A stretch of 64,000 nt of DNA, taken from NCBI RefSeq assembly GCF_003030465.1, contig NZ_CP028339.1, forward strand, positions 1,302,001-1,366,000, read 5' to 3'. The position numbers and the translations under genes are program-made. Positions within the stretch are counted from its first letter, which is position 1; each line of letters opens with the position of its first letter. Positions 1 through 64,000 of the stretch are shown here, one piece after another. The notes beneath the pieces are model-generated. The model ran no database searches. It had not been told where the DNA came from and saw nothing but the letters and a program-made list of their open reading frames with translations. This stretch comes from Thauera aromatica K172. Its GTDB lineage: Bacteria > Pseudomonadota > Gammaproteobacteria > Burkholderiales > Rhodocyclaceae.

Positions 1-48
1 CGAAACGGCGACGGCGACAAGTGCAGCTACGAGAAGGGGGTACTTCAT
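1..48 (-). CDS. Partial N-terminus of an unidentified, probably exported protein
   Basis: Only the first 16 codons lie in the window. They read MKYPLLVAALVAVAVS, a basic residue followed by a hydrophobic stretch, which looks like the start of a signal peptide or lipoprotein leader. A GGAAGA ribosome binding site sits 6 bases before the ATG at 48. The rest of the gene is off the left edge, so no function can be given. Confidence 0.45.
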   Translation of the reverse strand, partial: MKYPLLVAALVAVAVS

Positions 49-408
49 GATGTGTCTTCCTATCGGGTGCATGAATGTGGTTGCGCGATCGCGGTACCTG
101 CCCGCCAGCCCGGAATTCGAGTCCACCGGTGAGCGAGCAGACACCCGAATCTTAGCAGCTGGATCATGACAATGCCTGGATTTGCTGCGGCGCAAAAAGA
201 TAATGTATTTGTAAAATTGCATAAAAAACAATTCATTAACTAAATTCAGTCGGAGCTGTTATTGTTTCCAATTGTGCGCTGTGCGGGATCGGTGCCGTGT
301 TGCGCTGGAATCGGCGCGTGCGCCGAACCGGCGTCCTGCGCCGGCGTGACCGCTGCGAACCGGACAGGGCGGGGTAGAATCGCGCACCGCGTTTCCATCG
401 ACCCGACC
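49..408. promoter_or_regulatory. Divergent intergenic region with an AT-rich promoter ahead of rlmD
   Basis: This 360-base gap separates the leftward edge gene from rlmD. Its middle part (about 175-250) is strikingly AT-rich against the GC-rich surroundings. A plausible sigma70 promoter reads rightward: TTGCAT at 217-222, an 18-base spacer and TAAATT at 241-246. The open frame that continues upstream of rlmD through 262-408 is compositionally ordinary but is not conserved family sequence as far as I can tell, so I read it as untranslated leader. No other gene is seen. Confidence 0.4.
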
Positions 409-1755
409 ATGCCTGTCGCAAGCATCGAATCCCTGGACCACGAAGGCCGTGGCGTCACCCATGTCGACGGCAAGGCTGTATTCGTCGAAGGGGCGCTGCC
501 GGGCGAGGAAGTGGAATACACCGTGCTGCGCGAGCGCCCCAGCTACGCCCAGGCCACGGTCGAGCGCGTTCTCCGCCCCAGCGCCCAGCGCGTGGCGCCG
601 CGCTGCCAGCATTACCAAACCTGTGGCGGCTGTTCGATGCAGCACCTGGATGCCACCGCCCAGGCCGCGGCCAAGCAACGCATCCTCGAAGACGCGCTGT
701 GGCATATCGGCAAGCTGCGCCCGGCGATCCTCTACCCCGCCATCCACGGCCCGGCGTGGGGGTACCGCGAGCGTGCGCGGCTCGGGGTGCGCCTGGTGCC
801 GAGCAAGGGCGGGCTGCGCATCGGCTTCCACGAGCGGCGCTCGAGCTACATCGTCGACATGCGCGAATGTCCGGTGCTGCCGCCGCGCATCTCGGCCCTG
901 CTGCCCCGTCTGCGCGAGCTCATCGCCGGATTGTCGATTCCCGATCGCCTGCCCCAGGTCGAAATCGCCGTCGGCGATGCCGTCACCGTGTTCGTGTTCC
1001 GCAACCTGCTGCCTTTCAGCCGCGCCGACGAAAAGCGTCTCGCCGCCTTTGCCGAAGCCGAGGGCATCCAGGTGTGGCAGCAGCCCGGCGGCCCGGATTC
1101 GGCCATTCCGCTGCATCCGGCGCATGAGGCGGGATTGGCTCAGAGGTTGGCCCCGGGTTTGGCCCCGGGGTTGGCCTATACGCTGCCCGAGTTCGATGTC
1201 AGGATGGAATTCCGTCCGACCGACTTCACCCAGGTCAATGTGCACATCAACCGCGTGCTGATCCGGCGCTCGATGCAGCTGCTCGACCCGCGCCCGGGGG
1301 AGCGCATCGCCGACCTGTTCTGCGGCCTGGGCAACTTCAGCCTGCCGATCGCCCGCCACGGCGCCCGCCTGGTCGGCGTCGAAGGCAGCGACGCGCTGGT
1401 CGCGCGCGCGCTCGACAACGCCCGCCGCAATGCTCTCGACCACCTGACCGAATTCCATGCGGCCAATCTGTTCGAGGCCACCGAGGACAGCCTCGCCGCC
1501 CTCGGTCCGCTCGACAAGCTGCTGATCGATCCTCCGCGCGAGGGCGCGATCGCCGTGGTCAAGGCCCTCGGCCCACAGCAGCTCCCGGCGCGCATCGTCT
1601 ATGTGTCGTGCAATCCGGCCACGCTGGCCCGCGACGCCGCCGTGCTGGTGAGGGAAAAGGGCTATGTGCTGCGCGGCGCCGGCATCGCCAACATGTTCCC
1701 GCACACCTCGCACGTCGAGTCGATCGCGCTGTTCGAGCACTCCGCCCCGAGCTGA
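409..1755 (+). CDS. rlmD: 23S rRNA (uracil-1939-C5)-methyltransferase RlmD
   Basis: 448 residues. RlmD transfers a methyl group from S-adenosylmethionine to C5 of U1939 in 23S rRNA. Visible features: an N-terminal TRAM-like beta domain, the [4Fe-4S] ligand run CQHYQTCGGC near residue 65, the SAM-binding motif ADLFCGLGNFSLP near residue 300, IDPPREG, and the catalytic cysteine in YVSCNPATLARD near residue 400. The length matches the family (about 430-450). I chose the ATG at 409 (MPVASIESLDHEG), where family-like sequence begins. The open frame runs back to a TTG at 262, but that extension is Ala/Cys/Arg-rich and unlike RlmD. A Leu-Ala-Pro-Gly repeat near residue 250 is a small local expansion. 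It is a single gene followed by a tRNA. Confidence 0.93.
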   Translation: MPVASIESLDHEGRGVTHVDGKAVFVEGALPGEEVEYTVLRERPSYAQATVERVLRPSAQRVAPRCQHYQTCGGCSMQHLDATAQAAAKQRILEDALWHIGKLRPAILYPAIHGPAWGYRERARLGVRLVPSKGGLRIGFHERRSSYIVDMRECPVLPPRISALLPRLRELIAGLSIPDRLPQVEIAVGDAVTVFVFRNLLPFSRADEKRLAAFAEAEGIQVWQQPGGPDSAIPLHPAHEAGLAQRLAPGLAPGLAYTLPEFDVRMEFRPTDFTQVNVHINRVLIRRSMQLLDPRPGERIADLFCGLGNFSLPIARHGARLVGVEGSDALVARALDNARRNALDHLTEFHAANLFEATEDSLAALGPLDKLLIDPPREGAIAVVKALGPQQLPARIVYVSCNPATLARDAAVLVREKGYVLRGAGIANMFPHTSHVESIALFEHSAPS

Positions 1756-1911
1756 GCGCCGCCGCAGCCGCGCAAGGCGCGGCCGGGCGGCGCAGGAACG
1801 GCGCACGGATGGATTTTTACGCACCGGGCCGCGATTTCCGGTTCTTCTACCGCCCTGCCGTGTCGAGTGCGATCGCGTGGGGCGAGGAGTATTACGCCGG
1901 CTCGTTCCGGC

Positions 1912-1939
1912 TTGGATAGGCCCCTGGCAATGCTATACT
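1912..1939 (+). promoter_or_regulatory. Probable promoter of the tRNA-Ser gene
   Basis: TTGGAT at 1912-1917 and TATACT at 1934-1939 are separated by 16 bases, and TG precedes the -10 as an extended element. The GC-rich segment directly after the -10 (CGCGGCC) resembles the discriminator of stringently controlled stable-RNA promoters. The predicted start is about 50 bases before the tRNA. The stretch 1756-1998 holds no other recognisable feature. Confidence 0.6.
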
Positions 1940-1998
1940 TCGCGGCCTCCGGAGGCGCGGCCGCACTGCTTGGCGGCAAGCTCCTCGAGCGCTTCGCG

Positions 1999-2086
1999 GG
2001 AAGAGTGGCAGAGCGGTTGAATGCACCGGTCTTGAAAACCGGCGATGGGCGACCATCCGTGGGTTCGAATCCCACCTCTTCCGCCA
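1999..2086 (+). tRNA. tRNA-Ser (anticodon UGA)
   Basis: The acceptor stem GGAAGAG (1999-2005) pairs with CTCTTCC (2076-2082), followed by the discriminator G and an encoded CCA (2084-2086). The anticodon arm CCGGT-CTTGAAA-ACCGG gives anticodon TGA. The T arm contains GGTTCGAATCC, and the long variable arm typical of class II serine tRNAs is present. A small hairpin (CGCGGT / ACCGCG, 2110-2125) follows the gene but has no T-run. Confidence 0.97.
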
Positions 2087-2171
2087 GCTTGTCGATCATC
2101 GGGCCTGGTCGCGGTGATTACCGCGGGATCCAGCCGCGCTTCGCTCTGATGCCTCTTCCTGCGGACCCTGC

Positions 2172-2831
2172 ATGCCCCGTCTGCTGCTTCTCAACAAACC
2201 TTACGGCGTGCTGTGTCAGTTCACCGCCGAGTCCGGCCGGGTGAGCTTGAAGGATCATGTACCGCTGCCCGGCGTCTATGCTGCCGGCCGTCTCGACGCC
2301 GATAGCGAAGGCCTGCTGCTGCTGACCGACGATGGCGCCTTGCAGCACCGTATTGCCGACCCCCGCCACAAGCTCCCCAAGACGTATCTCGTCCAGGTCG
2401 AGGGCGAACCCGACCCGGCGGCGCTGGCGCGCCTGCGCGCCGGGCTCGATCTCGGCGATTTCCGTTCCCGTCCCTGCGAAGCGCGCCGGGTGGTGGAGCC
2501 GGACTGGCTGTGGCCGCGCGATCCGCCAGTGCGCTTTCGCAAGACCGTACCCACCGCCTGGCTGGAGATCGTGCTGCGCGAAGGCAGGAACCGCCAGGTG
2601 CGGCGGATGACGGCGGCGGTCGGCCATCCGACCTTGCGCCTGCTCCGGGTCGCGGTCGGGCCGTTCCGGCTCGATGGCCTGGCGCCGGGGCAGTGGCGCG
2701 AGGCCGATCCGGCGCTGCTGCCGCCAATGCCCGCGGCGGCGCCCGCCCGCAGCGGGACGCGCGGCGCGGGCGGGCGGCGTCAGGCGCCGCCCCGGCCGAG
2801 TTCGCTGCGGCGCACGAAGCGCAGCGGCTGA
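2172..2831 (+). CDS. rluE: 23S rRNA pseudouridine(2457) synthase, RluE type
   Basis: 219 residues, RsuA/RluB/E/F family. These enzymes isomerise uridine to pseudouridine in rRNA; RluE acts on U2457. The catalytic aspartate lies in [16 protein letters not shown] (about residue 43). Family motifs [22 protein letters not shown] and [14 protein letters not shown] match RluE order and spacing, and no S4 domain is present, as expected for RluE. The C-terminal 35 residues (Ala/Arg/Gly-rich) go beyond the usual end and overlap the convergent iorB gene by 52 bases. Assignment to RluE rather than RluF or RsuA rests on the RRPxxxEPxWLWPR-like region and length. Confidence 0.88.
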
Positions 2832-4432
2832 GCCTTGGGCGGCCGGGCCGGCAGGCCGCGGTCGCGCAGCACACGATCGAACTCGCGTCCTTCTTCGTCG
2901 GCCAGGGCCGCTTCGCGCGCGCCGCGGACGAGACCGAGGAGTTCGTCCGCGGCCATGCCGGCAGGCAGGTGATCGAGGATGTGGAGCAGGTTTTCCTTGC
3001 CGCGTTCGTTGGTCGAGCCATAGCCCTTGATCAGGCGGGCGCACAGGGTCAGCTCGTTGGCCAGCGCCCAGTCCTGGGTCGCGGCGTGCTCGATCGCTTC
3101 GATCCAGCGCTCGATCATCGCCTGCTCGTGGGCGAAACGGGCGCCATGGCGGCGCAGGCCGCGCAGCGCCGCCAGCGTGCGCAGGGCGAGGAAGCCGCGC
3201 AGGCTGGTGGCGTCGAGCTTGAGGGCGAACTCCAGCGCGGGCTTGCCCGCCGCCCGCCGGCGGGCCTCGAACCGCTTCAGCCAGCGTGCCAGCGCCGGCG
3301 GCAGCAGGCCGGCAATCTCGGCGATACCGGGCTTGAGGAAATCGACGATGCGCAGCAGGTCGTCGGGCCGGGCGCCGGTTTCACGGCGCACGCGCTCGAA
3401 GCGGCGGGCACTGCACTTGAGCTCGGCGACGCGCACGACGTCGTCGAACGCCATCCACAGCGCCAGGTAACGGGCGAATTCGCGGGTGAGGGCGAAGCCG
3501 TGGCAGGCCTCCGGATCGGCACGGCATTCGGCGGCGTGGATGCGGCGGATGCGCTCGAGGTAGAGGCGGCCGTAGGCTTTGTCCTGGAAGTGTTCGACAC
3601 GCGCCAGCCCCGGAACGAGCATGTCCTGTACCGCGTCCGGAAAACCGGCGATCGCGGCGGCTGCGGGCGCCGGGCGAACGGCCCCGGCCGCCGGTGCGGG
3701 CCCGCCGTCGGGCGCGGCTGCGGCCCCGGCCGTGGGCTCGGGAGCGCTCGCCTGCCAGGCGAGGGCGAAGCCGCGCAGGCTGGCGTCGACGCCTTTGCCC
3801 GAGGCGCGGATCACTTCTTCCCAGTCCGCGCGGGCGAACGGCAGCAGGCCGGTGCCGCCGATTGCGCCGAACATCGCCGCGCTCGGCACGGTGCCGGCGC
3901 TGCGGGCGGTGGCGGCGATGTCGAACACGACGCAGTTGCGGCTGAAACGGCGGATGAAGTCGATCAGCTGGGTGCTGTCGAGGCGGCCGTCGCCCAGGCT
4001 GATGCGCTCGGTGGTGGTCAGGCTGCGTGAGGACGAGGCCACCACCAGGGTGCGCTCGGCGCTGATCATGCCCGAATGGACGTGGCGGGCGGCTTCGAGC
4101 AGTTCGGAGGCGATGAAGAGGTCGATCCGCCCCGGGGTCGGAGCGAGTCCGAGCACCGGATGGGGCGCTCCGGCGGGGAGGGGCTCAGGATGGATTTCGA
4201 CGTAGTAGGTGGTGGCGCCGGTGCGTTGGGCGACGCCGGGAATCGAAGTGCTCTGCGCCGGGTAGCCGCAGCGGGTGGCCAGTTCGACCAGCCATTCGGC
4301 GAGCACGCCGCCACCTTCGCCGCCGAGGGCGGCGATGAGGATGGTGAACGGGCGGCGGACGCTCGGGGCGGCGGGTGCGACGGAAACGGAGGCGACGGGC
4401 GCGGCGGAGGCGAAGGGGGTGGCGGTGGTCAT
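2780..4432 (-). CDS. iorB: Indolepyruvate ferredoxin oxidoreductase, beta subunit (IorB)
   Basis: 550 residues. With IorA it forms a thiamine-diphosphate, ferredoxin-linked 2-oxoacid oxidoreductase that converts arylpyruvates (indolepyruvate, phenylpyruvate) to aryl-acetyl-CoA and CO2. Residues about 25-215 form the pyruvate ferredoxin oxidoreductase gamma-type domain ([20 protein letters not shown], then [15 protein letters not shown]). After an Ala/Pro-rich linker, a long helical C-terminal region (about 270-545) is found in the large bacterial IorB form and is absent from the short archaeal subunit. It starts 4 bases after the iorA stop, so the two are surely co-translated. The 3' end overlaps the convergent rluE-like gene. 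Specificity among arylpyruvates cannot be read from sequence. Confidence 0.9.
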
Positions 4433-4436
4433 GACT

Positions 4437-6608
4437 TCATTCTCCGGCGGGTTGCAGCATGCGGATCACCGCCTGGCGCAGGCGGTGGAGGAAACGTTCG
4501 GCCGGGCCCGGGTTCTGCACCACTTCGCCGCGGTAAAAAGAAGGGCACAGGGTGGCGGCGTGGGCGTTCTCGCCGCATAGTCCGCAGCCGACGCAACCGT
4601 CGATCACCGTCGCCACCGGATCGGGCTTGAGCGGATCGGGGCTGTCCTTGAGGGTGAGGGTCGGGCAGCCCGACAGGCGGATGCAGGAGTGGTCGCCCGA
4701 GCACACGTCCTCGTCGACGCCGTACTTGACCCGCTCGACGCGCTCGCCGCGCTTGAGCCGGCCGGCGACCCAGGGCTTGCTGCGGCGCTGGCGTTCGAGC
4801 TGGCACTCGCCTTCGGCGATGATCACCTTGAGGCCGGCGAACGGCGTGGTGAAGGCTTCTTCCAGGGTCTTGCGCATCGTGTCGACGCGGTAGCTGTCGA
4901 CCGTGCGCAGCCAGCGCACGCCGATGCCGTGCAGGGTCTTCTCGATGGTGACGTTGCGATCGACCAGGCTTTGCTGCTTGTTCGGCGCCGCGGCCTTCAC
5001 CTCTTCGTCGGGGGAGGAAATGATTTCCTGGGTGCCGGTGGCCGAGGTGTAGCCGTTCTTGAGGATCACCAGCACCGCGTCGTCGCCGTTGTACAGCGCC
5101 GACTCCACCCCGGTGAGCAGGCCGTTGTGCCAGAAGCCGCCGTCGCCCATGATCGCCAGGGTGCGCCCTTCGATCATCGGCGACACGCCGGCGCGGCTCG
5201 CCAGGCTCATGCCGAAGCCGAGGATGGTGTGGCCGAGGCTGAACGGCTCGAAGGTGGCGAAGGAATGACAGCCGATGTCGGCGGCGATGTGCACCTTGCC
5301 GACGCGCTGCTGGGCGAGCTTCACCGCGGCGAACACCGGGCGCTCCGGGCAGCCGGTGCAAAAACCCGGCGGGCGTGGCGGCAGGGGGCGTCCGAGCCCG
5401 CTCTCGAGGGCGGCGGCGACCGCGCCGCGGCGCGCATCCAGTTCGCCCAGCCAGTGCAGGCCGGGACCGAGGTCGAGGTCGGGGGCGCGCCGGGTGAGGA
5501 ACGGGGCGAGGCCGCGGGCGATCGCTTCCACCGAGTACTCGCCCGCCATCGGCAGCACGTCCTTGCCGTGCACCGCGGTGGCGAGGCCGTGGCGGTGGAG
5601 GGTGAGGGCGACGTCCTGTTCGATGAACTCGGGCTGGCCTTCCTCGACCACCAGCACCGCCTGCTTGCCGCGGCAGAAACCGGCGATCTGCTCGGGGACC
5701 AGCGGGTAGGTGACGTTCAGGTTCAGGATCGGCAGGGTGGAGGCGCCGAACGCGTCGGCCAGGCCGAACTGCTGCAGGGCGCCGATCAGGGCGTTGTACA
5801 GCCCGCCCTGCACGATGATGCCGACATCCTCGCGGGAGCCGGCGAAGAGTTCGTTGAGGCCGCGTTCGAGGATGTGGCGGCGGGCCGCCGGCAGGCGTTC
5901 GGCGGTCTTGATCTTTTCGTGCTCGAAGATCGAGGGGGCGTGGGTGAGGCGGCCGTAGTCGAAGGCCGCGGGGTCGCTCATCAGGGCGCGGCGCGACACC
6001 GCGGGGGCGATGTTGTCCTTGCACACGAAGCTGCCGCGCACATGGCAGGCGCGGATGCGCAGCTGGACGAAGGCTGCGGTGTTTGACGCTTCGGACAAGG
6101 CGAAGCCTTCTTCGACCATGCGCACCATCAGCTCGAGATCGGGACGGGGATCGATCAGCAGCAGCGAGGATTTCATCGCGAACGCGTAGGTGCGCTCCTG
6201 GACCACGCTGGCGCCTTCGCCGTAGTCGTCGCCGATGATGATCAGGGCGCCGCCGCGCACGCCGGGCGAGGCCAGGTTGGAGAGCGCATCGGCGGCGACG
6301 TTGGTGCCGACCACCGACTTCCAGGTCACCGCGCCGCGCAGCGGGTAGTGGATCGAGGCCCCCAGCATCGCTGCCGCTGAAGCTTCGTTGGAGCAGGCCT
6401 CGACATGGACGCCGAGCTCGGCGAGGTGGTCTTCGGCCTGTACCAGGACGTCGAGCAGATGGGACACCGGTGCGCCCTGGTAGCCGCCGACGTAGGCGAC
6501 GCCGGACTGGAGCAGGGCCTTGGTGATCGCCAGGATGCCTTCCCCATGGAAGGTGCTTCCCGCCCCCTGCCTGAGTTGCTCGAGTTCCTTGCTGAATGAC
6601 ACTTCCAT
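4437..6608 (-). CDS. iorA: Indolepyruvate ferredoxin oxidoreductase, alpha subunit (IorA)
   Basis: 723 residues. Catalytic subunit for CoA-dependent oxidative decarboxylation of arylpyruvates, reducing ferredoxin in the cytoplasm. The N-terminal pyrimidine-binding domain has GYQGAPVSHLLD and VEACSNEASAAAMLGAS. The C-terminal TPP-binding domain has ADIGCHSF and GDGGFWHNGLLTG...NGYTSATG (about 485-525). The last 90 residues carry a ferredoxin-like region with cysteine runs CSGDHSCIRLSGCP and CVGCGLCGENAHAATLCP, enough for two [4Fe-4S] clusters with slightly unusual spacing. The ATG at 6608 is preceded by GGAGCTCCGCC. It is divergent from a LysR gene. In anaerobic aromatic degraders this enzyme would feed phenylacetyl-CoA and reduced ferredoxin into the pathways encoded further right. 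Confidence 0.93.
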   Translation of the reverse strand: MEVSFSKELEQLRQGAGSTFHGEGILAITKALLQSGVAYVGGYQGAPVSHLLDVLVQAEDHLAELGVHVEACSNEASAAAMLGASIHYPLRGAVTWKSVVGTNVAADALSNLASPGVRGGALIIIGDDYGEGASVVQERTYAFAMKSSLLLIDPRPDLELMVRMVEEGFALSEASNTAAFVQLRIRACHVRGSFVCKDNIAPAVSRRALMSDPAAFDYGRLTHAPSIFEHEKIKTAERLPAARRHILERGLNELFAGSREDVGIIVQGGLYNALIGALQQFGLADAFGASTLPILNLNVTYPLVPEQIAGFCRGKQAVLVVEEGQPEFIEQDVALTLHRHGLATAVHGKDVLPMAGEYSVEAIARGLAPFLTRRAPDLDLGPGLHWLGELDARRGAVAAALESGLGRPLPPRPPGFCTGCPERPVFAAVKLAQQRVGKVHIAADIGCHSFATFEPFSLGHTILGFGMSLASRAGVSPMIEGRTLAIMGDGGFWHNGLLTGVESALYNGDDAVLVILKNGYTSATGTQEIISSPDEEVKAAAPNKQQSLVDRNVTIEKTLHGIGVRWLRTVDSYRVDTMRKTLEEAFTTPFAGLKVIIAEGECQLERQRRSKPWVAGRLKRGERVERVKYGVDEDVCSGDHSCIRLSGCPTLTLKDSPDPLKPDPVATVIDGCVGCGLCGENAHAATLCPSFYRGEVVQNPGPAERFLHRLRQAVIRMLQPAGE

Positions 6609-6672
6609 GGCGGAGCTCCGTGTGCGAGAAGGGTGGGTACCGATTTAGACTCACTATAGGTCAGCCGTTTTT

Positions 6673-6719
6673 ATCTATCCATTAGATGAGCTTCATTTCT
6701 GGTATGCATGGGATGCATA
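6673..6719. promoter_or_regulatory. Two candidate LysR operators in the iorA/lysR divergent region
   Basis: Two inverted repeats stand out. ATCTATCCATTAGAT at 6673-6687 is ATC-N9-GAT and fits the T-N11-A rule for LysR-type sites. TATGCAT-GGG-ATGCATA at 6703-6719 is a perfect 7-bp-arm repeat ending 8 bases before the LysR start codon at 6728. They probably control iorA and the regulator itself. Binding is inferred from position and symmetry only. Confidence 0.5.
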
Positions 6720-6727
6720 ATCGAGCG

Positions 6728-7642
6728 ATGGACCTCAACCTTCTCCAGGTGTTCGATGCCGTGTACCGCGAGCGCAGCGTCAGCCGTGCCGCGACCCGGC
6801 TCGGGCTGTCGCAGCCGGCAATCAGCCATGCCTTGCGGCGCTTGCGCCTGGAACTGAAGGATCCGTTGTTCGTGCGTGCCCCGGGCGGGGTAATGCCGAC
6901 GGCGATGGCCGAGCAGCTGGGGCGGACGGTGGCGGGGGCGCTGCATGCGCTCGATGCGGCGATCCACCAGATCCACCACTTCGAGCCGGTGTCGTCCTCG
7001 CGCACGTTCCGCCTGTACATGACCGATATCGGTGAGCTGGTGTTCCTGCCCGCGCTGATGGAAGCGCTCCAGCAGCGTGCTCCGGGAGTGAAGATCGAAG
7101 TCGAGCAGATGGCGCTGGAGGCGATCCTGCCGGGACTCGAAAGCGGCGCGCTGGACCTCGCGGTCGGCTACCTGCCGCCGCTGGCCGATGTTTCCCAGCA
7201 CCGCCTGCTGCACGAACGCTACGTGATCGTGTTGCGCCGCGACCACCCGCTCGCGGCCGCCGGTGGCGGGCTTGACCCCGCGGCCCTCGATTACGTGCTC
7301 GTGCGCCCGCACGCCGAAGCCCGCCGGGCCCTGCAGCAGCAGCGCCTGGAATCGCGCGTGCGGCTGGTGATTCCGCATTTCCTGGTGCTGCCCGGGGTGC
7401 TCGCGCGCACCGATCTGGCGGCGCTCGTGCCATCGCGCATGGCGCGTCTTTTTGTCGAGCGCGGCGAACTCGTCGCGCTCGACTCGCCGCTGGCGACCGC
7501 CGCCTTCGACGTCCGCCTGTACTGGTACTGGCGCGCCGAGCACGACCCCGGGCACCGCTGGCTGCGGGAGCTGCTGATCGCGCTGTTCAGCGAGGGCGGA
7601 CCCGGCGACGGCCAGCGCGCGCCCGCCGCGGGCATGCGCTGA
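6728..7642 (+). CDS. LysR-family transcriptional regulator divergent from iorAB
   Basis: 304 residues from the ATG at 6728 (MDLNLLQVFDAVYRERS), the usual LysR start; the open frame extends to ATG codons at 6686, 6707 and 6716, but these run through an inverted repeat that looks like an operator. The winged helix-turn-helix occupies residues 1-65 (SRAATRLGLSQPAISHALRRLR). The rest is a periplasmic-binding-protein-like effector domain of the type seen in regulators of aromatic catabolism (MTDIGELVFLPALM). Position suggests it controls the divergent iorAB operon in response to an aromatic acid. It converges on the TRAP permease gene. Two relatives at 10792 and 13857 have the same architecture. 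Confidence 0.88.
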   Translation: MDLNLLQVFDAVYRERSVSRAATRLGLSQPAISHALRRLRLELKDPLFVRAPGGVMPTAMAEQLGRTVAGALHALDAAIHQIHHFEPVSSSRTFRLYMTDIGELVFLPALMEALQQRAPGVKIEVEQMALEAILPGLESGALDLAVGYLPPLADVSQHRLLHERYVIVLRRDHPLAAAGGGLDPAALDYVLVRPHAEARRALQQQRLESRVRLVIPHFLVLPGVLARTDLAALVPSRMARLFVERGELVALDSPLATAAFDVRLYWYWRAEHDPGHRWLRELLIALFSEGGPGDGQRAPAAGMR

Positions 7643-7666
7643 AGCCGTCGGGAGGATGAGGCCGGT

Positions 7667-8968
7667 TTACTTCAGGGTTCCCGGCAACCACAGGGACAGG
7701 ATCGGGAAGGCGCACAGCAGCACCAGGCGAACCACGTCCACCGCGAGGAAGGCGGCGACACCGCGGTAGATCTTGGTCAGCGCGATGTCTCCGGCGATCG
7801 AGTTGATGACGAAGACGTTGATCCCGACCGGAGGGGTGATCATGCCGAAGCTGACCGCCATCACCGTGATCACGCCGAACCACACCGGGTCGAAGCCGAG
7901 CTGCATCATCGCCGGGAATACGATCGGTACCGTGAGCAGGATCATCGCCAGTTCGTCCATCACCGCGCCGAGGATGAAATAACCGATCAGGATCAGGGCG
8001 AGCACGCCGTAGGGGCCGACCGGCAGATGGACCAGGGTTTCGACCGCCTTCTGGGTGAATTGGGTCACGGTCAGGAAATAGCCGAACAGGTAGGCGCCGA
8101 TGACGATCAGCATGATCGCCGAGGAAATGCGCAGTGCCTCGATCAGGGCCTGCTTGATCTGCGGCCAGCGCAGCTTGCCGCGCACCATCCCGATCGCCAG
8201 GGTGCCGGCGGCGCCCACCCCCGCGCCCTCCTGCACGGTGAACCAGCCGCCATAGATGCCGCCGAGCACCACCGAGAACAGCACGATCACCGGCCACAGG
8301 CCGCCCATGCAGCGCAGGCGCTCGCTCCAGGGGTGCGTTTCGCCGACCGGAAGGTGGTCGGGATTGCGCCAGCCCAGGTACTGCACGAGCAGGATGTAGA
8401 ACAGCACCCCGAGCAGGCCGGGGACGACCCCGGCGGCGAACAGGTGGGTGATGTCGGTGTCGGTCATGATGCCGTACAGGACGAAGATCACCGAAGGCGG
8501 AATCATGATTCCGAGGGTGCCGCCCGCGGCGATGAGGCCGGCGGAAAAGCCCGGCGCATAACCGGCGCGGCGCATTTCCGGCAGCGCGACCTGGCTCATC
8601 GTCGCCGCGGTCGCCACCGACGAGCCGTTGATCGCGGCAAAGCCGCCGCAGGCGGCGATCGAAGCGTAGGCGAGACCGCCGCGGCGATGGCCGAACCAGA
8701 TCCGGCCCGCGGTGAAGAGTTCCTGGCTGAGCCCCGAGTGGGAGGCGAAGGCGCCCATCAGGATGAACATCGGGATCACCGACAGGTCGTAGTCGGTCAG
8801 CACCGATAGCGGGACGTTGGCGAACAGGTTCAGCGCCGGGTAGGACCCGGTGAGCAGACCGAAGCCGAGCACGCCGGCGACGCCCATGGCGACGCCGATC
8901 GGCACGCGCAGCACCATCATGGCGAACATCGCCACGAAGCCGGCAAGGGCGACCAGGTCACGATCCAT
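7667..8968 (-). CDS. dctM: TRAP transporter large permease (DctM)
   Basis: 433 residues, nearly all hydrophobic helices, of the normal size for DctM. It is the ion-coupled channel subunit of a tripartite ATP-independent periplasmic transporter in the inner membrane. Characteristic segments include VPIGVAMGVAGVLGFGLL, GSSVATAATMSQVALPEMRRAGY, IPPSVIFVLYGIMT and MITPPVGINVFVINS. The start overlaps the dctQ stop by 11 bases. The substrate is unknown; context (arylpyruvate oxidation, CoA ligase, phenylacetate genes and an aromatic-type LysR) suggests an aromatic or related carboxylate. Confidence 0.93.
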   Translation of the reverse strand: MDRDLVALAGFVAMFAMMVLRVPIGVAMGVAGVLGFGLLTGSYPALNLFANVPLSVLTDYDLSVIPMFILMGAFASHSGLSQELFTAGRIWFGHRRGGLAYASIAACGGFAAINGSSVATAATMSQVALPEMRRAGYAPGFSAGLIAAGGTLGIMIPPSVIFVLYGIMTDTDITHLFAAGVVPGLLGVLFYILLVQYLGWRNPDHLPVGETHPWSERLRCMGGLWPVIVLFSVVLGGIYGGWFTVQEGAGVGAAGTLAIGMVRGKLRWPQIKQALIEALRISSAIMLIVIGAYLFGYFLTVTQFTQKAVETLVHLPVGPYGVLALILIGYFILGAVMDELAMILLTVPIVFPAMMQLGFDPVWFGVITVMAVSFGMITPPVGINVFVINSIAGDIALTKIYRGVAAFLAVDVVRLVLLCAFPILSLWLPGTLK

Positions 8969-9446
8969 AATGATTCTCCGTTTTCATCGTTTCCAGGTGG
9001 CGTGCCCACAGCACGGCGAGACGGTGCAATGCGAGCAGCACGGTCGCGGTGGCACCGAGCGCAGCGACCGGATAGAACCAGATCAGCGGCAGGCGCAGAT
9101 CGGAGGTGGCCTGGGTACCGGTGCTGCCGACCTTGACCCACACCATCCATGCCAGTGGCGCGAAGAAGGCCACGCACAGTGCGGTGACCGTGATTTCGAG
9201 GCGGCGGCGGCCGACCGCGCCGAGATGCTCCCACAGGATGTCGACACTGATGTGGCTGCCGCGGTGGGTGGCGAGGGCGATCCCCCAGAACATGGCGATG
9301 GCCAACAGCAGGCGCGAACCGTCGAACCAGTCGGGAATGGTCGCGGCGAACAGTTCGCGCGCGAGGACGTTGGCGGTCGTCAGCAGCGCGATCAGCAGCA
9401 TGAAGACGGCGGCCAGGGTCTCGGTAAGGGCAAGGATCTGCTTCAT
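8958..9446 (-). CDS. dctQ: TRAP transporter small permease (DctQ)
   Basis: 162 residues from the ATG at 9446 (MKQILALTETLAAVFM). The frame extends to 9521, but the extra residues are Pro/Arg-rich and precede the first membrane helix, so I prefer the internal start. Four hydrophobic segments are visible (about 8-30, 48-66, 88-110, 128-150). GSHISVDILWEHLG matches the conserved loop of DctQ proteins. It partners DctM and the binding protein DctP encoded upstream. The 142-base gap back to dctP contains hairpins. Confidence 0.9.
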   Translation of the reverse strand: MKQILALTETLAAVFMLLIALLTTANVLARELFAATIPDWFDGSRLLLAIAMFWGIALATHRGSHISVDILWEHLGAVGRRRLEITVTALCVAFFAPLAWMVWVKVGSTGTQATSDLRLPLIWFYPVAALGATATVLLALHRLAVLWARHLETMKTENHYGS

Positions 9447-9560
9447 GCCGATGCAGGCTCCGGAAAAGGACAGGGACCGCACGAAGCGGCGAACCCCGGT
9501 CCGGGGACCGGGGGGGGGCAAGTGGACCCGGGGAAAAGGCCGGGGCCGTGGCCGTGGGAG

Positions 9561-9578
9561 CGGGACCCGGAGGTCCCG
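9561..9578. terminator. Hairpin between dctP and dctQ
   Basis: CGGGACC-CGGA-GGTCCCG forms a perfect 7-bp stem with a four-base loop 11 bases beyond the dctP stop. A second GC-rich palindrome (ACCCCGGTCC / GGGGACCGGGG) lies at about 9494-9514. Neither is followed by a strong T-run on the minus strand. Such hairpins often raise the level of binding-protein mRNA over permease mRNA, which would fit here. Confidence 0.4.
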
Positions 9579-9588
9579 CGGTGCGGCC

Positions 9589-10614
9589 TTACAGGCCGGC
9601 GTTACGGCTGGTGATTTCCTTCTTCAGGGCGTCGAGAACGCTGGCAGCATTGCCGCCGGGCAGGCTCTTCGCCCACACGTCGTAGACGGGCTGGACCGCC
9701 TGCTTCCACTTGGCCAGCTGCGCATCGGTGAGCGGCACCAGCTTCTGGTCGCCCATCGCGGCGAGCTTGTCGCGCCCGCTGTCCTCTTCGTCGCCCCAGG
9801 CGGTGCCGACGCGGCCGGCCCATTCGTTGTTGCAGTGGTCGTCGATGACCTTGCGCTGGCTGCCGGACAGGTTGTCGTACCAGTTCTTGTTCATCACCCA
9901 CACGAAGTTGGCGGCATAGAGGCGCATGTCGGTGTGGTGGTTGGCGGCGCGGTGGACGTTGAAGGTGATCAGCGAATTCCACGGGAAGGTGATGGCATCG
10001 GCGACGCCCTTGTCGAGCGCATCCCTCGCTTCGGGGGCGGACACCTGGACGTTGGTCGCACCGAGCGCGGTCATCGTCTGGGCGACGGTGCCGTTGGCCG
10101 GACGCACTTTCATGCCCTTGAGCTGGTCGGGGTCGGTGATCGGCTGCTTGGAGTGCAGCGTGCCGACGTGCATGTGCGAGAAACAGAACTTGACGTCGCC
10201 CATTTCCTTGTCGGCATAGGCGCGGTACCAGGCATCGACCGCGGCCGAGCCGGCGCCCGGCGTGCGGAACAGGAAGGGCAGCTCGCTCGCGGCATAGATC
10301 GGGAAGCGGCCGGCCTGGTAGCCCGGGCTGACCCAGGCCATGTCGGCGATGCCGTCGCGGGTCATGTCGTAGTGATCGGCGGCCTTGCCCAGCTGCTGCG
10401 CCGGATAGAGGGTCACCTTGATCGAGCCGCCGGACGCTTCCTCGACCGATTTGGCCCAGGGCTCGAAACCGGTGCGCGCCAGCGCGTGCTGCGGCGGCAG
10501 CCAGCTGGCGAAACGCAGCTCGACCGGCTTGTCCGCCGCAGCGGAAGGCAGTGCCGGAATGAGCAGGGCGGGCAGCATGACGGCTTTGGCCAGCGTGGTG
10601 CGGAAGTTCTTCAT
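9589..10614 (-). CDS. dctP: TRAP transporter substrate-binding protein (DctP family)
   Basis: 341 residues from the ATG at 10614 (MKNFRTTLAKAVML). Residues 1-27 form a Sec signal peptide ending near PSAAA. The mature protein shows the DctP fold signatures LRFASWLPPQH, YPAQQLGKAADHYDM, KGMKVRPANGTVAQTMTALGATNVQV and a late VWVMNKNWYDNLS. It binds the solute in the periplasm and delivers it to DctQM. The conserved arginine that usually contacts the carboxylate is the one in GMKVRPANG (family knowledge). First gene of dctP-dctQ-dctM, divergent from a LysR regulator. Confidence 0.92.
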   Translation of the reverse strand: MKNFRTTLAKAVMLPALLIPALPSAAADKPVELRFASWLPPQHALARTGFEPWAKSVEEASGGSIKVTLYPAQQLGKAADHYDMTRDGIADMAWVSPGYQAGRFPIYAASELPFLFRTPGAGSAAVDAWYRAYADKEMGDVKFCFSHMHVGTLHSKQPITDPDQLKGMKVRPANGTVAQTMTALGATNVQVSAPEARDALDKGVADAITFPWNSLITFNVHRAANHHTDMRLYAANFVWVMNKNWYDNLSGSQRKVIDDHCNNEWAGRVGTAWGDEEDSGRDKLAAMGDQKLVPLTDAQLAKWKQAVQPVYDVWAKSLPGGNAASVLDALKKEITSRNAGL

Positions 10615-10753
10615 CGGTGGTGTCTCCTCATCGTTGAACTTGTCGTGGCGCTCGAGGTGCGGCGTCGGCGTGGGCGGGCCGGTTCCACCCGGGCGACGCC
10701 GAGTGCGAAAGCCACAGGGGGGCAAGGCTACTCTTGGAGTAATATCGAAACAA

Positions 10754-10777
10754 TATATGCTGTGTATGTTACATATA
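10754..10777. promoter_or_regulatory. AT-rich inverted repeat between dctP and its divergent LysR gene
   Basis: TATATG-N12-CATATA (10754-10777) lies in a strongly AT-rich patch just before the LysR start at 10792. A direct repeat TAGAT-GCAT-TAGAT overlaps its right edge (about 10776-10789). These are the only symmetric elements in the 177-base gap and are good candidates for the regulator's site. Confidence 0.45.
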
Positions 10778-10791
10778 GATGCATTAGATAA

Positions 10792-11691
10792 ATGAATGCC
10801 TTCGATCTCAACCTCGTCCGGAGTTTCGTCGCCATCTACGAAACCCAGAGCGTGACCGCGGCGGCGCAGCGCCTGTCGCTGTCGCAGCCGACCGTCAGTT
10901 ACGCCCTGGGGCGCATGCGCGAGGCGCTTGCCGACCCGTTGTTCGTGCGCGAGCAACGGGTGCTGAGGCCGACTCCTCGCGCCCACGGACTGTATCCGCG
11001 CTTTGTCGATGCGCTGGCGAGCGTCGATGCGGCGCTCGAAGAGCCGCACCGCTTCGATCCGTCGACCACGAGCCGCAGCTTCAGCCTGGCGATGTCGGAT
11101 ATCGGCAGCATGTCCTTCCTGCCGCCGCTGGAAGTCCACCTGCGGCCGCTGGCGCCCGGGCTGCGTCTCGAAATCCAGCAGGTTCCGGTCGACGAGATCA
11201 TCAACGGCCTGGCCGCCGGCAAGATCGATGCCGCGCTCGGCCACCTGCCCACGCTGCGCGGGCGCGGCCGCAGCTCGCTGCTGTTTCGCGAGCGCTACGT
11301 CTGCCTGGTCGGCCGCCGTCACGCGCAAAGGATCGGTGCGATGAGCGTTGACCACTTCCTGGCCTCGCGCCACGTCGCGGTGTCGTCGACTTTTTCCGGG
11401 CACAGGCTGGCCGAAGACGTGCTCGCCGAGCTGGGTGTGGTGCGCCAGATCGCGATCGACCTGCCGTACTTCACCGCGCTGCCGCAACTGATCGCCCAGG
11501 GGGAGCTGGTGGTGATCCTGCCTTCACGGGTGGCGGCGACGTTCTGCGCCCAGGGCGAAGTCGTGATGCTCGAGGCGCCGTTCAAGCTGCCCGAGTTCGA
11601 AGTGCGCCTGTACTGGCACCCCCGGCACGAAGCCAATCCCGCCCTGCAGTGGTTGCTGGCGCAGATTCAGAGCGCACTGAGCGGGCTTTGA
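10792..11691 (+). CDS. LysR-family transcriptional regulator divergent from the TRAP operon
   Basis: 299 residues. The HTH is MNAFDLNLVRSFVAIYETQSVTAAAQRLSLSQPTVSYALGRMREAL (1-47), followed by a LysR effector domain with AMSDIGSMSFLPPLE and a late YWHPRHEANPALQWLLAQI, the same pattern as the LysR at 6728. Position suggests control of dctPQM by an aromatic or organic acid. The ATG at 10792 is used because family sequence starts there. No recognisable SD is evident in the AT-rich leader. Confidence 0.88.
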   Translation: MNAFDLNLVRSFVAIYETQSVTAAAQRLSLSQPTVSYALGRMREALADPLFVREQRVLRPTPRAHGLYPRFVDALASVDAALEEPHRFDPSTTSRSFSLAMSDIGSMSFLPPLEVHLRPLAPGLRLEIQQVPVDEIINGLAAGKIDAALGHLPTLRGRGRSSLLFRERYVCLVGRRHAQRIGAMSVDHFLASRHVAVSSTFSGHRLAEDVLAELGVVRQIAIDLPYFTALPQLIAQGELVVILPSRVAATFCAQGEVVMLEAPFKLPEFEVRLYWHPRHEANPALQWLLAQIQSALSGL

Positions 11692-11693
11692 GT

Positions 11694-11729
11694 CGGGCCT
11701 GGGTTGGGGCGCCGGGCCTGGGTTGGGGC
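11694..11729. repeat. Two-copy 17-bp direct repeat
   Basis: CGGGCCTGGGTTGGGGC occurs at 11694-11710 and again at 11713-11729, separated by two bases, immediately after the LysR stop codon. No function is apparent; it may be a replication-slippage product. Confidence 0.7.
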
Positions 11730-11845
11730 TCTACGCGGGGGCGGGCGCCTGAGGTAGCATGCGGCGGGTGCGGGGCGGCGTCTCCCGCTGCGGATTGAAG
11801 AACCGCCAAGAACCGTTTCAATAACCTTTTTCCGGAGCCGGTCCG

Positions 11846-12148
11846 ATGAAAGTGATCGTTGATCTGTGTGTCGTTCCCCTCGGGGTGGGACTGTCCGTGT
11901 CCAGCTATGTCGCCGCGTGCGAGCGCGTGATCGCCGAGGCCGGGCTGAAGTCCCAGCTCCACGCCTACGGGACCAACATCGAAGGGGAGTGGGACGCGGT
12001 GATGGCGGCGGTCAAGCGCTGCCATGAAGTGGTGCATGAAATGGGCGCGCCGCGCATCACCAGCACGATCCGGCTCGGCACCCGCACCGACCGCGAGCAG
12101 AGCATGGAAGACAAGATCGCCAGCGTGGAGTGCGCGCTCGCACGCTGA
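11846..12148 (+). CDS. MTH1187/YkoF-like small protein (thiamine-binding family)
   Basis: 100 residues. It shows the ferredoxin-like fold pattern of the MTH1187 family: MKVIVDLCVVPLGVGLSVSSYVAACERVI, YGTNIEGEWDAVMAAVKRCHEVVHEMG and RITSTIRLGTRTDREQSMEDKIASV. Members bind thiamine-type or other small ligands and form tetramers, but the physiological role is unresolved. A good SD (CCGGAGCCGG) precedes the ATG. It appears monocistronic and is followed by a hairpin with a T-run. A link to the TPP enzymes encoded nearby is possible but only conjecture. Confidence 0.82.
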   Translation: MKVIVDLCVVPLGVGLSVSSYVAACERVIAEAGLKSQLHAYGTNIEGEWDAVMAAVKRCHEVVHEMGAPRITSTIRLGTRTDREQSMEDKIASVECALAR

Positions 12149-12179
12149 ACGGGGCGCCCTGCGCGCGGCCGCCCCGTTT
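12148..12179 (+). terminator. Intrinsic terminator after the MTH1187-family gene
   Basis: AACGGGGCG (12148-12156) pairs with CGCCCCGTT (12170-12178) around a GC-rich 13-base loop, ending in TTT. It overlaps the stop codon's last base and lies between two convergent genes. Confidence 0.6.
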
Positions 12180-12211
12180 GCCGGTACTCCTTCCGCCGGG
12201 GCGGCGCGGGA

Positions 12212-13648
12212 TCAGTTCGGCAGGCTCTTGGCCAGTTCGCCGCGCCTGAGCTTGCCGGTGTCGGTGCGCGGAAAGTCCTCCACCAGATGCACCGACTCCG
12301 GACGCTGGTAAGGCGGCAAGGCCTCGATCGCCTCGCGGGCGGTGCGCAGGAGCTCGTTTTCCGGCGTGCTGCCGGGCACGGCGAACAGATGCAGGCGGAT
12401 CACGTCCGCGTCGTCGGCCTGGGACGGAACGACGCAGAGTTCGTTGACCTGCGACTTCAGGCGCTCGTGCAGCGCGTTCTCCACCGCGAGCACGTCCACC
12501 CAGCGCCCGAACACCTTCACCAGCTGATCGGTACGGCCGGCGAACTGCCACCCTTCGCTGCTCTCCGCCGGGCGGAAGACGTCGCCGGGGGAGAACGTAC
12601 CGTTGCCGAAGCGTGCCGTATCGTGGGTCACTTCACGCGAATAGCCGAGCGCGATCGCCGGGTGGGAGAACCACAGGCGCTGGCGGCTGCCCTCGCTGCC
12701 CGGGATGTCTTCCTCGACCACGTCGGTCAGCGGGCTCGCGCACAGTGCCGGCATCGCCTGGGTGCGGTAGAGCATCAGCGACAGGGTCTCGGTCGTGCCG
12801 TAGCCGTTGACCAGCTCGACGCCGGTATGCGCGGCCCATTCCTCGGCGAGCGCCGGCGGACAGGCTTCGCCTGCGGATACCGCGGCACGCAGCGCGGGAA
12901 AGGCGGTGCCGGCATCGAGCAGGCGTCGGTACAGCGTCGGCACGCTGAAGAAGATGCTCGGGCGGTGCTTTTCCACCGTGGCCGCGACCTGCTGCGGGTC
13001 GGGCCAGGCCGGATCGAGGATCACCGTCGCACCCAGGCGCAGGCCGGCGAAAAAGGAATTCGCCAGCGGGTAGGCGAAGAACAGCTTGGAGCTCGAATAG
13101 AAGCGGTCTTCGGCACCGGCGCCGAGGATGTCGCGGGCGAACACGTGGGCATGCTTGACCGCACGCTGCGCATGGATCACGCCCTTCGGCTTGCCGGTGG
13201 TGCCCGAGGAGTAGAGCAGGAAGGCCGGTGCGTCCTCGTCCATGTCGACCGCGGCGGGAGCGTGCGTCGCCGCCGCGGTACGCTGGCGCCACGCCGTCAG
13301 TCCGATCGCGCGCGCGTCGCCCAGGCTGGCGGCACGCGCGTCGTCGAGCAGCAGTGCGACCGCGCCGGAATCCTCCACCAGTTCGCGCAGCTGTGCGTCG
13401 CTGGTGCGGGGGTTGACCGAGATCGGCTGGGCACCGGCCCAGATCAGGCCGAGAAAGGCGCCGGCCCAGTCGATGCCGTCGGCCAGCGAAATGACGCAGC
13501 GCTGGCCGGCGACGATGCCCGCGTCGATCCACGCAGCGGCATTGCGGATGCACAGCGCACGCAGCGCAGCGTAATCGAGCCGGGTGTCGCCTTCAATCAG
13601 CGCGATCGCATCGGCGCGGCCGGCGCAGAGCAGTTCGGCGGCGTTCAT
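12212..13648 (-). CDS. Benzoate-CoA ligase family AMP-forming acyl-CoA synthetase
   Basis: 478 residues from the ATG at 13648 (MNAAELLCAGRADAIALIEGD), preceded by GGAG. It activates a carboxylic acid via an acyl-adenylate. Motifs: [16 protein letters not shown] (P-loop, about residue 150), NGYGTTETLS (A5), GRTDQLVKVFGRWVDVLAVENAL (A8 hinge) and the catalytic lysine in FPRTDTGKLRRGEL near the C-terminus. The KLFFAYPLANSFF stretch resembles benzoate- and hydroxybenzoate-CoA ligases. It is shorter than typical benzoate-CoA ligase (about 525), so the substrate is uncertain. A TTG upstream at 13702 is in frame but has no SD. The start overlaps the stop of a 24-codon leader ORF. Divergent from the LysR at 13857. 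Confidence 0.85.
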   Translation of the reverse strand: MNAAELLCAGRADAIALIEGDTRLDYAALRALCIRNAAAWIDAGIVAGQRCVISLADGIDWAGAFLGLIWAGAQPISVNPRTSDAQLRELVEDSGAVALLLDDARAASLGDARAIGLTAWRQRTAAATHAPAAVDMDEDAPAFLLYSSGTTGKPKGVIHAQRAVKHAHVFARDILGAGAEDRFYSSSKLFFAYPLANSFFAGLRLGATVILDPAWPDPQQVAATVEKHRPSIFFSVPTLYRRLLDAGTAFPALRAAVSAGEACPPALAEEWAAHTGVELVNGYGTTETLSLMLYRTQAMPALCASPLTDVVEEDIPGSEGSRQRLWFSHPAIALGYSREVTHDTARFGNGTFSPGDVFRPAESSEGWQFAGRTDQLVKVFGRWVDVLAVENALHERLKSQVNELCVVPSQADDADVIRLHLFAVPGSTPENELLRTAREAIEALPPYQRPESVHLVEDFPRTDTGKLRRGELAKSLPN

Positions 13649-13719
13649 CGGACGCTCCGGCGGCGGTCGGTCGGGCTCGGCTGCGAACAGCGGGGAGTAC
13701 AAGGGGGGTGCAAAGACAT
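13645..13719 (-). CDS. Putative 24-residue leader peptide coupled to the CoA ligase
   Basis: The peptide reads MSLHPPCTPRC then SQPSPTDRRRSVR. A strong SD (GGAGGAG) lies 8 bases before its ATG at 13719, and its TGA (13645-13647) overlaps the ligase ATG in an ATGA junction. It is rich in Pro, Arg and Cys, with PP and RRR runs that can slow ribosomes. The ligase itself has only a weaker SD inside this ORF, so the arrangement suggests translational coupling or attenuation. It is too short to assign by homology. Confidence 0.45.
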   Translation of the reverse strand: MSLHPPCTPRCSQPSPTDRRRSVR

Positions 13720-13812
13720 GTCGGCTTCTCCTCCGTAGTGGCCCGGGAGTGGGCTGTTATTCGTTTTTTTGTTTCGGCCATTAAAAAACGCGGAGGTCTG
13801 GGGCACAATAGC

Positions 13813-13824
13813 AATCAGCTGATT
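13813..13824. promoter_or_regulatory. Perfect palindrome, candidate LysR operator
   Basis: AATCAGCTGATT is a perfect 12-bp palindrome in the AT-rich divergent promoter region between the CoA ligase and the LysR gene at 13857. It lies 33 bases before the regulator's start codon, suitable for autoregulation and divergent control. Confidence 0.45.
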
Positions 13825-13856
13825 ACTTTTATTTCGATTTTTGATAACCGTTCGCC

Positions 13857-14807
13857 GTGCGTGACTTCGATCTCAACCTTCTGCGCGTGCTGCTCGCCGT
13901 CCATGACGCCGGCAGCGTCAGTGCTGCGGCGCTTGCCCTCGGCGTCAGTCAGCCCACGGTGAGCACCGCACTTGGTCGCCTGCGGCGGATCTTCGGCGAG
14001 CCGCTGTTCATCAAGACCGCGGTCGGCATGACGCCGACCGCGCGGGCCCAGGCGCTGGCGGCACGCTCGCGCGAAGTGCTGGCCAAGGTCGATACCGAGA
14101 TCCTTGCCGGCGACCGCTTCGATGCGCAGCAGGTGGTGGGTGAGTTCACCTTCGCGATGTCGGACGTGGGCGAGATGGTGTTCCTGCCCCGCATCCTCGA
14201 CAGCCTGCGCCATCTGGCGCCGCAGGCGACGCTGCGTTCGGTCGCGGTGACGCCGAGCGAGTTGTCGCGGGCGATGGCGGCGGGCGAGATCGATCTGGCG
14301 ATTGGCTACTTTCCCGATCTCGACGCTGCCGGCTATTACCGCCAGAAACTGTTCGATCACCGCTTCGTCTGCCTGCTGCGCGCCGATCATCCGTTGCGCG
14401 ACGAGCGCATCAGCCTGCAGCAGTTCCTCGAACTGGGCCATGCGGTGGTGCGCGCCGAAGGGCGCAGCCAGGAAGTCTTCGAAAAATATCTCGAGCGCCA
14501 GCGCATCGAGCGCCGGATCGTGCTGAGCACGCCGCATTTCATGAGCCTGCCGGTGATCGTCGGCAAGTCCGACCTGATCGTGACCGTGCCGCACGCGATC
14601 GGCCATTATTTTTCGTCGATCGGCGCCAACATCCGCATGGTCGAGCCGCCGCTGCCGATCCCGTGCATCGAGCTCTACCAGCACTGGCATCGCAGCTACC
14701 ACCACGATGCGCGCAATCGCTGGCTGCGCGGGCTGGTGGCGCAGCTGTTCTCGGAGGACCGCGACGAGTGGCCTTATCCTTTCGAGCGGGGGCTGCCCGC
14801 GCGGTGA
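13857..14807 (+). CDS. LysR-family transcriptional regulator divergent from the CoA ligase
   Basis: 316 residues with a GTG start at 13857 (RDFDLNLLRVLLAVHDAGSVSAAALALGVSQPTVSTALGRLRRIF). Effector domain with AMSDVGEMVFLPRIL, VVRAEGRSQEVFEKYL and IELYQHWHRSYHHDARNRWLRGLV. This is the third LysR of the same aromatic-type subgroup in 8 kb. It probably controls the divergent CoA ligase. It ends against a bidirectional terminator shared with paaY. Confidence 0.88.
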   Translation: MRDFDLNLLRVLLAVHDAGSVSAAALALGVSQPTVSTALGRLRRIFGEPLFIKTAVGMTPTARAQALAARSREVLAKVDTEILAGDRFDAQQVVGEFTFAMSDVGEMVFLPRILDSLRHLAPQATLRSVAVTPSELSRAMAAGEIDLAIGYFPDLDAAGYYRQKLFDHRFVCLLRADHPLRDERISLQQFLELGHAVVRAEGRSQEVFEKYLERQRIERRIVLSTPHFMSLPVIVGKSDLIVTVPHAIGHYFSSIGANIRMVEPPLPIPCIELYQHWHRSYHHDARNRWLRGLVAQLFSEDRDEWPYPFERGLPAR

Positions 14808-14813
14808 ACGGAA

Positions 14814-14833
14814 AAGGGCGCCGCAGCGCCCTT
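14814..14833. terminator. Bidirectional terminator between LysR and paaY
   Basis: AAGGGCGC-CGCA-GCGCCCTT is a perfect 8-bp stem with a tetraloop, preceded by AA on the left and ending in TT, in the 36-base gap between two convergent genes. Confidence 0.65.
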
Positions 14834-14843
14834 CGCAACGGAC

Positions 14844-15452
14844 TCAGCCGGCGCGCCGGCGCGCTTCGCTGAGCGGCACGATGTCGGGCATCTCGAAGCG
14901 GCGGCGTTCGGGGTCGGCTTCGCGCAGCGGCTCGCACGGTTTCAGGGTGGCGAGGCTGCGCGCGGCGAGCGCGTGGTAGCACTCGGTGCCGACGATCTTC
15001 CACGCGCGCTCCTGGTCGGTCAGCGGGCGCAGGACCTTGGCCGGCACGCCCGCCACCAGCATGCCGGGCGGCACTTTCATCTCGGCCTTCACGAAGGCGC
15101 AGGCGGCGACGATGCTGCCTTCGCCGATTTCGGCGTAATCCATCACCACCGCATTCATGCCGATCAGGGCGTTGCGCCCGACGCGGCAGGCGTGGAGTAC
15201 CGCGGCGTGACCGATGTGGCCGTTCTGCTCGACCACGGTGTCGATTTCGGGAAAGCCGTGCAGGACGCAGGCGTCCTGCACGTTGCTTCCTTCTTCGAGC
15301 ACGATGCGGCCGAAGTCGCCGCGCAGCGAGGCTTGTGGGGCGACGTAACAGCCCGGCCCGACGAAGACGTCGCCGATCAGCACCGCATCCGGATGAACGA
15401 AGGCGGTGGGGTGGATGACGGGACGGACGCCGTCAATTTCGTAGCAGGGCAT
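14844..15452 (-). CDS. paaY: Phenylacetate pathway thioesterase PaaY (left-handed beta-helix)
   Basis: 202 residues from the ATG at 15452 ([29 protein letters not shown]). The hexapeptide-repeat beta-helix of the gamma-carbonic-anhydrase superfamily is clear in residues 12-165 ([33 protein letters not shown]). Metal-binding histidines are in [25 protein letters not shown]. PaaY hydrolyses dead-end CoA thioesters that form when the ring-epoxide intermediate is not opened, so it protects the CoA pool. It lies downstream of paaN on the same strand (34-base gap) and the two are probably one operon divergent from paaG. Confidence 0.88.
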
Positions 15453-15486
15453 GGGGCGTTTTCCTCCGGGGGTGTTTTCAGGGGGC

Positions 15487-17151
15487 TCAGTCGATATGGT
15501 AACGGCGCTGCACGACGCGGAACCGGTTGGCAACGAAGGCCGCGTCGGCGTAGCTCGCGTTGGCGGCCGGATTCATGCCCACACCATGATAGTCGGAGAA
15601 CGCCGCGGACTGGTTCACGAACACCCCGCCGGCGAGGTTCAGCGACAGCGCCACACCGGCGCGCAGCGTCGCTTCGGTCATGGCCTCGACCACCGCGTCG
15701 CGGGTGGAGTACAGCCCCACCGTCAGCGCGCCGCGCTCGCGCACGATGCGCTCGGACAACGCCAGCGCGGCGTCGGCGTCGGCCGCGCGCACGACGAAGC
15801 TGATCGGGCCGAAGCGCTCTTCCATATAGGCCGCCTCGTCGGCGGCATCGCAGGCGACGATTACCGGCGTGCGCACCTGCGCCCGGGGGAACTCGGCATG
15901 GGTGAGTGCCTTCGAGGCCAGCACCATCTGGCCGAAGCCGTGGGCTTCCTCGATGCGGGCGAGGGTGGCGGGCGACTGGATCGCGCCCAGCACCGCGGTG
16001 GCGACGCTCTCGTCGGAGAGGAAACGGGCGACGGCGGCGCCGAGGTCGGCAGCGACTTCATCAAAGCTCTTGCGGCCCTGGTCGGTGTCGATGCCGCCGG
16101 CGGGAACGATGATCGCCTGGGTCGTCGTGCACATCTGGCCGGCGTACAGCGACAGGGTGAACGCGAGGTTCTTCAGCATGCCCTTGTAGTTGTCGGTGGA
16201 CTCGATGACGACGTTGTTGACCCCGGCCAGTTCGGCATACACCTGGGCCTGGCGGGCATTGTCGGCGAGCCAGTTGCCGAATGCGGTGCTGCCGGTGAAG
16301 TCGATCGACTTCACCGCCGGGTGGGTGGCGAGGTGGCGGGTGGCGGCGGGGTCGTCGACCACCGCGAGCGTCACCAGGTTCGGATCGAGGCCTTGTTCGG
16401 CGAGCACTTCGCGCGCGATGGCGACGCTGATCGCCGCCGGCAGGATGGCGTTTTCATGAGGTTTGACGATCACCGGGTTGCCGGTGGCGAGCGCGGCGAA
16501 GAGGCCCGGATAGGTGTTCCAGGTGGGGAAGGTGCCGCAGCCGATCACCAGCGCGACGCCGCGGCCGACGATCTCGAAGTGCTTGCGCAGGCGCAGCGGC
16601 GGGTTCTTGCCCTGGGGCTTTTCCCACACCGCCTCGGCGGGGATGCGACTCATCTCGTCCCACGCGGTGGCGACCGCTTCGAGGCCACGGTCCTGGGCGT
16701 GTGCGCCGCCGGCCTGGAAGGCCATCATCCAGCCCTGGCCGGTGGTCATCATCACCGCGTGGGCGATCTCGAAGCTGCGTCGGTTCAGGCGCTGGAGGAT
16801 TTCCAGGCAGATCCCGACCCGCCCTTCGGCACCGAGCTTCCGCCACCCGGGCATCGCCGCTTCGGCGGCGCCGATCAGGGCGTCGGGAGCGCAGACCGGG
16901 TAGCGTACGTCGAGGGCGACGCCGTAGGGGGAACGCTCGGTCGCGGCCCAGCCGGCCTGGCCCGGCTGGTCGAGGACGAAGTCGCGGCCGAGGTGGCTTT
17001 CGAACGCGCGTTTGCCGGCTTCGGCGGCGTCCTCGCCGTAGCTTCTCGGGCTCGGGTTTTCGGCGTAGGGGCTCCAGTAGCCGCGCGTATGCAGGGCGGA
17101 GAGGGCGGCGTCGAGGGTCGGCTTGTGGGCTTCGAAAAGAGGGTGGCTCAT
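15487..17151 (-). CDS. paaN: Phenylacetate degradation aldehyde dehydrogenase PaaN (no hydratase domain)
   Basis: 554 residues from the ATG at 17151 ([17 protein letters not shown]). It belongs to the PaaN form found in many betaproteobacteria, which keeps the aldehyde dehydrogenase fold but lacks the C-terminal MaoC hydratase of E. coli PaaZ. Visible: [43 protein letters not shown], the nucleophile region [14 protein letters not shown] (Cys about 370), and [10 protein letters not shown]. It oxidises the ring-opened semialdehyde to 3-oxo-5,6-dehydrosuberyl-CoA; the oxepin-CoA hydrolase must be supplied by another protein, not seen here. Cotranscribed with paaY, divergent from paaG. Confidence 0.88.
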
Positions 17152-17204
17152 GGTCGTCTCCTGGGGGTGGTCAGGCCGGCACGCACGGTGGAATAGTGTG
17201 GGCT

Positions 17205-17221
17205 GCACAAAAATTTTGTGC
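17205..17221. promoter_or_regulatory. Inverted repeat in the paaN promoter region
   Basis: GCACAAAA-A-TTTTGTGC is a perfect 8-bp-arm repeat with a one-base centre, 54-70 bases upstream of the paaN start. It differs from the TetR-type palindrome at 17282, so a second regulator may act on the leftward promoter. Confidence 0.45.
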
Positions 17222-17248
17222 CGGCAAGGTCTCGGGGGCAAAAAGTGC

Positions 17249-17297
17249 TTGTCTTTTGATGTAGCTCAAGACTACTATTGATTGACCGATCGGTCAA
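17249..17297 (+). promoter_or_regulatory. paaG promoter with TetR-type operator (PaaR site)
   Basis: TTGTCT at 17249-17254 and TACTAT at 17273-17278 are spaced by 18 bases. Directly after the -10, TTGACCGATCGGTCAA (17282-17297) is a perfect 16-bp palindrome that would cover the transcription start. This is the classic layout for repression by a TetR dimer, and a TetR gene (24086) is part of the same cluster. In related bacteria PaaR is a TetR repressor released by phenylacetyl-CoA. Confidence 0.75.
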
Positions 17298-17361
17298 ATT
17301 TATAAACGAGCTGGATGGGCAGCATGGCACCCCGGCCCCGCAGAATGGAGAGATAGGGAAC

Positions 17362-18168
17362 ATGGACGTGGCGATGGAGACGATTCTTTTCGAAGTCGAG
17401 GACGGGGTCGCGACCCTGACGCTGAACCGCCCGGAGCGGCTCAACAGCTTCAACGACCGCATGCACGACGAGCTGCGCCAGGCGCTGGCGCGGGTGCGCG
17501 TGGGGCGGGCCGACGGCAGCGTCCGCGTGCTCGTGCTCACCGGCGCCGGGCGCGGCTTCTGCGCCGGCCAGGACCTGTCCGACCGCAACGTCGCGCCCGG
17601 CGGCGAGGCGGTCGATCTGGGGGCGTCGGTGGAAAAGAACTACAAGCCGCTGGTGCTGGCGCTGCGCGCGCTCGAGCTGCCGGTGATCGCCGCCGTAAAC
17701 GGCGTCGCCGCGGGGGCGGGGGCGAACATCGCGCTGGCCTGCGACCTGGTGTTCGCCGCGCGCTCGGCGAGCTTCATCCAGGCGTTCAGCAAGCTCGGGC
17801 TGATTCCCGACACCGGCGGCACCTGGATCCTGCCGCGCCTGCTGGGGCCGGCGCGCGCCCTCGGCCTGGCCCTGCTCGGCGAACGCCTGAGCGCGGAGCA
17901 GGCCGAGCAGTGGGGGCTGATCTGGAAGACGGTGGACGATGCTGCGCTGATGAGCACGGTGGGCGCGGTTGCGCGCCAGCTCGCGCAGGGGCCGACCTTC
18001 GGCTACGCGCAGACCAAGAAGGCGATCTGGGAGAGCTCGCTGCGCGGCCTCGAAGCCCAGCTCGACGTCGAGCGCGACCTGATGTCGGCCTGCGGGCGTT
18101 CGGAAGACTACCGCGAGGGGGTGGCCGCATTCATGGACAAGCGTGCGCCGCAGTTCAAGGGCCGGTGA
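17362..18168 (+). CDS. paaG: Epoxyphenylacetyl-CoA isomerase PaaG
   Basis: 268 residues from the ATG at 17362 (MDVAMETILFEVEDGVATLTLNRPERLNSF); the preceding frame back to 17278 runs through the operator and is discarded. Crotonase fold: oxyanion-hole segments LTGAGRGFCAGQDLSDRNV and AAVNGVAAGAGANIALACDLVFAA, then KLGLIPDTGGTWILPRLLG with the catalytic Asp, and the C-terminal trimerisation helix. PaaG converts ring-1,2-epoxyphenylacetyl-CoA to oxepin-CoA and also shifts double bonds later in the pathway. First gene of the rightward paa operon. Confidence 0.92.
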   Translation: MDVAMETILFEVEDGVATLTLNRPERLNSFNDRMHDELRQALARVRVGRADGSVRVLVLTGAGRGFCAGQDLSDRNVAPGGEAVDLGASVEKNYKPLVLALRALELPVIAAVNGVAAGAGANIALACDLVFAARSASFIQAFSKLGLIPDTGGTWILPRLLGPARALGLALLGERLSAEQAEQWGLIWKTVDDAALMSTVGAVARQLAQGPTFGYAQTKKAIWESSLRGLEAQLDVERDLMSACGRSEDYREGVAAFMDKRAPQFKGR

Positions 18169-18273
18169 ACGGCCGTTCCCGCGGCGCCTGGCCGGCGGGA
18201 ACATCGAAGCCGCTGGTCGGCGGATGGGCAAATTCGGCGGGTCGCGTACCCGCATCGCAATGGAGAGGATGGG

Positions 18274-18765
18274 ATGAACAAGACGAGCCCGACAGCGCAA
18301 GCACAGGATGCCCAGGCCGTGGCCGAGCAGGTCGGCCGGTCGATGTATGCGCGCGACCACGCTTCGCGCGGACTGGGAATCGAAATCGCGGCCATCGGCC
18401 CGGGGTATTCGCGCCTCACCATGACCGTCGAGGAGCGCATGCTCAACGGCCTTGGCGCCTGTCACGGCGCCTTCATCACCGCGGTGGCCGACTCCGCCTT
18501 CGCCTATGCCTGCAACGCCTGCAACGAGCAGACCGTGGCCTCGGGCATCAGTCTGGATTTCCTGCGCCCGGGGCGGCTGGGCGACGTCCTCACCGCGGAA
18601 GCGCACGAAGTGCAGGCCGCGGGACGCACCGGGCTGTACGACATCCGCGTCACCAACCAGGCCGGTGAGCTGGTCGCGCTGTTGCGCGGCAAGTCGTACC
18701 GGAAGAAGGGGCGGCCGGTGATTGCGGCGGGCGAGGGCGGCACGCACCTATCGAATATCGAATGA
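18274..18765 (+). CDS. paaI: Phenylacetate pathway thioesterase PaaI
   Basis: 163 residues, hotdog fold. The active-site region [32 protein letters not shown] carries the Asn-Gly-x5-His-Gly signature and the catalytic Asp. It hydrolyses (hydroxy)phenylacetyl-CoA esters to recover CoA when the pathway stalls. SD GGAGAGGATGGG precedes the ATG. Its stop overlaps an alternative upstream ATG of paaK, so translation is closely linked. Confidence 0.92.
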
Positions 18766-18788
18766 TCCAGCACACCAAGGAGGAGACC

Positions 18789-20111
18789 ATGCCGATCAAC
18801 CGCTACGCGCCTGCGCAGCTCGAGCCGATCGAGACGGCCAGCGCCGACGAGCTGCGCGCCTTGCAGCTCGAACGGCTGCAATGGAGCGTGCGCCACGCGT
18901 ACGACAACGTGCCGCACTATCGCCAGGCCTTCGATGCCAAGGGCGTGCATCCGGACGACCTGCGCACGCTCGAGGACCTGGCGAAGTTCCCGTTCACCAC
19001 CAAGCACGACCTGCGCGACAACTACCCGTTCGGGATGTTCGCGGTGCCGCTGGAGCGGGTCGCCCGCATCCACGCCTCGTCCGGCACCACCGGCAAGCCG
19101 ACGGTGGTCGGGTACACGCTGAAGGACATCGACACCTGGGCCACGATGGTGGCGCGCTCGATCCGCGCCTCGGGCGGACGCCCCGGCGACATGGTTCACG
19201 TGTCCTATGGCTACGGGCTGTTTACCGGCGGCCTGGGGGCGCACTACGGCGCGGAGAAGCTCGGCTGCACCGTGGTGCCGATGTCGGGCGGGCAGACCGA
19301 GAAGCAGATCCAGGTGATTCAGGACTTCAAGCCGAAGATCATCATGGTGACGCCGTCCTACATGCTGACGATCCTCGACGAGATGGAAGCGCAGGGCATC
19401 GATCCAAAGAGCACTTCGCTCAAGATCGGCATCTTCGGCGCCGAGCCGTGGACGCCGGCGATGCGCGAGGCGATGGAGGCGCGTTCGGGCATGGACGCGG
19501 TCGACATCTACGGCCTGTCCGAAGTGATGGGGCCGGGGGTGGCCAACGAGTGCGTCGAAACGAAGGACGGCCCGACCATCTGGGAGGATCACTTCTATCC
19601 CGAGATCATCGACCCGATGACCGGCGAGGTGCTGCCCGACGGTGCCGAGGGCGAGCTGGTGTTCACGTCCCTCTCCAAGGAAGCGATGCCGGTGATCCGC
19701 TACCGCACCCGCGACCTGACCCGCCTGTTGCCGCCCACTGCGCGCAGCATGCGGCGGATGGCCAAGATCACCGGGCGCAGCGACGACATGCTGATCATCC
19801 GCGGGGTCAACGTGTTCCCGACCCAGATCGAGGAGCTGATCTGCAAGATGCCCAAGCTGGCGCCGCACTACCTGCTCGAGGTGGACAAGAACGGCCACAT
19901 GGACACCCTCACGGTCCGGGTCGAAGTGAACCCGGAAGCCCAGGTCGGACGCCACCCCGAGCACAAGGAAGCGCTCGCCAAGGAGCTGACCCACCTGATC
20001 AAGAGCCTGATCGGGGTGTCGTGCAAGGTCGTCGTCGGCGAGCCGTTCAGCATCGAGCGGGTCACCATCGGCAAGGCCCGGCGCGTCATCGACCGCCGCC
20101 CCAGAAGCTGA
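18789..20111 (+). CDS. paaK: Phenylacetate-CoA ligase PaaK (aerobic cluster)
   Basis: 440 residues from the ATG at 18789 ([15 protein letters not shown]), chosen because AAGGAGGAG lies just ahead; an in-frame ATG at 18762 overlaps paaI. AMP-forming enzyme that makes phenylacetyl-CoA from phenylacetate, ATP and CoA. Motifs: [76 protein letters not shown] and a C-terminal [10 protein letters not shown]. PaaK-specific C-terminal domain present. A second, closely similar ligase (padJ, 58726) lies in the anaerobic pad operon. Confidence 0.95.
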
Positions 20112-20179
20112 GCCCGCAACAACCGATACCTACAGCGCGGCGGGCCTCAGGCGCCGCCGCCCCCACCGAGGAGCGAAGC

Positions 20180-21172
20180 ATGTATACCCAGTCCCTCAGC
20201 ATTCCCGACCGCGACGCGGCCCCGCGCATCGCCGAAAACCCCGAGTACGTCGCCCAGTTCAACGCCAGGATCGATGCCGGCGGCTTCATCGAGCCCAAGG
20301 ACTGGATGCCGGACGCCTACCGCCGGACGCTGGTCCGGCAGATCAGCCAGCACGCCCACTCCGAGATCGTCGGCATGCTCCCCGAAGGCAACTGGATCAC
20401 CCGCGCCCCCAGCCTCAAGCGCAAGGCGATCCTGCTCGCCAAGGTGCAGGACGAGGGCGGCCACGGCCTCTACCTGTACGCCGCGGCCGAAACGCTCGGC
20501 GTATCGCGCGATGAGCTCTACGAAGCGCTGCTCTCGGGCAAGGCCAAGTACAGCTCGATCTTCAACTACCCGACGCTGACCTGGGCCGACATCGGCGTGG
20601 TCGGCTGGCTGGTCGATGGCGCCGCGATCATGAACCAGATCCCGCTGTGCAAGTGCAGCTACGGCCCTTATGCGCGCGCCATGATCCGGGTGTGCAAGGA
20701 AGAATCCTTCCACCAGCGCCAGGGCTTCGACCTGTTGCTGACGATGATGAAAGGCACGGCCGAGCAGCGCGAGATGGTGCAGGACGCGGTGAATCGCTGG
20801 TGGTGGCCGTCGATCATGATGTTCGGCCCGCACGACCACGACAGCGTGCACACCGAGACCGCACGCTGGGGCATCAAGCGCATCTCCAACGACGATCTGC
20901 GGCAGAAGTTCGTCGATGCGACGGTGAAGCAGGCCGAAGTGCTCGGCGTCACCCTGCCCGATCCTGCGCTGAAGTGGAATGCCGAGCGCGGCCATCACGA
21001 CTTCGGCGCCATCGACTGGGACGAATTCTGGAACGTGGTCGGCGGCCACGGTCCGTGCAACGTCGATCGCCTGGCCGAGCGCAGGCGGGCCTGGGAGGAG
21101 GGCGCCTGGGTGCGCGAAGCCGCCCTCGCCCATGCCGAAAAGCAGGCTGCACGCGAGCGCCAGGCCGCCTGA
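20180..21172 (+). CDS. paaA: Phenylacetyl-CoA epoxidase alpha subunit PaaA
   Basis: 330 residues. Catalytic di-iron subunit of the PaaABCE ring 1,2-epoxidase, which adds one oxygen atom to the ring of phenylacetyl-CoA. Helical bundle with iron ligands in [28 protein letters not shown] (E-x2-H), and [17 protein letters not shown] (E-x2-H). Lys/Arg-rich CoA contacts and [15 protein letters not shown] are strongly PaaA-like. SD CGAGGAGCGAAGC precedes the ATG at 20180. Length is as expected. Confidence 0.96.
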
Positions 21173-21241
21173 GCGGCGCCGTCTTCACCGATCCCGACCA
21201 CCAGAGGCGGCAGGCAAGGCCGCCCGTAGAGGAGCATTGAC

Positions 21242-21529
21242 ATGGAACGCAAGGAATGGCCGCTGTGGGAAGTCTTCATCCGCAGCCGTAACGGACTCGA
21301 TCACAAACACTGCGGCAGCGTGCATGCGCCGGACGCAAGAATGGCGCTGCAGGTGGCGCGCGACGTGTATACCCGGCGCCTCGAAGGGGTCTCGATCTGG
21401 GTCGTCAGGGCGTCCGACATCGTCGCCTCCGACCCCGATGCGAAGCCCGAACTGTTCGACCCGGCCGAGGACAAGATCTACCGCCACCCGACCTTCTACA
21501 AGCTGCCCGACGAAGTCAATCACATGTGA
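21242..21529 (+). CDS. paaB: Phenylacetyl-CoA epoxidase subunit PaaB
   Basis: 95 residues, complete. PaaB is the small structural subunit that bridges PaaAC heterodimers. Conserved sequence: WPLWEVFIRSRNGLDHKHCGSVHAPDARMALQVARDVYTRR and a C-terminal KIYRHPTFYKLPDEVNHM. SD AGAGGAGC lies 7 bases ahead. A strong intrinsic terminator hairpin follows five bases after the stop codon, before paaC. Confidence 0.95.
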   Translation: MERKEWPLWEVFIRSRNGLDHKHCGSVHAPDARMALQVARDVYTRRLEGVSIWVVRASDIVASDPDAKPELFDPAEDKIYRHPTFYKLPDEVNHM

Positions 21530-21534
21530 GCAGG

Positions 21535-21575
21535 GCCGCCGGGAAGCGGCGCCCCGTTCCCGGCGGCGCATTTTT
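21535..21575 (+). terminator. Intrinsic terminator or attenuator between paaB and paaC
   Basis: GCCGCCGGGAA (21535-21545) pairs perfectly with TTCCCGGCGGC (21557-21567) around an 11-base loop, followed by GCA and TTTTT (21571-21575). This is the best terminator in the paa region, yet it sits inside paaABCDE. It must be read through for paaCDE to be expressed, or paaC must have its own promoter. Confidence 0.8.
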
Positions 21576-21608
21576 GCCCCGACTTCGCAGAGACAAGGAT
21601 TCCCCCCC

Positions 21609-22361
21609 ATGAGCCAACAACATCTCGAATACGTGCTGCGCCTCGGCGACAACGCACTGATCCTCGGCCAGCGCCTGTCCGAATGGTGCGGCCGCGCCCC
21701 GGTGATCGAGGAAGACCTCGCCCTCGCCAACATGGCGCTCGACCTCATCGGCCAGGCCCGCCTGCTGCTGACCCATGCGGGCAAGCTCGAAGACCAGGGC
21801 CGCGACGAAGACCAGCTCGCCTTCCTGCGCGTCGAGCGCGACTACCGCAACGTTACCCTGGCCGAGCTGCCGAACCACGATTTCGGCCGCACCACGGTGC
21901 GCAACTTCCTCTTCAGCGCGTTCCAGGTGCTGCTGTGGGAGCGTCTCGCGCGCTCGACCGACACCGAACTGGCGGCGATCGCGGCGAAGAGCCTGAAAGA
22001 GGCGCGCTACCACCTCAATCACTCGGCCGAGTGGGTGATCCGCCTCGGCGATGGCACGGCCGAATCGCAGCGCCGCACCCAGGCCGCGCTGGACGACCTG
22101 TGGCCGTACACCGCCGAGCTGTTTTCGGCCGATGCCACCGACGATGCCGTTGCCGCCGCCGGCATCGGCCCGGCCTGGAGCGAGCTCGAAGCCGCCTGGC
22201 AGGCGAGCGTGCTGCCGGTGCTGGAGGAGGCCACGCTGACGGTGCCGGCGGACACGCCGTTCCGCAGCCAGGGCCGGCTCGGCCGCCACTCCGAGCACAT
22301 GGGGCACTTGCTGACGACGCTGCAGTACATGCAGCGCACCTACCCGGGCGCGCAGTGGTGA
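21609..22361 (+). CDS. paaC: Phenylacetyl-CoA epoxidase structural subunit PaaC
   Basis: 250 residues. PaaC resembles PaaA but lacks a functional metal site; it pairs with PaaA in the oxygenase core. Conserved: EYVLRLGDNALILGQRLSEWCGRAPVIEEDLALANMALDLIGQAR, LPNHDFGRTTVRNFLFSAFQ, EARYHLNHSAEWVIRLGDGTAESQRR and a C-terminal GRLGRHSEHMGHLLTTLQYMQRTYPGAQW. The ATG at 21609 follows ACAAGGATTCCC, a moderate SD. Confidence 0.95.
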   Translation: MSQQHLEYVLRLGDNALILGQRLSEWCGRAPVIEEDLALANMALDLIGQARLLLTHAGKLEDQGRDEDQLAFLRVERDYRNVTLAELPNHDFGRTTVRNFLFSAFQVLLWERLARSTDTELAAIAAKSLKEARYHLNHSAEWVIRLGDGTAESQRRTQAALDDLWPYTAELFSADATDDAVAAAGIGPAWSELEAAWQASVLPVLEEATLTVPADTPFRSQGRLGRHSEHMGHLLTTLQYMQRTYPGAQW

Positions 22362-22400
22362 GCGGGCGATGCTGAGAACGGACATTGCGGGAGTGCGGAC

Positions 22401-22892
22401 ATGCTGACCGAAGCCCGGGCCTGGGCGGCGCTCGACGCCGTGCCCGACCCCGAAGTGCCGGTGGTGTCGGTGGTGGAGCTGGGCATCGTGCGCGAACTGC
22501 ACTGCCGCCCCGAGGGCGTCACCGTGGTGGTGACGCCGACCTACTCCGGCTGCCCGGCGACCGAAGTGATCGGCGACACCATCCGCGCGGCCTTGCACGC
22601 CGCCGGGGCGGGCGAAGTCGATCTCCAGACCCGGCTCGATCCGGCGTGGACCAGCGACTGGATCGGCGAAGCCGCGCGCGAGAAGCTGCGCGCCTACGGC
22701 ATCGTCCCGCCGAGCGGCAAGGCTGCCGTCGGCGGGGCGCAGCCGATCCGCTTCGTCAAGCGCCGCCTCGCCTGCCCGCGTTGCGGTTCGGACGACACCG
22801 AACGCCTGTCCGAGTTCGGCTCCACCGCGTGCAAGTCGACCTGGCGCTGCAAGGCCTGCCTCGAACCTTTCGAATATTTCAAGCCGATCTGA
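22401..22892 (+). CDS. paaD: Phenylacetyl-CoA epoxidase assembly protein PaaD
   Basis: 163 residues. Residues 1-90 form a MIP18/DUF59 domain of the Fe-S assembly type (VPDPEVPVVSVVELGIVRELHC, TPTYSGCPATEVIGDTI with a conserved cysteine). The C-terminus has a zinc-ribbon pattern CPRCGSDDTERLSEFGSTACKSTWRCKAC. PaaD is needed to mature the iron centres of the epoxidase rather than being part of the stable complex. It is positioned between paaC and paaE in the canonical order. Confidence 0.93.
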   Translation: MLTEARAWAALDAVPDPEVPVVSVVELGIVRELHCRPEGVTVVVTPTYSGCPATEVIGDTIRAALHAAGAGEVDLQTRLDPAWTSDWIGEAAREKLRAYGIVPPSGKAAVGGAQPIRFVKRRLACPRCGSDDTERLSEFGSTACKSTWRCKACLEPFEYFKPI

Positions 22893-22928
22893 TCCGCCCG
22901 CAGGGCAGACGGACAACGGAGACCAAGC

Positions 22929-23996
22929 ATGACCCCCAAATTCCATCCGCTGAAAGTGGCCGAAGTGCGACGCGAGACTCCGGACGCGGTCAGCCTGCGT
23001 TTCGAGGTCCCGGCCGAGCTGGCCGAAGACTACCGCTTCACCCAGGGCCAGCACCTGACCGTCAAGGCCAGCGTCGAGGGCGAGTCGCTGCGCCGTTCCT
23101 ACTCGATCTGCAGCGCGGTCGACGAGGGCGAGCTGCGCGTGGCGATCAAGAAGGTCGCCGGCGGGCGCTTTTCGAACTGGGCCAACGCCGGCCTGCAGGT
23201 CGGCGACGTGCTCGAAGTGATGACGCCGAAGGGGCGCTTCTATACCGAGCTCGACCCGGACAGTGAAAAACACTACGTCGCCTTCGCCGCCGGTGCCGGG
23301 ATCACCCCGATCATCTCGATGATCAAGACCACGCTGAAAGCCGAGCCGAAGAGCCGGTTCACGCTGATCTACGGCAACCGCCGCCAGAGCAGCGTGATCT
23401 TTTCCGAAGCGCTCGAAGACCTGAAGGACCGCTACCTGACCCGGTTCACGCTGTACCACGTGTTTTCGCGCGAAGAGCAGGAAGTGCCGCTGTTCAACGG
23501 CCGCCTCGACCGCGCCCGGGTCGCGGCTTTCGCCGATACCCTGGTACCGGCCGAGACCATCGATGCCGCCTTCATCTGCGGTCCCGGCGGCATGATCGAC
23601 GAAGTCCGCGATGGCCTGCTCGCCTGCGGCGTGCCTGCCGAGCGCATCCACTTCGAACGCTTCGGCGTGCCCGACTCGGCGCCCGCCCACCACGTCGAAC
23701 CGGGCGATGCGCCCAAGGCCACGATCACCGTGATTGCCGACGGCCTGCGCCGCAATGTAGAGTTCCGCGCCGAAGATCCGTCGATCCTGGATGTCGCCCT
23801 GCGCGCCGGGATGGATCTGCCGTACTCGTGCAAGGGCGGGGTGTGCTGCACCTGCCGGGCCAAGGTGCTCGAAGGCAAGGTGCGCATGGACAAGAATTTC
23901 ACCCTCGAGCAGCCCGATGTGGACGCCGGCTACGTGCTGACCTGCCAGGCCCACCCGCTCACCGAAAAAGTCGTCATCAGCTTCGACGAGCGCTGA
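22929..23996 (+). CDS. paaE: Phenylacetyl-CoA epoxidase reductase PaaE
   Basis: 355 residues. It transfers electrons from NADPH through FAD and a [2Fe-2S] cluster to PaaA. The FAD domain has RRSYSICSAVDEGELRVAIKKV, the NAD(P) domain has FAAGAGITPIISMIKTTL and FICGPGGMIDEV, and the C-terminal plant-type ferredoxin domain has CKGGVCCTCRAKVLEGK and a fourth ligand in LTCQAHPL. Normal length. It is followed by an intrinsic terminator, which marks the end of the structural gene block. Confidence 0.95.
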   Translation: MTPKFHPLKVAEVRRETPDAVSLRFEVPAELAEDYRFTQGQHLTVKASVEGESLRRSYSICSAVDEGELRVAIKKVAGGRFSNWANAGLQVGDVLEVMTPKGRFYTELDPDSEKHYVAFAAGAGITPIISMIKTTLKAEPKSRFTLIYGNRRQSSVIFSEALEDLKDRYLTRFTLYHVFSREEQEVPLFNGRLDRARVAAFADTLVPAETIDAAFICGPGGMIDEVRDGLLACGVPAERIHFERFGVPDSAPAHHVEPGDAPKATITVIADGLRRNVEFRAEDPSILDVALRAGMDLPYSCKGGVCCTCRAKVLEGKVRMDKNFTLEQPDVDAGYVLTCQAHPLTEKVVISFDER

Positions 23997-24004
23997 GTAC
24001 GCCC

Positions 24005-24031
24005 GCGCCGCGCGTGCCGCGGCGCCGTTTT
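24005..24031 (+). terminator. Intrinsic terminator after paaE
   Basis: GCGCCGCG (24005-24012) pairs with CGCGGCGC (24018-24025) around CGTGC, followed by CG and TTTT (24028-24031). It separates paaABCDE from the TetR gene at 24086. Confidence 0.65.
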
Positions 24032-24085
24032 CAACCGATCGCAGCCCGTCCGCGGGCCGCAGCTTTCAGGAGTCGAACCCGAACA

Positions 24086-24724
24086 ATGGCCAGAGGCAAA
24101 GCCGCCACCTTTGAACTGCAGCGCGGTGCGATCCAGGAGGCCGCCGCCGACCTGATCGCCGCAAAAGGCTTCCACAACACGTCGATGGCCGAGATCGCGC
24201 GCACCTGCGGCGTCTCGAAGCCGCTGCTCTACCATTACTATCGCGACAAGGAACACATCCTGTTCGATATCGCCGACTTCCATGTGGATCGCCTGCTGAA
24301 GCTCGTCGGGGGCGTGCTGGCCGAAACCGATGTCCCTCGCCTGCGCCTCGAACGCATGATCTGCCGCTTCCTCGACGTCTACGTCAGCGGCCGCAGCTTC
24401 CATGTCGTGCTGGTGCAGGACGTGAAATTCCTCCATGCAGTGCAGCGCGAGGAGATTTTCAACAAGGAAAGACTCATCGTCGACGCATTTGCCGATACCA
24501 TCGAGGGAATCGAGCCCGGGCTGCGCGGCCGGCGCCTGGACAAGGCCGTGACCATGGTGCTGTTCGGCATGATCAACTGGACGTTCAGCTGGCTGCGCGC
24601 CGAAGGCGAGCTCTCTTCGGTCGAGATCGGACCGCTGGTGACGCGGATTTTCCTGCACGGCGTCACCGGTCTCGCCCAGGAGGCGCCCGGGACGGTTCAC
24701 GGCTCCCCGGCCGTGGTCGTGTGA
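24086..24724 (+). CDS. paaR: TetR-family regulator, probable PaaR repressor
   Basis: 212 residues. The N-terminal TetR HTH is clear (AAADLIAAKGFHNTSMAEIARTCGVSKPLLYHYYRDKEHILFDI, residues 14-57). The C-terminal ligand domain ends at about 205. Located inside the paa cluster between the epoxidase genes and the thiolase, it is the natural candidate for the TetR repressor PaaR, which binds phenylacetyl-CoA. Its expected target is the perfect palindrome at 17282. SD TCAGGAG is 17-11 bases ahead of the ATG. Confidence 0.8.
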   Translation: MARGKAATFELQRGAIQEAAADLIAAKGFHNTSMAEIARTCGVSKPLLYHYYRDKEHILFDIADFHVDRLLKLVGGVLAETDVPRLRLERMICRFLDVYVSGRSFHVVLVQDVKFLHAVQREEIFNKERLIVDAFADTIEGIEPGLRGRRLDKAVTMVLFGMINWTFSWLRAEGELSSVEIGPLVTRIFLHGVTGLAQEAPGTVHGSPAVVV

Positions 24725-24781
24725 TGTGGCCGCAGCGGAGCCCGATTCTTACCCAAGCGAAGTATTCAGGAGGACGTTTGA

Positions 24782-25984
24782 ATGACCGAAGTTTTCATCT
24801 GCGACGGCATCCGCACGCCGATCGGACGCTATGCCGGCGCGCTGTCGTCGGTACGCACCGACGATCTCGCCGCGCTGCCGATCCGGGCGCTGCTCGAGCG
24901 CAACGCGGGGCTCGACCCGGCGGCGATCGATGACGTCTACTATGGCTGCGCCAACCAGGCCGGCGAAGACAATCGCAACGTCGCGCGCATGGCGGCGCTG
25001 CTCGCCGGGCTGCCGACTTCGGTTCCCGGGGCGACGCTGAACCGGCTGTGCGGCTCGGGCATGGACGCGGTGGGAACCGCCGCGCGCGCGATCCGCGCCG
25101 GGGAGGCCGATCTGATGATCGCCGGCGGCGTGGAAAGCATGAGCCGGGCGCCGTTCGTCATCGCCAAGGCCGACACCGCGTTCTCGCGCAGCGCCAAGAT
25201 CGAGGACACCACGATCGGCTGGCGTTTCGTCAATCCGCGGATGAAAGCGCAGTTCGGCATCGACTCGATGCCCGAAACCGCCGAGAACGTCGCCCAGCAG
25301 TACGGTATCGCGCGTGCCGACCAGGACGCGTTCGCGCTGCGCAGCCAGGCCCGCTACGCAGCGGCGCGTGCGCGCGGCTTCTTCGACGGCGAACTGCTGA
25401 CGGTCGAGATTCCGCAGCGCAAGGGCGAGCCGCTGCGCGTCAGCGCCGACGAGCACCCGCGCGAGACCACGCTCGAGGCCCTGGGCCGCCTGAAAGGCGT
25501 CGTCCGCCCCGACGGTACGGTGACGGCCGGCAACGCCTCCGGCGTCAATGACGGCTCGGTGGCCTTGCTGCTGGCGAACGAAGCGGCGGCCAAGCGTCAC
25601 GGCCTGACGCCGCGCGCGCGCGTGGTGGCGATGGCGACCGCCGGCCTCGAGCCGCGGATCATGGGTATGGGGCCGGCGCCGGCAACCCGCAAAGTGCTCG
25701 AGCGTACCGGGCTGTCGCTCGCGGCGATGGACGTCATCGAGCTCAACGAGGCCTTTGCCGCGCAAGGGCTGGGCGTGATGCGCGACCTTGGGCTGGCGGA
25801 CGACGCCGAGCATGTGAACCCGAACGGCGGTGCGATCGCGCTTGGCCATCCGCTCGGCGCCTCGGGCGCCCGCCTCGTCCTTACCGCGATGCGCCAGCTC
25901 GAAGCCAGCGGCGGCCGCTACGGCTTGTGCACGATGTGCATCGGCGTCGGCCAGGGCATCGCGCTGATCATCGAGCGCGTCTGA
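24782..25984 (+). CDS. paaJ: 3-oxoadipyl-CoA / 3-oxo-5,6-dehydrosuberyl-CoA thiolase PaaJ
   Basis: 400 residues, complete thiolase. The acyl-enzyme cysteine is in LNRLCGSGMDAVG (about residue 90). The two other catalytic signatures are NPNGGAIALGHPLGASGARL and LCTMCIGVGQGIALIIERV. VFICDGIRTPIGRYAGALS at the N-terminus is typical of the PaaJ/PcaF group. It cleaves the two 3-oxo intermediates of the pathway to acetyl-CoA, 2,3-didehydroadipyl-CoA and succinyl-CoA. SD AGGAGGACG is present. It ends before a large hairpin. Confidence 0.93.
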   Translation: MTEVFICDGIRTPIGRYAGALSSVRTDDLAALPIRALLERNAGLDPAAIDDVYYGCANQAGEDNRNVARMAALLAGLPTSVPGATLNRLCGSGMDAVGTAARAIRAGEADLMIAGGVESMSRAPFVIAKADTAFSRSAKIEDTTIGWRFVNPRMKAQFGIDSMPETAENVAQQYGIARADQDAFALRSQARYAAARARGFFDGELLTVEIPQRKGEPLRVSADEHPRETTLEALGRLKGVVRPDGTVTAGNASGVNDGSVALLLANEAAAKRHGLTPRARVVAMATAGLEPRIMGMGPAPATRKVLERTGLSLAAMDVIELNEAFAAQGLGVMRDLGLADDAEHVNPNGGAIALGHPLGASGARLVLTAMRQLEASGGRYGLCTMCIGVGQGIALIIERV

Positions 25985-26020
25985 GCCTTCGCCCGCGCTG
26001 CCGGGCCCGTCGGAGTTATC

Positions 26021-26053
26021 ACTTCGCCCGCCGCTTTTGCCGGCGGGCGAAGT
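26021..26053. terminator. Large hairpin after paaJ
   Basis: ACTTCGCCCGCCG (26021-26033) pairs perfectly with CGGCGGGCGAAGT (26041-26053) around CTTTTGC. The 13-bp stem lies 37 bases after the paaJ stop and is followed by CGTTT, a weak T-run. The rest of the 338-base gap 25985-26322 holds the MerR promoter and no gene that I can see. Confidence 0.6.
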
Positions 26054-26158
26054 CGTTTACCGCGAGAAAACGTTGCCGTTTCCGCCGCGGACGCGGTCAC
26101 CGGGGCCAGGAACAGGGGGCGCGACCGCCCGGATTGGGCCGGGTCGATGCGGTTTTTG

Positions 26159-26186
26159 TTGACGTTTACGTCAGCGTCAATATCAT
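26159..26186 (+). promoter_or_regulatory. Promoter and operator of the MerR-family gene
   Basis: TTGACG (26159-26164) and TATCAT (26181-26186) form a promoter with a 16-base spacer. The operator fills it: TGACGT-TT-ACGTCA (26160-26173) is a perfect inverted repeat, and the wider element 26159-26180 begins TTGACG and ends CGTCAA. The reverse complement of 32264-32285, in the rnf/nfu promoter, matches 26159-26180 at 20 of 22 positions. Confidence 0.72.
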
Positions 26187-26322
26187 TCTGTCTGTGTGAC
26201 GGCCGTATGCCGTCCGCCCGCTTTCCGTCGTGGCGCTGGCCGGCATGAAGGGGCGGGGGATGCGGTGCCGCTGAAGATCGCGGCGGCGCACGATATCGGC
26301 CGTCACGGCCAGTGCGGAGAGA

Positions 26323-26796
26323 ATGATGATGACCAGCACGACCCAGGGCGTTGTGCGCCCGAGGGAGTCGGCGCGAGCCACGACCTACACGATTTCGGAT
26401 CTCGCCGATGAATTCAACATCACCACGCGGGCGATCCGGTATTACGAAGACCAGGGCTTGATCATGCCTGCGCGGCGCGGCAGCCGACGCATCTACAGCC
26501 GTCGCGACCGCGCCCGGCTGAGCCTGATCCTGCGTGGGAAGCGCCTCGGATTCTCGCTCAACGAAACCCGTCAGCTGTTCGAACTTTATGACAACGGTCC
26601 GGGCGAGGACGCCCATACGGCCCACTTCATGGGGCTGCTCGCCGAGCGCCGGGCGCTGCTCGAGCAGCAGATGCGGGACATCCGCGCGATCCTGCGCGAA
26701 ATCGACATCGCCGAGGCTGACGCACTGCGGGTCAAGGCGGCCAGGCAGAGCGAGGCCGCACCACCTTCGCCCGCTTCTCCGGCTCCGGTGGGCTGA
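26323..26796 (+). CDS. MerR-family transcriptional regulator (LiuR-like)
   Basis: 157 residues from the first of three tandem ATG codons (26323, 26326, 26329; the true start among them is undecided; GGAG is at 26315). The MerR winged-helix domain is in residues 20-90 (YTISDLADEFNITTRAIRYYEDQGLIMPARRGSRRIYSRRDRARL), followed by a coiled-coil dimerisation helix. No effector cysteines of the metal or redox type are seen. It resembles the LiuR group. Its own promoter and the rnf/nfu promoter share a 22-bp element, so I infer it regulates both. Confidence 0.85.
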   Translation: MMMTSTTQGVVRPRESARATTYTISDLADEFNITTRAIRYYEDQGLIMPARRGSRRIYSRRDRARLSLILRGKRLGFSLNETRQLFELYDNGPGEDAHTAHFMGLLAERRALLEQQMRDIRAILREIDIAEADALRVKAARQSEAAPPSPASPAPVG

Positions 26797-26843
26797 GGCT
26801 GTCGGCGCGCAGCGCGCGCGCCGGGCAGCCCCCGCCCGCCTGC

Positions 26844-27146
26844 TCAGCTTTCCTCGGCAGAGGGTGCGGAGGCGGTCTTGGCGGCGCTTTTCTTGCGCGT
26901 CGGCACGGTCTTCGGGTCGACGATGATGGGCATGTAGATCTCGACCCGGTCGCCTTCCTTGAGCACGGTGTCGAGGGGGTGGATCTTGCCGAACACCCCC
27001 ACTTTGTTGCGTCCGAGGTCGATGCACGGATAGCGCCCGAGAATGCCGGAGCGCTCGATCGCCTCCGCGATCGTGCACCCTTCGGCCACCTCCAGGCGCA
27101 GCCACGCCGGACGTTCGGGATGGGCGTAGCTGACACTGATCTTCAT
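26844..27146 (-). CDS. rnfH: RnfH family protein
   Basis: 100 residues with a ubiquitin-like beta-grasp fold (UPF0125/RnfH): MKISVSYAHPERPAWLRLEVAEGCTIAEAIERSGIL, CIDLGRNKVGVFGKIHPLDTVLKEGDRVEIYMPI. The last 25 residues are a Lys/Ala/Ser-rich tail. RnfH is usually encoded with rnf operons but its function is not settled. Last gene of the leftward rnf operon, 26 bases after rnfE. Confidence 0.9.
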   Translation of the reverse strand: MKISVSYAHPERPAWLRLEVAEGCTIAEAIERSGILGRYPCIDLGRNKVGVFGKIHPLDTVLKEGDRVEIYMPIIVDPKTVPTRKKSAAKTASAPSAEES

Positions 27147-27172
27147 GGGTCGCTCCTTCTGATGTTGAACGC

Positions 27173-27853
27173 TCAGGACGCCGCAGCTGCGGCCGAGGCG
27201 GCGAGTCTGCTGGCGCGCTGGCGGGCCTGGATCGTCAGGCGCTGGCGCCAGGCCACCAGGAAGCCGAGCACGAGGAAGCCGCCCGGCGGGAGAATCATCA
27301 GCAGCATCCCTCGGTAGGATTCGGCAACCTTCATTTCCAGGAAAGCGAAGCTTTCTCCGAGCAGCATTGACGCGTCGGCGAACAGGGTGCCCTGGCCGAT
27401 CACTTCCCGGATCCCGCCCAGAGCCATGAGCGCGAGCGTAAAGCCGACTCCCATCGCCAGTCCGTCGAGGCCTGCTTTCAGAGGGGAATTCTTGGAAGCA
27501 AAAGCTTCGGCGCGGCCGATGATCGCGCAGTTCACCACGATCAGCGGAATGAACAGGCCGAGCACCTTGTGCAGTTCGTGCAGCCAGGCGTTCATGCTCA
27601 TGTCGACGAGAGTGACGATCGAAGAGATCAGCAGCACGTAGATCGGAATCCGCACTTCCTTGACGATGAAATGGCGCAGCAGCGATACGGCGATGCCGGA
27701 GCTGATCAATACGGCGGTCGTGGCCAGGCCCATTCCGAGGCCGTTGGTGGCGCTGACGCTGACCGCCATGGTCGGGCACATGCCGAGCATCTGCACGAGG
27801 ACGACGTTGTTGTCCCAGATGCCGTCGCGGGTGATCCGGCGCAGTTCACTCAT
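27173..27853 (-). CDS. rnfE: Electron transport complex subunit RnfE
   Basis: 226 residues, six membrane helices, homologous to RnfA and NqrD. Conserved [32 protein letters not shown] and IPLIVVNCAIIGRAEAFASKN contain the half-membrane cysteines (MCP, NCA) that hold the intramembrane iron-sulfur centre between RnfA and RnfE in this family. Its start overlaps rnfG by 8 bases. Alanine-rich tail. Confidence 0.95.
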   Translation of the reverse strand: MSELRRITRDGIWDNNVVLVQMLGMCPTMAVSVSATNGLGMGLATTAVLISSGIAVSLLRHFIVKEVRIPIYVLLISSIVTLVDMSMNAWLHELHKVLGLFIPLIVVNCAIIGRAEAFASKNSPLKAGLDGLAMGVGFTLALMALGGIREVIGQGTLFADASMLLGESFAFLEMKVAESYRGMLLMILPPGGFLVLGFLVAWRQRLTIQARQRASRLAASAAAAAS

Positions 27854-28532
27854 GCTTGTCTTCCTTGCGATGGCCGTCCGCCGGCTCCGCGGCCGCCCGT
27901 TCTGCCGCAGTGACGGTGGCGAGTAGGCGGCTGCGGTGTGCGGCGAAGAATTCCAGGGATGCTTTCACCGCCCCGACGACGGCGCGGGGGGTGATCGTCG
28001 CCCCGGCGAACTGGTCGAAATCGCCCCCGTCCTTGCGCACCGCCCATTGCTGCGGAGCAGCCGGGTCGAGCCAGCGGCCTTCGAAGCTGCGGATCCAGTT
28101 CGACTTGCGGATGTCGATCTTGTCGCCCAGCCCGGGGGTTTCGCTGTGCGACAGGATGCGCACGCCGATGATCCGCCCTTCGCTGGAAATGCCGACGATC
28201 AGCGAAATCGGGCCGCCGTAGCCGGCCTCGGTGGTCCAGTTGTATGCGACCGCGGTCACTTCGGTGCCGCGGAGGGCGCGATAGATGGTAGTGGACGTAC
28301 CGTCGGGGCGCTCGAGCTGCATCGTGTTGGCGAGCAGATCATTGTCGTGCAGCTCGGGCGGCAGTGCCTGTACCAGCGATGTACGCAGGTCTTCCGCCTC
28401 GCGCAACGCGATTTCGCCGCGGGTGAGGCTGTGCCCGTACGCGAGCAGCGCGCTGCAGATGAGCGCGTATGCGCCGAGCAGGGGGCCGGGGCGGCGCGCC
28501 TTTGGGGCGGCCGGGCTTGCGGTGGTCGTCAT
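27846..28532 (-). CDS. rnfG: Electron transport complex subunit RnfG
   Basis: 228 residues. One N-terminal membrane anchor (PLLGAYALICSALLAYGHS, 18-36) and a periplasmic FMN domain. The FMN is attached to the threonine of the S/AGATIT motif (FAGATITPRAVVGAVKASLEFF, about residue 175). Other conserved parts: GYGGPISLIVGISSEGRIIGVRILSHSETPGLGDKI. Its start overlaps the rnfD stop by one base. Confidence 0.94.
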   Translation of the reverse strand: MTTTASPAAPKARRPGPLLGAYALICSALLAYGHSLTRGEIALREAEDLRTSLVQALPPELHDNDLLANTMQLERPDGTSTTIYRALRGTEVTAVAYNWTTEAGYGGPISLIVGISSEGRIIGVRILSHSETPGLGDKIDIRKSNWIRSFEGRWLDPAAPQQWAVRKDGGDFDQFAGATITPRAVVGAVKASLEFFAAHRSRLLATVTAAERAAAEPADGHRKEDKHE

Positions 28533-29611
28533 CAGGAGTTCTCCGTGCGCTTGGCGGGCAGGGGGAGCGGGGCGCCGGAGCGCTTGCGGCCATAGCGGCG
28601 CGGGCGGACGAGATAGTCGATCAGCGGCGTGGCCGCATTCATCAGCAGCACGGCGAATGCCACGCCTTCCGGGTAGCCGCCCCAGGTGCGGATGATGAAG
28701 ATGAGGATGCCGATGCCGGCCCCGAAGATCAGCCGGCCGCTGGCGGTGACCGGAGAACCGACCGGATCGGTGGCGATGAAGAAGGCGCACAGCACTGCAC
28801 TGCCGGCCAGCAGATGGAGCAGCGGGGGGGCGTAGCGCGCGGGCTCGATGAGGTTGAAGACGGTGGCGAGCAGGCCCAGCGTCAATAGCATGGCGAGCGG
28901 GATTTGCCACGGGATGATGCGCTTGAAGATCAGCCAGAGGCCACCGAGCAGCAGCAGCAGGGCGGACGTCTCGCCCATGCTGCCGGCGACCGTCCCGAGC
29001 GCGAGCGCGCCGAGGGAGTCGGCGTCGGCGGCGAAGGTGCCGCCGGTGCGCAGCGGGGCGAGTGCGGTGGCGGCGCTCACCGCATCGGGCACGGGTTGGG
29101 TACCGAAAGTGATCGCCAGGCCTTCAAGAAAACCGGGGGCGGTGGCTGACAGCCATGGGTGGGGCGCGATCCAGCTCGTCATCTCGAGCGGGAAGGACAC
29201 CAGCAGGGCGACGCGGGCGAGCATCGCCGGGTTCAACACGTTCTGGCCGAGGCCGCCATACACCTGCTTGCCGATGGTGATCGCGAACGCCCCGCCGAGT
29301 ACCGCGATCCACCACGGCGCCCAAGGCGGCAGGCAGAGGGCGAGGATCAGTCCGGTCAGCACGGCGGAGCCATCGCTCAGTGCGGACGCTGGCGGCCGCC
29401 GGGCGATCGCCAGGCAGGCGGCTTCGGCCGCCAGGCAGGACGCGATCGACAGCACGAGCAGGTTCATCGCCGGCCAGCCGAACAGGTACAGGCCGAAGGC
29501 CGTCGCCGGAAGCAGGGCGAAGATCACCGTGCGCATCGTCTGCGGGATGTTGCCCCGGCTATGGACGTGCGGAGCACCCAGCGGACGGGAGCTTGTGGGC
29601 TGCGAATTCAT
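28532..29611 (-). CDS. rnfD: Electron transport complex subunit RnfD
   Basis: 359 residues from the ATG at 29611 (MNSQPTSSRPLGAPHVHSRGNIPQTM), which overlaps the rnfC stop by 4 bases. Multi-helix membrane protein with covalent FMN, homologous to NqrB. Seen: FGWPAMNLLVLSIASCLAAEAACL, KQVYGGLGQNVLNPAM, the FMN threonine context DAVSAATALAPLR, and late helices with ATDPVGSPVTASGRLIFG and WGGYPEGVAFAVLLMNAATPLID. The length is typical. Confidence 0.94.
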   Translation of the reverse strand: MNSQPTSSRPLGAPHVHSRGNIPQTMRTVIFALLPATAFGLYLFGWPAMNLLVLSIASCLAAEAACLAIARRPPASALSDGSAVLTGLILALCLPPWAPWWIAVLGGAFAITIGKQVYGGLGQNVLNPAMLARVALLVSFPLEMTSWIAPHPWLSATAPGFLEGLAITFGTQPVPDAVSAATALAPLRTGGTFAADADSLGALALGTVAGSMGETSALLLLLGGLWLIFKRIIPWQIPLAMLLTLGLLATVFNLIEPARYAPPLLHLLAGSAVLCAFFIATDPVGSPVTASGRLIFGAGIGILIFIIRTWGGYPEGVAFAVLLMNAATPLIDYLVRPRRYGRKRSGAPLPLPAKRTENS

Positions 29612-31044
29612 TGCTCGGTCTCGGAAGTGACGGACTTGCGCGCGGCCGCCTTCGCCGCGGCCTGGGCGGCGAGACGCTGCTGGCGGGCTTCGGCGAGCTT
29701 GCGGGTTTCCTCCGCCTTGCGCTGAGCCTCGCGGCGGTTGGTGATCTCGCCCTTGGCGAAGTTGAACAAATGGGCGAGCGGGATATGGGCCGGGCAGACG
29801 TAGGAGCAGCAGCCACAGGACAGGCAATCGCTCATCCCCAGGTCGGCGGCGTCGTCGATGCGCCCGGCGCGGATGCGGGCGGCCAGATCGAGCGGCACCA
29901 GCCCGACCGGGCAGACGTCCACGCAGCGCCCGCAATGCAGGCAGGCGCGCTGCGAGGCCTCGTGCGCCTCGGCCGCGGTCAGGGCGATGATGCCGCTGGT
30001 GCCCTTGACGACCGGAACGTCGAGCGCGGGGAGGATCTGGCCCATCATCGGGCCGCCCATCAGGATGCGGGTTGGCTGTTCGGTGAAGCCGCCGCAGAAA
30101 TCGATCAGGTCGGACACCGGAGTGCCCATCGGCACGACGATGTTGCGCGGCTGGCGGATCGCACCGCCGCCGACAGTGACCACTCGCGACACCAGCGGCT
30201 TGGCAAAGCGCAGCGCGCGGCAGACGGCCAGTGCGGTACCGACGTTATGCACGCTGACGCCGATTTCGGCCGACAGCCGGCCCGCCGGAATCTCGAGGCC
30301 GGTAACGGTGCGCACTAGCTGCTTTTCCGAACCCATCGGATAGCGCGAAGGCACGCGCAGCACCTTGATTTCGGGATGAGGGGCCGCGGCCGCGCTCATC
30401 GCCGCGAGCGCCTCGGGCTTGTTGTCCTCGATCGCGATGCAGGTGAGCCGGGTGCCCAGCCCCCGTGCGATCAGGCGTACGCCCTCGATGACGAAGCCCG
30501 CGCCTTCGCGCATCAGGCGGTCGTCGCAGCTCAGGTAAGGCTCGCACTCGCCGCCGTTGATGATCAGCGTGTGGATGTCGTGGCGGGTGCCGGCGTCGAG
30601 CTTGACTGCGGCGGGGAAGGCCGCGCCGCCCAGTCCGACGATGCCCGCGTCGCGCACGCGGACGGCGATTTCGGCCGGCGACAGGGCGAACGGGTCGGCC
30701 ACCGGGTCGGTGTCGATCCAGCGCTCCTCGCCGTCGGGCTCGAGAGTGATCGTCTGCACCGGCAGGCCGGACGGGTGGGGCGCGGTGTGATCCCCGATCG
30801 CCACCACCGTGCCCGAAGTCGGAGCGTGGACCGGCGCCGACACCGAGCCCTGGTGGCGGGCAAGGCGCTGGCCCTTGAGCACGCGCTCGCCCACGTTCAC
30901 TTCGGGCGCGGCGGGTTCGCCGATGTGCTGCTGCAGCGGGATGAACAGCTGTTTCGGCAGCGGCAGGCGCGCGATCGGGTGGCAGGCGGTAGGGTCCTTG
31001 TTGCCCTCTGGGTGAACCCCGCCGCGGAAACGGAAGATTTTCAT
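29608..31044 (-). CDS. rnfC: Electron transport complex subunit RnfC
   Basis: 478 residues. NADH/FMN-binding subunit homologous to NqrF/Nqo1: FRGGVHPEGNKDPTACHPI, GIVGLGGAAFPAAVKL, INGGECEPYLSCDDRLM. Two [4Fe-4S] motifs lie at about 370-425 (CLHCGRCVDVCPVG and CLSCGCCSYVCPAHIP). It is the short form of RnfC; the long alanine-rich C-terminal extension of E. coli RsxC is missing apart from a 45-residue Ala/Lys tail. Peripheral, cytoplasmic side of the complex. Confidence 0.95.
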   Translation of the reverse strand: MKIFRFRGGVHPEGNKDPTACHPIARLPLPKQLFIPLQQHIGEPAAPEVNVGERVLKGQRLARHQGSVSAPVHAPTSGTVVAIGDHTAPHPSGLPVQTITLEPDGEERWIDTDPVADPFALSPAEIAVRVRDAGIVGLGGAAFPAAVKLDAGTRHDIHTLIINGGECEPYLSCDDRLMREGAGFVIEGVRLIARGLGTRLTCIAIEDNKPEALAAMSAAAAPHPEIKVLRVPSRYPMGSEKQLVRTVTGLEIPAGRLSAEIGVSVHNVGTALAVCRALRFAKPLVSRVVTVGGGAIRQPRNIVVPMGTPVSDLIDFCGGFTEQPTRILMGGPMMGQILPALDVPVVKGTSGIIALTAAEAHEASQRACLHCGRCVDVCPVGLVPLDLAARIRAGRIDDAADLGMSDCLSCGCCSYVCPAHIPLAHLFNFAKGEITNRREAQRKAEETRKLAEARQQRLAAQAAAKAAARKSVTSETEQ

Positions 31045-31055
31045 CTACGGCACCC

Positions 31056-31589
31056 TTACACGCCGGTGAATTCAGGTTTGTGCCAGCGCCAGTTGCGCAG
31101 CGTCACCGGAATGCCTTCGATGTCGATGCCCTCGGTCGGGCAGACTTCGGCACAGGCGCCGCAGCCGATACAGGCTTCGGTGAGGACCACGTGGAGTTGC
31201 TTGGTGGCGCCGAGGATGGCGTCGGTCGGGCAGGCCTTGATGCAGCGCGAACAGCCGATGCAACTGGTCGAGCGCACTCGCGCCAGCACCGGGCCGCGGT
31301 CTTCGATGCTGCCCGCGTCGAGGCCGACGCCGAGGATTTCGGCGAGTTTTTCCGCCACCGCGCGCCCGCCCGGCGGGCACAGGGTGACCGGCGCCTCGCC
31401 GGCGGCGAGTGCGGCGGCGGCCTGGCCGCAGCCGGCGAAGCCGCACTGCCCGCACTGCGAGCCGGGCAGCGTCTCGGCGATGCGTTCGACGATCGGGTCG
31501 GCTTCGCTGCCGAGCCAGCGCCCTGCGGTGCCCAGCAGCCAGCCCAGTACCATGCCGATGGCGGCGACGACAAGAACGGACGTGATCAT
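31056..31589 (-). CDS. rnfB: Electron transport complex subunit RnfB
   Basis: 177 residues from the ATG at 31589 (MITSVLVVAAIGMVLGWLLG, a membrane anchor). Iron-sulfur entry point for ferredoxin electrons. The first cluster motif GSQCGQCGFAGCGQAA with a later CPPGG is the RnfB four-cysteine domain; two bacterial ferredoxin motifs follow, CIGCSRCIKACP and CIGCGACAEVCP (about 105-150). It ends with a short basic tail rather than extra ferredoxin repeats. Confidence 0.95.
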   Translation of the reverse strand: MITSVLVVAAIGMVLGWLLGTAGRWLGSEADPIVERIAETLPGSQCGQCGFAGCGQAAAALAAGEAPVTLCPPGGRAVAEKLAEILGVGLDAGSIEDRGPVLARVRSTSCIGCSRCIKACPTDAILGATKQLHVVLTEACIGCGACAEVCPTEGIDIEGIPVTLRNWRWHKPEFTGV

Positions 31590-31627
31590 GATCGTGGTCC
31601 TCCTGAAAGAATGAAGCGAATCCGGAT

Positions 31628-32209
31628 TCAGCGGGTGGGCAGGCCGGCGAAGCCCATGAAGGCGAGCGACAGCAGGCCGGCGGTGATGAGGGCGATGGGG
31701 GCGCCGACGAACGCGGATGGAACGTTGGCCAGGGCGATGCGCTCGCGCACTCCGGCGAAGAGCAGGATAGCCAGGGTGAAGCCGACGCCCGTGCCCGTGC
31801 CGTACAGCAGGCTCTGGACGAAGCTGTTGCCCTGTTGCGCGTTGAGCAGGGCGATGCCGAGCACCGCGCAGTTGGTGGTGATCAGCGGCAGGTAGATGCC
31901 CAGGGTGTGGTGCAGCACCGGGCTCGCCTTCTGGATCGCCATTTCGGTGAATTGCACGACCGCGGCGATGACCAGGATGTAGGTCATGATGCGCAGATAC
32001 ATCATGTCGAGCGGGCCCAGCAGGGCGTGTTCGACCGCCCAGGTCGCGCCCGAGGTCAGGGTGAGCACGAAGGTCGTCGCCAGTCCCATGCCGAGTGCGG
32101 TGTCGAGCTTGTTGGAAACGCCCAGGAACGGACACAGGCCAAGAAAGCGAACAAGGATCACGTTGTTCACCAGGGCGGTGCCGAGCAGGAGCAGCAGATA
32201 TTCCTTCAT
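31628..32209 (-). CDS. rnfA: Electron transport complex subunit RnfA
   Basis: 193 residues, six hydrophobic helices. Conserved [37 protein letters not shown] and [17 protein letters not shown] provide the intramembrane cysteines shared with RnfE. First gene of the leftward rnfABCDGEH operon. In denitrifying and nitrogen-fixing relatives, Rnf couples NADH and ferredoxin redox state to the membrane ion gradient, mostly to supply low-potential electrons. SD AAGGAATAT is weak; the upstream promoter is shared with the nfu gene. Confidence 0.95.
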
Positions 32210-32256
32210 GGGTTGTGGCTCTCGATGAACGGGTTGATCATCACCCTATGACCTCT

Positions 32257-32292
32257 ATGGTAATTGACGTTGACGTAAACGACAACTAATAT
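32257..32292. promoter_or_regulatory. Interleaved divergent rnf / nfu promoters around a shared operator
   Basis: Rightward: TTGACG (32264-32269), 17 bases, TAATAT (32287-32292). Leftward: TTGTCG (32285-32280), 17 bases, TACCAT (32262-32257). The two promoters interlock over the same 22 bp (32264-32285), whose reverse complement matches the element 26159-26180 in front of the MerR gene at 20 of 22 positions. A protein bound here would affect both directions at once. Confidence 0.75.
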
Positions 32293-32421
32293 TCGCTTCA
32301 CGGCCAATCTTTTTTCCCTGTCTTTCCAGTCGGGAAACCGGCCTTCAGGCGCCAGGGTTCGACCGACTCACTGCCCCTGCGCCCGAACCAAGCACATGAC
32401 CCAAACCGGAGGAGTCCCGTC

Positions 32422-33024
32422 ATGCCGAACGTTACTGCCGTCGTTCCCACGCCCAACCCGCTGGCGAACAAGTTCATGATCGATGCGCCCATGTTCAGCG
32501 GCGCGCCTCGCCATTTCGCCTCTCCGAAGCACGCCATGGGTGACGCTCTGGGCGAGAGCCTGCTCGGCGTTCCCGGCGTCACCGAGGCCTACTGCACCGC
32601 GGAATTCATCACCGTGACCCGCCACCATGCGACCGACTGGGACATGATCGAGTCGCGGGTGATCGAGTGCATCGAGACCTACAAGCCGAAGCGCGTGATC
32701 GGCATCGCCCGCGAAGACGGCGCCCCGGCCGCCGCTGCCGCGCCTGCCGCTGCGCCGGCGGAAGAGGCGGCGCCGATCGAGGTTGAAACCGACGACCCCG
32801 AGATGCTGATGCGGGTCAACATGATCCTCGACGAGAACATCCGCCCGTTCCTCGACAAGGACGGCGGTGGCATCGACGTCCTGCGCCTGCAGGATTTCAC
32901 CCTGACGGTGCGCTACAAGGGCGCCTGCGGCGGCTGTCCTTCGGCGGTGACCGGGACATTGTTCGCGATCAGCAACCTGCTGCAGAACTACGTCGATGAC
33001 CGCCTCCAGGTGGTGCTCGACTAG
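32422..33024 (+). CDS. NifU-family iron-sulfur carrier protein (Nfu type)
   Basis: 200 residues. Residues 10-92 match the N-terminal scaffold domain of Nfu proteins (NKFMIDAPMFSGAPRHFASPKHAMGDALGESLLGVPGV). After an Ala/Pro-rich linker (about 95-120), the C-terminal NifU domain (122-198) carries DKDGGGIDVLRL and the cluster-binding CGGC in GACGGCPSAVTG. Such proteins deliver [4Fe-4S] clusters to target enzymes. It is divergent from rnfABCDGEH with a shared operator, so it may serve the many Fe-S sites of Rnf. SD CGGAGGAG precedes the ATG. Confidence 0.87.
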   Translation: MPNVTAVVPTPNPLANKFMIDAPMFSGAPRHFASPKHAMGDALGESLLGVPGVTEAYCTAEFITVTRHHATDWDMIESRVIECIETYKPKRVIGIAREDGAPAAAAAPAAAPAEEAAPIEVETDDPEMLMRVNMILDENIRPFLDKDGGGIDVLRLQDFTLTVRYKGACGGCPSAVTGTLFAISNLLQNYVDDRLQVVLD

Positions 33025-33100
33025 AAGCCTGCGGGGGGAGCGGCGGGCGGCGCTCCCCATCGCCGTGTTCGTTCGAGTCATCGCCTGCCTTTCCGATATT

Positions 33101-33132
33101 CCCGCCCCGCACCACGGAGGGTGCGGGGCGGG
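33101..33132. terminator. Strong hairpin between convergent nfu and aor genes
   Basis: CCCGCCCCGCACC (33101-33113) pairs perfectly with GGTGCGGGGCGGG (33120-33132) around ACGGAG. The 13-bp stem ends 4 bases before the aor stop codon and 77 bases after the nfu stop. There is no long T-run on either side; it probably serves both directions. Confidence 0.55.
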
Positions 33133-33135
33133 CGC

Positions 33136-35454
33136 TCAGCCGCCGGCGAGCGCCGGCACCAGGCTCACGTTGCTGCCGTTATGCACGGCCTCGGCGGCTT
33201 CACCGGACAGTACCATCCGGCCGTCGAGGGCCACGTTCAGACTGCGGTCGTGGAGGCTTTCCGCATCCCGACCGAGGCGCCTGGCCAGTGCCGTGCGCAG
33301 CTCGGCGACGTTTTCCACCGGCTCGTCGAGCACCATCGTGCGCGTCGGGCTGCCGGGGAGCGCCACCCGGACGGCGAAACCGGTCGCCACCCGGGCCAGG
33401 TGCTCGTGCCACTCCGGTTTCGGGATGCCTTGGTCGTCGAGGCCGGTGACTTCGTAGAAGCGCGCCTTGAGCGCCTCGAATTCGTTGCGGTCGATCTTTT
33501 CCCCCTTGAACGGGCCGACCTGGATCGGCTCCTCGAACCAGCGCCGCGGCAGGGTGTCGTCGCTCGCGCGCAGGCCGAGGCGGTAGTTCATCAGGCGCTC
33601 GATGCCGATGATGTTGCGCCCGCATTCCTCGAGCTCGGCTACGCTCATGTCGAGGCCGACGAGCTCGTTGAGCTGGCGGCGGAAATCCTCCAGATCGGGC
33701 AGGCTGGGCGAGTTGAACAGCTTGGTGTTGAACCGGCACATGCCGATCGAGTCACCGACGGCGAAGGTGTTCTCGCACCGGCGCACGGCGTATTCCTTGC
33801 CGATGTAGCTGTTCGGCTCGGCGGCGACGAAGCCGCCGTAGAGCGCGGTCTTGAACTCGGGGTCGTCGTTGACGCGGGCGTTGATCTCGAGGGTGACGCG
33901 GTTGCGCAGGTGGTCCATGCCGCGGGTGGCGACCGCCAGCCCGAGGGCGAACGCCTTCAGGATGCGGGCGTCGTGGGGGTCGGACTGGAACAGGCCCTTC
34001 ACCGACATCCGGTAGTCGAGCGCGGCGGGCGGATACTTGCCGTTCTCGACCGCGCGCGCGTCGTCGGCGATGACGTCGCCGAAGCCTTGGCGGCGCGAAG
34101 TCATGAACAGCAGCTGCTCGATCACCGGGTAGTTGCCCCAGCTCAGGTCGAGGCCGCCGGTGTCCTCCGCGGTGAGGATGCCGCGCTGGAACAGCTCCAT
34201 CGCCCAGCCGATAGCGCCGCCGGCGCTCGCCGAATCCATCCCGAGGTCGTTGAGGATGTTGTTCAGGCGCAGCACCTGCTCGGGTTCGCGGATGCCCAGG
34301 TTGGGGCCGAACTTGCCGACGGTGACGTACTCGGGGCCGTCGCCGTGGTCGTACTTGTCGAACTTGCCGTCGCCGCGGATGCCCTTGTAGGTCTTTTCGC
34401 GGTGGTGCTCGACTTCGGCCTGGGCCTTGTCGTAGCTGGCGTTGCCGGTCAGGCCCTTGAGCGCGCTCGCGCCCCAGCCGCCCTTGCCTTCGGGAGTGAG
34501 GTCGTTCATCGCGCGGCACTGCACCGGGCACAGGTAGCAGCCGTCCATGCCGGGACGGTAGGGGTCGAAGTTGTCGGCGTCCAGGGTTTCGTGCCAGGTG
34601 GTTTCCTGGTTGTTCTTGGTGCCGATCGCCCCCAGCGCGCGGCTGGGCTTGTACAGGAAGGGGGTGCCGACCTTCTTCAGCGCGTTCTGGATCACGCTGG
34701 TGGCGAGGATCTTCTGGCCGATGGCCTTGCCGCCGAGCTTGAAGTCCTTCGAGGTCGGGATCTGGCGCCCCTTGCCGCGCACCAGGATCGCTTTCAGCTG
34801 GAGCGAGCCCATCTTCGCGCCGCCGCCGCCGCGCGCCCAGATCGCCTTCGGCCCGCCCATGATGCCGGCCGACAGGACGAGGTTTTCACCGGCGCGGGTG
34901 ATCCGCGCCATCGCCAGGTCTTCCCGTTCCTTGAGGCCGAGGTCGCGTTCGATGGCGGTGGTGAAATCGATGTTGTCCATCCCGACATAGGGCGCGGCGT
35001 CGCGGAAGGACACCGTGTCGCCATCGATCTCGAGCATCGTCCACTGCGCGCTGCGGCCGTAGATCACCAGGTGGTCGTAGCCGTTGCGCTTGAGGAAGGC
35101 GGGGAAGTAGTCGCCGCCGCTGGCGTCGAGGATGGCGTGGCTGTCGGGCGAGCAGCTGGTGAAGTTGCCGCGGGTGGCCGAGGGCAGGGTGGTGGTCATG
35201 ATGCCGACGCCGAAGACCAGCGGCACTTCGGGCTCGAGCGGCTGGCGGCCGTCCTCGAACAGGTTGTACAGCAGCATCATGTTGGCGCCACGGCCGCCGA
35301 GGAAGGTGCGCACGATTTCCATCGGCAGGTAGGCGCTGCGCAGCGTGCGCTGCTCGAGGTCGACGAACAGCACCTTGCCCTGGCCGGGGTACTGCGGGGT
35401 CGCTTCCATGCGCGCGAGCAGGCGCTCAACCCGATTCCTGATATCTGTCTTCAT
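33136..35454 (-). CDS. Tungsten aldehyde:ferredoxin oxidoreductase with C-terminal MoaD-like domain
   Basis: 772 residues from the ATG at 35454 (MKTDIRNRVERLLARMEA), with GGAG 6 bases ahead; upstream frame is non-homologous. AOR family: oxidises aldehydes to acids with a tungstopterin and a [4Fe-4S] cluster. Seen: TFLGGRGANMMLLYNLFEDG and GVGIMTTTLPSATRGNFTSCSPDS (N-terminal pterin domain), ARGGGGAKMGSLQLKAILV, cluster ligands C306, C309, C313 (CYLCPVQC) and C573 (GDSIGMCRF). Residues about 693-772 add a beta-grasp domain (FAVRVALPGSPTRTMVL ... VALDGRMVL ... NVSLVPALAGG) ending in Gly-Gly, as in MoaD/ThiS. This makes it about 150 residues longer than archaeal AOR. No partner AorA or AorC gene is adjacent. 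Substrate unknown; aryl aldehydes fit the context. Confidence 0.88.
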   Translation of the reverse strand: MKTDIRNRVERLLARMEATPQYPGQGKVLFVDLEQRTLRSAYLPMEIVRTFLGGRGANMMLLYNLFEDGRQPLEPEVPLVFGVGIMTTTLPSATRGNFTSCSPDSHAILDASGGDYFPAFLKRNGYDHLVIYGRSAQWTMLEIDGDTVSFRDAAPYVGMDNIDFTTAIERDLGLKEREDLAMARITRAGENLVLSAGIMGGPKAIWARGGGGAKMGSLQLKAILVRGKGRQIPTSKDFKLGGKAIGQKILATSVIQNALKKVGTPFLYKPSRALGAIGTKNNQETTWHETLDADNFDPYRPGMDGCYLCPVQCRAMNDLTPEGKGGWGASALKGLTGNASYDKAQAEVEHHREKTYKGIRGDGKFDKYDHGDGPEYVTVGKFGPNLGIREPEQVLRLNNILNDLGMDSASAGGAIGWAMELFQRGILTAEDTGGLDLSWGNYPVIEQLLFMTSRRQGFGDVIADDARAVENGKYPPAALDYRMSVKGLFQSDPHDARILKAFALGLAVATRGMDHLRNRVTLEINARVNDDPEFKTALYGGFVAAEPNSYIGKEYAVRRCENTFAVGDSIGMCRFNTKLFNSPSLPDLEDFRRQLNELVGLDMSVAELEECGRNIIGIERLMNYRLGLRASDDTLPRRWFEEPIQVGPFKGEKIDRNEFEALKARFYEVTGLDDQGIPKPEWHEHLARVATGFAVRVALPGSPTRTMVLDEPVENVAELRTALARRLGRDAESLHDRSLNVALDGRMVLSGEAAEAVHNGSNVSLVPALAGG

Positions 35455-35508
35455 GCTCATCTCCGGGAAATGTCCGCCTTCGGGGGCCGATGGATCGAGT
35501 ATCGGAGC

Positions 35509-35558
35509 TGACTTTTTTGAAGTCAAACTGTTGGAGATCAAACATTGACAAATATCAA
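35509..35558 (-). promoter_or_regulatory. FNR-type box and second inverted repeat upstream of aor
   Basis: TTGAC-AAAT-ATCAA (35545-35558) matches the FNR/ANR/DNR consensus TTGAT-N4-ATCAA at nine of ten fixed positions. Its centre is about 98 bases upstream of the aor start. TGACTT-N5-AAGTCA (35509-35525), between the box and aor, is a second symmetric site near where the transcription start should be. The box suggests induction without oxygen, and that aor has its own promoter apart from the U32 genes upstream. Confidence 0.68.
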
Positions 35559-35609
35559 TAGCGGCCGCTCCGCCGGCGGGCGATCCGCGCTGTCGCAACG
35601 GCGCTTCGC

Positions 35610-36653
35610 TCAGGGACGGGAGGGCGGGGGGCCGGGCGGGGCGTGCGCCGCGTCGGTGACGACTTCGGGGTAGTAGCACATGTAGCCGGTGCGGCAGTGC
35701 TCGTGGGAGGGGCGCAGGCCGCGCGCCAGTGCGGCGACCTCGTGGGCGGGGCGGCCGGCGAGCTGGGCGTCGACGATGGCGCGCACCATCCGCACGCTGG
35801 CCAGCTTGCGCGGCAGCGGACCTTCGCGTCCGGCGATCTTCACCGCGTGGATGCCGCCGCCGGCCAGGCGGGGCACCGCGCACAGGCCGCAGGGGCCGTA
35901 GGGCAGGCCTTCGGCGGTGGTCGTGAAACCGCAGGAGAAGCGGTACCACAGCCAGCGTCGGTAGGCCTGGTCGTTTTCGGCCAGGCGTTCCTGCAGGCTC
36001 GCCGACAGCGGCCGGCCGTCGCGGTGGCGGTGGCGGTAGCGGTAGTGGTCGAGGCAGATCGGCCCGCCGAGCGCGGCCGGAAGGTGCAAGGTATTGCAGC
36101 TGCCTTCCTCGTACACGCAGCCGTCGTTGAGGATGAAGGCCTCGACTTCGAGGTCGGGCAGGGCGGAGGCGATTTCAGCCGCTTCGTCGAGGGTCACGTC
36201 GCGCGGCAGGATCAGCCGGCGCACGCCGAATTCGCGGTACAGGCGGGCGGCGTGGACGTTGCGGCAGGTGGCGACCGAGCTCAGATGCAGCCGCATTCCG
36301 GGCAGGGCTTCGCCGAGCGCGAAGATCAGGCCGATATCGCTGGCGATCAGGGCGTCGCCGCCCATGGCCTGGTAGCTGCGCGCGATCTCGAGCGCGAACT
36401 CGATCTGCGCGGCCGAGTAGTGCTGGGCGTTGAGCACCAGCGACAGCGTCGCGCCATTGGCGTGGGCGAGGCCGAGAGCGTGTTCGAGCTCGGCCAGCGA
36501 GCCGAGGTTGCCGCCCGGGCGGCGGTTGGCGCTGGCGCCGCCGAAACGTTCGGCCCATTCGCGCGGCGTCACGCCGCAATACAGCTCGCTGGCGCCGGCC
36601 TGGGCGAGCGGTGCGACCTCGTCGGGGTGGCGGATCGGGGCGACGATCTTCAC
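35610..36653 (-). CDS. U32-family protein, UbiU-like iron-sulfur protein
   Basis: 347 residues with a GTG start at 36653 that overlaps the previous stop (GTGA). Peptidase U32 fold: KIVAPIRHPDEVAPLAQAGASELYCGVTPREWAERFG, DALIASDIGLIFALGEALPGMRLHLSSVATCRNVHAARLYREFGVRRLILPRDVTL. The cysteine set CVYEEGSC (C-x6-C, about 178/185), CLDH and the later CG/CGLC cysteines resemble the [4Fe-4S] ligands of UbiU and RlhA-type U32 proteins. U32 members catalyse oxygen-independent hydroxylations (ubiquinone, tRNA, rRNA) rather than proteolysis. The role here is unknown; the gene is coupled to a UbiV-like gene and precedes aor. Confidence 0.8.
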   Translation of the reverse strand: MKIVAPIRHPDEVAPLAQAGASELYCGVTPREWAERFGGASANRRPGGNLGSLAELEHALGLAHANGATLSLVLNAQHYSAAQIEFALEIARSYQAMGGDALIASDIGLIFALGEALPGMRLHLSSVATCRNVHAARLYREFGVRRLILPRDVTLDEAAEIASALPDLEVEAFILNDGCVYEEGSCNTLHLPAALGGPICLDHYRYRHRHRDGRPLSASLQERLAENDQAYRRWLWYRFSCGFTTTAEGLPYGPCGLCAVPRLAGGGIHAVKIAGREGPLPRKLASVRMVRAIVDAQLAGRPAHEVAALARGLRPSHEHCRTGYMCYYPEVVTDAAHAPPGPPPSRP

Positions 36654-37672
36654 ACCGCCTCTCCGGGGACGATCAGGCGCGCGATCCTGCCGGCGGCCGC
36701 GGCGCGGCTGGCGGTGGCGAGGGTGGCGGGCGAATGCCGGCAGAGCACGGTGTTGCCGACATGCACGGTGTGCCAGGCATCGTCCGCCGCCTCGCGCACC
36801 GTGTCCGCGCGCAGGCCGAGGCATTCGTGATGACAGAACGGCCGCGGCGAAAAGCGTTCCGGCCCGCTGCGGGCGAGGCCGGCGGTGCGGCACATCCGCC
36901 CCTTGGCGACGAAGGCGAACGGCAGGTGCACGTCGAGCGGCAGCGGGGCGCCGGAAAAGGTTTCGTCGCGGGCGAACAGCGGCAGGTCCATTTCCAGCCG
37001 GGCGATGTTGAGCCGCCGCAGCACGGCGCGCAGTGCGGGCGAATCGAGGTCGTGGCCGGCGGGCGGGGCATAGCGCGGATCGCCCAGGCGCGGATCTTTC
37101 AGCATCCGGCACAGGATCCTGCCCGCGACCGGAGTCAGCTGCGGGAAGTGTTCCTGCAGCAGGAGGGCGACGCCCCAGTCGCTGACCACGACTTCGGCGC
37201 CGGCCGGCAGCAAGGGCAGAAGCCCGGCCAGCGCATCGATCACTTGCGGCGAGGCGACCGGGGTCAGCAGGGAAACGCCGAGGCCGTGCGCGCCGGCCTC
37301 GGCCAGGTTCAGGGTGAGCTGTGCAGGGGTCGGCAGCAGGCGCTCGCAGAATTCGCTGCCGACGTGCAGGCGCGTCGGCGTGCACGCGGCGAGCCAGCGG
37401 GCGAGCGCTTCGTCGGCCAGCGCCCGGTGCCAGAACGCGGCGCGCTCGCCCTGGCTGGCGAACAGGGGCTGCAGGCTGCGCGGGCGCACCATCGCCACCG
37501 CCACCTCGACCGCACCGGTGGCCGGAAGGGGCGTGAGGGGCGGCGCACCGTCCGCTGCGCTGTGCTTCGTTTCGCCCGCCACCCGGTGTGCGCCGCCCGC
37601 TCCGTCCCGCCCCGCCGCAGGGCGGGACGGGTAGCGCAGCAGGGGCTGGGCACTGCGGGGGGCGGCGGCCAT
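36650..37672 (-). CDS. U32-family protein, UbiV-like iron-sulfur protein
   Basis: 340 residues from the ATG at 37672, which lies 2 bases after the aldehyde dehydrogenase stop. The first 60 residues are low-complexity Ala/Pro/Arg; homology begins at VEVAVAMVRPRSL, so a later start (37492 MVRPRS) is possible. UbiV-like cysteines: one in LHVGSEFCERLL and three in CRTAGLARSGPERFSPRPFCHHEC (C-x18-C-x3-C), compared with C-x12-C-x3-C in E. coli UbiV. In E. coli UbiU and UbiV form a heterodimer for anaerobic ubiquinone hydroxylation. Here the pair sits between two aldehyde-oxidising enzymes, so a different target is possible. Confidence 0.7.
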   Translation of the reverse strand: MAAAPRSAQPLLRYPSRPAAGRDGAGGAHRVAGETKHSAADGAPPLTPLPATGAVEVAVAMVRPRSLQPLFASQGERAAFWHRALADEALARWLAACTPTRLHVGSEFCERLLPTPAQLTLNLAEAGAHGLGVSLLTPVASPQVIDALAGLLPLLPAGAEVVVSDWGVALLLQEHFPQLTPVAGRILCRMLKDPRLGDPRYAPPAGHDLDSPALRAVLRRLNIARLEMDLPLFARDETFSGAPLPLDVHLPFAFVAKGRMCRTAGLARSGPERFSPRPFCHHECLGLRADTVREAADDAWHTVHVGNTVLCRHSPATLATASRAAAAGRIARLIVPGEAV

Positions 37673-37673
37673 T

Positions 37674-39110
37674 TCAGGGCGCGGGGCGGTTGATGTTGAA
37701 GAGCTGCGGGCGGGTGTATTCGAGCAGCCCTTCGAGACCGAACTCGACGCCGAAGCCCGACATCTTGCAGCCGCCGAAGGGGCAGTGCGGCAGCACTTCG
37801 GCGTGGCCGTTGATCCACACCGTGCCGCATTCAAGGCGGGCGGCGACGGCGCGCGCCTGTTCGATGTCGGACGACCACACCGAGCCGCCGAGACCGTTGT
37901 CGCTGGCGTTGGCGCGCAGCACCGCCTCGTCCACGGTGGCGTAGCGGATCACCGGCAGGACCGGGCCGAACTGCTCCTCGTCGACCAGGCGGGTGCCGTC
38001 GGTGATGTCGGCGACGATGGTCGGCGGGTAGAAATAGCCCTTCCCCGGCAGCGGTTCGCCGCCGCACAGGATGCGGGCGCCGGCGGCGCGGGCGTCGTCG
38101 ACCAGCTCGCACACCAGCTCGAACTGGTCGCGGTTCTGGATCGGGCCGAAGCTCACGCCTTCTTCCAGGCCGTTGCCGACCTTCTGCCGCGCGGCGATCG
38201 CTGCCAGGCGGGCGCACATCTGCTCGTACTGGGACTCATGCACGTAGAGGCGCTTGAGCGCGGCGCAGGTCTGGCCCATGTTGAGGAAGGCGCTCTGGAA
38301 CACGCCTTCGGCGACGGCGTCGATGTCGGCCCCCGGCAGCACGATGCCGGCGTCGTTGCCGCCGAGCTCCAGGGTGAGGCGCTTCAGGGTGCCGGCGGCG
38401 TTGCGCATGATGTCCTGCCCGGTCGGGGTCGAGCCGGTGAACACGATCTTGCGGATACCGGCGTGACCGGACATGTCGCGCCCGAGCGCGCCGCCGCCGG
38501 CGACCACGTTGACCACCCCGGGAGGGGCGACTTCGGCGATCAGCTCGACCAGGCGCAAGGTGTTCAGCGGAGTCAGCTCGGAGGGCTTGATCACCACCGT
38601 GTTGCCGGCGCGCAGCGCAGGCATGATGTGCCATACCGCGATCATCAGCGGCCAGTTCCAGGGCGTGATCGAACCGACCACGCCGAGCGGGCGGCGGTGC
38701 AACTCGATGCGCTTGGTCGGGCTGTCCTCGATGACTTCCACCGGCAGCTCGAGCGCTGCGGTGGCGCGCGTCCATGCCACCGCACCGCCCACTTCCATCT
38801 GCGCCAGGGCGAGCGGCTTGCCCTGCTCGCGGACGATGATCTCGGCCAGTTCGGGGGCGTTGTGTTCGATGCGGTCGGCGATCTTCAGCAGCAGCGCGCG
38901 GCGCTCTTCGCAGCTGCTGTGCTGCCACTGGGCGAACGCGCGGTTGGCGGCGGCGACCGCGGCATCGAGCTGGGCGCTGGAGGCGCTCGGACACTCGGCG
39001 AAGGGTTCGCCGAGCGCAGGATCGATGACCGGCAGCGTGCCACGCTCGCCCGCGACCGCGCGGCCGTCGATGACCAGGGTGGAAGTTCTTTTTGCGAGTG
39101 TCTCGTACAT
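37674..39110 (-). CDS. NAD(P)-dependent aldehyde dehydrogenase
   Basis: 478 residues, complete class I-type aldehyde dehydrogenase. Signatures: TPWNWPLMIAVWHIMPALRAGNTVVIKPSELTPL, FTGSTPTGQDIM, catalytic glutamate in TLELGGNDAGIVL (about 250) and nucleophile cysteine in NMGQTCAALKRLYVHES (about 284), PTIVADITDGTRLVDEEQFGPVLPV. GQTCAA-K-R is the usual soluble-aldehyde-dehydrogenase form. Given the amine dehydrogenase and phenylacetate genes nearby, phenylacetaldehyde is a reasonable substrate, but this is inference. First gene of the leftward group with the two U32 genes. Confidence 0.88.
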   Translation of the reverse strand: MYETLAKRTSTLVIDGRAVAGERGTLPVIDPALGEPFAECPSASSAQLDAAVAAANRAFAQWQHSSCEERRALLLKIADRIEHNAPELAEIIVREQGKPLALAQMEVGGAVAWTRATAALELPVEVIEDSPTKRIELHRRPLGVVGSITPWNWPLMIAVWHIMPALRAGNTVVIKPSELTPLNTLRLVELIAEVAPPGVVNVVAGGGALGRDMSGHAGIRKIVFTGSTPTGQDIMRNAAGTLKRLTLELGGNDAGIVLPGADIDAVAEGVFQSAFLNMGQTCAALKRLYVHESQYEQMCARLAAIAARQKVGNGLEEGVSFGPIQNRDQFELVCELVDDARAAGARILCGGEPLPGKGYFYPPTIVADITDGTRLVDEEQFGPVLPVIRYATVDEAVLRANASDNGLGGSVWSSDIEQARAVAARLECGTVWINGHAEVLPHCPFGGCKMSGFGVEFGLEGLLEYTRPQLFNINRPAP

Positions 39111-39305
39111 CGTCCGGGTCCCCTCTGGGTGAGTGCAATGCCGCCATGCGCACTGCCTTGCAGTGTGACGGATGGCGCTAGCCTAGCCTTGCGGTGTAAA
39201 CCGGCTTTTCGTGAAATGTGCCGATTTGTGCGCAGTTGTAGCGGGGGCGATACAGCGCCCCGGCGCGCTGCGCGCAAGTGCCCGCGGGCTGCCGCGGGGG
39301 GCGCT

Positions 39306-42300
39306 TCAGACGCGCGCCGGAGCCGGGGCGCTACGGCGTGCGATGGCGGCCAGGCTGGCTTCGAGCAGCTCCGCCAGGGGAGCGCTTTGAGGACGCAGGT
39401 CGAGGTCTGCGGCGCTGCGCTCGAGCTCGCGGCAGCGTGCGGCGAGGGCGGCGAGGCCGAAGTTTGCGCCCGTGCCGGCGAGGCGGTGGACGATGTCGCG
39501 CTGGGTCCCGGGCTCGGGGCAGCGGCCCAGTTCGGCGACGAGCTCGCGGCACTGCTGTTCGAGGAGCGCGAGCAGGCTGTCCATGCGCGCCTGTCCGAGC
39601 TGGCGGAAATGGCCTTCGAGGACTTCGCCGGCGAGCAGCGCTGCGGCCGGCGGGAGGGACGGCGGCAGGCCGGCGGGCGGGAGGGACGGCGGCAGGCAGG
39701 GGAGCGCATCGGCCGTGACTCCGGCGGCGCTGTCCATGCCCGGCGCCGGGCTGCCGGCGTACAGCGCATGGAGGAGCTCTTCGTAGCGCAGCGGCTTGCC
39801 GAGCACGGCATCGATGCCGGCGTCGAGGTAGCGGCGGACCTCCTCGCCGGTGACCGAGGCGGTGAGGGCGACGATACGCACCGCGGCCTTGCGCGGATCG
39901 GCGTGGGCGCGGATGCGGCGGGTGGTTTCGAGGCCGTCGAGTTCGGGCAGGTGGATGTCCATCAGGATGACGTCGTAGTCGTGGCCGTGGTGCAGCGCCA
40001 GGGCGCTGAAACCGTCTTCGGCGAGGCTCACCCGATGGCCTTCGCTTTCGAGCAGGGCGCGGGCGACCTGGCGGTTGGTGTCCACGTCCTCGACCACCAG
40101 CACGTCCAGCGGCCGCCCCGGCGCCGGACCGGGGAGGAGCGGCAGGGCGGCGGGCACGCTGCCGTGCGGGTAGCCGATCTCGAACCAGAACAGGCTGCCG
40201 TTGCCGGGGGAACTGTGTACGCCGATCTCGCCGCCGTGCAGTTCCACCAGGCGGCGGCAGATCGCCAGCCCCAGGCCGGTGCCGCCGAAGCGGCGGGTGA
40301 TCGAGCTGTCGGCCTGGGAAAAGTGGCTGAAGATCCGTTCCTGCGCTTCGGCGGCGATGCCGATGCCGCTGTCTTCGACTTCGAAGCGCAGGCGGCTGTG
40401 CGCCGGCCCGGGCGCGGCCTCGTCGCTGGCCGCTACCGTGGCGGTGACCGAGATGAAGCCGCGGGCGGTGAACTTCACCGCATTGCCGGCGAGGTTGAGC
40501 AGGATCTGGGTCAGCGCGCGGCGGTCGCCGATGACGCCCGCGGGGAGATCGCCGGCGACCGCCAGGCGCAGGCTCAGTCCCTTGTGCTGGGCCATCGAGG
40601 CCAGCATCGGGCGCAGCTCTTCGAACACGGCGGCAGGCGAGAACGGCGAGCTTTCGAGCGTCAGCTGGCCGGCTTCGATCTTGCTGAAGTCGAGGATGTC
40701 GTTAAGGATGCCGAGCAGGTTGTGCCCCGAGCGTTCGATTGCCCCGACCCATTCGCGCTGGTGGGCGTCGAGCGCAGAGCGCGCGAGCAGCTGGGTCATG
40801 CCCAGGATGCCGTTCATCGGCGTGCGGATCTCGTGGCTCATGGTGGCGAGGAAGTCGCTCTTGGCCTCGTTCGCCGCTTCTGCCTTCTCGCGCGCCAGCT
40901 CCGCTCCTTCCTTGGCTTTGCGCGCGCTGATGTCGGTCAGCGAGCCTTCGTAGTAGCGCAGCCGCTGCTCGCCGTCGAATACGCGGCGGGCGGAGATCGA
41001 GACGTCGATCTCGCTGCCGTCGCGCCGGCGCCAGCGGGTCTCGAATCCGACCACTTGTTCGGTCATGTGGAGGCGGCCGAGAAAGCGGCGCTGCTCTTCG
41101 GCGAGGACGAAGCACTGGGTGCTGACGTCGGTGACGGTGGCGAGAAAACTGTCGGCGCAGTCGTAGCCGAGCAACTGCACCAGGGCGGGGTTGGCCGACA
41201 CGAAGCGGCCCTCGGGATCGACGCGGAAGATGCCTTCGATGGCGTTCTCGAACAGCGAGCGGTAAGCCTGCTCGGATTGCTGCAGGCCGAGGTAGAGCTT
41301 GGCGTTCTCGATCGAGATCGCCGCCTGGGCGGCGAGGATGCGCAGGGTTTCCAGGCGCCGGCGGTCGAAGATGTCCTGGCTGTGGCGGTGCTCGAGGTAG
41401 AGCACCGCGGTGAGCTCGCCGTGGTACAGGATCGGCATGCACAGCAGCGAGCGTGGGCGGTGGGCGTGCACGTAGGTGTCGTGGGCGAACATCGGCTGGC
41501 GCGAGGCGTCGCCCAGCACCACCGCCTCGCCGGTGCGCACGACATAGTTGATGACGCTCACCGGCACGCTCCGCGCGCTGTCCTCGAGGGGCAGTGCGCA
41601 CATCAGCCGCGGCGCCTCCTCGAGTCCGGCGATCGCCTCCACGTAGAGGCGCTGCTGGCGGCTCAGCACCAGCGCGCCGCGCTGCGCCCCGGCGCTGGCA
41701 AGGGCGAGCTGCATCAGGCGTTCGAGCAGGCGGTCGAGGACGATCTCGTCGGAAATCGTCTGCGAGGCCTTGATCACCGCGCCGATGTCGAATGCCTGGT
41801 TGCTCGCCGGATCCTCGTCGTCGGCATCGGCGGCGGCGCCGGTGGCCGTCTTCACCCACAGCCCGTCCTGTTCGAGGGCGGCGCGCAGGTGGGCGAGCTT
41901 GCCGTGGGCGCCGAGCGCGGCGAAGCGGGTGGCGCTGTCCTCGAAATAGCCGCGGGCGGTGGTGCGGGCGCCGTTGTCGAGGTGGAAGCGCGCGGCCAGC
42001 TCGCAGGCGAGAGCGGCTTCGAGGGCGAAGCCGTGGCCTTCGGCGAGGGCGATGGCGCGGTCGTAGGCGGCCATCGCCGCCAGCGGGCGGCCCTTGATCC
42101 GCAGCCGTTCGGCGCGGATCAGGGCCAGGCGGTGCTCGTGGTTGGCCGGGCAGTGCCGCGCCCAGCGCACGGTCTGGGTGATGACCCGGTCCACGATGCG
42201 CAGCCCGTCGCGTCGTGCCCGGCCCGTGGGCGGCAGGGTGCGCAGCACAGCGAGTGCGTGCAGGCCGCGGAACCAGGCCGCGGTGAAGGTGCCGGCGACG

Positions 42301-45300
42301 TAGGGCAGGTGTTCCTCTCCCAGCTCGCAGTGCACACGGGCCTGCGCATAGTCGGCGAAGACGAAGCACAGCAGGGCCTTGTAGAAGTGATGCAGGCACG
42401 CCGCGGTGCGGTGGTTCTCGCGCAGGTGTTCGGCGAGCATGAGCTGTTCGCGGTAGTGCCCGCCGTCGAGCGCGGTGGGTTCGGCGCCGGGCGTGCGCAG
42501 CTTGGTCACCGCCTGCAGCGCCATGTAGCAGTACTGCAGTGATTGCTTCTGCCCGGTCTGCTCCAGCTGGGCGAGCTGGCGGGCGAGCTGCTGGGCCTGC
42601 GCTGCGCAGTCGCGCATCAGCGGAAAGGCGTACTGGATGTGGGCGGCCAGGCTGTAGGCGGCATATTCGAGATCGCCGCAGTCGAGGGCGCTGCGGTGGG
42701 CTTCCATCAGGCCGTCGAGGACGTCGGTCAGGGGCTCCTTGAAATGGCGGACATAGGTGTTGAACATCGTCAGGCTGCGGTGGCGGGTGGTGCGCGCCGG
42801 GCGCGCCGCCTCCAGCGTCATCGCCAGTTGTCCGGCGCGCCAGCCCTCGTCGACGGCGTCGAGCAGGCCGCACAGCACGCCGCCGAAGCTGGCGAGGGCG
42901 GGGGCGGTGGCGTCGGTGTGGCCGTGGCGCAGGGCGAGCTCGACCTGGCGCGCCATCACCAGCGGGCGCAGCGCCGAGCTGGAGAATTTGACGATGCCGA
43001 ACATGCCGGCGAGGATCGACTGCGCGGTCAGCATCCGGGCCTCGCTGCTCACCGGCATCTGCAGCAGCCGCTCGGCGGTGCACCGGCGCAGCAGCAGGCG
43101 GGTGCCGAGCAGTTCGGCGGCGATGCGCAGCCGCCCCGGGGCCGCGGGCAGCTTGACGCCGAGCATCGCCAGGGCCTGGCGCGCCGTCTCCAGGCCGTCG
43201 GCGAAACGGTTGCGGGCGACGTGGGCCTGGATGCGGATCTCGTGGCAGCGGACGGCATCGAGCGGGTCGCCGGCGTGGCGTTCGGCGTCGGCGAGCAAGG
43301 TCGTCATCAGCGCCGTGTCGCCGCGGCTGTGGGCAGCTTCGGCGGCGGCGAGGTGGAGCTCGAGGGCGAGCCGGTAGTGCTCCTGCCAGCGGTCGGCGGG
43401 CAGCGCATCGACGCCGGTGCGCAGGTACTCGAGCGCTGATTCGAACGCCGCCGATTCGCGCGCGCGCTGTCCCGCGCACAGGTTCAGCGCGGCGAGCGCG
43501 ACCTGCTCGTCGGGGTCGTCGATGAGCCCGCGGGCGAGGTTCAGGTGGCCGGCGATCTCGAACACGCGGCGATCGAGCTCGCCGGTGTCCAGCCGCTGCC
43601 GCAGCAGGCGCCCGACCTGCAGGTGGAGGGCGTCGCGCTCGTCGGCGGCGAGCAGCGAGTAGGCGGCCTGCTGGATGCGGTCGTGCACGAAGCGGTAGCG
43701 GGTGGTGCCGGCCTCGCGCTCTCCGCCCGGGCGATAGCTGTCGTCGAGGGCGACGATCAGGCCTTCGGCCTGGGCCGGCCACAGCATGGCGGCAATGCGT
43801 TCGGCCGTGCTTTGGTCGACGAGGGCCAGGGTGTGCACGTCGAAGGTGTTGCCGATGCAGGCCGCGAGCGGCAGCACGTGGCGGGTGGCGGGGGGCAGGC
43901 GGCGGATCTTGCCGATCATCAGCGCGGCGACGTCGGCGGCGATCTCGCGCGTGCGGATCGCGTCCTCGTCCCATTCCCAGCGTGGGCTGTGAAAGCGGAT
44001 CAGGCCTTCGTCGTAGAGCGCGTCGAGGAACTGCTTGAGGAAAAAGGGGTTGCCCTGGGTCTTGTCGTGGCAGATCTCGGCCAGCGGAGAGCATTCGCGC
44101 TCGCTGCAGCGCAGCGTATCGGCGATGAGGCGGCGCACCTGGGCGAGGTCGAGGGGCTGCAGGCGGTGCTCGACGAGTTCCAGCGGCGCACTGCGCAGGC
44201 GTTCGAGGGTGGCGGCGAAGGGGTGCTCGGGGCCGATTTCGTTATGGCGGTAGCTGCCGACGAGCAGCAGGTGGGGCAGGCGCGGGGTGGCGGCGAGGGC
44301 CTCGATCAGGCGCAGCGAGGCGAGGTCGGCCCATTGCAGGTCGTCGAGGAAGAGGGCGAAGGGGCGGTCGGGTTCGATGAGGACGCCGAGCAGGTGCGAA
44401 AACAGCCGCAGCCGCCCCTGCTCGTCGAAGCTCGGGCGGGCGCGCTGGCGTTCGGCTTCGCCGACGATGAAGGCGAGCTCGGGGAGCAGGCGGAGCAAGG
44501 TCCCGAGGTAGCCGCCGAGCTGTTCGCGCAGGCGCGTGCGCAGCGCTTCGAGCTGTTCGCCGGATTCGGTCAGGCGCTGGCGGATGAGGCCGCGCAGGGC
44601 CTGCAGCAGGGCGGCGTGCGGGCGCTGGCGGCGGTACTGGTCGAATTTCCCGCTGCTGAACTGGCCGCCGCGGGCGAGCACGTTCTGGCGCAGCTCATGG
44701 ACCAGGCTGGATTTGCCGACCCCGGTGTAGCCGCTGACGAGCACCAGGGACTGGCCGCCGGCGGTGCAGCGCTCGATCAGGCCGTCGAGTTCGGCGAGCA
44801 GGGGTTCGCGGCCGTACAGCTTCTGCGCCACCTGGAAGCGTGCGGAAACGTCGCGCGAGGCGAGCGCGAAACCGCCTGCGGTGATGCCGGTGCTGTGGCG
44901 ATGGAGGCATTCGCGCAGGTCGTGCACGATGCCGTGGGTCGACTGGTAGCGGTCGGCGGCGTCCTTGGCGAGCAGCTTCAGCACCAGCGCCGACACCGCT
45001 TCGGGCAGGGTGCGGTTGATCAGGTGGGGCGGGCGCGGGCGATGGGCGATGTGGCAGTGCACCAGGTCGAGCCCTTCGCGGCCGGCGAAAGGGTGCTGGC
45101 CGGTCAGCAGCTCGTACAGCGTGGTGCCGAGGCTGTAGTAGTCGGTGCGGTAGTCGATCGCGCGGTTGATGCGCCCGGTCTGTTCGGGCGCGATGTAGGG
45201 CAGGCGGTGGCTTGCCAGCTGGGGCGTATTCCAGCTCGCCTGCTCGCTGACGAAGTGGGTGGCGAGGCTGAAGTCGATCAGTTGCGGCCGGCCCGCGGCG

Positions 45301-45713
45301 GTGATCAGCACATGGTCGGGGTTGATCTGCTTGTGGATCACGCGCACTTCGTGCAGGCGGCCGATCAGCTCGCAGAGCTCGATCGTGATCGCCAGCCAGT
45401 CGTGCCATTCGTATTCGCCCGAGCGCATCAGCTGGCGCAGCGAGCGCGCCTCGTGGTCGGGGAAGAGGAGGGCGGGGCCGCGTTCGAGTTCGACGTGCTC
45501 GAGCGAGCCGACCACGCCGTCGAGCGCGAGCGTGGCGAGCAGGGCGTGTTCGTGGCGCAGGCGGGCGAGCATGCCCGGCGGGCAGCGCGCGCGGTCGAGC
45601 TGCTTGACGATCAGCGCTTCGTCGCGGCCCGGCAGCAAGGCGCGGCTGATGGTGCTGAAGCGGCCCTGGTAGAGGCGCTTGAGCACCCGCAGCGTCGATG
45701 CCGGCGCGACCAT
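39306..45713 (-). CDS. Giant hybrid sensor kinase: Ser/Thr-kinase-like, AAA ATPase, GAF, PAS, HisKA, REC, Hpt
   Basis: 2135 residues from the ATG at 45713 (MVAPASTLRVLKRLYQGRF). Order: protein-kinase-like domain (10-275); AAA ATPase with Walker A GYTGVGKSS (about 330) and Walker B LFLDDLQWAD; long helical TPR-like region (620-1250); GAF (1310-1475); PAS (1480-1600); HisKA with FLATMSHEIRTPMNGILGM (His near 1626); HATPase (GTGLGLAI); receiver DVLVVEDVDTNRQ...ILMDIHLPELDG (Asp near 1919); Hpt HRLAGTGANFG (His near 2075). The kinase loop reads IHKQINPDHVL, so the catalytic Asp is Gln, and DFG is DFS: probably a pseudokinase. No membrane segments, so cytoplasmic. The frame runs on to 46601 but that part overlaps the response regulator. 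It lies 20 bases after that gene. Confidence 0.92.
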   Translation of the reverse strand: MVAPASTLRVLKRLYQGRFSTISRALLPGRDEALIVKQLDRARCPPGMLARLRHEHALLATLALDGVVGSLEHVELERGPALLFPDHEARSLRQLMRSGEYEWHDWLAITIELCELIGRLHEVRVIHKQINPDHVLITAAGRPQLIDFSLATHFVSEQASWNTPQLASHRLPYIAPEQTGRINRAIDYRTDYYSLGTTLYELLTGQHPFAGREGLDLVHCHIAHRPRPPHLINRTLPEAVSALVLKLLAKDAADRYQSTHGIVHDLRECLHRHSTGITAGGFALASRDVSARFQVAQKLYGREPLLAELDGLIERCTAGGQSLVLVSGYTGVGKSSLVHELRQNVLARGGQFSSGKFDQYRRQRPHAALLQALRGLIRQRLTESGEQLEALRTRLREQLGGYLGTLLRLLPELAFIVGEAERQRARPSFDEQGRLRLFSHLLGVLIEPDRPFALFLDDLQWADLASLRLIEALAATPRLPHLLLVGSYRHNEIGPEHPFAATLERLRSAPLELVEHRLQPLDLAQVRRLIADTLRCSERECSPLAEICHDKTQGNPFFLKQFLDALYDEGLIRFHSPRWEWDEDAIRTREIAADVAALMIGKIRRLPPATRHVLPLAACIGNTFDVHTLALVDQSTAERIAAMLWPAQAEGLIVALDDSYRPGGEREAGTTRYRFVHDRIQQAAYSLLAADERDALHLQVGRLLRQRLDTGELDRRVFEIAGHLNLARGLIDDPDEQVALAALNLCAGQRARESAAFESALEYLRTGVDALPADRWQEHYRLALELHLAAAEAAHSRGDTALMTTLLADAERHAGDPLDAVRCHEIRIQAHVARNRFADGLETARQALAMLGVKLPAAPGRLRIAAELLGTRLLLRRCTAERLLQMPVSSEARMLTAQSILAGMFGIVKFSSSALRPLVMARQVELALRHGHTDATAPALASFGGVLCGLLDAVDEGWRAGQLAMTLEAARPARTTRHRSLTMFNTYVRHFKEPLTDVLDGLMEAHRSALDCGDLEYAAYSLAAHIQYAFPLMRDCAAQAQQLARQLAQLEQTGQKQSLQYCYMALQAVTKLRTPGAEPTALDGGHYREQLMLAEHLRENHRTAACLHHFYKALLCFVFADYAQARVHCELGEEHLPYVAGTFTAAWFRGLHALAVLRTLPPTGRARRDGLRIVDRVITQTVRWARHCPANHEHRLALIRAERLRIKGRPLAAMAAYDRAIALAEGHGFALEAALACELAARFHLDNGARTTARGYFEDSATRFAALGAHGKLAHLRAALEQDGLWVKTATGAAADADDEDPASNQAFDIGAVIKASQTISDEIVLDRLLERLMQLALASAGAQRGALVLSRQQRLYVEAIAGLEEAPRLMCALPLEDSARSVPVSVINYVVRTGEAVVLGDASRQPMFAHDTYVHAHRPRSLLCMPILYHGELTAVLYLEHRHSQDIFDRRRLETLRILAAQAAISIENAKLYLGLQQSEQAYRSLFENAIEGIFRVDPEGRFVSANPALVQLLGYDCADSFLATVTDVSTQCFVLAEEQRRFLGRLHMTEQVVGFETRWRRRDGSEIDVSISARRVFDGEQRLRYYEGSLTDISARKAKEGAELAREKAEAANEAKSDFLATMSHEIRTPMNGILGMTQLLARSALDAHQREWVGAIERSGHNLLGILNDILDFSKIEAGQLTLESSPFSPAAVFEELRPMLASMAQHKGLSLRLAVAGDLPAGVIGDRRALTQILLNLAGNAVKFTARGFISVTATVAASDEAAPGPAHSRLRFEVEDSGIGIAAEAQERIFSHFSQADSSITRRFGGTGLGLAICRRLVELHGGEIGVHSSPGNGSLFWFEIGYPHGSVPAALPLLPGPAPGRPLDVLVVEDVDTNRQVARALLESEGHRVSLAEDGFSALALHHGHDYDVILMDIHLPELDGLETTRRIRAHADPRKAAVRIVALTASVTGEEVRRYLDAGIDAVLGKPLRYEELLHALYAGSPAPGMDSAAGVTADALPCLPPSLPPAGLPPSLPPAAALLAGEVLEGHFRQLGQARMDSLLALLEQQCRELVAELGRCPEPGTQRDIVHRLAGTGANFGLAALAARCRELERSAADLDLRPQSAPLAELLEASLAAIARRSAPAPARV

Positions 45714-45733
45714 GGTCTGGGCGGCCTGCGCGC

Positions 45734-46462
45734 TCAGCCGACTTCGCCGGCGAACAGGTAGCCTGCGCCGTGGGCGGTGAGGATCAGGCGGGGGTCGGCG
45801 GGGTTGTCGTCGAGCTTGCGCCGCAGGCGCCCGATCAGGACATCGACCGAGCGGTCGTTCGGGGTCCACTCGCGGTCGTGGATCGCGTCCATCAGCTGGT
45901 CGCGCGACAGCACCTGTCCGGCATGGGTGAGGAGGGCGAGGAGGAGCTTGAACTCGCCTTGCGGCAGGCGCTCGCTGCGGCCGTCGGGGGCGAGCAGCAG
46001 GCGCTTCTGGGGGTTCAGGGTCCAGCCTTCGAAGTGCCAGCAGCCCTGTTCCGGGTCCGGGCGTTCGGCGCGCCCGGCGCCGTCGATCCGCCACAGCAGG
46101 TTCTTCGCCCGCACCAGCAGCTCGCGCGGATTGAAGGGCTTGGTGACGTAGTCGTCGGCGCCCAGCTCGAGGCCGACGATGCGGTCGATGTCGTCGTCCT
46201 TGGCGGTGACGAGGATGATGCCTACGCGCGAGGCCGCCCGCAGCTCGCGGGTGAGGGTGAGGCCGTCCTTGCCGGGGAGCTTGATGTCGAGCAGCACGAG
46301 CGCGATGTGCTCGCGCTCGATGCGCTGGAGCAGATCCTCGGCCTGCCCGCTTTCGCTGACGCGATAGCCTTCCTGCTCGAAATAACCGACCAGGAGCGCG
46401 CGCGAGGCAGGGTCGTCCTCGACGACCATGATGTGCGCGCGGTGGTTCGTCTCCTTCGTCAT
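45734..46462 (-). CDS. OmpR-family response regulator
   Basis: 242 residues. Receiver domain with acidic pocket VVEDDPAS, phospho-acceptor Asp in VLLDIKLPGKDGLTL (about residue 57), TAKDD and K in YVTKPF. The OmpR winged-helix C-terminus (about 140-238) shows LPQGEFKLLLALLTHAGQVLSRDQLMDAIHDREWTPNDRSVDVLIGRLRRKL and GAGYLFAGEV, closest in style to TorR/ArcA. First gene of a two-gene operon with the giant hybrid kinase, whose Hpt domain should phosphorylate it. It is divergent from qhpA; the 281-base gap 46463-46743 presumably holds its targets, but I found no clear repeat pair there. Confidence 0.92.
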   Translation of the reverse strand: MTKETNHRAHIMVVEDDPASRALLVGYFEQEGYRVSESGQAEDLLQRIEREHIALVLLDIKLPGKDGLTLTRELRAASRVGIILVTAKDDDIDRIVGLELGADDYVTKPFNPRELLVRAKNLLWRIDGAGRAERPDPEQGCWHFEGWTLNPQKRLLLAPDGRSERLPQGEFKLLLALLTHAGQVLSRDQLMDAIHDREWTPNDRSVDVLIGRLRRKLDDNPADPRLILTAHGAGYLFAGEVG

Positions 46463-46743
46463 CGATCCTCCTGGAAATGGGGCCGAAATCCTTTTTGTCG
46501 GTTGCCATGATCGCCTGAAAACGCCGCTGCGGGCAATGCGTGCGGGGGTGGGGCACGGACGCGGGCGGCGAAGCTTGCGAAGCCGTTACATCCCCGGACA
46601 ACTTCGTACATCTGGCGTCAAGTTGATTTACAGCGGCGCGTTAATTTCTCATCCTGTGCCGGAACCCATGGCATAGCGACAAGACCGGTGCGAAGTGCGA
46701 TGCAGGCCGGCAAGGACCATTACACGAGCAAGGAGCGAGGGCC

Positions 46744-48336
46744 TTGAACAACGAAAACTCCATCCGTTCGATCGTCCGGACAGGCATTCTGGCGCTGGTC
46801 GGCGCATTCGGTGCGGCGCCGGCGCTCGCCGCGGCCGACGGCGAAGCGCTGCTGCGCACGACCTGCACGGCCTGCCATGCCGAGGCGGGCGGGACGATTT
46901 CCCGCATCAACGGCCAGCGCAAGAGTCCCGAAGGCTGGCAGATGACGATCACCCGCATGCAGACCCTGCACGGCGTGCAGCTGACGCCCGAGGACAAGCG
47001 CGCCCTGATCAAGCACCTGGCCGATACCCGCGGCCTGGCGCCGGGCGAGGCCGCGCCCTGGCGCTACCTGCTCGAGCATGACAACAACCGCGTCGAACAG
47101 ATCGCTGAAGCCTATGCGCCGATGTGCGCGCGCTGCCATTCCGGCGCGCGCTTCGGCCTGCAGCGGCGCAGCGCGCAGGAGTGGGAACTGCTCGTGCATG
47201 GCCACATGGGGCTGAACCCGACTCTCGAGCTGCACTCGATGGCGCGCGACCGGCCCTGGTTCAAGCTCGCCCTCGAGCAGATCGCCCCCGCCCTCGCCCG
47301 CGACTTCCCGCTCGAGTCGCAGGCCTGGCGCGACTGGCAGGCCGCGGCCAAGCCCGCGCTCGGCGGCTCCTGGCGCATCGTCGGCCAGCTGCCGGGCAAA
47401 GGCGAGTTCGAAGGCCGGATGACGGCGACGCCGCTCGGCCAGGACCGCTTCGCGCTGCGCATCGACGGCCACCACGCCGACGGCCGCCCGCTCGGCGGCG
47501 AAGGCAGCGCGACCGTGTATACGGGCTACGAATGGCGCGCCAGCGTGAACATCGACGGGGTCGCGCTGCGCCAGGTGATGGCCGCCGACGCGCAGGGGCG
47601 GACGATGAGCGGGCGCCTGCATCTGGCCGATTCGCGCCGGGTCGGCGCCACGCTGAACGCGGTCAAGGAGGGCGCCACGCCGCAGCTGGTTGCGGTGATG
47701 CCCGCGCACCTGCGCCAGGGCGAGACCGCGGTGCTGACCCTGGTCGGCAGCCGCCTCGACGGCGCGGTGAACCTGGGTCGCGGAGTGCGCGTGCTCGAAG
47801 TGCTGGCGCGCAGCGCCGACCGCATTGTGGTCCGGGCCCGCGCCTCCGGCCCGGTGGGCCTGCGCGACCTCGCCGTCGGGCGGGCGCGCGGCCAGGGAAT
47901 GCTCGCGGTGTACGACCGCATCGCCCGCATCGAAGTTGAACCGGCCCAGGCCATCGCCCGGATCGGCGGGCCGGGCGACAGCCAGCTGCCCAAGGTCGGG
48001 GTGGCCTACCGTGCGCTCGGCTATGCCGCCGGTGCCGACGGCATCGCCGGCACCGCGGACGACCTGCCCCTGGGCACGGTGCCGGTACGCTGGTCGATCG
48101 CGCCCCTCGACGAGGCTGCGGCGCACGAGCGCGACCACGAGTTCGCCGGCACCATCGATGCCAACGGCTTGTTCACGCCGGCCGATGCGGGGCCCAACCC
48201 GGCGCGTGCGCGTTCGGCCAACAACGTCGGCCGCCTCGCCGTGCTCGCCACCGTGGGCGAAGGCGAGCATGCGGTGGCGGGGCGCGGCAGCCTCAACGTC
48301 GCGGTGCCCGATTTCGTCGAGCGTGCGCTCGACTGA
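46744..48336 (+). CDS. qhpA: Quinohemoprotein amine dehydrogenase alpha subunit (diheme)
   Basis: 530 residues with a TTG start at 46744 (NNENSIRSIVRTGILALVGAFGAAPALAA, signal peptide to about 31). Periplasmic subunit carrying two heme c groups: CTACHAEAGG (about 38) and CARCHSGARFG (about 128). Then come the beta domains of the family (GSWRIVGQLPGKGEFEGRMTATPLG, TVYTGYEWRASVNIDG, GGPGDSQLPKVGVAYRALGY). The hemes take electrons from the cysteine tryptophylquinone of the gamma subunit as primary amines are oxidised to aldehydes, passing them to periplasmic cytochromes or azurin. No better ATG start lies between the TTG and the signal peptide. Confidence 0.92.
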   Translation: MNNENSIRSIVRTGILALVGAFGAAPALAAADGEALLRTTCTACHAEAGGTISRINGQRKSPEGWQMTITRMQTLHGVQLTPEDKRALIKHLADTRGLAPGEAAPWRYLLEHDNNRVEQIAEAYAPMCARCHSGARFGLQRRSAQEWELLVHGHMGLNPTLELHSMARDRPWFKLALEQIAPALARDFPLESQAWRDWQAAAKPALGGSWRIVGQLPGKGEFEGRMTATPLGQDRFALRIDGHHADGRPLGGEGSATVYTGYEWRASVNIDGVALRQVMAADAQGRTMSGRLHLADSRRVGATLNAVKEGATPQLVAVMPAHLRQGETAVLTLVGSRLDGAVNLGRGVRVLEVLARSADRIVVRARASGPVGLRDLAVGRARGQGMLAVYDRIARIEVEPAQAIARIGGPGDSQLPKVGVAYRALGYAAGADGIAGTADDLPLGTVPVRWSIAPLDEAAAHERDHEFAGTIDANGLFTPADAGPNPARARSANNVGRLAVLATVGEGEHAVAGRGSLNVAVPDFVERALD

Positions 48337-48355
48337 GCGCGGCGGGAGCGAGGAC

Positions 48356-49798
48356 ATGAGCACGCTGCACCTGGTCGCCCCCAACCTCCACCGCCTCGAC
48401 AGCGGTGGCCGGCAGATGCTGTTCCACGTGCCGAGCAGCGCTCTGTTCGAACTCGACGCCCCCGCGTGCGACGTGCTCGCGCTGTTCGACGCCGGCGCCA
48501 CGCTCGATGCCGAGGCGATCGAGGCCCGCCTGGCGCAGCGCCATGGCGTGGAGGCCGTGCGCGAGACGGTGGCCGAACTGTGCCGCCTCGCCGTGCTTGC
48601 CGCCGATCAGGCGGCCCCGGGCAGCGGGGCGGCACTGCCGAACCCGCCGCCCGCGTTTCCGCTCAACACGGTGGTGCTCAACGTCAATACCGGCTGCAAC
48701 CTGAGCTGCACCTACTGCTACAAGGAAGACCTGAGTGCACCGGCGCGGGGCCTGCGGATGTCGTTCGAGACTGCGGCCAAAGCGATCGAGATGCTGCTCG
48801 CCGAGTCGCCCGCGCAGCCGCGCTACACGGTCGTGTTCTTCGGCGGCGAGCCGTTGTCGAACATGCCGCTGATCCGCGCCGTGGTGGCTCACGCCCAGCG
48901 CCGCTTCGCCGAGCACGGCGCGGCGGTGGATTTCACCCTGACCACCAACGCGACCCTGCTCGATGAGCGGCTGATCGACTGGCTCGATGCGAACCGGGTC
49001 GGCATCACGGTGTCGATGGACGGCCCGCCGGCGGTGCACGACCGCAACCGGCGCAGCTTCGGCGGCCAGGGAACCTACGACGTGGTGCGGCGCAAGGTCG
49101 ACCTGCTGCTGGCGCGTTACCGGTCGCGTCCGGTGGGCTGCCGGGTGACGCTGACACGCGGCGTCACCGAGGTCGGGAAGATCTTCGACCATCTGTACCG
49201 GGAAGTGGGATTCCACGAGGTCGGCTTCGGTCCGGTCACTTCCGGCGACCTCCAGGCCTTCAACCTCGAGGCCGAAGAACTCGCCGCGGTGTTCGCCGGC
49301 TTCAAGGCGCTCGGCCGCCGTTACCTCGATGCCGCGCTCGGCGGGCGCAGCCTGGGCTTCGGCAACATGCACCAGCTGCTCACCGATCTGCACGAAGGCA
49401 ACCGCAAGAGCCTGCCCTGCGGGGCCGGCGTCGCCCTGCTCGCGGTCGACGGCAAGGGCGGGCTCAACCTGTGCCACCGGTTCACCGGTTCGAGCCTGTC
49501 GACCTTCGGCGATGTCGACGCCGGCATCGACCGCCCCCGGCTCGCGGCGTTCATCGCCCGTCGCCTCGAGCGTACCGGCACCGGCTGCGAGCGCTGCCGC
49601 ATCCGCAACATCTGTTCCGGCGGCTGCTACCACGAGAGCTACGCCAAATACGGCGATGCCGCCGTGCCGTCTTACCACTATTGCGAATTGCTGCGCGACT
49701 GGGTCGACTTCGGCATCGAAGTCTATGCCCGGATCGTCACCGAAAATCCCGGCTTCTTCGCCGAACATGTTTCTCCGAGAAGGAGTGTACGCGCATGA
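48356..49798 (+). CDS. qhpD: Radical SAM peptide-modifying enzyme QhpD
   Basis: 480 residues from the ATG at 48356 ([15 protein letters not shown]). It forms the intrapeptide Cys-to-Asp/Glu thioether cross-links in the gamma subunit QhpC before export. The radical SAM cluster motif is [11 protein letters not shown] (about 118), followed by FFGGEPLSN and TTNATLL, and the C-terminal SPASM-like region has [20 protein letters not shown] with further cysteines for auxiliary [4Fe-4S] clusters. An N-terminal recognition domain (1-90) precedes the barrel. Its stop overlaps the qhpC start (ATGA). Confidence 0.93.
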
Positions 49799-50118
49799 AA
49801 CACCTCAAGTCCCTGAACAAGAAGGCCCGCCTCCTGGAGCAGGCCGAGCAGCCCGAGGCGGTGGAGGAAGTCGTCGCGATGCAGACCGTGGTCGGCTGCA
49901 CGGCGACCACCGATCCCGGCTGGGAAATCGACGCCTTCGGCGGCAGCGGTTCGCTGTGCCAGCCGATGGAAGCCGACCTCTACGGTTGTGCGGATTCGTG
50001 CTGGTGGCCGGCGCAGGTGCCGGACACGATGAGCCACTATCCCGACTGGGGCGAGGGCAAGGATGGCGCGAGCCGCGACTGGCGCAAGCTCGACGGCATT
50101 TTCGAAGACAAGGAATGA
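49795..50118 (+). CDS. qhpC: Quinohemoprotein amine dehydrogenase gamma subunit (CTQ precursor)
   Basis: 107 residues: a 28-residue leader followed by the catalytic peptide. All cross-linking residues known from Paracoccus are in register: Cys35-Glu44, Cys55-Asp61, Cys69-Asp77 thioethers and Cys65-Trp71 forming cysteine tryptophylquinone (mature Cys7/Glu16, Cys27/Asp33, Cys41/Asp49, Cys37/Trp43). The segment [19 protein letters not shown] shows this directly. It is translated coupled to qhpD. The leader is not a Sec signal and is normally removed by the protease QhpE after modification. Confidence 0.95.
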
Positions 50119-50132
50119 GAGAGGCGCCCGCG

Positions 50133-51269
50133 ATGACCATCCCCCTGCGCTTGAAAACCCTGGGCCTGAGCGGCCTGCTCGGGGCGGCCGCCCTGCTCGC
50201 CGGCTGTGCCGGGCCGCTGCACCAGGCCGCCCCCCATGATCCCGACCCGGAATACCTGCTGACGGTGACCCGGCCCGGCGTGCTCCAGGTGATCGACATG
50301 AAGACCGACACCCTCGCGCGCAGCTGCCCGGTGCCCGGCAAGTTCGGCTCGGGGGCGCTGGTGCCGTCGCCCGACGGGCGCCACGCCTTCGTCCTCAACA
50401 ATCTGTCCGAGGACGTCTACGGCTTCGAGCTCGAGACCTGCAAGCTGGTCTTTTCCGCCAGGCAGTCGAGCGGTGACGTGCGGGTGAAGACCTTCCAGTC
50501 GATCGCGGTGAGCGCCGATGGCAGCGAGCTGTACACCGTGCAGAACCCGGTCCGCCGCCATCTCGACCGCTTCGAGGTGCTGCCGCCGCGGCTGGCGGTG
50601 TACCGCATTGCCGACGGGCTCGAGGCGCAGCCGCTGCGGACCTTCCCGGTGAACCGGCGGATCACCAAGATCGCGGCCACCGCGACCGGCGAAGTCATCC
50701 TCGGCGGTGCCGACATCGAGGCCATCGACACCCGCACCGGCGCGGTGCGCACGGTCTCGGCGCTGGCGAGCTGGGATCGCGGGCCGCTGTGGTCGCAGCC
50801 GGACGCGTTCGCGATGCATTCCCAGGGCGAGCACCGCAACGAGTACCTGATGCCCTACACCGCGGCGAAGTTCACCGGTCCGGAACAGGACATGGCCACG
50901 GCGCAATGGTGGTGGGGCATGAGCCGCGTCGATCTGGCCACCGGCAAGGCCGAGACGCGGGAAATCTTCCCCTTCGAATTCATCGTGTTCACCATGGTGG
51001 CCGATCCGCGCGACCCAAACATCCTCTACGGCGCGTTCAACACCGTGTCCAAGCACGACATTTCCGCACGCAAGACGCTAAAGGTGGTCGATCTCGACCA
51101 GACCTACTACAGCATCCAGATCTCGCGCGATGGTTCCCGGCTGTACATCGGCGGTGCCGGCAACGTGATCAGCGTGCATGACAGCGATTCGCTGCAGAAG
51201 ACCGGTTCGATCCGGCTGCCGGGAGACATGTCGACCGCGGATGTGCGGGTGGCTTACGCGCGTCGCTGA
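50133..51269 (+). CDS. qhpB: Quinohemoprotein amine dehydrogenase beta subunit
   Basis: 378 residues from the ATG at 50133 (an ATG at 50115 overlapping qhpC gives six extra residues). Seven-bladed beta-propeller: repeats such as RPGVLQVIDMKTDTLARSCPVPG, LVPSPDGRHAFVLNNLSEDVYGFELET, SRDGSRLYIGGAGNVISVHDSDSLQKTG. The leader MTIPLRLKTLGLSGLLGAAALLAGC ends in a lipobox (LAGC), so this copy may be lipid-anchored. It is the last gene of qhpADCB, followed by a terminator. Confidence 0.92.
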   Translation: MTIPLRLKTLGLSGLLGAAALLAGCAGPLHQAAPHDPDPEYLLTVTRPGVLQVIDMKTDTLARSCPVPGKFGSGALVPSPDGRHAFVLNNLSEDVYGFELETCKLVFSARQSSGDVRVKTFQSIAVSADGSELYTVQNPVRRHLDRFEVLPPRLAVYRIADGLEAQPLRTFPVNRRITKIAATATGEVILGGADIEAIDTRTGAVRTVSALASWDRGPLWSQPDAFAMHSQGEHRNEYLMPYTAAKFTGPEQDMATAQWWWGMSRVDLATGKAETREIFPFEFIVFTMVADPRDPNILYGAFNTVSKHDISARKTLKVVDLDQTYYSIQISRDGSRLYIGGAGNVISVHDSDSLQKTGSIRLPGDMSTADVRVAYARR

Positions 51270-51293
51270 GCGGCGATCCGCGGGAGCAGCATC

Positions 51294-51320
51294 ACGGCGG
51301 CCGTCGAGGCCGCCGTTTTT
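51294..51320 (+). terminator. Intrinsic terminator of the qhp operon
   Basis: ACGGCGGCC (51294-51302) pairs with GGCCGCCGT (51308-51316) around GTCGA, followed by TTTT. It begins 25 bases after the qhpB stop. Confidence 0.85.
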
Positions 51321-51327
51321 GTATGTG

Positions 51328-51363
51328 CCCGGCGCGCTGCCCGGCGCGCTGCCCGGCGCGCTG
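51328..51363. repeat. Three tandem copies of a 12-bp unit
   Basis: CCCGGCGCGCTG occurs three times head to tail (51328-51339, 51340-51351, 51352-51363), followed by a degenerate partial copy. It lies just behind the qhp terminator and encodes nothing obvious. Confidence 0.85.
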
Positions 51364-51696
51364 CCCGATGCGCAGCGCTACGCGCAGGACGGCTACCGGG
51401 TGATTGCCTGCCGAGCCTGCGAGAAGCTTCCGGCATGGGGCGTCGCGGCACTGTGAGTGCCGGTTGTTAGGGTGGGGGAGGCCTTCGGTGGCCAGCCGAT
51501 GGAGGGTGGTGATGAAATCGAGAGCACTCACACCGGATGTCGGGGAATTCTGGGGCGATCATGTCCGCTGGAATGTCCGTAAACGATAGGGATTTTTATA
51601 CCGCAATATCAATTCGTTGGCTTTGATAAAGGTAAGTTTTTGTTCGCACGAATGTCCGATGTCATCGGCATCATGACGGAGCTGCCGCGGCGACGC
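51364..51696. other. Intergenic stretch without recognisable gene
   Basis: The 333 bases before the restriction-modification gene end contain no supported gene. The part from about 51585 to 51660 is AT-rich and unlike the neighbourhood. The motif GAATGTCCG occurs at about 51571 and GAATGTCCGATG at about 51651. This could be a worn boundary of acquired DNA, but no terminal repeats or transposase remains are visible. Confidence 0.4.
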
Positions 51697-54600
51697 TTAC
51701 CCCTGCAAGCGATACACCTCGCCTTCACGCCGCACCATGCCCAGCTCTTCTAGCGCCTCGATCACCGCGAGCACGGCGGCTTTCGGCGAGCGTTTGAACT
51801 GGGCGGCGATCGCCTCCGCGGGCAGGCTCTGGCGGGCGAGTGCGGTGCGCACGGCGGCGACCTGTTCGCGCATGTTCTTGGGCCACGTGAGCTTGCCGGC
51901 GGGTGCGGCAGTGGGCGCGGCTTCGGCTGCTTCCGATTCGCCGAGATCGGCTTCGACCTGCTGCGGCGCAGTCGCGGCGCCGGGGTTCTGGTAGTCCGGA
52001 CGCAGCCAGCGCACCAGGCCGCGGGCTTCCTCGGCGGCGCGCTGGGCGTTGAGCTCGACGAGGCGGCGCAGCAGTTCTTCCTCGGCTTCCGCTTGCGCCT
52101 CGGGCTTGTCGGGCAGCGGCGTGGTCGCGCCGGGGCGGCCGACGAGGTTGGCGGCGAGGTCGCTCCAGCCGTAGGCGTCGAACGCCGCGGCGTCGAGCGC
52201 GTCGTGCAGCTCACGCAGCACCGACACCAGGCCCTGTTCGTGGATCGTCTTGTCCTTGGCGGACAGCGCCTCGCCGCTGCGCAGTTTTTCGAGCACGTTG
52301 TACATGCCGGTCAGCGTGAGCGCCGGGTGCTGCGCCTGCTGGCGCTTGCGATGGGCGTCGAGTTGTTCGGCGAGCTCGCGGATGCGGGATTGTTGGGCGG
52401 GCGTGGCGTCGGGGAAGGGGAAGGTTTCGAAGCAGCGGGTCTTGTTGTAGCGCGGGTCGTTGCCGACGCCCAAGCGCCCACCTGCGGCCAAAGCCCACAC
52501 GACATGGACTCGGCTTGAAAGAATACCAAGCGGAAAGGCATCATCCATGGCGACGCCAATGACCATGTTATCCGGCAGGATTTCGGCGCTGAGAAACTGG
52601 AATGAGCGGTGCTTGGTTGTTTCAACCGTAGCGATGTAGCGTGGCAAACCAGCCTGCATCATTCGCCAATCCCTGCGAGCCTCGCCGAACAACCACCAGT
52701 TGTCACGATATGACGCACGATTGTTCTGATCGCGCTCGGGTTTGACCCGTTCCAACACCCATTGATATACGCTCGGAAAACGCTGCCGCACTTCCTCGGC
52801 CGTAAGCCCGAACAGGTCGATCACATGCACTCCACGTGGGCGGTCGGCCAAATCGCGGCCGTTGCGATAGGCGCGGACATGTCCGTCAAGCCCTTCAATT
52901 TGCCCAAGGCCGAGTTGTTCGGCCTGATCTGAAGTGACGATGAAACCCGACCCGTGGAGTTTCACGCCCGGCGAACTGACTCCGATATTGGCTTGTAGTG
53001 CCTTGGCTCCGGCGATGTCGGCACCAGCATTGAGGTCGGCAAAGAGCTTCCCGGTTCGCGCCTGCAGGGTTACATCTACCGCGTCCCGATCGTTTTCTCG
53101 CTCATCAGTCACCTGCAGCAGCGTCCCTTCCTGCTCGCCCCCCGTCCCCACCGTCATCGCGATCCGCACCGCCGCCCCGTCCGCCGCATCGACCCACGGG
53201 TGATCCGGAATCGCGAAGGCCAGCGACAGTGGATTCTTCGCACCGAGCTGTGCCTCGATGACGCGGCGATTGAAGGTCTGCTTGATGCTGTTGGTCGTGA
53301 TGAAGCCGAAGCGCCGCCCTTCGCCCGCACGCACGCGCTCGCCGGCGATGTGCCACCAGTACATGACGAAATCGGCCGACTCCGGGATTTCCGGCCACGT
53401 GCGGCGCACCGCGTCGACGTAGCCGTCGCCGAGCGCACGGCGCATCGTCGCGGCTCCGATGAACGGCGGATTCCCCACGATGTAATCCGCCTGCGGCCAT
53501 TCCGCCTTCCGCGGATTCACGTATCTCACCTGCACCGTCTGCGCCGTCTCGTCCGGGATCGGTTCGCCGGTGATGGGGCTTGCTTTGTACGTGACACCGT
53601 CCCAGCGCGTGACCGGGCGGCCGGCTTTATCGGTGACGAATTCCTCGCGATCAAAGGCGATCAGTGCGTCGCGGTGCTCGATGTTGCGGAAGTCGCGCAG
53701 CACCGGCTCGGGCGGGTTCACCGAGCCGTGGGTGCGGAAGTGCCATTGCAGGTAGCCGATCCACAGCACCATCTCGGCGATCTTGGCGGCGCGCGGGTTG
53801 ATCTCGAGGCCGAGGAACTGATGCGGGTCGACGGTCACGCCTTCGAGCTCCAGCAGGCCCTGCGATTCGCCCAGATCGTGCAGCAGGTTGAGCACTTCGC
53901 CTTCGAGGCGCTTGAGGTGTTCCAGCGTCACGTAGAGGAAGTTGCCGCTGCCGCAGGCCGGGTCGAGCACGCGCACTTCACACAGGTGGCGGTGGAAGGC
54001 GCGGATCTCGGTGACGGCCTCCTTGTGCTTGCCCTGCTGCTCGAAGGCCAGCGCGGCGGTCTGCACTTCCTTCCATTCGCTGCGCAAGGGCTCGATGACG
54101 GTGGGCAGCACCAGGCGTTCGACGTAGGCGCGCGGGGTGTAGTGGGCGCCGAGCTTGTGGCGGTCGCGCGGGTCGAGTGCGCGTTCGAGGAGCGTGCCGA
54201 AGATCGCCGGCTCGACGTAGCGCCAGTCGGCCTGCGAAGCCTTGAGCAGCAGTTCGAGCTGGTCGCGGTCGAGCGAGATGGCAGTGGCATCAGAGAACAG
54301 CCCGCCGTTGAAGCGCAGCACCTTGCCTCGCAGGATGGGCGAGAAGCCGCCGACGTTCATGTTCTGCCACAGGTGTTCGAGCATCGGCGCGAAGGTGAGC
54401 GGCGAATCCTTGAGGCTCAGCAGCAGGTCGGTGAAGCTGCGCACGGGCAGCAGGCCGACGTCCTCGGCGAACATCGTGAACAACGCGCGCATGAGGAAGC
54501 CGGCGACCTTCTGCGGCGCGTGGCCGGCGGCCTCGAGCGACTTGGCGAGCGTGGCGAGGCGGTCGGCGATCTCACGCGTGACGCGCGCCGAGCGCCGCGC

Positions 54601-55160
54601 CGGGTCGAGCGCCAGCGGGTCGAGCCACACTGCGCGCAGGCGCTCGCGGATCTCCTCGCGGCGCAGGTCTTCGAGGCGGAGGCGGTGGCTGCGCGGGTCG
54701 GGGAAGGGCGTGTAGGTGGCGCCGGAGCGGCTGAATTCGGCGTACAGCTCGATGTTGCGGCCGACGTCGGTGACGAGGATGAAGGGCGGGCGGCCCTCGT
54801 CGGCGGGCAGCGCGCGGGCGTACTGGTCGGCCTGGTTGTGGGCGCGCAGCATGGCCTTGTCCCAGCCGGAGGAATCCAGCGTCTTGCCGGTCTGCTTGGC
54901 TTCGAGCACGAAGCTGCCGCGCCGGTAGAGTCGATGAAGCCGTTGTTGGTGCCACCGTCGGCCTGGCGCATGACGACGCGGCGCTCGAACACGTAGGCGT
55001 TGTCGCGCGTGTCGTCGCCCGCCGGCTCGGGTTGCGGCAGGTCGAGCAGCGCGCACAGCTCGGTGAGGAAGAGCTGGTAGTTGGCGCGCTCGCTGCCGCC
55101 GGCCTTCTGCCAGCGCTGGATGAAGAGGTCGACGGCGGGGGCATTCAGGGCGGTGGTCAC
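51697..55160 (-). CDS. MmeI-like restriction-modification enzyme, apparently frameshifted
   Basis: About 1154 residues if one base is restored. GTG start at 55160 ([32 protein letters not shown]). Near 54930 the frame GGTNNGFID shifts; adding one C after the GAC codon gives ...[19 protein letters not shown], a D-x8-ExK nuclease motif as in type IIL enzymes. The methyltransferase has motif [13 protein letters not shown] and motif [10 protein letters not shown] (N6-adenine type). A lower-GC segment (about 52500-53100) encodes the probable target recognition domain; the C-terminus is a small winged helix. One polypeptide would cut and methylate. No separate restriction or specificity gene is adjacent. 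Either a pseudogene or a sequencing error. Confidence 0.8.
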
Positions 55161-55323
55161 GCGGGGGCATCCTCGAAAGCGGCAAGCGTCCGATTCTAAC
55201 CGCATGCGCTGGGGCGAATGCAGGCGGGATGGGGTGAGCGCTCCGTGCGCTAAGGAGTGGCGCGCTCCCCGGCGCATGGGGCGGCCGCGATCGATGCTCC
55301 GGGCGGCGCCGGGGGCGATCGGC

Positions 55324-55860
55324 TCAGGGCGCGGTCGGCAGCGGGAGCTCGTCGTTCTGCTGCAGTCCGGCGACCACGCGCCCGAGGAGGGCGCGCAGCT
55401 GGGCCTGTTCGTCGGCGCTGAGACGGCTGACGAGGCGGCGTTCGTGATCAAGCACCTGCGGGGTCAGGGTGTGCAGCAGCTCGCGGCCGGCGGCGGTGAG
55501 GTGGAGGGCGTTGGCGCGGCGGTTGTCGGGGGCGCGGATGCGCTCGACCAGTTTGCGCGCTTCGAGCTTGTCGAGGACCGAGACCACGCTCGAACGGTCG
55601 AGCTGGATCGCTTCGGCGAGCTGGGTCTGCTTCATCCCGGGGTTGGCGTCGATCAGGACGAGGACACCGAACAGGGTCGGGGTGATGTCGGACGCGCCGA
55701 CGTTGACGCAGAAGTCGCGGAAAACCGCGATCTGGGCCAGGCGCAGGCGGTAGCCGACGAGTTCGGGAAGCAGGCCGTAGGCGAGGGGGTCGGCGCGAAG
55801 CGGTGCTTGGGGTTCGGAGTGGCTGCTGCCCATCGGTGACTGAGGTTGTTTGCCGTTCAT
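55324..55860 (-). CDS. MarR-family transcriptional regulator
   Basis: 178 residues from the ATG at 55860 (MNGKQPQSPMGSSHSEP). A disordered N-terminus of about 20 residues precedes the winged helix: LFGVLVLIDANPGMKQTQLAEAIQLDRSSVVSVLDKLEARKLVERIRAPDNRRANALHLTAAGRELL, then the dimerisation helices. MarR proteins of this kind often respond to aromatic acids or their CoA esters. It lies downstream of the pad operon on the same strand (265-base gap with a hairpin), so it may regulate pad, but no operator was recognised. Confidence 0.87.
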   Translation of the reverse strand: MNGKQPQSPMGSSHSEPQAPLRADPLAYGLLPELVGYRLRLAQIAVFRDFCVNVGASDITPTLFGVLVLIDANPGMKQTQLAEAIQLDRSSVVSVLDKLEARKLVERIRAPDNRRANALHLTAAGRELLHTLTPQVLDHERRLVSRLSADEQAQLRALLGRVVAGLQQNDELPLPTAP

Positions 55861-56056
55861 CGGGCGATTGTAGCAGCCGGGGGGTGGATGACGGCGGGGC
55901 AGTGTGCGCGGTCCGGTCCGTGGCCGCATAGAGGCGAGCGGCTGCGGTGGGCGGGGCTGCGGGGGAGGACGAGGCGTGGCGGGCCGTGGGTTCCGGGAAG
56001 CGGAGGCGGCGAAGTGGGGATGGTGAAGCGGGAGGGGTGAAGACGGGGGCGGCGGA

Positions 56057-56085
56057 GGCGGCCCCGGAAACGGCACGGGGCCGCC
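56057..56085. terminator. Hairpin at the end of the pad operon
   Basis: GGCGGCCCCG (56057-56066) pairs with CGGGGCCGCC (56076-56085) around a 9-base loop, 41 bases beyond the thioesterase stop. There is no T-run. It is the likely 3' end or processing site of the pad transcript. Confidence 0.5.
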
Positions 56086-56125
56086 CGTCTCCGGACGACC
56101 CCGCGCTGCGCCGGGTGGGCGCCGC

Positions 56126-56533
56126 TCAGGCCGACTTGGCCTTGGCGAGCTTGCCGAGCAGACGCTGCTTGGTCTTGTCGACGCCGACCACGAAGCGGTT
56201 GTGGCGGCCGCGGGCGACTTCCTCGAGGGCGTCGCGGGCGCTGAATTCGAAGACCACGGCCGGGCCGTTGACTTCGACCAGCTTGACCGTGATCTCGACC
56301 CACATGCCGATCAGGGTGGCGCCGACGTGGTCGAGCTCGACCCGGGTGCCGACCGAGTCCTTGCCCTCGCCGATATGGGGCAGGAGCAGGTCGCGGCAGC
56401 ACACTTCGATGTCGTAGAGCAGGGCGGGGGTCGAATAGACGCGGCATTCGTCGCCCATGACGTCGATGGTGCGGGCGGCGTCGATGTCGTAGCGGCGGGT
56501 CAGGGTCAGACCGGGTTGAAGGGTTTCACTCAT
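56126..56533 (-). CDS. FlK-like hotdog acyl-CoA thioesterase
   Basis: 135 residues from the ATG at 56533 (MSETLQPGLTLTRRY); an ATG two codons earlier is equally close. Resembles fluoroacetyl-CoA-thioesterase-type proteins: VYSTPALLYDIEVCCRDLL carries the Thr and Glu, and VELDHVGATLIGMWVEI carries the His of the FlK catalytic triad; FEFSARDALEEVARGRHNRFVVGVDK ends the fold. Such enzymes hydrolyse small acyl-CoA. As the last gene of the pad operon it may rescue CoA trapped as phenylacetyl-, phenylglyoxylyl- or benzoyl-CoA analogues. Substrate not proven. Confidence 0.78.
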   Translation of the reverse strand: MSETLQPGLTLTRRYDIDAARTIDVMGDECRVYSTPALLYDIEVCCRDLLLPHIGEGKDSVGTRVELDHVGATLIGMWVEITVKLVEVNGPAVVFEFSARDALEEVARGRHNRFVVGVDKTKQRLLGKLAKAKSA

Positions 56534-56587
56534 TTGCAAGGCTCCATCAGGTAGGTGGGTCGGTTGGATTCGGAAAATAGCGCCGGC

Positions 56588-58684
56588 TCAGCGCTCGCCG
56601 AAATGCTTGCGGATGCGCTCGGCGTCGAGGCGGGCCTCGACGTAGCGTACCAGCGCACGGGTGCCGCGAGCGACGTTGCGGAACACGCACACGCCGCGAT
56701 CCATCATCGCGGCGGCCATCGCATCGTAGAGGCGGCCGCCATCGACGACGGCGACGATCGGCTTGGCGCAGCGCTCGACCAGCGGCGGCAGGATGTGCAC
56801 GGTGCCCGCCGGGTCGCTGATGTCGTAGCCCGGGCGCAGCTTGCTCTGCTCGAGGCCGCGCACCATCGGCGCGGTGGGGTCGAGGCCGACCACCACAGCG
56901 TCGATGTCGTCGTCGGCGATCATCGCCTCGGTGATGCGGACGTGGGCATCGTCGTCGGCGCCCGGGTTCATGTCGAGCGGGTTGCGCACCTCGACCAGGG
57001 CGGCGAGCTTCTTCTCGACCAGGATCTCTTCGATACGGGCGACGGTGGCGGCGCCGAGCGTGCCCATCCGCATCGAGAAGGTTTCGCCGTTGATCGAGTC
57101 GGCCGCGCTCACCGCTTCGAAACCGGCGCCGCTGGCCGCCCCGAGGCGGTTGCCGCCGATCTTCTTGGCGTGGAGCGTGCCGGCCATGTAGAACAGGTCG
57201 TCGAAGGTCTCGACGTTGTCGGTGACGATCGCGCCGGCCTGCTGCAGCACCGAGGCGAACAGCACCGGGTCGCCCGCGATCGAGGCGGTGTGCCCCATCA
57301 CTCCGCCCTGGCCGGCTTCGCTGCGGCCGGACTTGTACACCACCACCTGCTTGCCGCCGAGCACCGCGCGGCGCACCGCGCGGGCGAAGGCGAGGCCGTC
57401 GAGGTCCTTGAAGCCCTCGACGTAGATGCCGATGCTGTGCACGTCGTCGCGCTCGGCGAACCAGGACAGCAGGTCGCCGTGGGTGAGGTCGGTCTGGTTG
57501 CCCATCGCGATCATGTAGCGCGGGTCGAGCCAGGGGTTCTGGCTCAGCCGGGTGATCATGAAGGCGCCGCTCTGGCTCAGCATCACCGCGTCGCGCTGGG
57601 CGCGCTTTTCCGGCTTGGGCAGGCGCTCGAGGGGAATGAACCAGGAGTCGTAGGCGCCCGGATGCGACACCACGCCCAGGCAGTTGGCGCCGAGGAACAC
57701 CGGGCCGCCGTCGCCGCGGGCGTGGGCGGCGTTGATCTTCGCCGCCAGCGCGGCGGCCGGCTCGCGGCTCTTGGCGGTTTCGCCGAGACCGCCGGGAATC
57801 AGCATCACCGCCTCGACGGTGTTGCTCTCGAGGATCTCGTCGACCAGCGGATAGACCGCGTCGGCAGCGACCGCGACGATCAGCAGGTCGAGCTTGCCCT
57901 CGATCGCGCCCACGTTTTCGATGCAGCCGACGCCGTCGATCTCGCCACCGCCGGCGCGGATGATGCACAGGCGCTCGGGCGGGCAGCCGCTGCCGAGCAG
58001 GTTGCGCAGGATGATGCGGCCGAAGTTCATGCCGTTGGCCGACACCCCGATGATGCCGATGCGCTGGGGGTGGAGGAGGCGGTCGATCTTGTGGATCGGG
58101 CGCGCCACGCGCTGTACCGGCGCTGCGCCGACGCTGGCGCGGGCGCCGACGACGCGGATCGCCTCGCCGTCGTAGGTGCAGTCCAGGCGCAGCTCCTGGA
58201 GCACGGCACCGGCCTGCGGTGCGTCCGGGTGGGCGTCGCGGGTGATCGCGAGCACGGCGTCGAAGCAGGCGGCGAGCGCGGCGTCGGGCAGCGGGCGGCC
58301 TTTGCGGGCGGCGAAGAGGGCGATGCGGCGGTAGACCAGGGTGTGGCGGAAGCGCTCGAGGAAGTCGCTGCCGTCGGTCAGTTCGACCGCGGCGTGGACC
58401 GCGGCGCGGTCACGGGCGAAATCGGCCGGATCGAGTTCGGCGTCGAGGCCGCCGAGGCCGGCGCTGAGGACGAGTCCGAACTCGCGCGTGGTGTGGGCGC
58501 GCAGGGCGAACTCGATTGCGCCGGCGGCGACGGCGGGGGCGCGCTCGAGCCCGGTCAGCGCCAGCAGGGCGGCGGTCCGGCTGTCGTCGAGGGTCTCGCA
58601 CCCGTCACGCAATGCGCTTTGCAGGATCCCGGCCGCTTCGGCGGCGACGGTTTCCGGTGCGGGATTCCCGGTGGTCTGGGTCAT
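56588..58684 (-). CDS. NDP-forming acyl-CoA synthetase-like protein
   Basis: 698 residues from the ATG at 58684. The C-terminal 500 residues are the CoA-binding and CoA-ligase domains of the succinyl-CoA-synthetase superfamily: RIGIIGVSANGMNFGRIILRNLL (CoA-binding), VMLSQSGAFMI, and GGVMGHTASIAGD, where the histidine matches the phospho-His. The N-terminal 190 residues look like a reduced ATP-grasp C-terminal half (REFGLVLSAGLGGLDAEL ... VLQELRLDCTYDGEAIRVVGA); I see no full ATP-grasp. So it may need a partner subunit, or be a transferase-like relative. Between padJ and the thioesterase in the pad operon. Confidence 0.72.
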   Translation of the reverse strand: MTQTTGNPAPETVAAEAAGILQSALRDGCETLDDSRTAALLALTGLERAPAVAAGAIEFALRAHTTREFGLVLSAGLGGLDAELDPADFARDRAAVHAAVELTDGSDFLERFRHTLVYRRIALFAARKGRPLPDAALAACFDAVLAITRDAHPDAPQAGAVLQELRLDCTYDGEAIRVVGARASVGAAPVQRVARPIHKIDRLLHPQRIGIIGVSANGMNFGRIILRNLLGSGCPPERLCIIRAGGGEIDGVGCIENVGAIEGKLDLLIVAVAADAVYPLVDEILESNTVEAVMLIPGGLGETAKSREPAAALAAKINAAHARGDGGPVFLGANCLGVVSHPGAYDSWFIPLERLPKPEKRAQRDAVMLSQSGAFMITRLSQNPWLDPRYMIAMGNQTDLTHGDLLSWFAERDDVHSIGIYVEGFKDLDGLAFARAVRRAVLGGKQVVVYKSGRSEAGQGGVMGHTASIAGDPVLFASVLQQAGAIVTDNVETFDDLFYMAGTLHAKKIGGNRLGAASGAGFEAVSAADSINGETFSMRMGTLGAATVARIEEILVEKKLAALVEVRNPLDMNPGADDDAHVRITEAMIADDDIDAVVVGLDPTAPMVRGLEQSKLRPGYDISDPAGTVHILPPLVERCAKPIVAVVDGGRLYDAMAAAMMDRGVCVFRNVARGTRALVRYVEARLDAERIRKHFGER

Positions 58685-58725
58685 CGTGTGTCTCCTCTGG
58701 TGTGTAGGCTTGCAGCGGGTGCGGC

Positions 58726-60060
58726 TCAGAGGCCGGCTTCCTGCAGGTTGCGGCGGTCGATCACGCGCTTGGCCTTGCCCACCTGGGTGCGCTCGATGCT
58801 GTCGGTGTCGAGGATCTCGATTTCGGCGGTGACTCCGACCAGGCTCTTGATCGCGTGGCGGACGTCGGCGGCGAGCTGCAGGCGGTCGGCACGGCCGATG
58901 CTTTCGGAAATGTCGGGACGCAGCTCGGCGCGCACGGTGAGGCGGTCGAGGTGGGCGTCGCGGCTGAGCACGAGCTGGTAGTGGCCGCACAGCTTGTCGT
59001 TGCGCAGCAGGATCTCCTCGATCTGGGTCGGGAACACGTTGACCCCGCGGATGATCAGCATGTCGTCGCTGCGCCCGGTGATCTTGTCCATCCGCCGCAT
59101 GCTGCGCGCGGTGCCCGGCAGCAGGCGGGTGAGGTCGCGCGTGCGGTAGCGGATCACCGGCATCGCTTCCTTGGTCAGCGAGGTGAACACGAGCTCGCCG
59201 AGTTCGCCCTCGGGCAGCACTTCGCCGCTCACCGGGTCGATGATCTCGGGGTAGAAGTGGTCTTCCCAGATGTGCGGGCCGTCCTTGGTCTCGACGCACT
59301 CGCAGGCCACGCCCGGCCCCATCACTTCGGACAGGCCGTAGACGTCGACGGCGTCGATGCCGAGCCGGGTCTCGATCTCGTGGCGCATCTCGTTGGTCCA
59401 CGGTTCGGCGCCGAACAGGCCCATGCGCAGCGAGGTGCTCGAGGGGTCGAGTCCGCGGCGCTCCATCTCATCGGCCAGGGTCAGCATGTAGGACGGCGTC
59501 GCCAGGATGATCGTCGGGCCGAACTCCTGGATCAGCTGGATCTGCTTGTCGGTGTTGCCGCCGCCCATCGGGATCACCGTCGCGCCGAGGGCCTCGCCGC
59601 CGTAGTGCGCGCCCAGGCCGCCGGTGAACAGGCCGTAGCCGTAGGAGTTGAGGATGATGTCGTTGCGGCTGCCGCCGGCCGCGCGCAGCGAGCGCGCCAT
59701 GACGCCGGCCCAGGTCTGGATGTCGTTGCGGGTGTAGCCGACCACGGTGGGGCGGCCGGTGGTGCCGGACGAGGCGTGGACGCGCACGATGTCGGCCATC
59801 GGCACCGCGAACAGGCCGTAGGGGTAGTTGTCGCGCAGGTCCTGCTTGCTGGTGAACGGGAACTTCGCCAGGTCGGCGAGCTCGCGCAGGTCCGACGGAT
59901 GCACCCCGGCGGCGTCGAACGCGTTGCGGTAGTGGGGGACGTTGTCGTAGGCGTGCTGCAGCGACCAGCGCATGCGTTCCAGTTGCAGCTTGGCCAGGGT
60001 GGCGCGATCGGCGAATTCGATCGGCTCGTGGGTTGCAGTGTTTGAAGTGGTATCAGCCAT
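58726..60060 (-). CDS. padJ: Phenylacetate-CoA ligase PadJ (anaerobic operon)
   Basis: 444 residues. Same family as the paaK product at 18789 and alike along most of its length: [119 protein letters not shown]. It makes phenylacetyl-CoA for the anaerobic route. Its start overlaps padI by 8 bases, matching the known pad gene order in Aromatoleum/Azoarcus. Confidence 0.93.
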   Translation of the reverse strand: MADTTSNTATHEPIEFADRATLAKLQLERMRWSLQHAYDNVPHYRNAFDAAGVHPSDLRELADLAKFPFTSKQDLRDNYPYGLFAVPMADIVRVHASSGTTGRPTVVGYTRNDIQTWAGVMARSLRAAGGSRNDIILNSYGYGLFTGGLGAHYGGEALGATVIPMGGGNTDKQIQLIQEFGPTIILATPSYMLTLADEMERRGLDPSSTSLRMGLFGAEPWTNEMRHEIETRLGIDAVDVYGLSEVMGPGVACECVETKDGPHIWEDHFYPEIIDPVSGEVLPEGELGELVFTSLTKEAMPVIRYRTRDLTRLLPGTARSMRRMDKITGRSDDMLIIRGVNVFPTQIEEILLRNDKLCGHYQLVLSRDAHLDRLTVRAELRPDISESIGRADRLQLAADVRHAIKSLVGVTAEIEILDTDSIERTQVGKAKRVIDRRNLQEAGL

Positions 60061-61405
60061 GTTCTTTCTCCGCGATCTTCTGTACGAAGCGCAAGTTCTC
60101 CTCGACCTTGTTCTGGATGTGTTCGATCTGCTCCGGGCTCAGGTGGCGGAAACGCCCCATCGCTTTCAGGTAATCGACGACCGGCAGCGGGCTGTCGACC
60201 GGCCGCGAGAAGCTCAGCCCGGTTTCGGGGGTGTATTCCCACAACGTGACGAAATTCGATTCCACCGCCTTGCGCGCGACTTCGATGTTCATTGCACTCT
60301 GGAAGCGCCAGCCGGTGGTGCAGGGCGAATACACATGGAGGTAGGCGAAGCCGTGCTCGGAGGCCTCGAGCGCCTTGTCGAGCTTGGCGTACAGGTCTTC
60401 CATGTAGGCCGTGGACGCGGTGGCGACGTAGGCGCAGCGGTGGTTGACCATGATCAGCGGCAGGTTCTTCGCGTCCTGCGTCTTGCCCCGGGTGTGCGCG
60501 CCGACCGGAGTGGTCGAGGTCCACGCGCCGTAGGGGGTGCAGCTCGAGCGCTGCATGCCGGTGTTCATGTAGCCCTCGTTGTCGACCACCATGAACAGGA
60601 TGCGCTCGCCGCGTTCGGCCGCGCCCGACAGCGACTGGAAGCCGACGTCGGAGGCGCCGCCGTCGCCGGCGATCGCCATCGCGGTGACCTTGCGCCCGAC
60701 CCGTTCGTACTGGCGCTTGACCCCGGCGAGCATCGCCGCGGTGTTGGTCAGCAGCGGGTGGAACACCGGAACCTTGGTGCCGGTGGTGCCGTTGAAGCCG
60801 ACCGAGCCCATCCCCGGCACGCAACCCGGCGGGGTGGCGAGCACGGTGTCGGGACCGACCCGGCGCAGGGTGTGGCGCATCAGCAGCTCGGTGTTGCAGC
60901 CCTGGCAGCCGGCCAGGCCGGGGGCGAAGAGGTCTTCCCAGCCGCCGACTTCGTTGTAGATGCGGGCGGTGGTGACGTGACGCAGGGCGCCGGTCGGACA
61001 GGCCGGCACGCAGGCGGGTTTGCCGTCGCAGGTGTCGCACTTGCTGACGCGGCCGGTGTATTCATCGAGGGCGATGCCGGCGTAGCTGCAGCCGATCGTG
61101 CACAGCAGGCAATCGACGCACTTCGAGGCATCCCAGTCGATGACGCCGGTGGCGCCGTTCTTGCCGAGCGCGCCGGCCGGACAGACGGTGACGCACTTGG
61201 GGTCGCCGCACTGGCGGCACAGCGCGAGCTCGAACGCGCTCTTGGCAGCGGCGCCGGTTTCGGCGGCGGCCTTGGGCATGATCTGGATCAGCGAGCGGCG
61301 GACGTCGTCGGATTCGAACTTGGCGCCCGCGCAGGCTTTCATGCATTCGCCGCAACCGTCGCATTTGGACGCGTCGAAGGCGATGGTGGAATAGGCTTGT
61401 CCCAT
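60053..61405 (-). CDS. padI: Phenylglyoxylate:acceptor oxidoreductase, TPP subunit PadI
   Basis: 450 residues. Beta subunit of the 2-oxoacid oxidoreductase that converts phenylglyoxylate and CoA to benzoyl-CoA and CO2. N-terminal ferredoxin region with four-cysteine motifs CDGCGECMKACAG, CRQCGDPKCVTVCPAG, CVDCLLCTIGC and CDTCDGKPACVPACP (residues 15-135). The TPP domain follows: GCQGCNTELLMRHTLRRVG, ATPPGCVPGMGSVG, AIAGDGGASDVGFQSLSGAAERGERILFMVVDNEGYMNTG. Fusing the Fe-S and TPP parts in one subunit is the PadI pattern. Co-translated with padH and padJ. Confidence 0.93.
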   Translation of the reverse strand: MGQAYSTIAFDASKCDGCGECMKACAGAKFESDDVRRSLIQIMPKAAAETGAAAKSAFELALCRQCGDPKCVTVCPAGALGKNGATGVIDWDASKCVDCLLCTIGCSYAGIALDEYTGRVSKCDTCDGKPACVPACPTGALRHVTTARIYNEVGGWEDLFAPGLAGCQGCNTELLMRHTLRRVGPDTVLATPPGCVPGMGSVGFNGTTGTKVPVFHPLLTNTAAMLAGVKRQYERVGRKVTAMAIAGDGGASDVGFQSLSGAAERGERILFMVVDNEGYMNTGMQRSSCTPYGAWTSTTPVGAHTRGKTQDAKNLPLIMVNHRCAYVATASTAYMEDLYAKLDKALEASEHGFAYLHVYSPCTTGWRFQSAMNIEVARKAVESNFVTLWEYTPETGLSFSRPVDSPLPVVDYLKAMGRFRHLSPEQIEHIQNKVEENLRFVQKIAEKEHG

Positions 61406-61415
61406 GGTGTGCTCC

Positions 61416-62672
61416 TCAGCGCCAGAGGTTCGACATCAGCGCGCGGCCGGTGGCGAGCGGCTCGGCCATGAACCGGTCGCGGACCGGCCCGAGATCGGTC
61501 TTGCGCAGGATCAGCTGCGCCATCACGCCGGCATCGAAGAATTCATTGACGCCGAAAATGCCGGTCAGGCGGTTGTCGCGGTCGAACACCACGCGCAGGT
61601 AACGGCCGCTGTCCTGGTCGAAGCGCACCTGGGCGTCGCCGCCCTCGGGTACCTGGCTGTTGCCGACCGAGATTGCATGGCGGCCGAAAAAGTGATAGGT
61701 GTTCAGCGCCAGACCGCCCTGGTAGGGCTTGGCGCCCGGGTCGCCCGCCATTCCCATGCCGGCGATGCGGCCCTGGATGCTGGCGTCGGGCAGGATCGCG
61801 TTCATGATCGGGGCGTCGCTGAAAAAGCCGCGGGCCTGGGCGCAGTCGCCGGCGGCCCAGACGTCGGCGACGTTGGTGCGCATGGCGTCGTCGACCAGGA
61901 TGCCGCGCTCGGTGGCGACGCCGCTGCCGTCGAGGTAATCGAGCTGGGGGCGGACGCCGACCGCGACCAGCAGCAGGTCGGCATCGATGCCGTCGCCGCC
62001 TTCGAGCAGCAGGCGCACGCCGGTGTCGGTCTTCTGCACCCCGACCACGCGGCTGTTGGTGCGGATGGTGGCGCCGTTGTCGAGGAAGGCTTCCTCGATC
62101 AGGCCGGCGGCGGTGTCGTCGAAGTAGCCCGAGGTCAGCTGCGCGTTCATCTCCACGATGGTGACTTCGGCGCCGGCCTTGACCAGGTTTTCTGCGGCGT
62201 GCATGCCGACCAGGCCGGCGCCGAGGACGACCGCGCGGCGCGAACCGGTCATCGCCTGGCGCAGCCGGGTGGCATCGTCGAGGGTGCGCAGGACGTGGTA
62301 TTCGACCGTATCGATGCCCGGAATCGGGGGCACGATCGGACTCGCGCCGGTGGCGAGGAGGAGCTTGCGGTAGCCGATTTCGCTGCCGTCGGCGAGGGTG
62401 GCGACATGGCGCTCGGCATCGATCGCGGCGAGCGCGCTGGCGGCGCGGTAATCGACCTGGTTGCGGGTGAAGAACCCGGCGTCGCGCAGATAGACGCGCT
62501 CCGGTGCGGAGCGCCCGGAAACGACGTAGGGCAGTACGGTCGGGGAGTAGGGCGGGTGGGGATCGCGAGTGATCACCGTGATGCTGCCCGCCGCATCGTG
62601 CATGCGGATCGCGTTGATGGCTTCGAGCGCGGCATGGCTGCTGCCGGCGATCAGATAGTCGGTGGTATGCAT
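61416..62672 (-). CDS. padH: Phenylglyoxylate:acceptor oxidoreductase, FAD subunit PadH
   Basis: 418 residues, pyridine nucleotide-disulfide oxidoreductase fold. The FAD-binding start is YLIAGSSHAALEAINAIRMHD, the NAD-binding motif is VVLGAGLVGMHAAENLVKAGAEVTIVEM (about 145), and TNVADVWAAGDCAQA closes the FAD site. It passes electrons from the Fe-S clusters of PadI to NAD+. Ten-base gaps on both sides place it firmly within padGHIJ. GSSH in place of GxGxxG at the first FAD loop is normal for this subgroup. Confidence 0.9.
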   Translation of the reverse strand: MHTTDYLIAGSSHAALEAINAIRMHDAAGSITVITRDPHPPYSPTVLPYVVSGRSAPERVYLRDAGFFTRNQVDYRAASALAAIDAERHVATLADGSEIGYRKLLLATGASPIVPPIPGIDTVEYHVLRTLDDATRLRQAMTGSRRAVVLGAGLVGMHAAENLVKAGAEVTIVEMNAQLTSGYFDDTAAGLIEEAFLDNGATIRTNSRVVGVQKTDTGVRLLLEGGDGIDADLLLVAVGVRPQLDYLDGSGVATERGILVDDAMRTNVADVWAAGDCAQARGFFSDAPIMNAILPDASIQGRIAGMGMAGDPGAKPYQGGLALNTYHFFGRHAISVGNSQVPEGGDAQVRFDQDSGRYLRVVFDRDNRLTGIFGVNEFFDAGVMAQLILRKTDLGPVRDRFMAEPLATGRALMSNLWR

Positions 62673-62682
62673 CGTGGCTACC

Positions 62683-63933
62683 TCAGTCCTTGGCGTTGAG
62701 CCATACCGGCTCGTCGGAGGCGGGGCGGGTGAGCAGGGCCCGGGTCTCGTCGATGACGCGGTGGAAGATGGCGGTGGTGAGGTCGGCGCCGGCCAGGCCG
62801 CCGATGAAGCTCTGCGCCGGGACGTGGCGGCCGAGGCGGTAGAGCACGCCGAGCGTTTCCTGGAACATCGGGCCGCAGTTCCAGCGGAAAGCGACCGAGC
62901 GGTCGACCACGCCGAGGGCGCGGACCTTGCGCAGCGCGTGCTTGAGGGCGGCGACCGGGAACGGGCTGAAGGTCTTGATCTTGATCAGACCGACCTTCTC
63001 GCCGGCAGCGCGGGCCTCATCGATGGCATCCTTGGCGGCGCCGGTCATGCTGCCCAGGGTCATGATCGCGTATTCGGCGTCGTCGAGGCGGTACTCCTCG
63101 ACCAGCGGGGCGAAGTGGTGGCCGAAGCGCTCGCCCCACTCCTCGTGGATCTCGGTGATCACGCGCAGCGCGTTCTGCATGCCGCGGCACTGGCCGCGGC
63201 GGTAGCGGGCGAAAGTCTCGGGGCCGTTGCCGCCGGAGCCGCCGGTGAGCGGGTCGACCGCCATCGGACGCTGGGGGTCGAGGGCGACGTGCCAGTTGAC
63301 GTCCTTCGCCCCCATGAAGGCATCGACTTCGGCCTGCTCGGGGAGCTCGATGCGCGACGCGCCGTAGGACAGGTAGTTGCCGTCGAGGCAGACGTTGACC
63401 GGCAGCATGATGTCGTGGTGCTCGGCGAGCTTGAACGCCATCACCGTGGTGTCGAGCACTTCCTGCACCGTCTCGCAGTACATCTGGATCCAGCCGGACT
63501 CGCGCACGGTCATCGCGTCCTGGTGGCCGCCCCACACCGACTGCGGGGTGATGCCGTCGCGGGTGACGATCGTCATCACCAGCGGCAGGCGCATGCCGGA
63601 GGTGCGCAGGTAGGGCTCGAACATGAAGGCGAGGCCGGGGCCGCAGGTGGCGGTGTAGGTGCGGGCGCCGGCGAGCGCGCCGCCCTGCAGCACCGACAGC
63701 ACCGAGTGCTCGCCTTCGGCGTCGACGATGTCGGCGTCCATGCGGCCTTCGGCGATCAGCGAGGCGAGTTTTTCCACCAGCGAGGTCTGCGGCGTGATCG
63801 GGTAGACCGCGACCATGTCCGGGCGCGCGAGGGCGACGCCGAGCGCGGCGGCTTCGTTGCCCTCGCACAGGATCGCCTTGGTCGTGGCGCGTGCGGCATC
63901 GGTGTTTGGCGTGTCGATCGTCGTCGTGCTCAT
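62683..63933 (-). CDS. padG: Phenylglyoxylate:acceptor oxidoreductase alpha subunit PadG
   Basis: 416 residues. Pyruvate:ferredoxin-oxidoreductase alpha-type domain: KAILCEGNEAAALGVALARPDMVAVYPITPQTSLVEKLASLIAEG, DAEGEHSVLSVLQGGALAGARTYTATCGPGLAFMFEPYLRTSGMRLPLVMTI, VWGGHQDAMTVRESGWIQMYCETVQE. It binds the substrate with the pyrimidine end of TPP. SD GGAG is 8 bases ahead of the ATG. The upstream open frame ends in an ATGA overlap with this start. Confidence 0.93.
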   Translation of the reverse strand: MSTTTIDTPNTDAARATTKAILCEGNEAAALGVALARPDMVAVYPITPQTSLVEKLASLIAEGRMDADIVDAEGEHSVLSVLQGGALAGARTYTATCGPGLAFMFEPYLRTSGMRLPLVMTIVTRDGITPQSVWGGHQDAMTVRESGWIQMYCETVQEVLDTTVMAFKLAEHHDIMLPVNVCLDGNYLSYGASRIELPEQAEVDAFMGAKDVNWHVALDPQRPMAVDPLTGGSGGNGPETFARYRRGQCRGMQNALRVITEIHEEWGERFGHHFAPLVEEYRLDDAEYAIMTLGSMTGAAKDAIDEARAAGEKVGLIKIKTFSPFPVAALKHALRKVRALGVVDRSVAFRWNCGPMFQETLGVLYRLGRHVPAQSFIGGLAGADLTTAIFHRVIDETRALLTRPASDEPVWLNAKD

Positions 63934-64000
63934 TGGCTCATCTCCATGCGGGCGGGTTGCGGGATCGTGCTCGCGTCCCGCGCACAGGCATTCGGGTTCG
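63930..64000 (-). CDS. Partial C-terminus of the gene upstream of padG (probably padF or padE)
   Basis: One of the three frames left of the window edge ends exactly in an ATGA overlap with padG: its last residues are ARDASTIPQPARMEMSQ followed by TGA at 63930-63932. A missing small subunit (PadF gamma or PadE ferredoxin-like) is expected here from the known pad order. Too little sequence is present to identify it. Confidence 0.4.
   Translation of the reverse strand, partial: NPNACARDASTIPQPARMEMSQ

Follow-up and report, generated by a model that had tools for sequence, protein, structure and literature searches.

The 22-bp element found before a merR gene and again between rnfA and nfu in Thauera aromatica K172 is probably the operator of a LiuR-type MerR regulator which, as genome comparison suggests, has been redirected to anaerobic benzoyl-CoA metabolism and to the ferredoxin partners of this pathway. 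On comparative grounds we regard the element as a real, conserved operator; the regulon appears to be new and the type of regulator known. The window, i.e. the whole stretch of 64,000 nucleotides that was analyzed (contig NZ_CP028339.1, positions 1,302,001 to 1,366,000), contains two copies, both read directly from it: operator A (TTGACGTTTACGTCAGCGTCAA, 26159-26180), located in the merR promoter, and operator B (TTGACGTTGACGTAAACGACAA, 32264-32285), common to two face-to-face promoters. The reverse complement of operator B matches operator A at 20 of 22 positions (two differences), which confirms the positions and match count given in an earlier, sequence-only reading of this DNA. The opposite orientation to which that reading drew attention stands insofar as the 20/22 match is to the reverse complement, but says little because the element is near-palindromic and the two copies also agree at 18 of 22 positions in the same orientation.

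A consensus of the sites matches the window twice at three or fewer mismatches, versus 0.00 times in 100 shuffles of the window. The complete genome (3.71 Mb) was searched using patterns with mismatches. A pattern derived from operators A and B alone occurs at four places at three or fewer mismatches, and the reversed control pattern at none. Two of the four lie outside the window at C1:1375758 and C1:1375880; this pair, 122 bp apart and 41 kb beyond the rnf site, lies between the divergent genes korA, read leftward, and had, read rightward, and so between korAB and had-oah-dch-bcrCB. The genome-wide search, which the earlier reading had itself proposed, is what brought these sites to light. 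A looser pattern added one further place with three mismatches (C1:2951188). The site scores given here derive from a weight matrix built from 10 sites, several of which were then scored by it, so that those scores are not independent. Every one of the 29 genomes of the genus holds at least one operator-type match somewhere, and in the 22 genomes without the merR clade defined below such sites adjoin other genes; the bcr/rnf regulon is, therefore, marked not by the mere presence of such sites but by where they lie and by the genes beside them.

The merR gene (26323-26796, plus strand) encodes a LiuR-like regulator of the MerR superfamily, as indicated by Pfam models MerR_1 and MerR-DNA-bind (PF13411, 55.4 bits; PF09278, 57.6 bits; both above their gathering scores) and by its place in a phylogenetic tree. 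It is conserved from about 26386, and its start codon is uncertain. The promoter consists of TTGACG (26159-26164), a 16-bp spacer, and TATCAT (26181-26186). Operator A, supported by the genome pattern, the shuffles, and an alignment of seven genomes, contains the invariant stretch TTGACGTTTACGT. A site is present upstream of merR in all seven testable genomes (the G266 sequence is cut), with scores of 17.9 to 35.8; that of G258 is weak at 17.9, versus 34.8 in T. aromatica K172 (G000 in the comparison). Identity as a metal sensor or as SoxR was rejected since the protein fails the NCBIfam equivalog cut-offs for MerR, ZntR, CueR, CadR/PbrR, and SoxR (bits/cut-off: MerR, 57.3/150.85; CueR, 52.5/147.4; ZntR, 50.9/167.95; SoxR, 28.6/116.9). 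Its best sequence match among solved structures is CueR. In the compared part of the alignment, inspected by eye, seven of the eight clade sequences are free of cysteine and that of G033 possesses one.

Identity with the best relatives in the family is mostly 46-58%, with a few at 40%. The name LiuR is in part presumptive, the proteins compared being genomic relatives of the regulator. Across the family, 133 of 249 genomes hold a relative at E 1e-10, of which, besides the genome itself, only those of G048 (76%) and G033 (71%) are close; an order-wide search of 399 genomes at E 1e-40 returned two besides its own (57 and 53%), and a search of genome contigs three distant loci (55, 53, and 43%). 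Within the genus exactly one LiuR-type gene is found in 27 of 29 genomes at E 1e-10, and none at that threshold in G257 (68% complete) and G267. Seven of these genes (G000, G250, G258, G261, G048, G266, and G253) show 70-100% identity and constitute the merR clade; the remaining 20 genomes carry an ordinary LiuR-type gene at 52-57%. In the tree the close merR proteins and that of G033 form one group (support 100/100), the branch of which, at 1.16 changes per column, calls for long-branch caution at the base of the clade.

The rnf operon (26844-32209, minus strand), convergent with merR, comprises rnfA, B, C, D, G, E, and H in order of transcription; rnfA, rnfC, and rnfH were assigned by family models and the other four by order and sequence. 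Its first gene, rnfA (31628-32209, minus; NCBIfam RsxA/RnfA), faces away from nfu (32422-33024, plus), the gene for an Fe-S carrier with Nfu_N and NifU domains (Pfam). Between them both of the interlocked promoters described in the sequence-only reading are present with 17-bp spacers: a rightward nfu promoter (32264-32292, plus) with TTGACG at 32264-32269 and TAATAT at 32287-32292, and a leftward rnf promoter (32257-32285, minus) with TTGTCG at 32285-32280 and TACCAT at 32262-32257. The operator is retained in all six testable genomes with the same gene order, in agreement with what that reading would have predicted. In these six, 21 of the 22 columns of operator B are invariant, versus 38 of 165 in the flanks (10/47 and 28/118). 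The rightward -10 box reads TAATAT, TAATAT, TAGTAT, TAGAAT, TAGTAT, and TAGTAT, and the leftward one TACCAT, TATCAT, TAACAT, TAAGAT, TACCAT, and TACCAT; each thus keeps TAnnAT in 6/6 genomes, the degenerate middle varying while the other positions stay. G261 and G253 are nearly identical across this gap, and G266, the contig of which ends in rnfA, falls outside the count. In G033 no rnf stands beside nfu, which is preceded by a weaker site (20.1). Judged by eye, no other non-coding block in the alignments is as well conserved as the rnf and kor/had sites.

The genes at the second pair of operators were identified as had (TIGR03201), oah (TIGR03200), bcrB (TIGR02260), and bcrC (TIGR02263), and the kor genes as a 2-oxoacid:acceptor oxidoreductase (TIGR03710 and TIGR02177), all above the curated NCBIfam cut-offs; the dch position holds an enoyl-CoA hydratase (PF00378). 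The bcr promoter region contains an operator in eight of eight testable genomes, as expected for a regulator of anaerobic benzoyl-CoA metabolism. The first kor/had operator scores 32.2-35.8 in these genomes, and a second of at least 20 lies 116-124 bp away in seven of them and 245 bp away in G266. An FNR-like box (TTGACN4GTCAA) is centered 22 bp, or two helical turns, downstream of the first operator in 8/8 genomes, and a hexamer xTTAAx follows 27 bp after the center of the box, again in 8/8. The spacing of box and hexamer fits the geometry of an FNR-type activator at about -41.5, with the box ~41 bp before the likely start of transcription. The upstream operator is then at about -63, a position where repressors do not classically bind, and this weighs against repression at bcr; the second operator is near the start of had, downstream of the likely transcription start. 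A conserved leftward korA promoter at the operator was looked for by eye in the alignments and not found. In G006, the BcrC of which is 64% identical, no operator scoring at least 22 occurs in 15 kb around bcr.

A second gene at which box and operator are combined encodes a large molybdopterin oxidoreductase (PF00384), which we take to be padB. Both elements precede it in six of six genomes examined there. The operator is weak in G000 (19.6), G250 (14.9), and G253 (19.6), and strong in G258 (28.1), G048 (28.8), and G033 (32.4). These operator-like sites, strong in three relatives and weak in K172, lie together with the FNR-like boxes between the molybdopterin oxidoreductase gene and a CBS/ACT-domain gene (L005, 5388-5409; L143, 5701; L146, 2996; L157, 13639). 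Within the window a further FNR-like box, TTGACAAATATCAA (35545-35558), lies ~90 bp upstream of an aldehyde ferredoxin oxidoreductase gene (33136-35457, minus), the product of which carries a C-terminal ThiS-like domain (PF02597, 24.6 bits).

The genes in question also occur together. The seven merR-clade genomes among the 29 hold, in addition, the Thauera-type bcr genes and the dedicated Rnf (in part in one genome each), and six of them the Nfu. BcrC at 92-100% identity is found in six genomes, the contig of the seventh, G261, breaking off after had, oah, dch, and the first part of bcrC; the dedicated rnfA (88-100%) is likewise found in six, with a partial copy in G266; and nfu is found in six, all with merR clade and bcr, and not in G266, a 77% complete genome. 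In the other 22 genomes, searches for BcrC (E 1e-30) and Nfu (E 1e-12) came back empty, and any rnfA is at most 64% identical. G033, which lies outside the genus, has merR (71%), bcrC (91%), and nfu (57%). A different rnfA (61-64%) is present in 28 of the 29 genomes, G266 holding a fragment (59%), and no operator scoring at least 16 was found at 23 loci of this other rnf (80.7 kb). The Rnf under operator B is thus an additional copy. Since related genera are likewise reported to possess two rnf clusters in one genome (PMC2907700), a second Rnf is not special in itself. In a tree of the other rnf, six of the seven genomes with the package (G266 left out) fall in two places on a weak backbone, and the package perhaps arose or moved two or three times, including G033; as its genomes belong to about two lineages, the genome counts overstate independence. 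G250 contains, besides the Thauera-type protein, a second BcrC relative of 34% identity (G250:C1:3688706-3689812; L098).

The 20 ordinary LiuR-type genes provide the comparison by which the operator may be assigned to its regulator. A strong palindrome of operator type (consensus TTTACGTTKACGTMAACGTAAA) directly adjoins the gene in 20/20 cases (loci L072-L091), in each instance downstream, and precedes a PaaI-like thioesterase gene in the 19 loci where that gene is visible. Upstream of the ordinary genes no site scoring at least 15 was found (0/20); self-control is, therefore, not a feature of the relatives. The operators of the merR clade are of the same TTKACGT-type palindrome as all 20, a type which we take to be the LiuR operator consensus. 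At position 3, G accounts for 19 of 32 letters in the bcr-type sites (both strands of 16 sites picked by hand for the clade consensus) and T for 32 of 40 in the ordinary set. The protein stretch ITPRAIRFYEDQGL of the ordinary relatives and ITTRAIRYYEDQGL of the merR clade are nearly identical. In G103, G169, and G249 further sites precede genes for a B12-binding/MeaB fusion (IcmF-like), an SDR dehydrogenase, and a PaaI-like (4HBT) protein. Such targets fit LiuR, a MerR-family protein that is described in two papers as repressing the utilization of branched-chain amino acids (PMC3223726; PMC5343134).

Traces of this older regulon are visible within the clade. No operator was found at branched-chain amino acid or acyl-CoA genes in G000. 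In five relatives (G258, G048, G253, G261, and G266), where searches revealed no ordinary LiuR gene, an operator still precedes both the PaaI-like gene (27.5-27.9) and the SDR gene (26.0-27.0); the regulon there is, therefore, not purely anaerobic. The SDR-side sites in these bcr genomes are located at L158 4169, L159 349, L160 3782, L161 5574, and L162 4122. G033 has a weaker operator (22.6) at its SDR gene. No PaaI relative was found at E 1e-30 in G033, G000, or G250, and the only SDR relative (57%) of the latter two is without a site scoring at least 15. The pattern suggests that a LiuR regulon was taken over and subsequently narrowed in the lineage of T. aromatica K172. A strong operator-type site also adjoins a U32-peptidase gene in G048 (PF01136) and G253 (L147, 3484-3505; L163, 418-439).

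We propose a single regulon consisting of merR, rnfA/nfu, and, through two operators, korAB/had-oah-dch-bcrCB. It would join the ferredoxin-needing benzoyl-CoA reductase to Kor and the dedicated Rnf, both of which exchange electrons with ferredoxin, and to an Fe-S carrier. The sequence-only reading had one MerR protein controlling itself, rnf, and nfu; the conservation of operator B in six genomes and of the site upstream of merR in seven, one of them weak, gives this strong comparative support, but the claim was too narrow, as the candidate regulon also includes bcr and kor outside the window. At rnf/nfu the ends of the operator are the two -35 boxes, and we infer that a bound dimer would block both promoters. 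Since the operator covers -35 boxes that are followed by ordinary 16-17 bp spacers, repression by blocking RNA polymerase is the most likely mode at rnf/nfu and at merR. A metabolite would relieve it, probably a CoA ester of the aromatic or alicyclic kind; the analogy is with MbdR, the effector of which is 3-methylbenzoyl-CoA (PMC4424350). At bcr the two operators may bracket the promoter and so repress it, or the upstream one may assist an FNR-type activator.

This last alternative can be generalized: the protein might be an activator, either a classical MerR that untwists a long-spacer promoter or a partner of an FNR-type protein. Its membership in the MerR fold family accords with this, as does the fact that at bcr and pad an FNR-like box lies downstream of the operator, which puts the latter where co-activators are typically found. 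We consider it unlikely as a general description nonetheless. MerR activators work at spacers of 19-20 bp, whereas those at rnf/nfu measure 17 bp on both strands in 6/6 genomes and that of merR 16 bp in K172; the second kor/had operator, close to the had start, also lies downstream of the likely start of transcription. Less probable again is an ordinary LiuR serving branched-chain and fatty acyl-CoA breakdown, with the rnf, nfu, and bcr sites minor or accidental. The absence in G000 and G250 of PaaI (E 1e-30) and of a site of at least 15 at their sole SDR relative, the leading place of the rnf and kor/had sites in non-coding conservation as judged by eye, and the long branch of the clade all argue against it, even though protein family and operator type are those of the ordinary relatives and five genomes retain the PaaI-like and SDR sites.

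That a different DNA-binding protein reads the operator, merR being linked to it by chance, might be argued from the ordinary relatives, where the site follows the regulator gene and may belong to the gene after it. We give this slightly less credence still, given that the operator adjoins a LiuR-type gene in 20/20 ordinary cases and lies upstream of merR in 7/7 testable clade cases, that the stretches ITPRAIRFYEDQGL and ITTRAIRYYEDQGL are nearly identical, and that there is one LiuR-type gene per genome. The least probable reading is that the element is conserved only as a carrier of two -35 boxes. TTGACG and TTGTCG do form its ends at rnf/nfu; its invariant center, however, falls in the spacers, and the same type of 22-mer recurs at kor/had, once close to the beginning of had and once 22 bp before the FNR-like box, where it is not a -35.

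A LiuR-type operator serving the benzoyl-CoA pathway thus remains our preferred interpretation, and we consider a fuller version of it about evenly balanced between right and wrong. According to this, the LiuR-type MerR would be the specific regulator so far missing from the Thauera-type benzoyl-CoA reductase pathway. It would sense an aromatic or alicyclic CoA ester, repress its own gene and rnf/nfu through occlusion of their promoters, and act in phase with an FNR-type activator both at bcr and at the neighboring molybdoenzyme operon; ring reduction would thereby be coupled to a dedicated Rnf serving the pool of ferredoxin, in a manner comparable to that of NifA with nitrogenase. Suvorova and Gelfand looked for BzdR/BoxR sites in Thauera sp. 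MZ1T and report none before had-oah-dch-bcrCBAD-fdx (PMC6449761). For the Thauera-type pathway a candidate regulator, exact operators, and a regulon can now be given. Benzoyl-CoA reductase is, moreover, linked in this way to a second, dedicated Rnf and to an Nfu carrier, which makes the delivery of low-potential electrons to the enzyme testable by deletion of one operon, and the whole suggests an acyl-CoA regulator captured by an anaerobic pathway.

The earlier reading knew of no described MerR control of Rnf. A search of open-licence literature by title and the beginning of the abstract is in accord with this, in that MerR control of rnf or bcr is described in none of the matches listed; nor was any paper found there that combines benzoyl-CoA reductase, MerR, and Thauera. 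The regulators BzdR/BoxR, BadR/BadM, BamVW, BgeR, and MbdR control operons of the benzoyl-CoA reductase type together with the global activators AcpR and AadR, and the system proposed here is similar in this respect; in the available parts of the two papers concerned, none of them is called a MerR protein (PMC6449761; PMC4424350). AcpR and AadR are named in the latter as global regulators of anaerobic benzoyl-CoA-type pathways (PMC4424350). With LiuR our regulator presumably shares the protein family, a small one-domain gene, and the near-palindromic TTKACGT-type operator; it differs in its targets (rnf, nfu, kor, and bcr) and in forming a separate clade on a long branch. From the 20 ordinary relatives it is further distinguished by an operator upstream of its own gene and by an outer half-site that prefers TTGACG over TTTACG. 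In E. coli, Rsx/Rnf reduces SoxR, acting on its iron-sulphur cluster. There, as is proposed here, a MerR-family protein and an Rnf complex belong to one circuit, but the merR protein fails the SoxR cut-off and most of the clade is cysteine-free in the compared part. A parallel in logic is NifA, for which candidate sites at rnf are described in nitrogen-fixing Alphaproteobacteria (PMC4999443). Each is a pathway regulator that would enlist rnfABCDGEH for a reductase requiring low-potential electrons and ATP; in the present case these roles fall to a LiuR-type protein and to benzoyl-CoA reductase.
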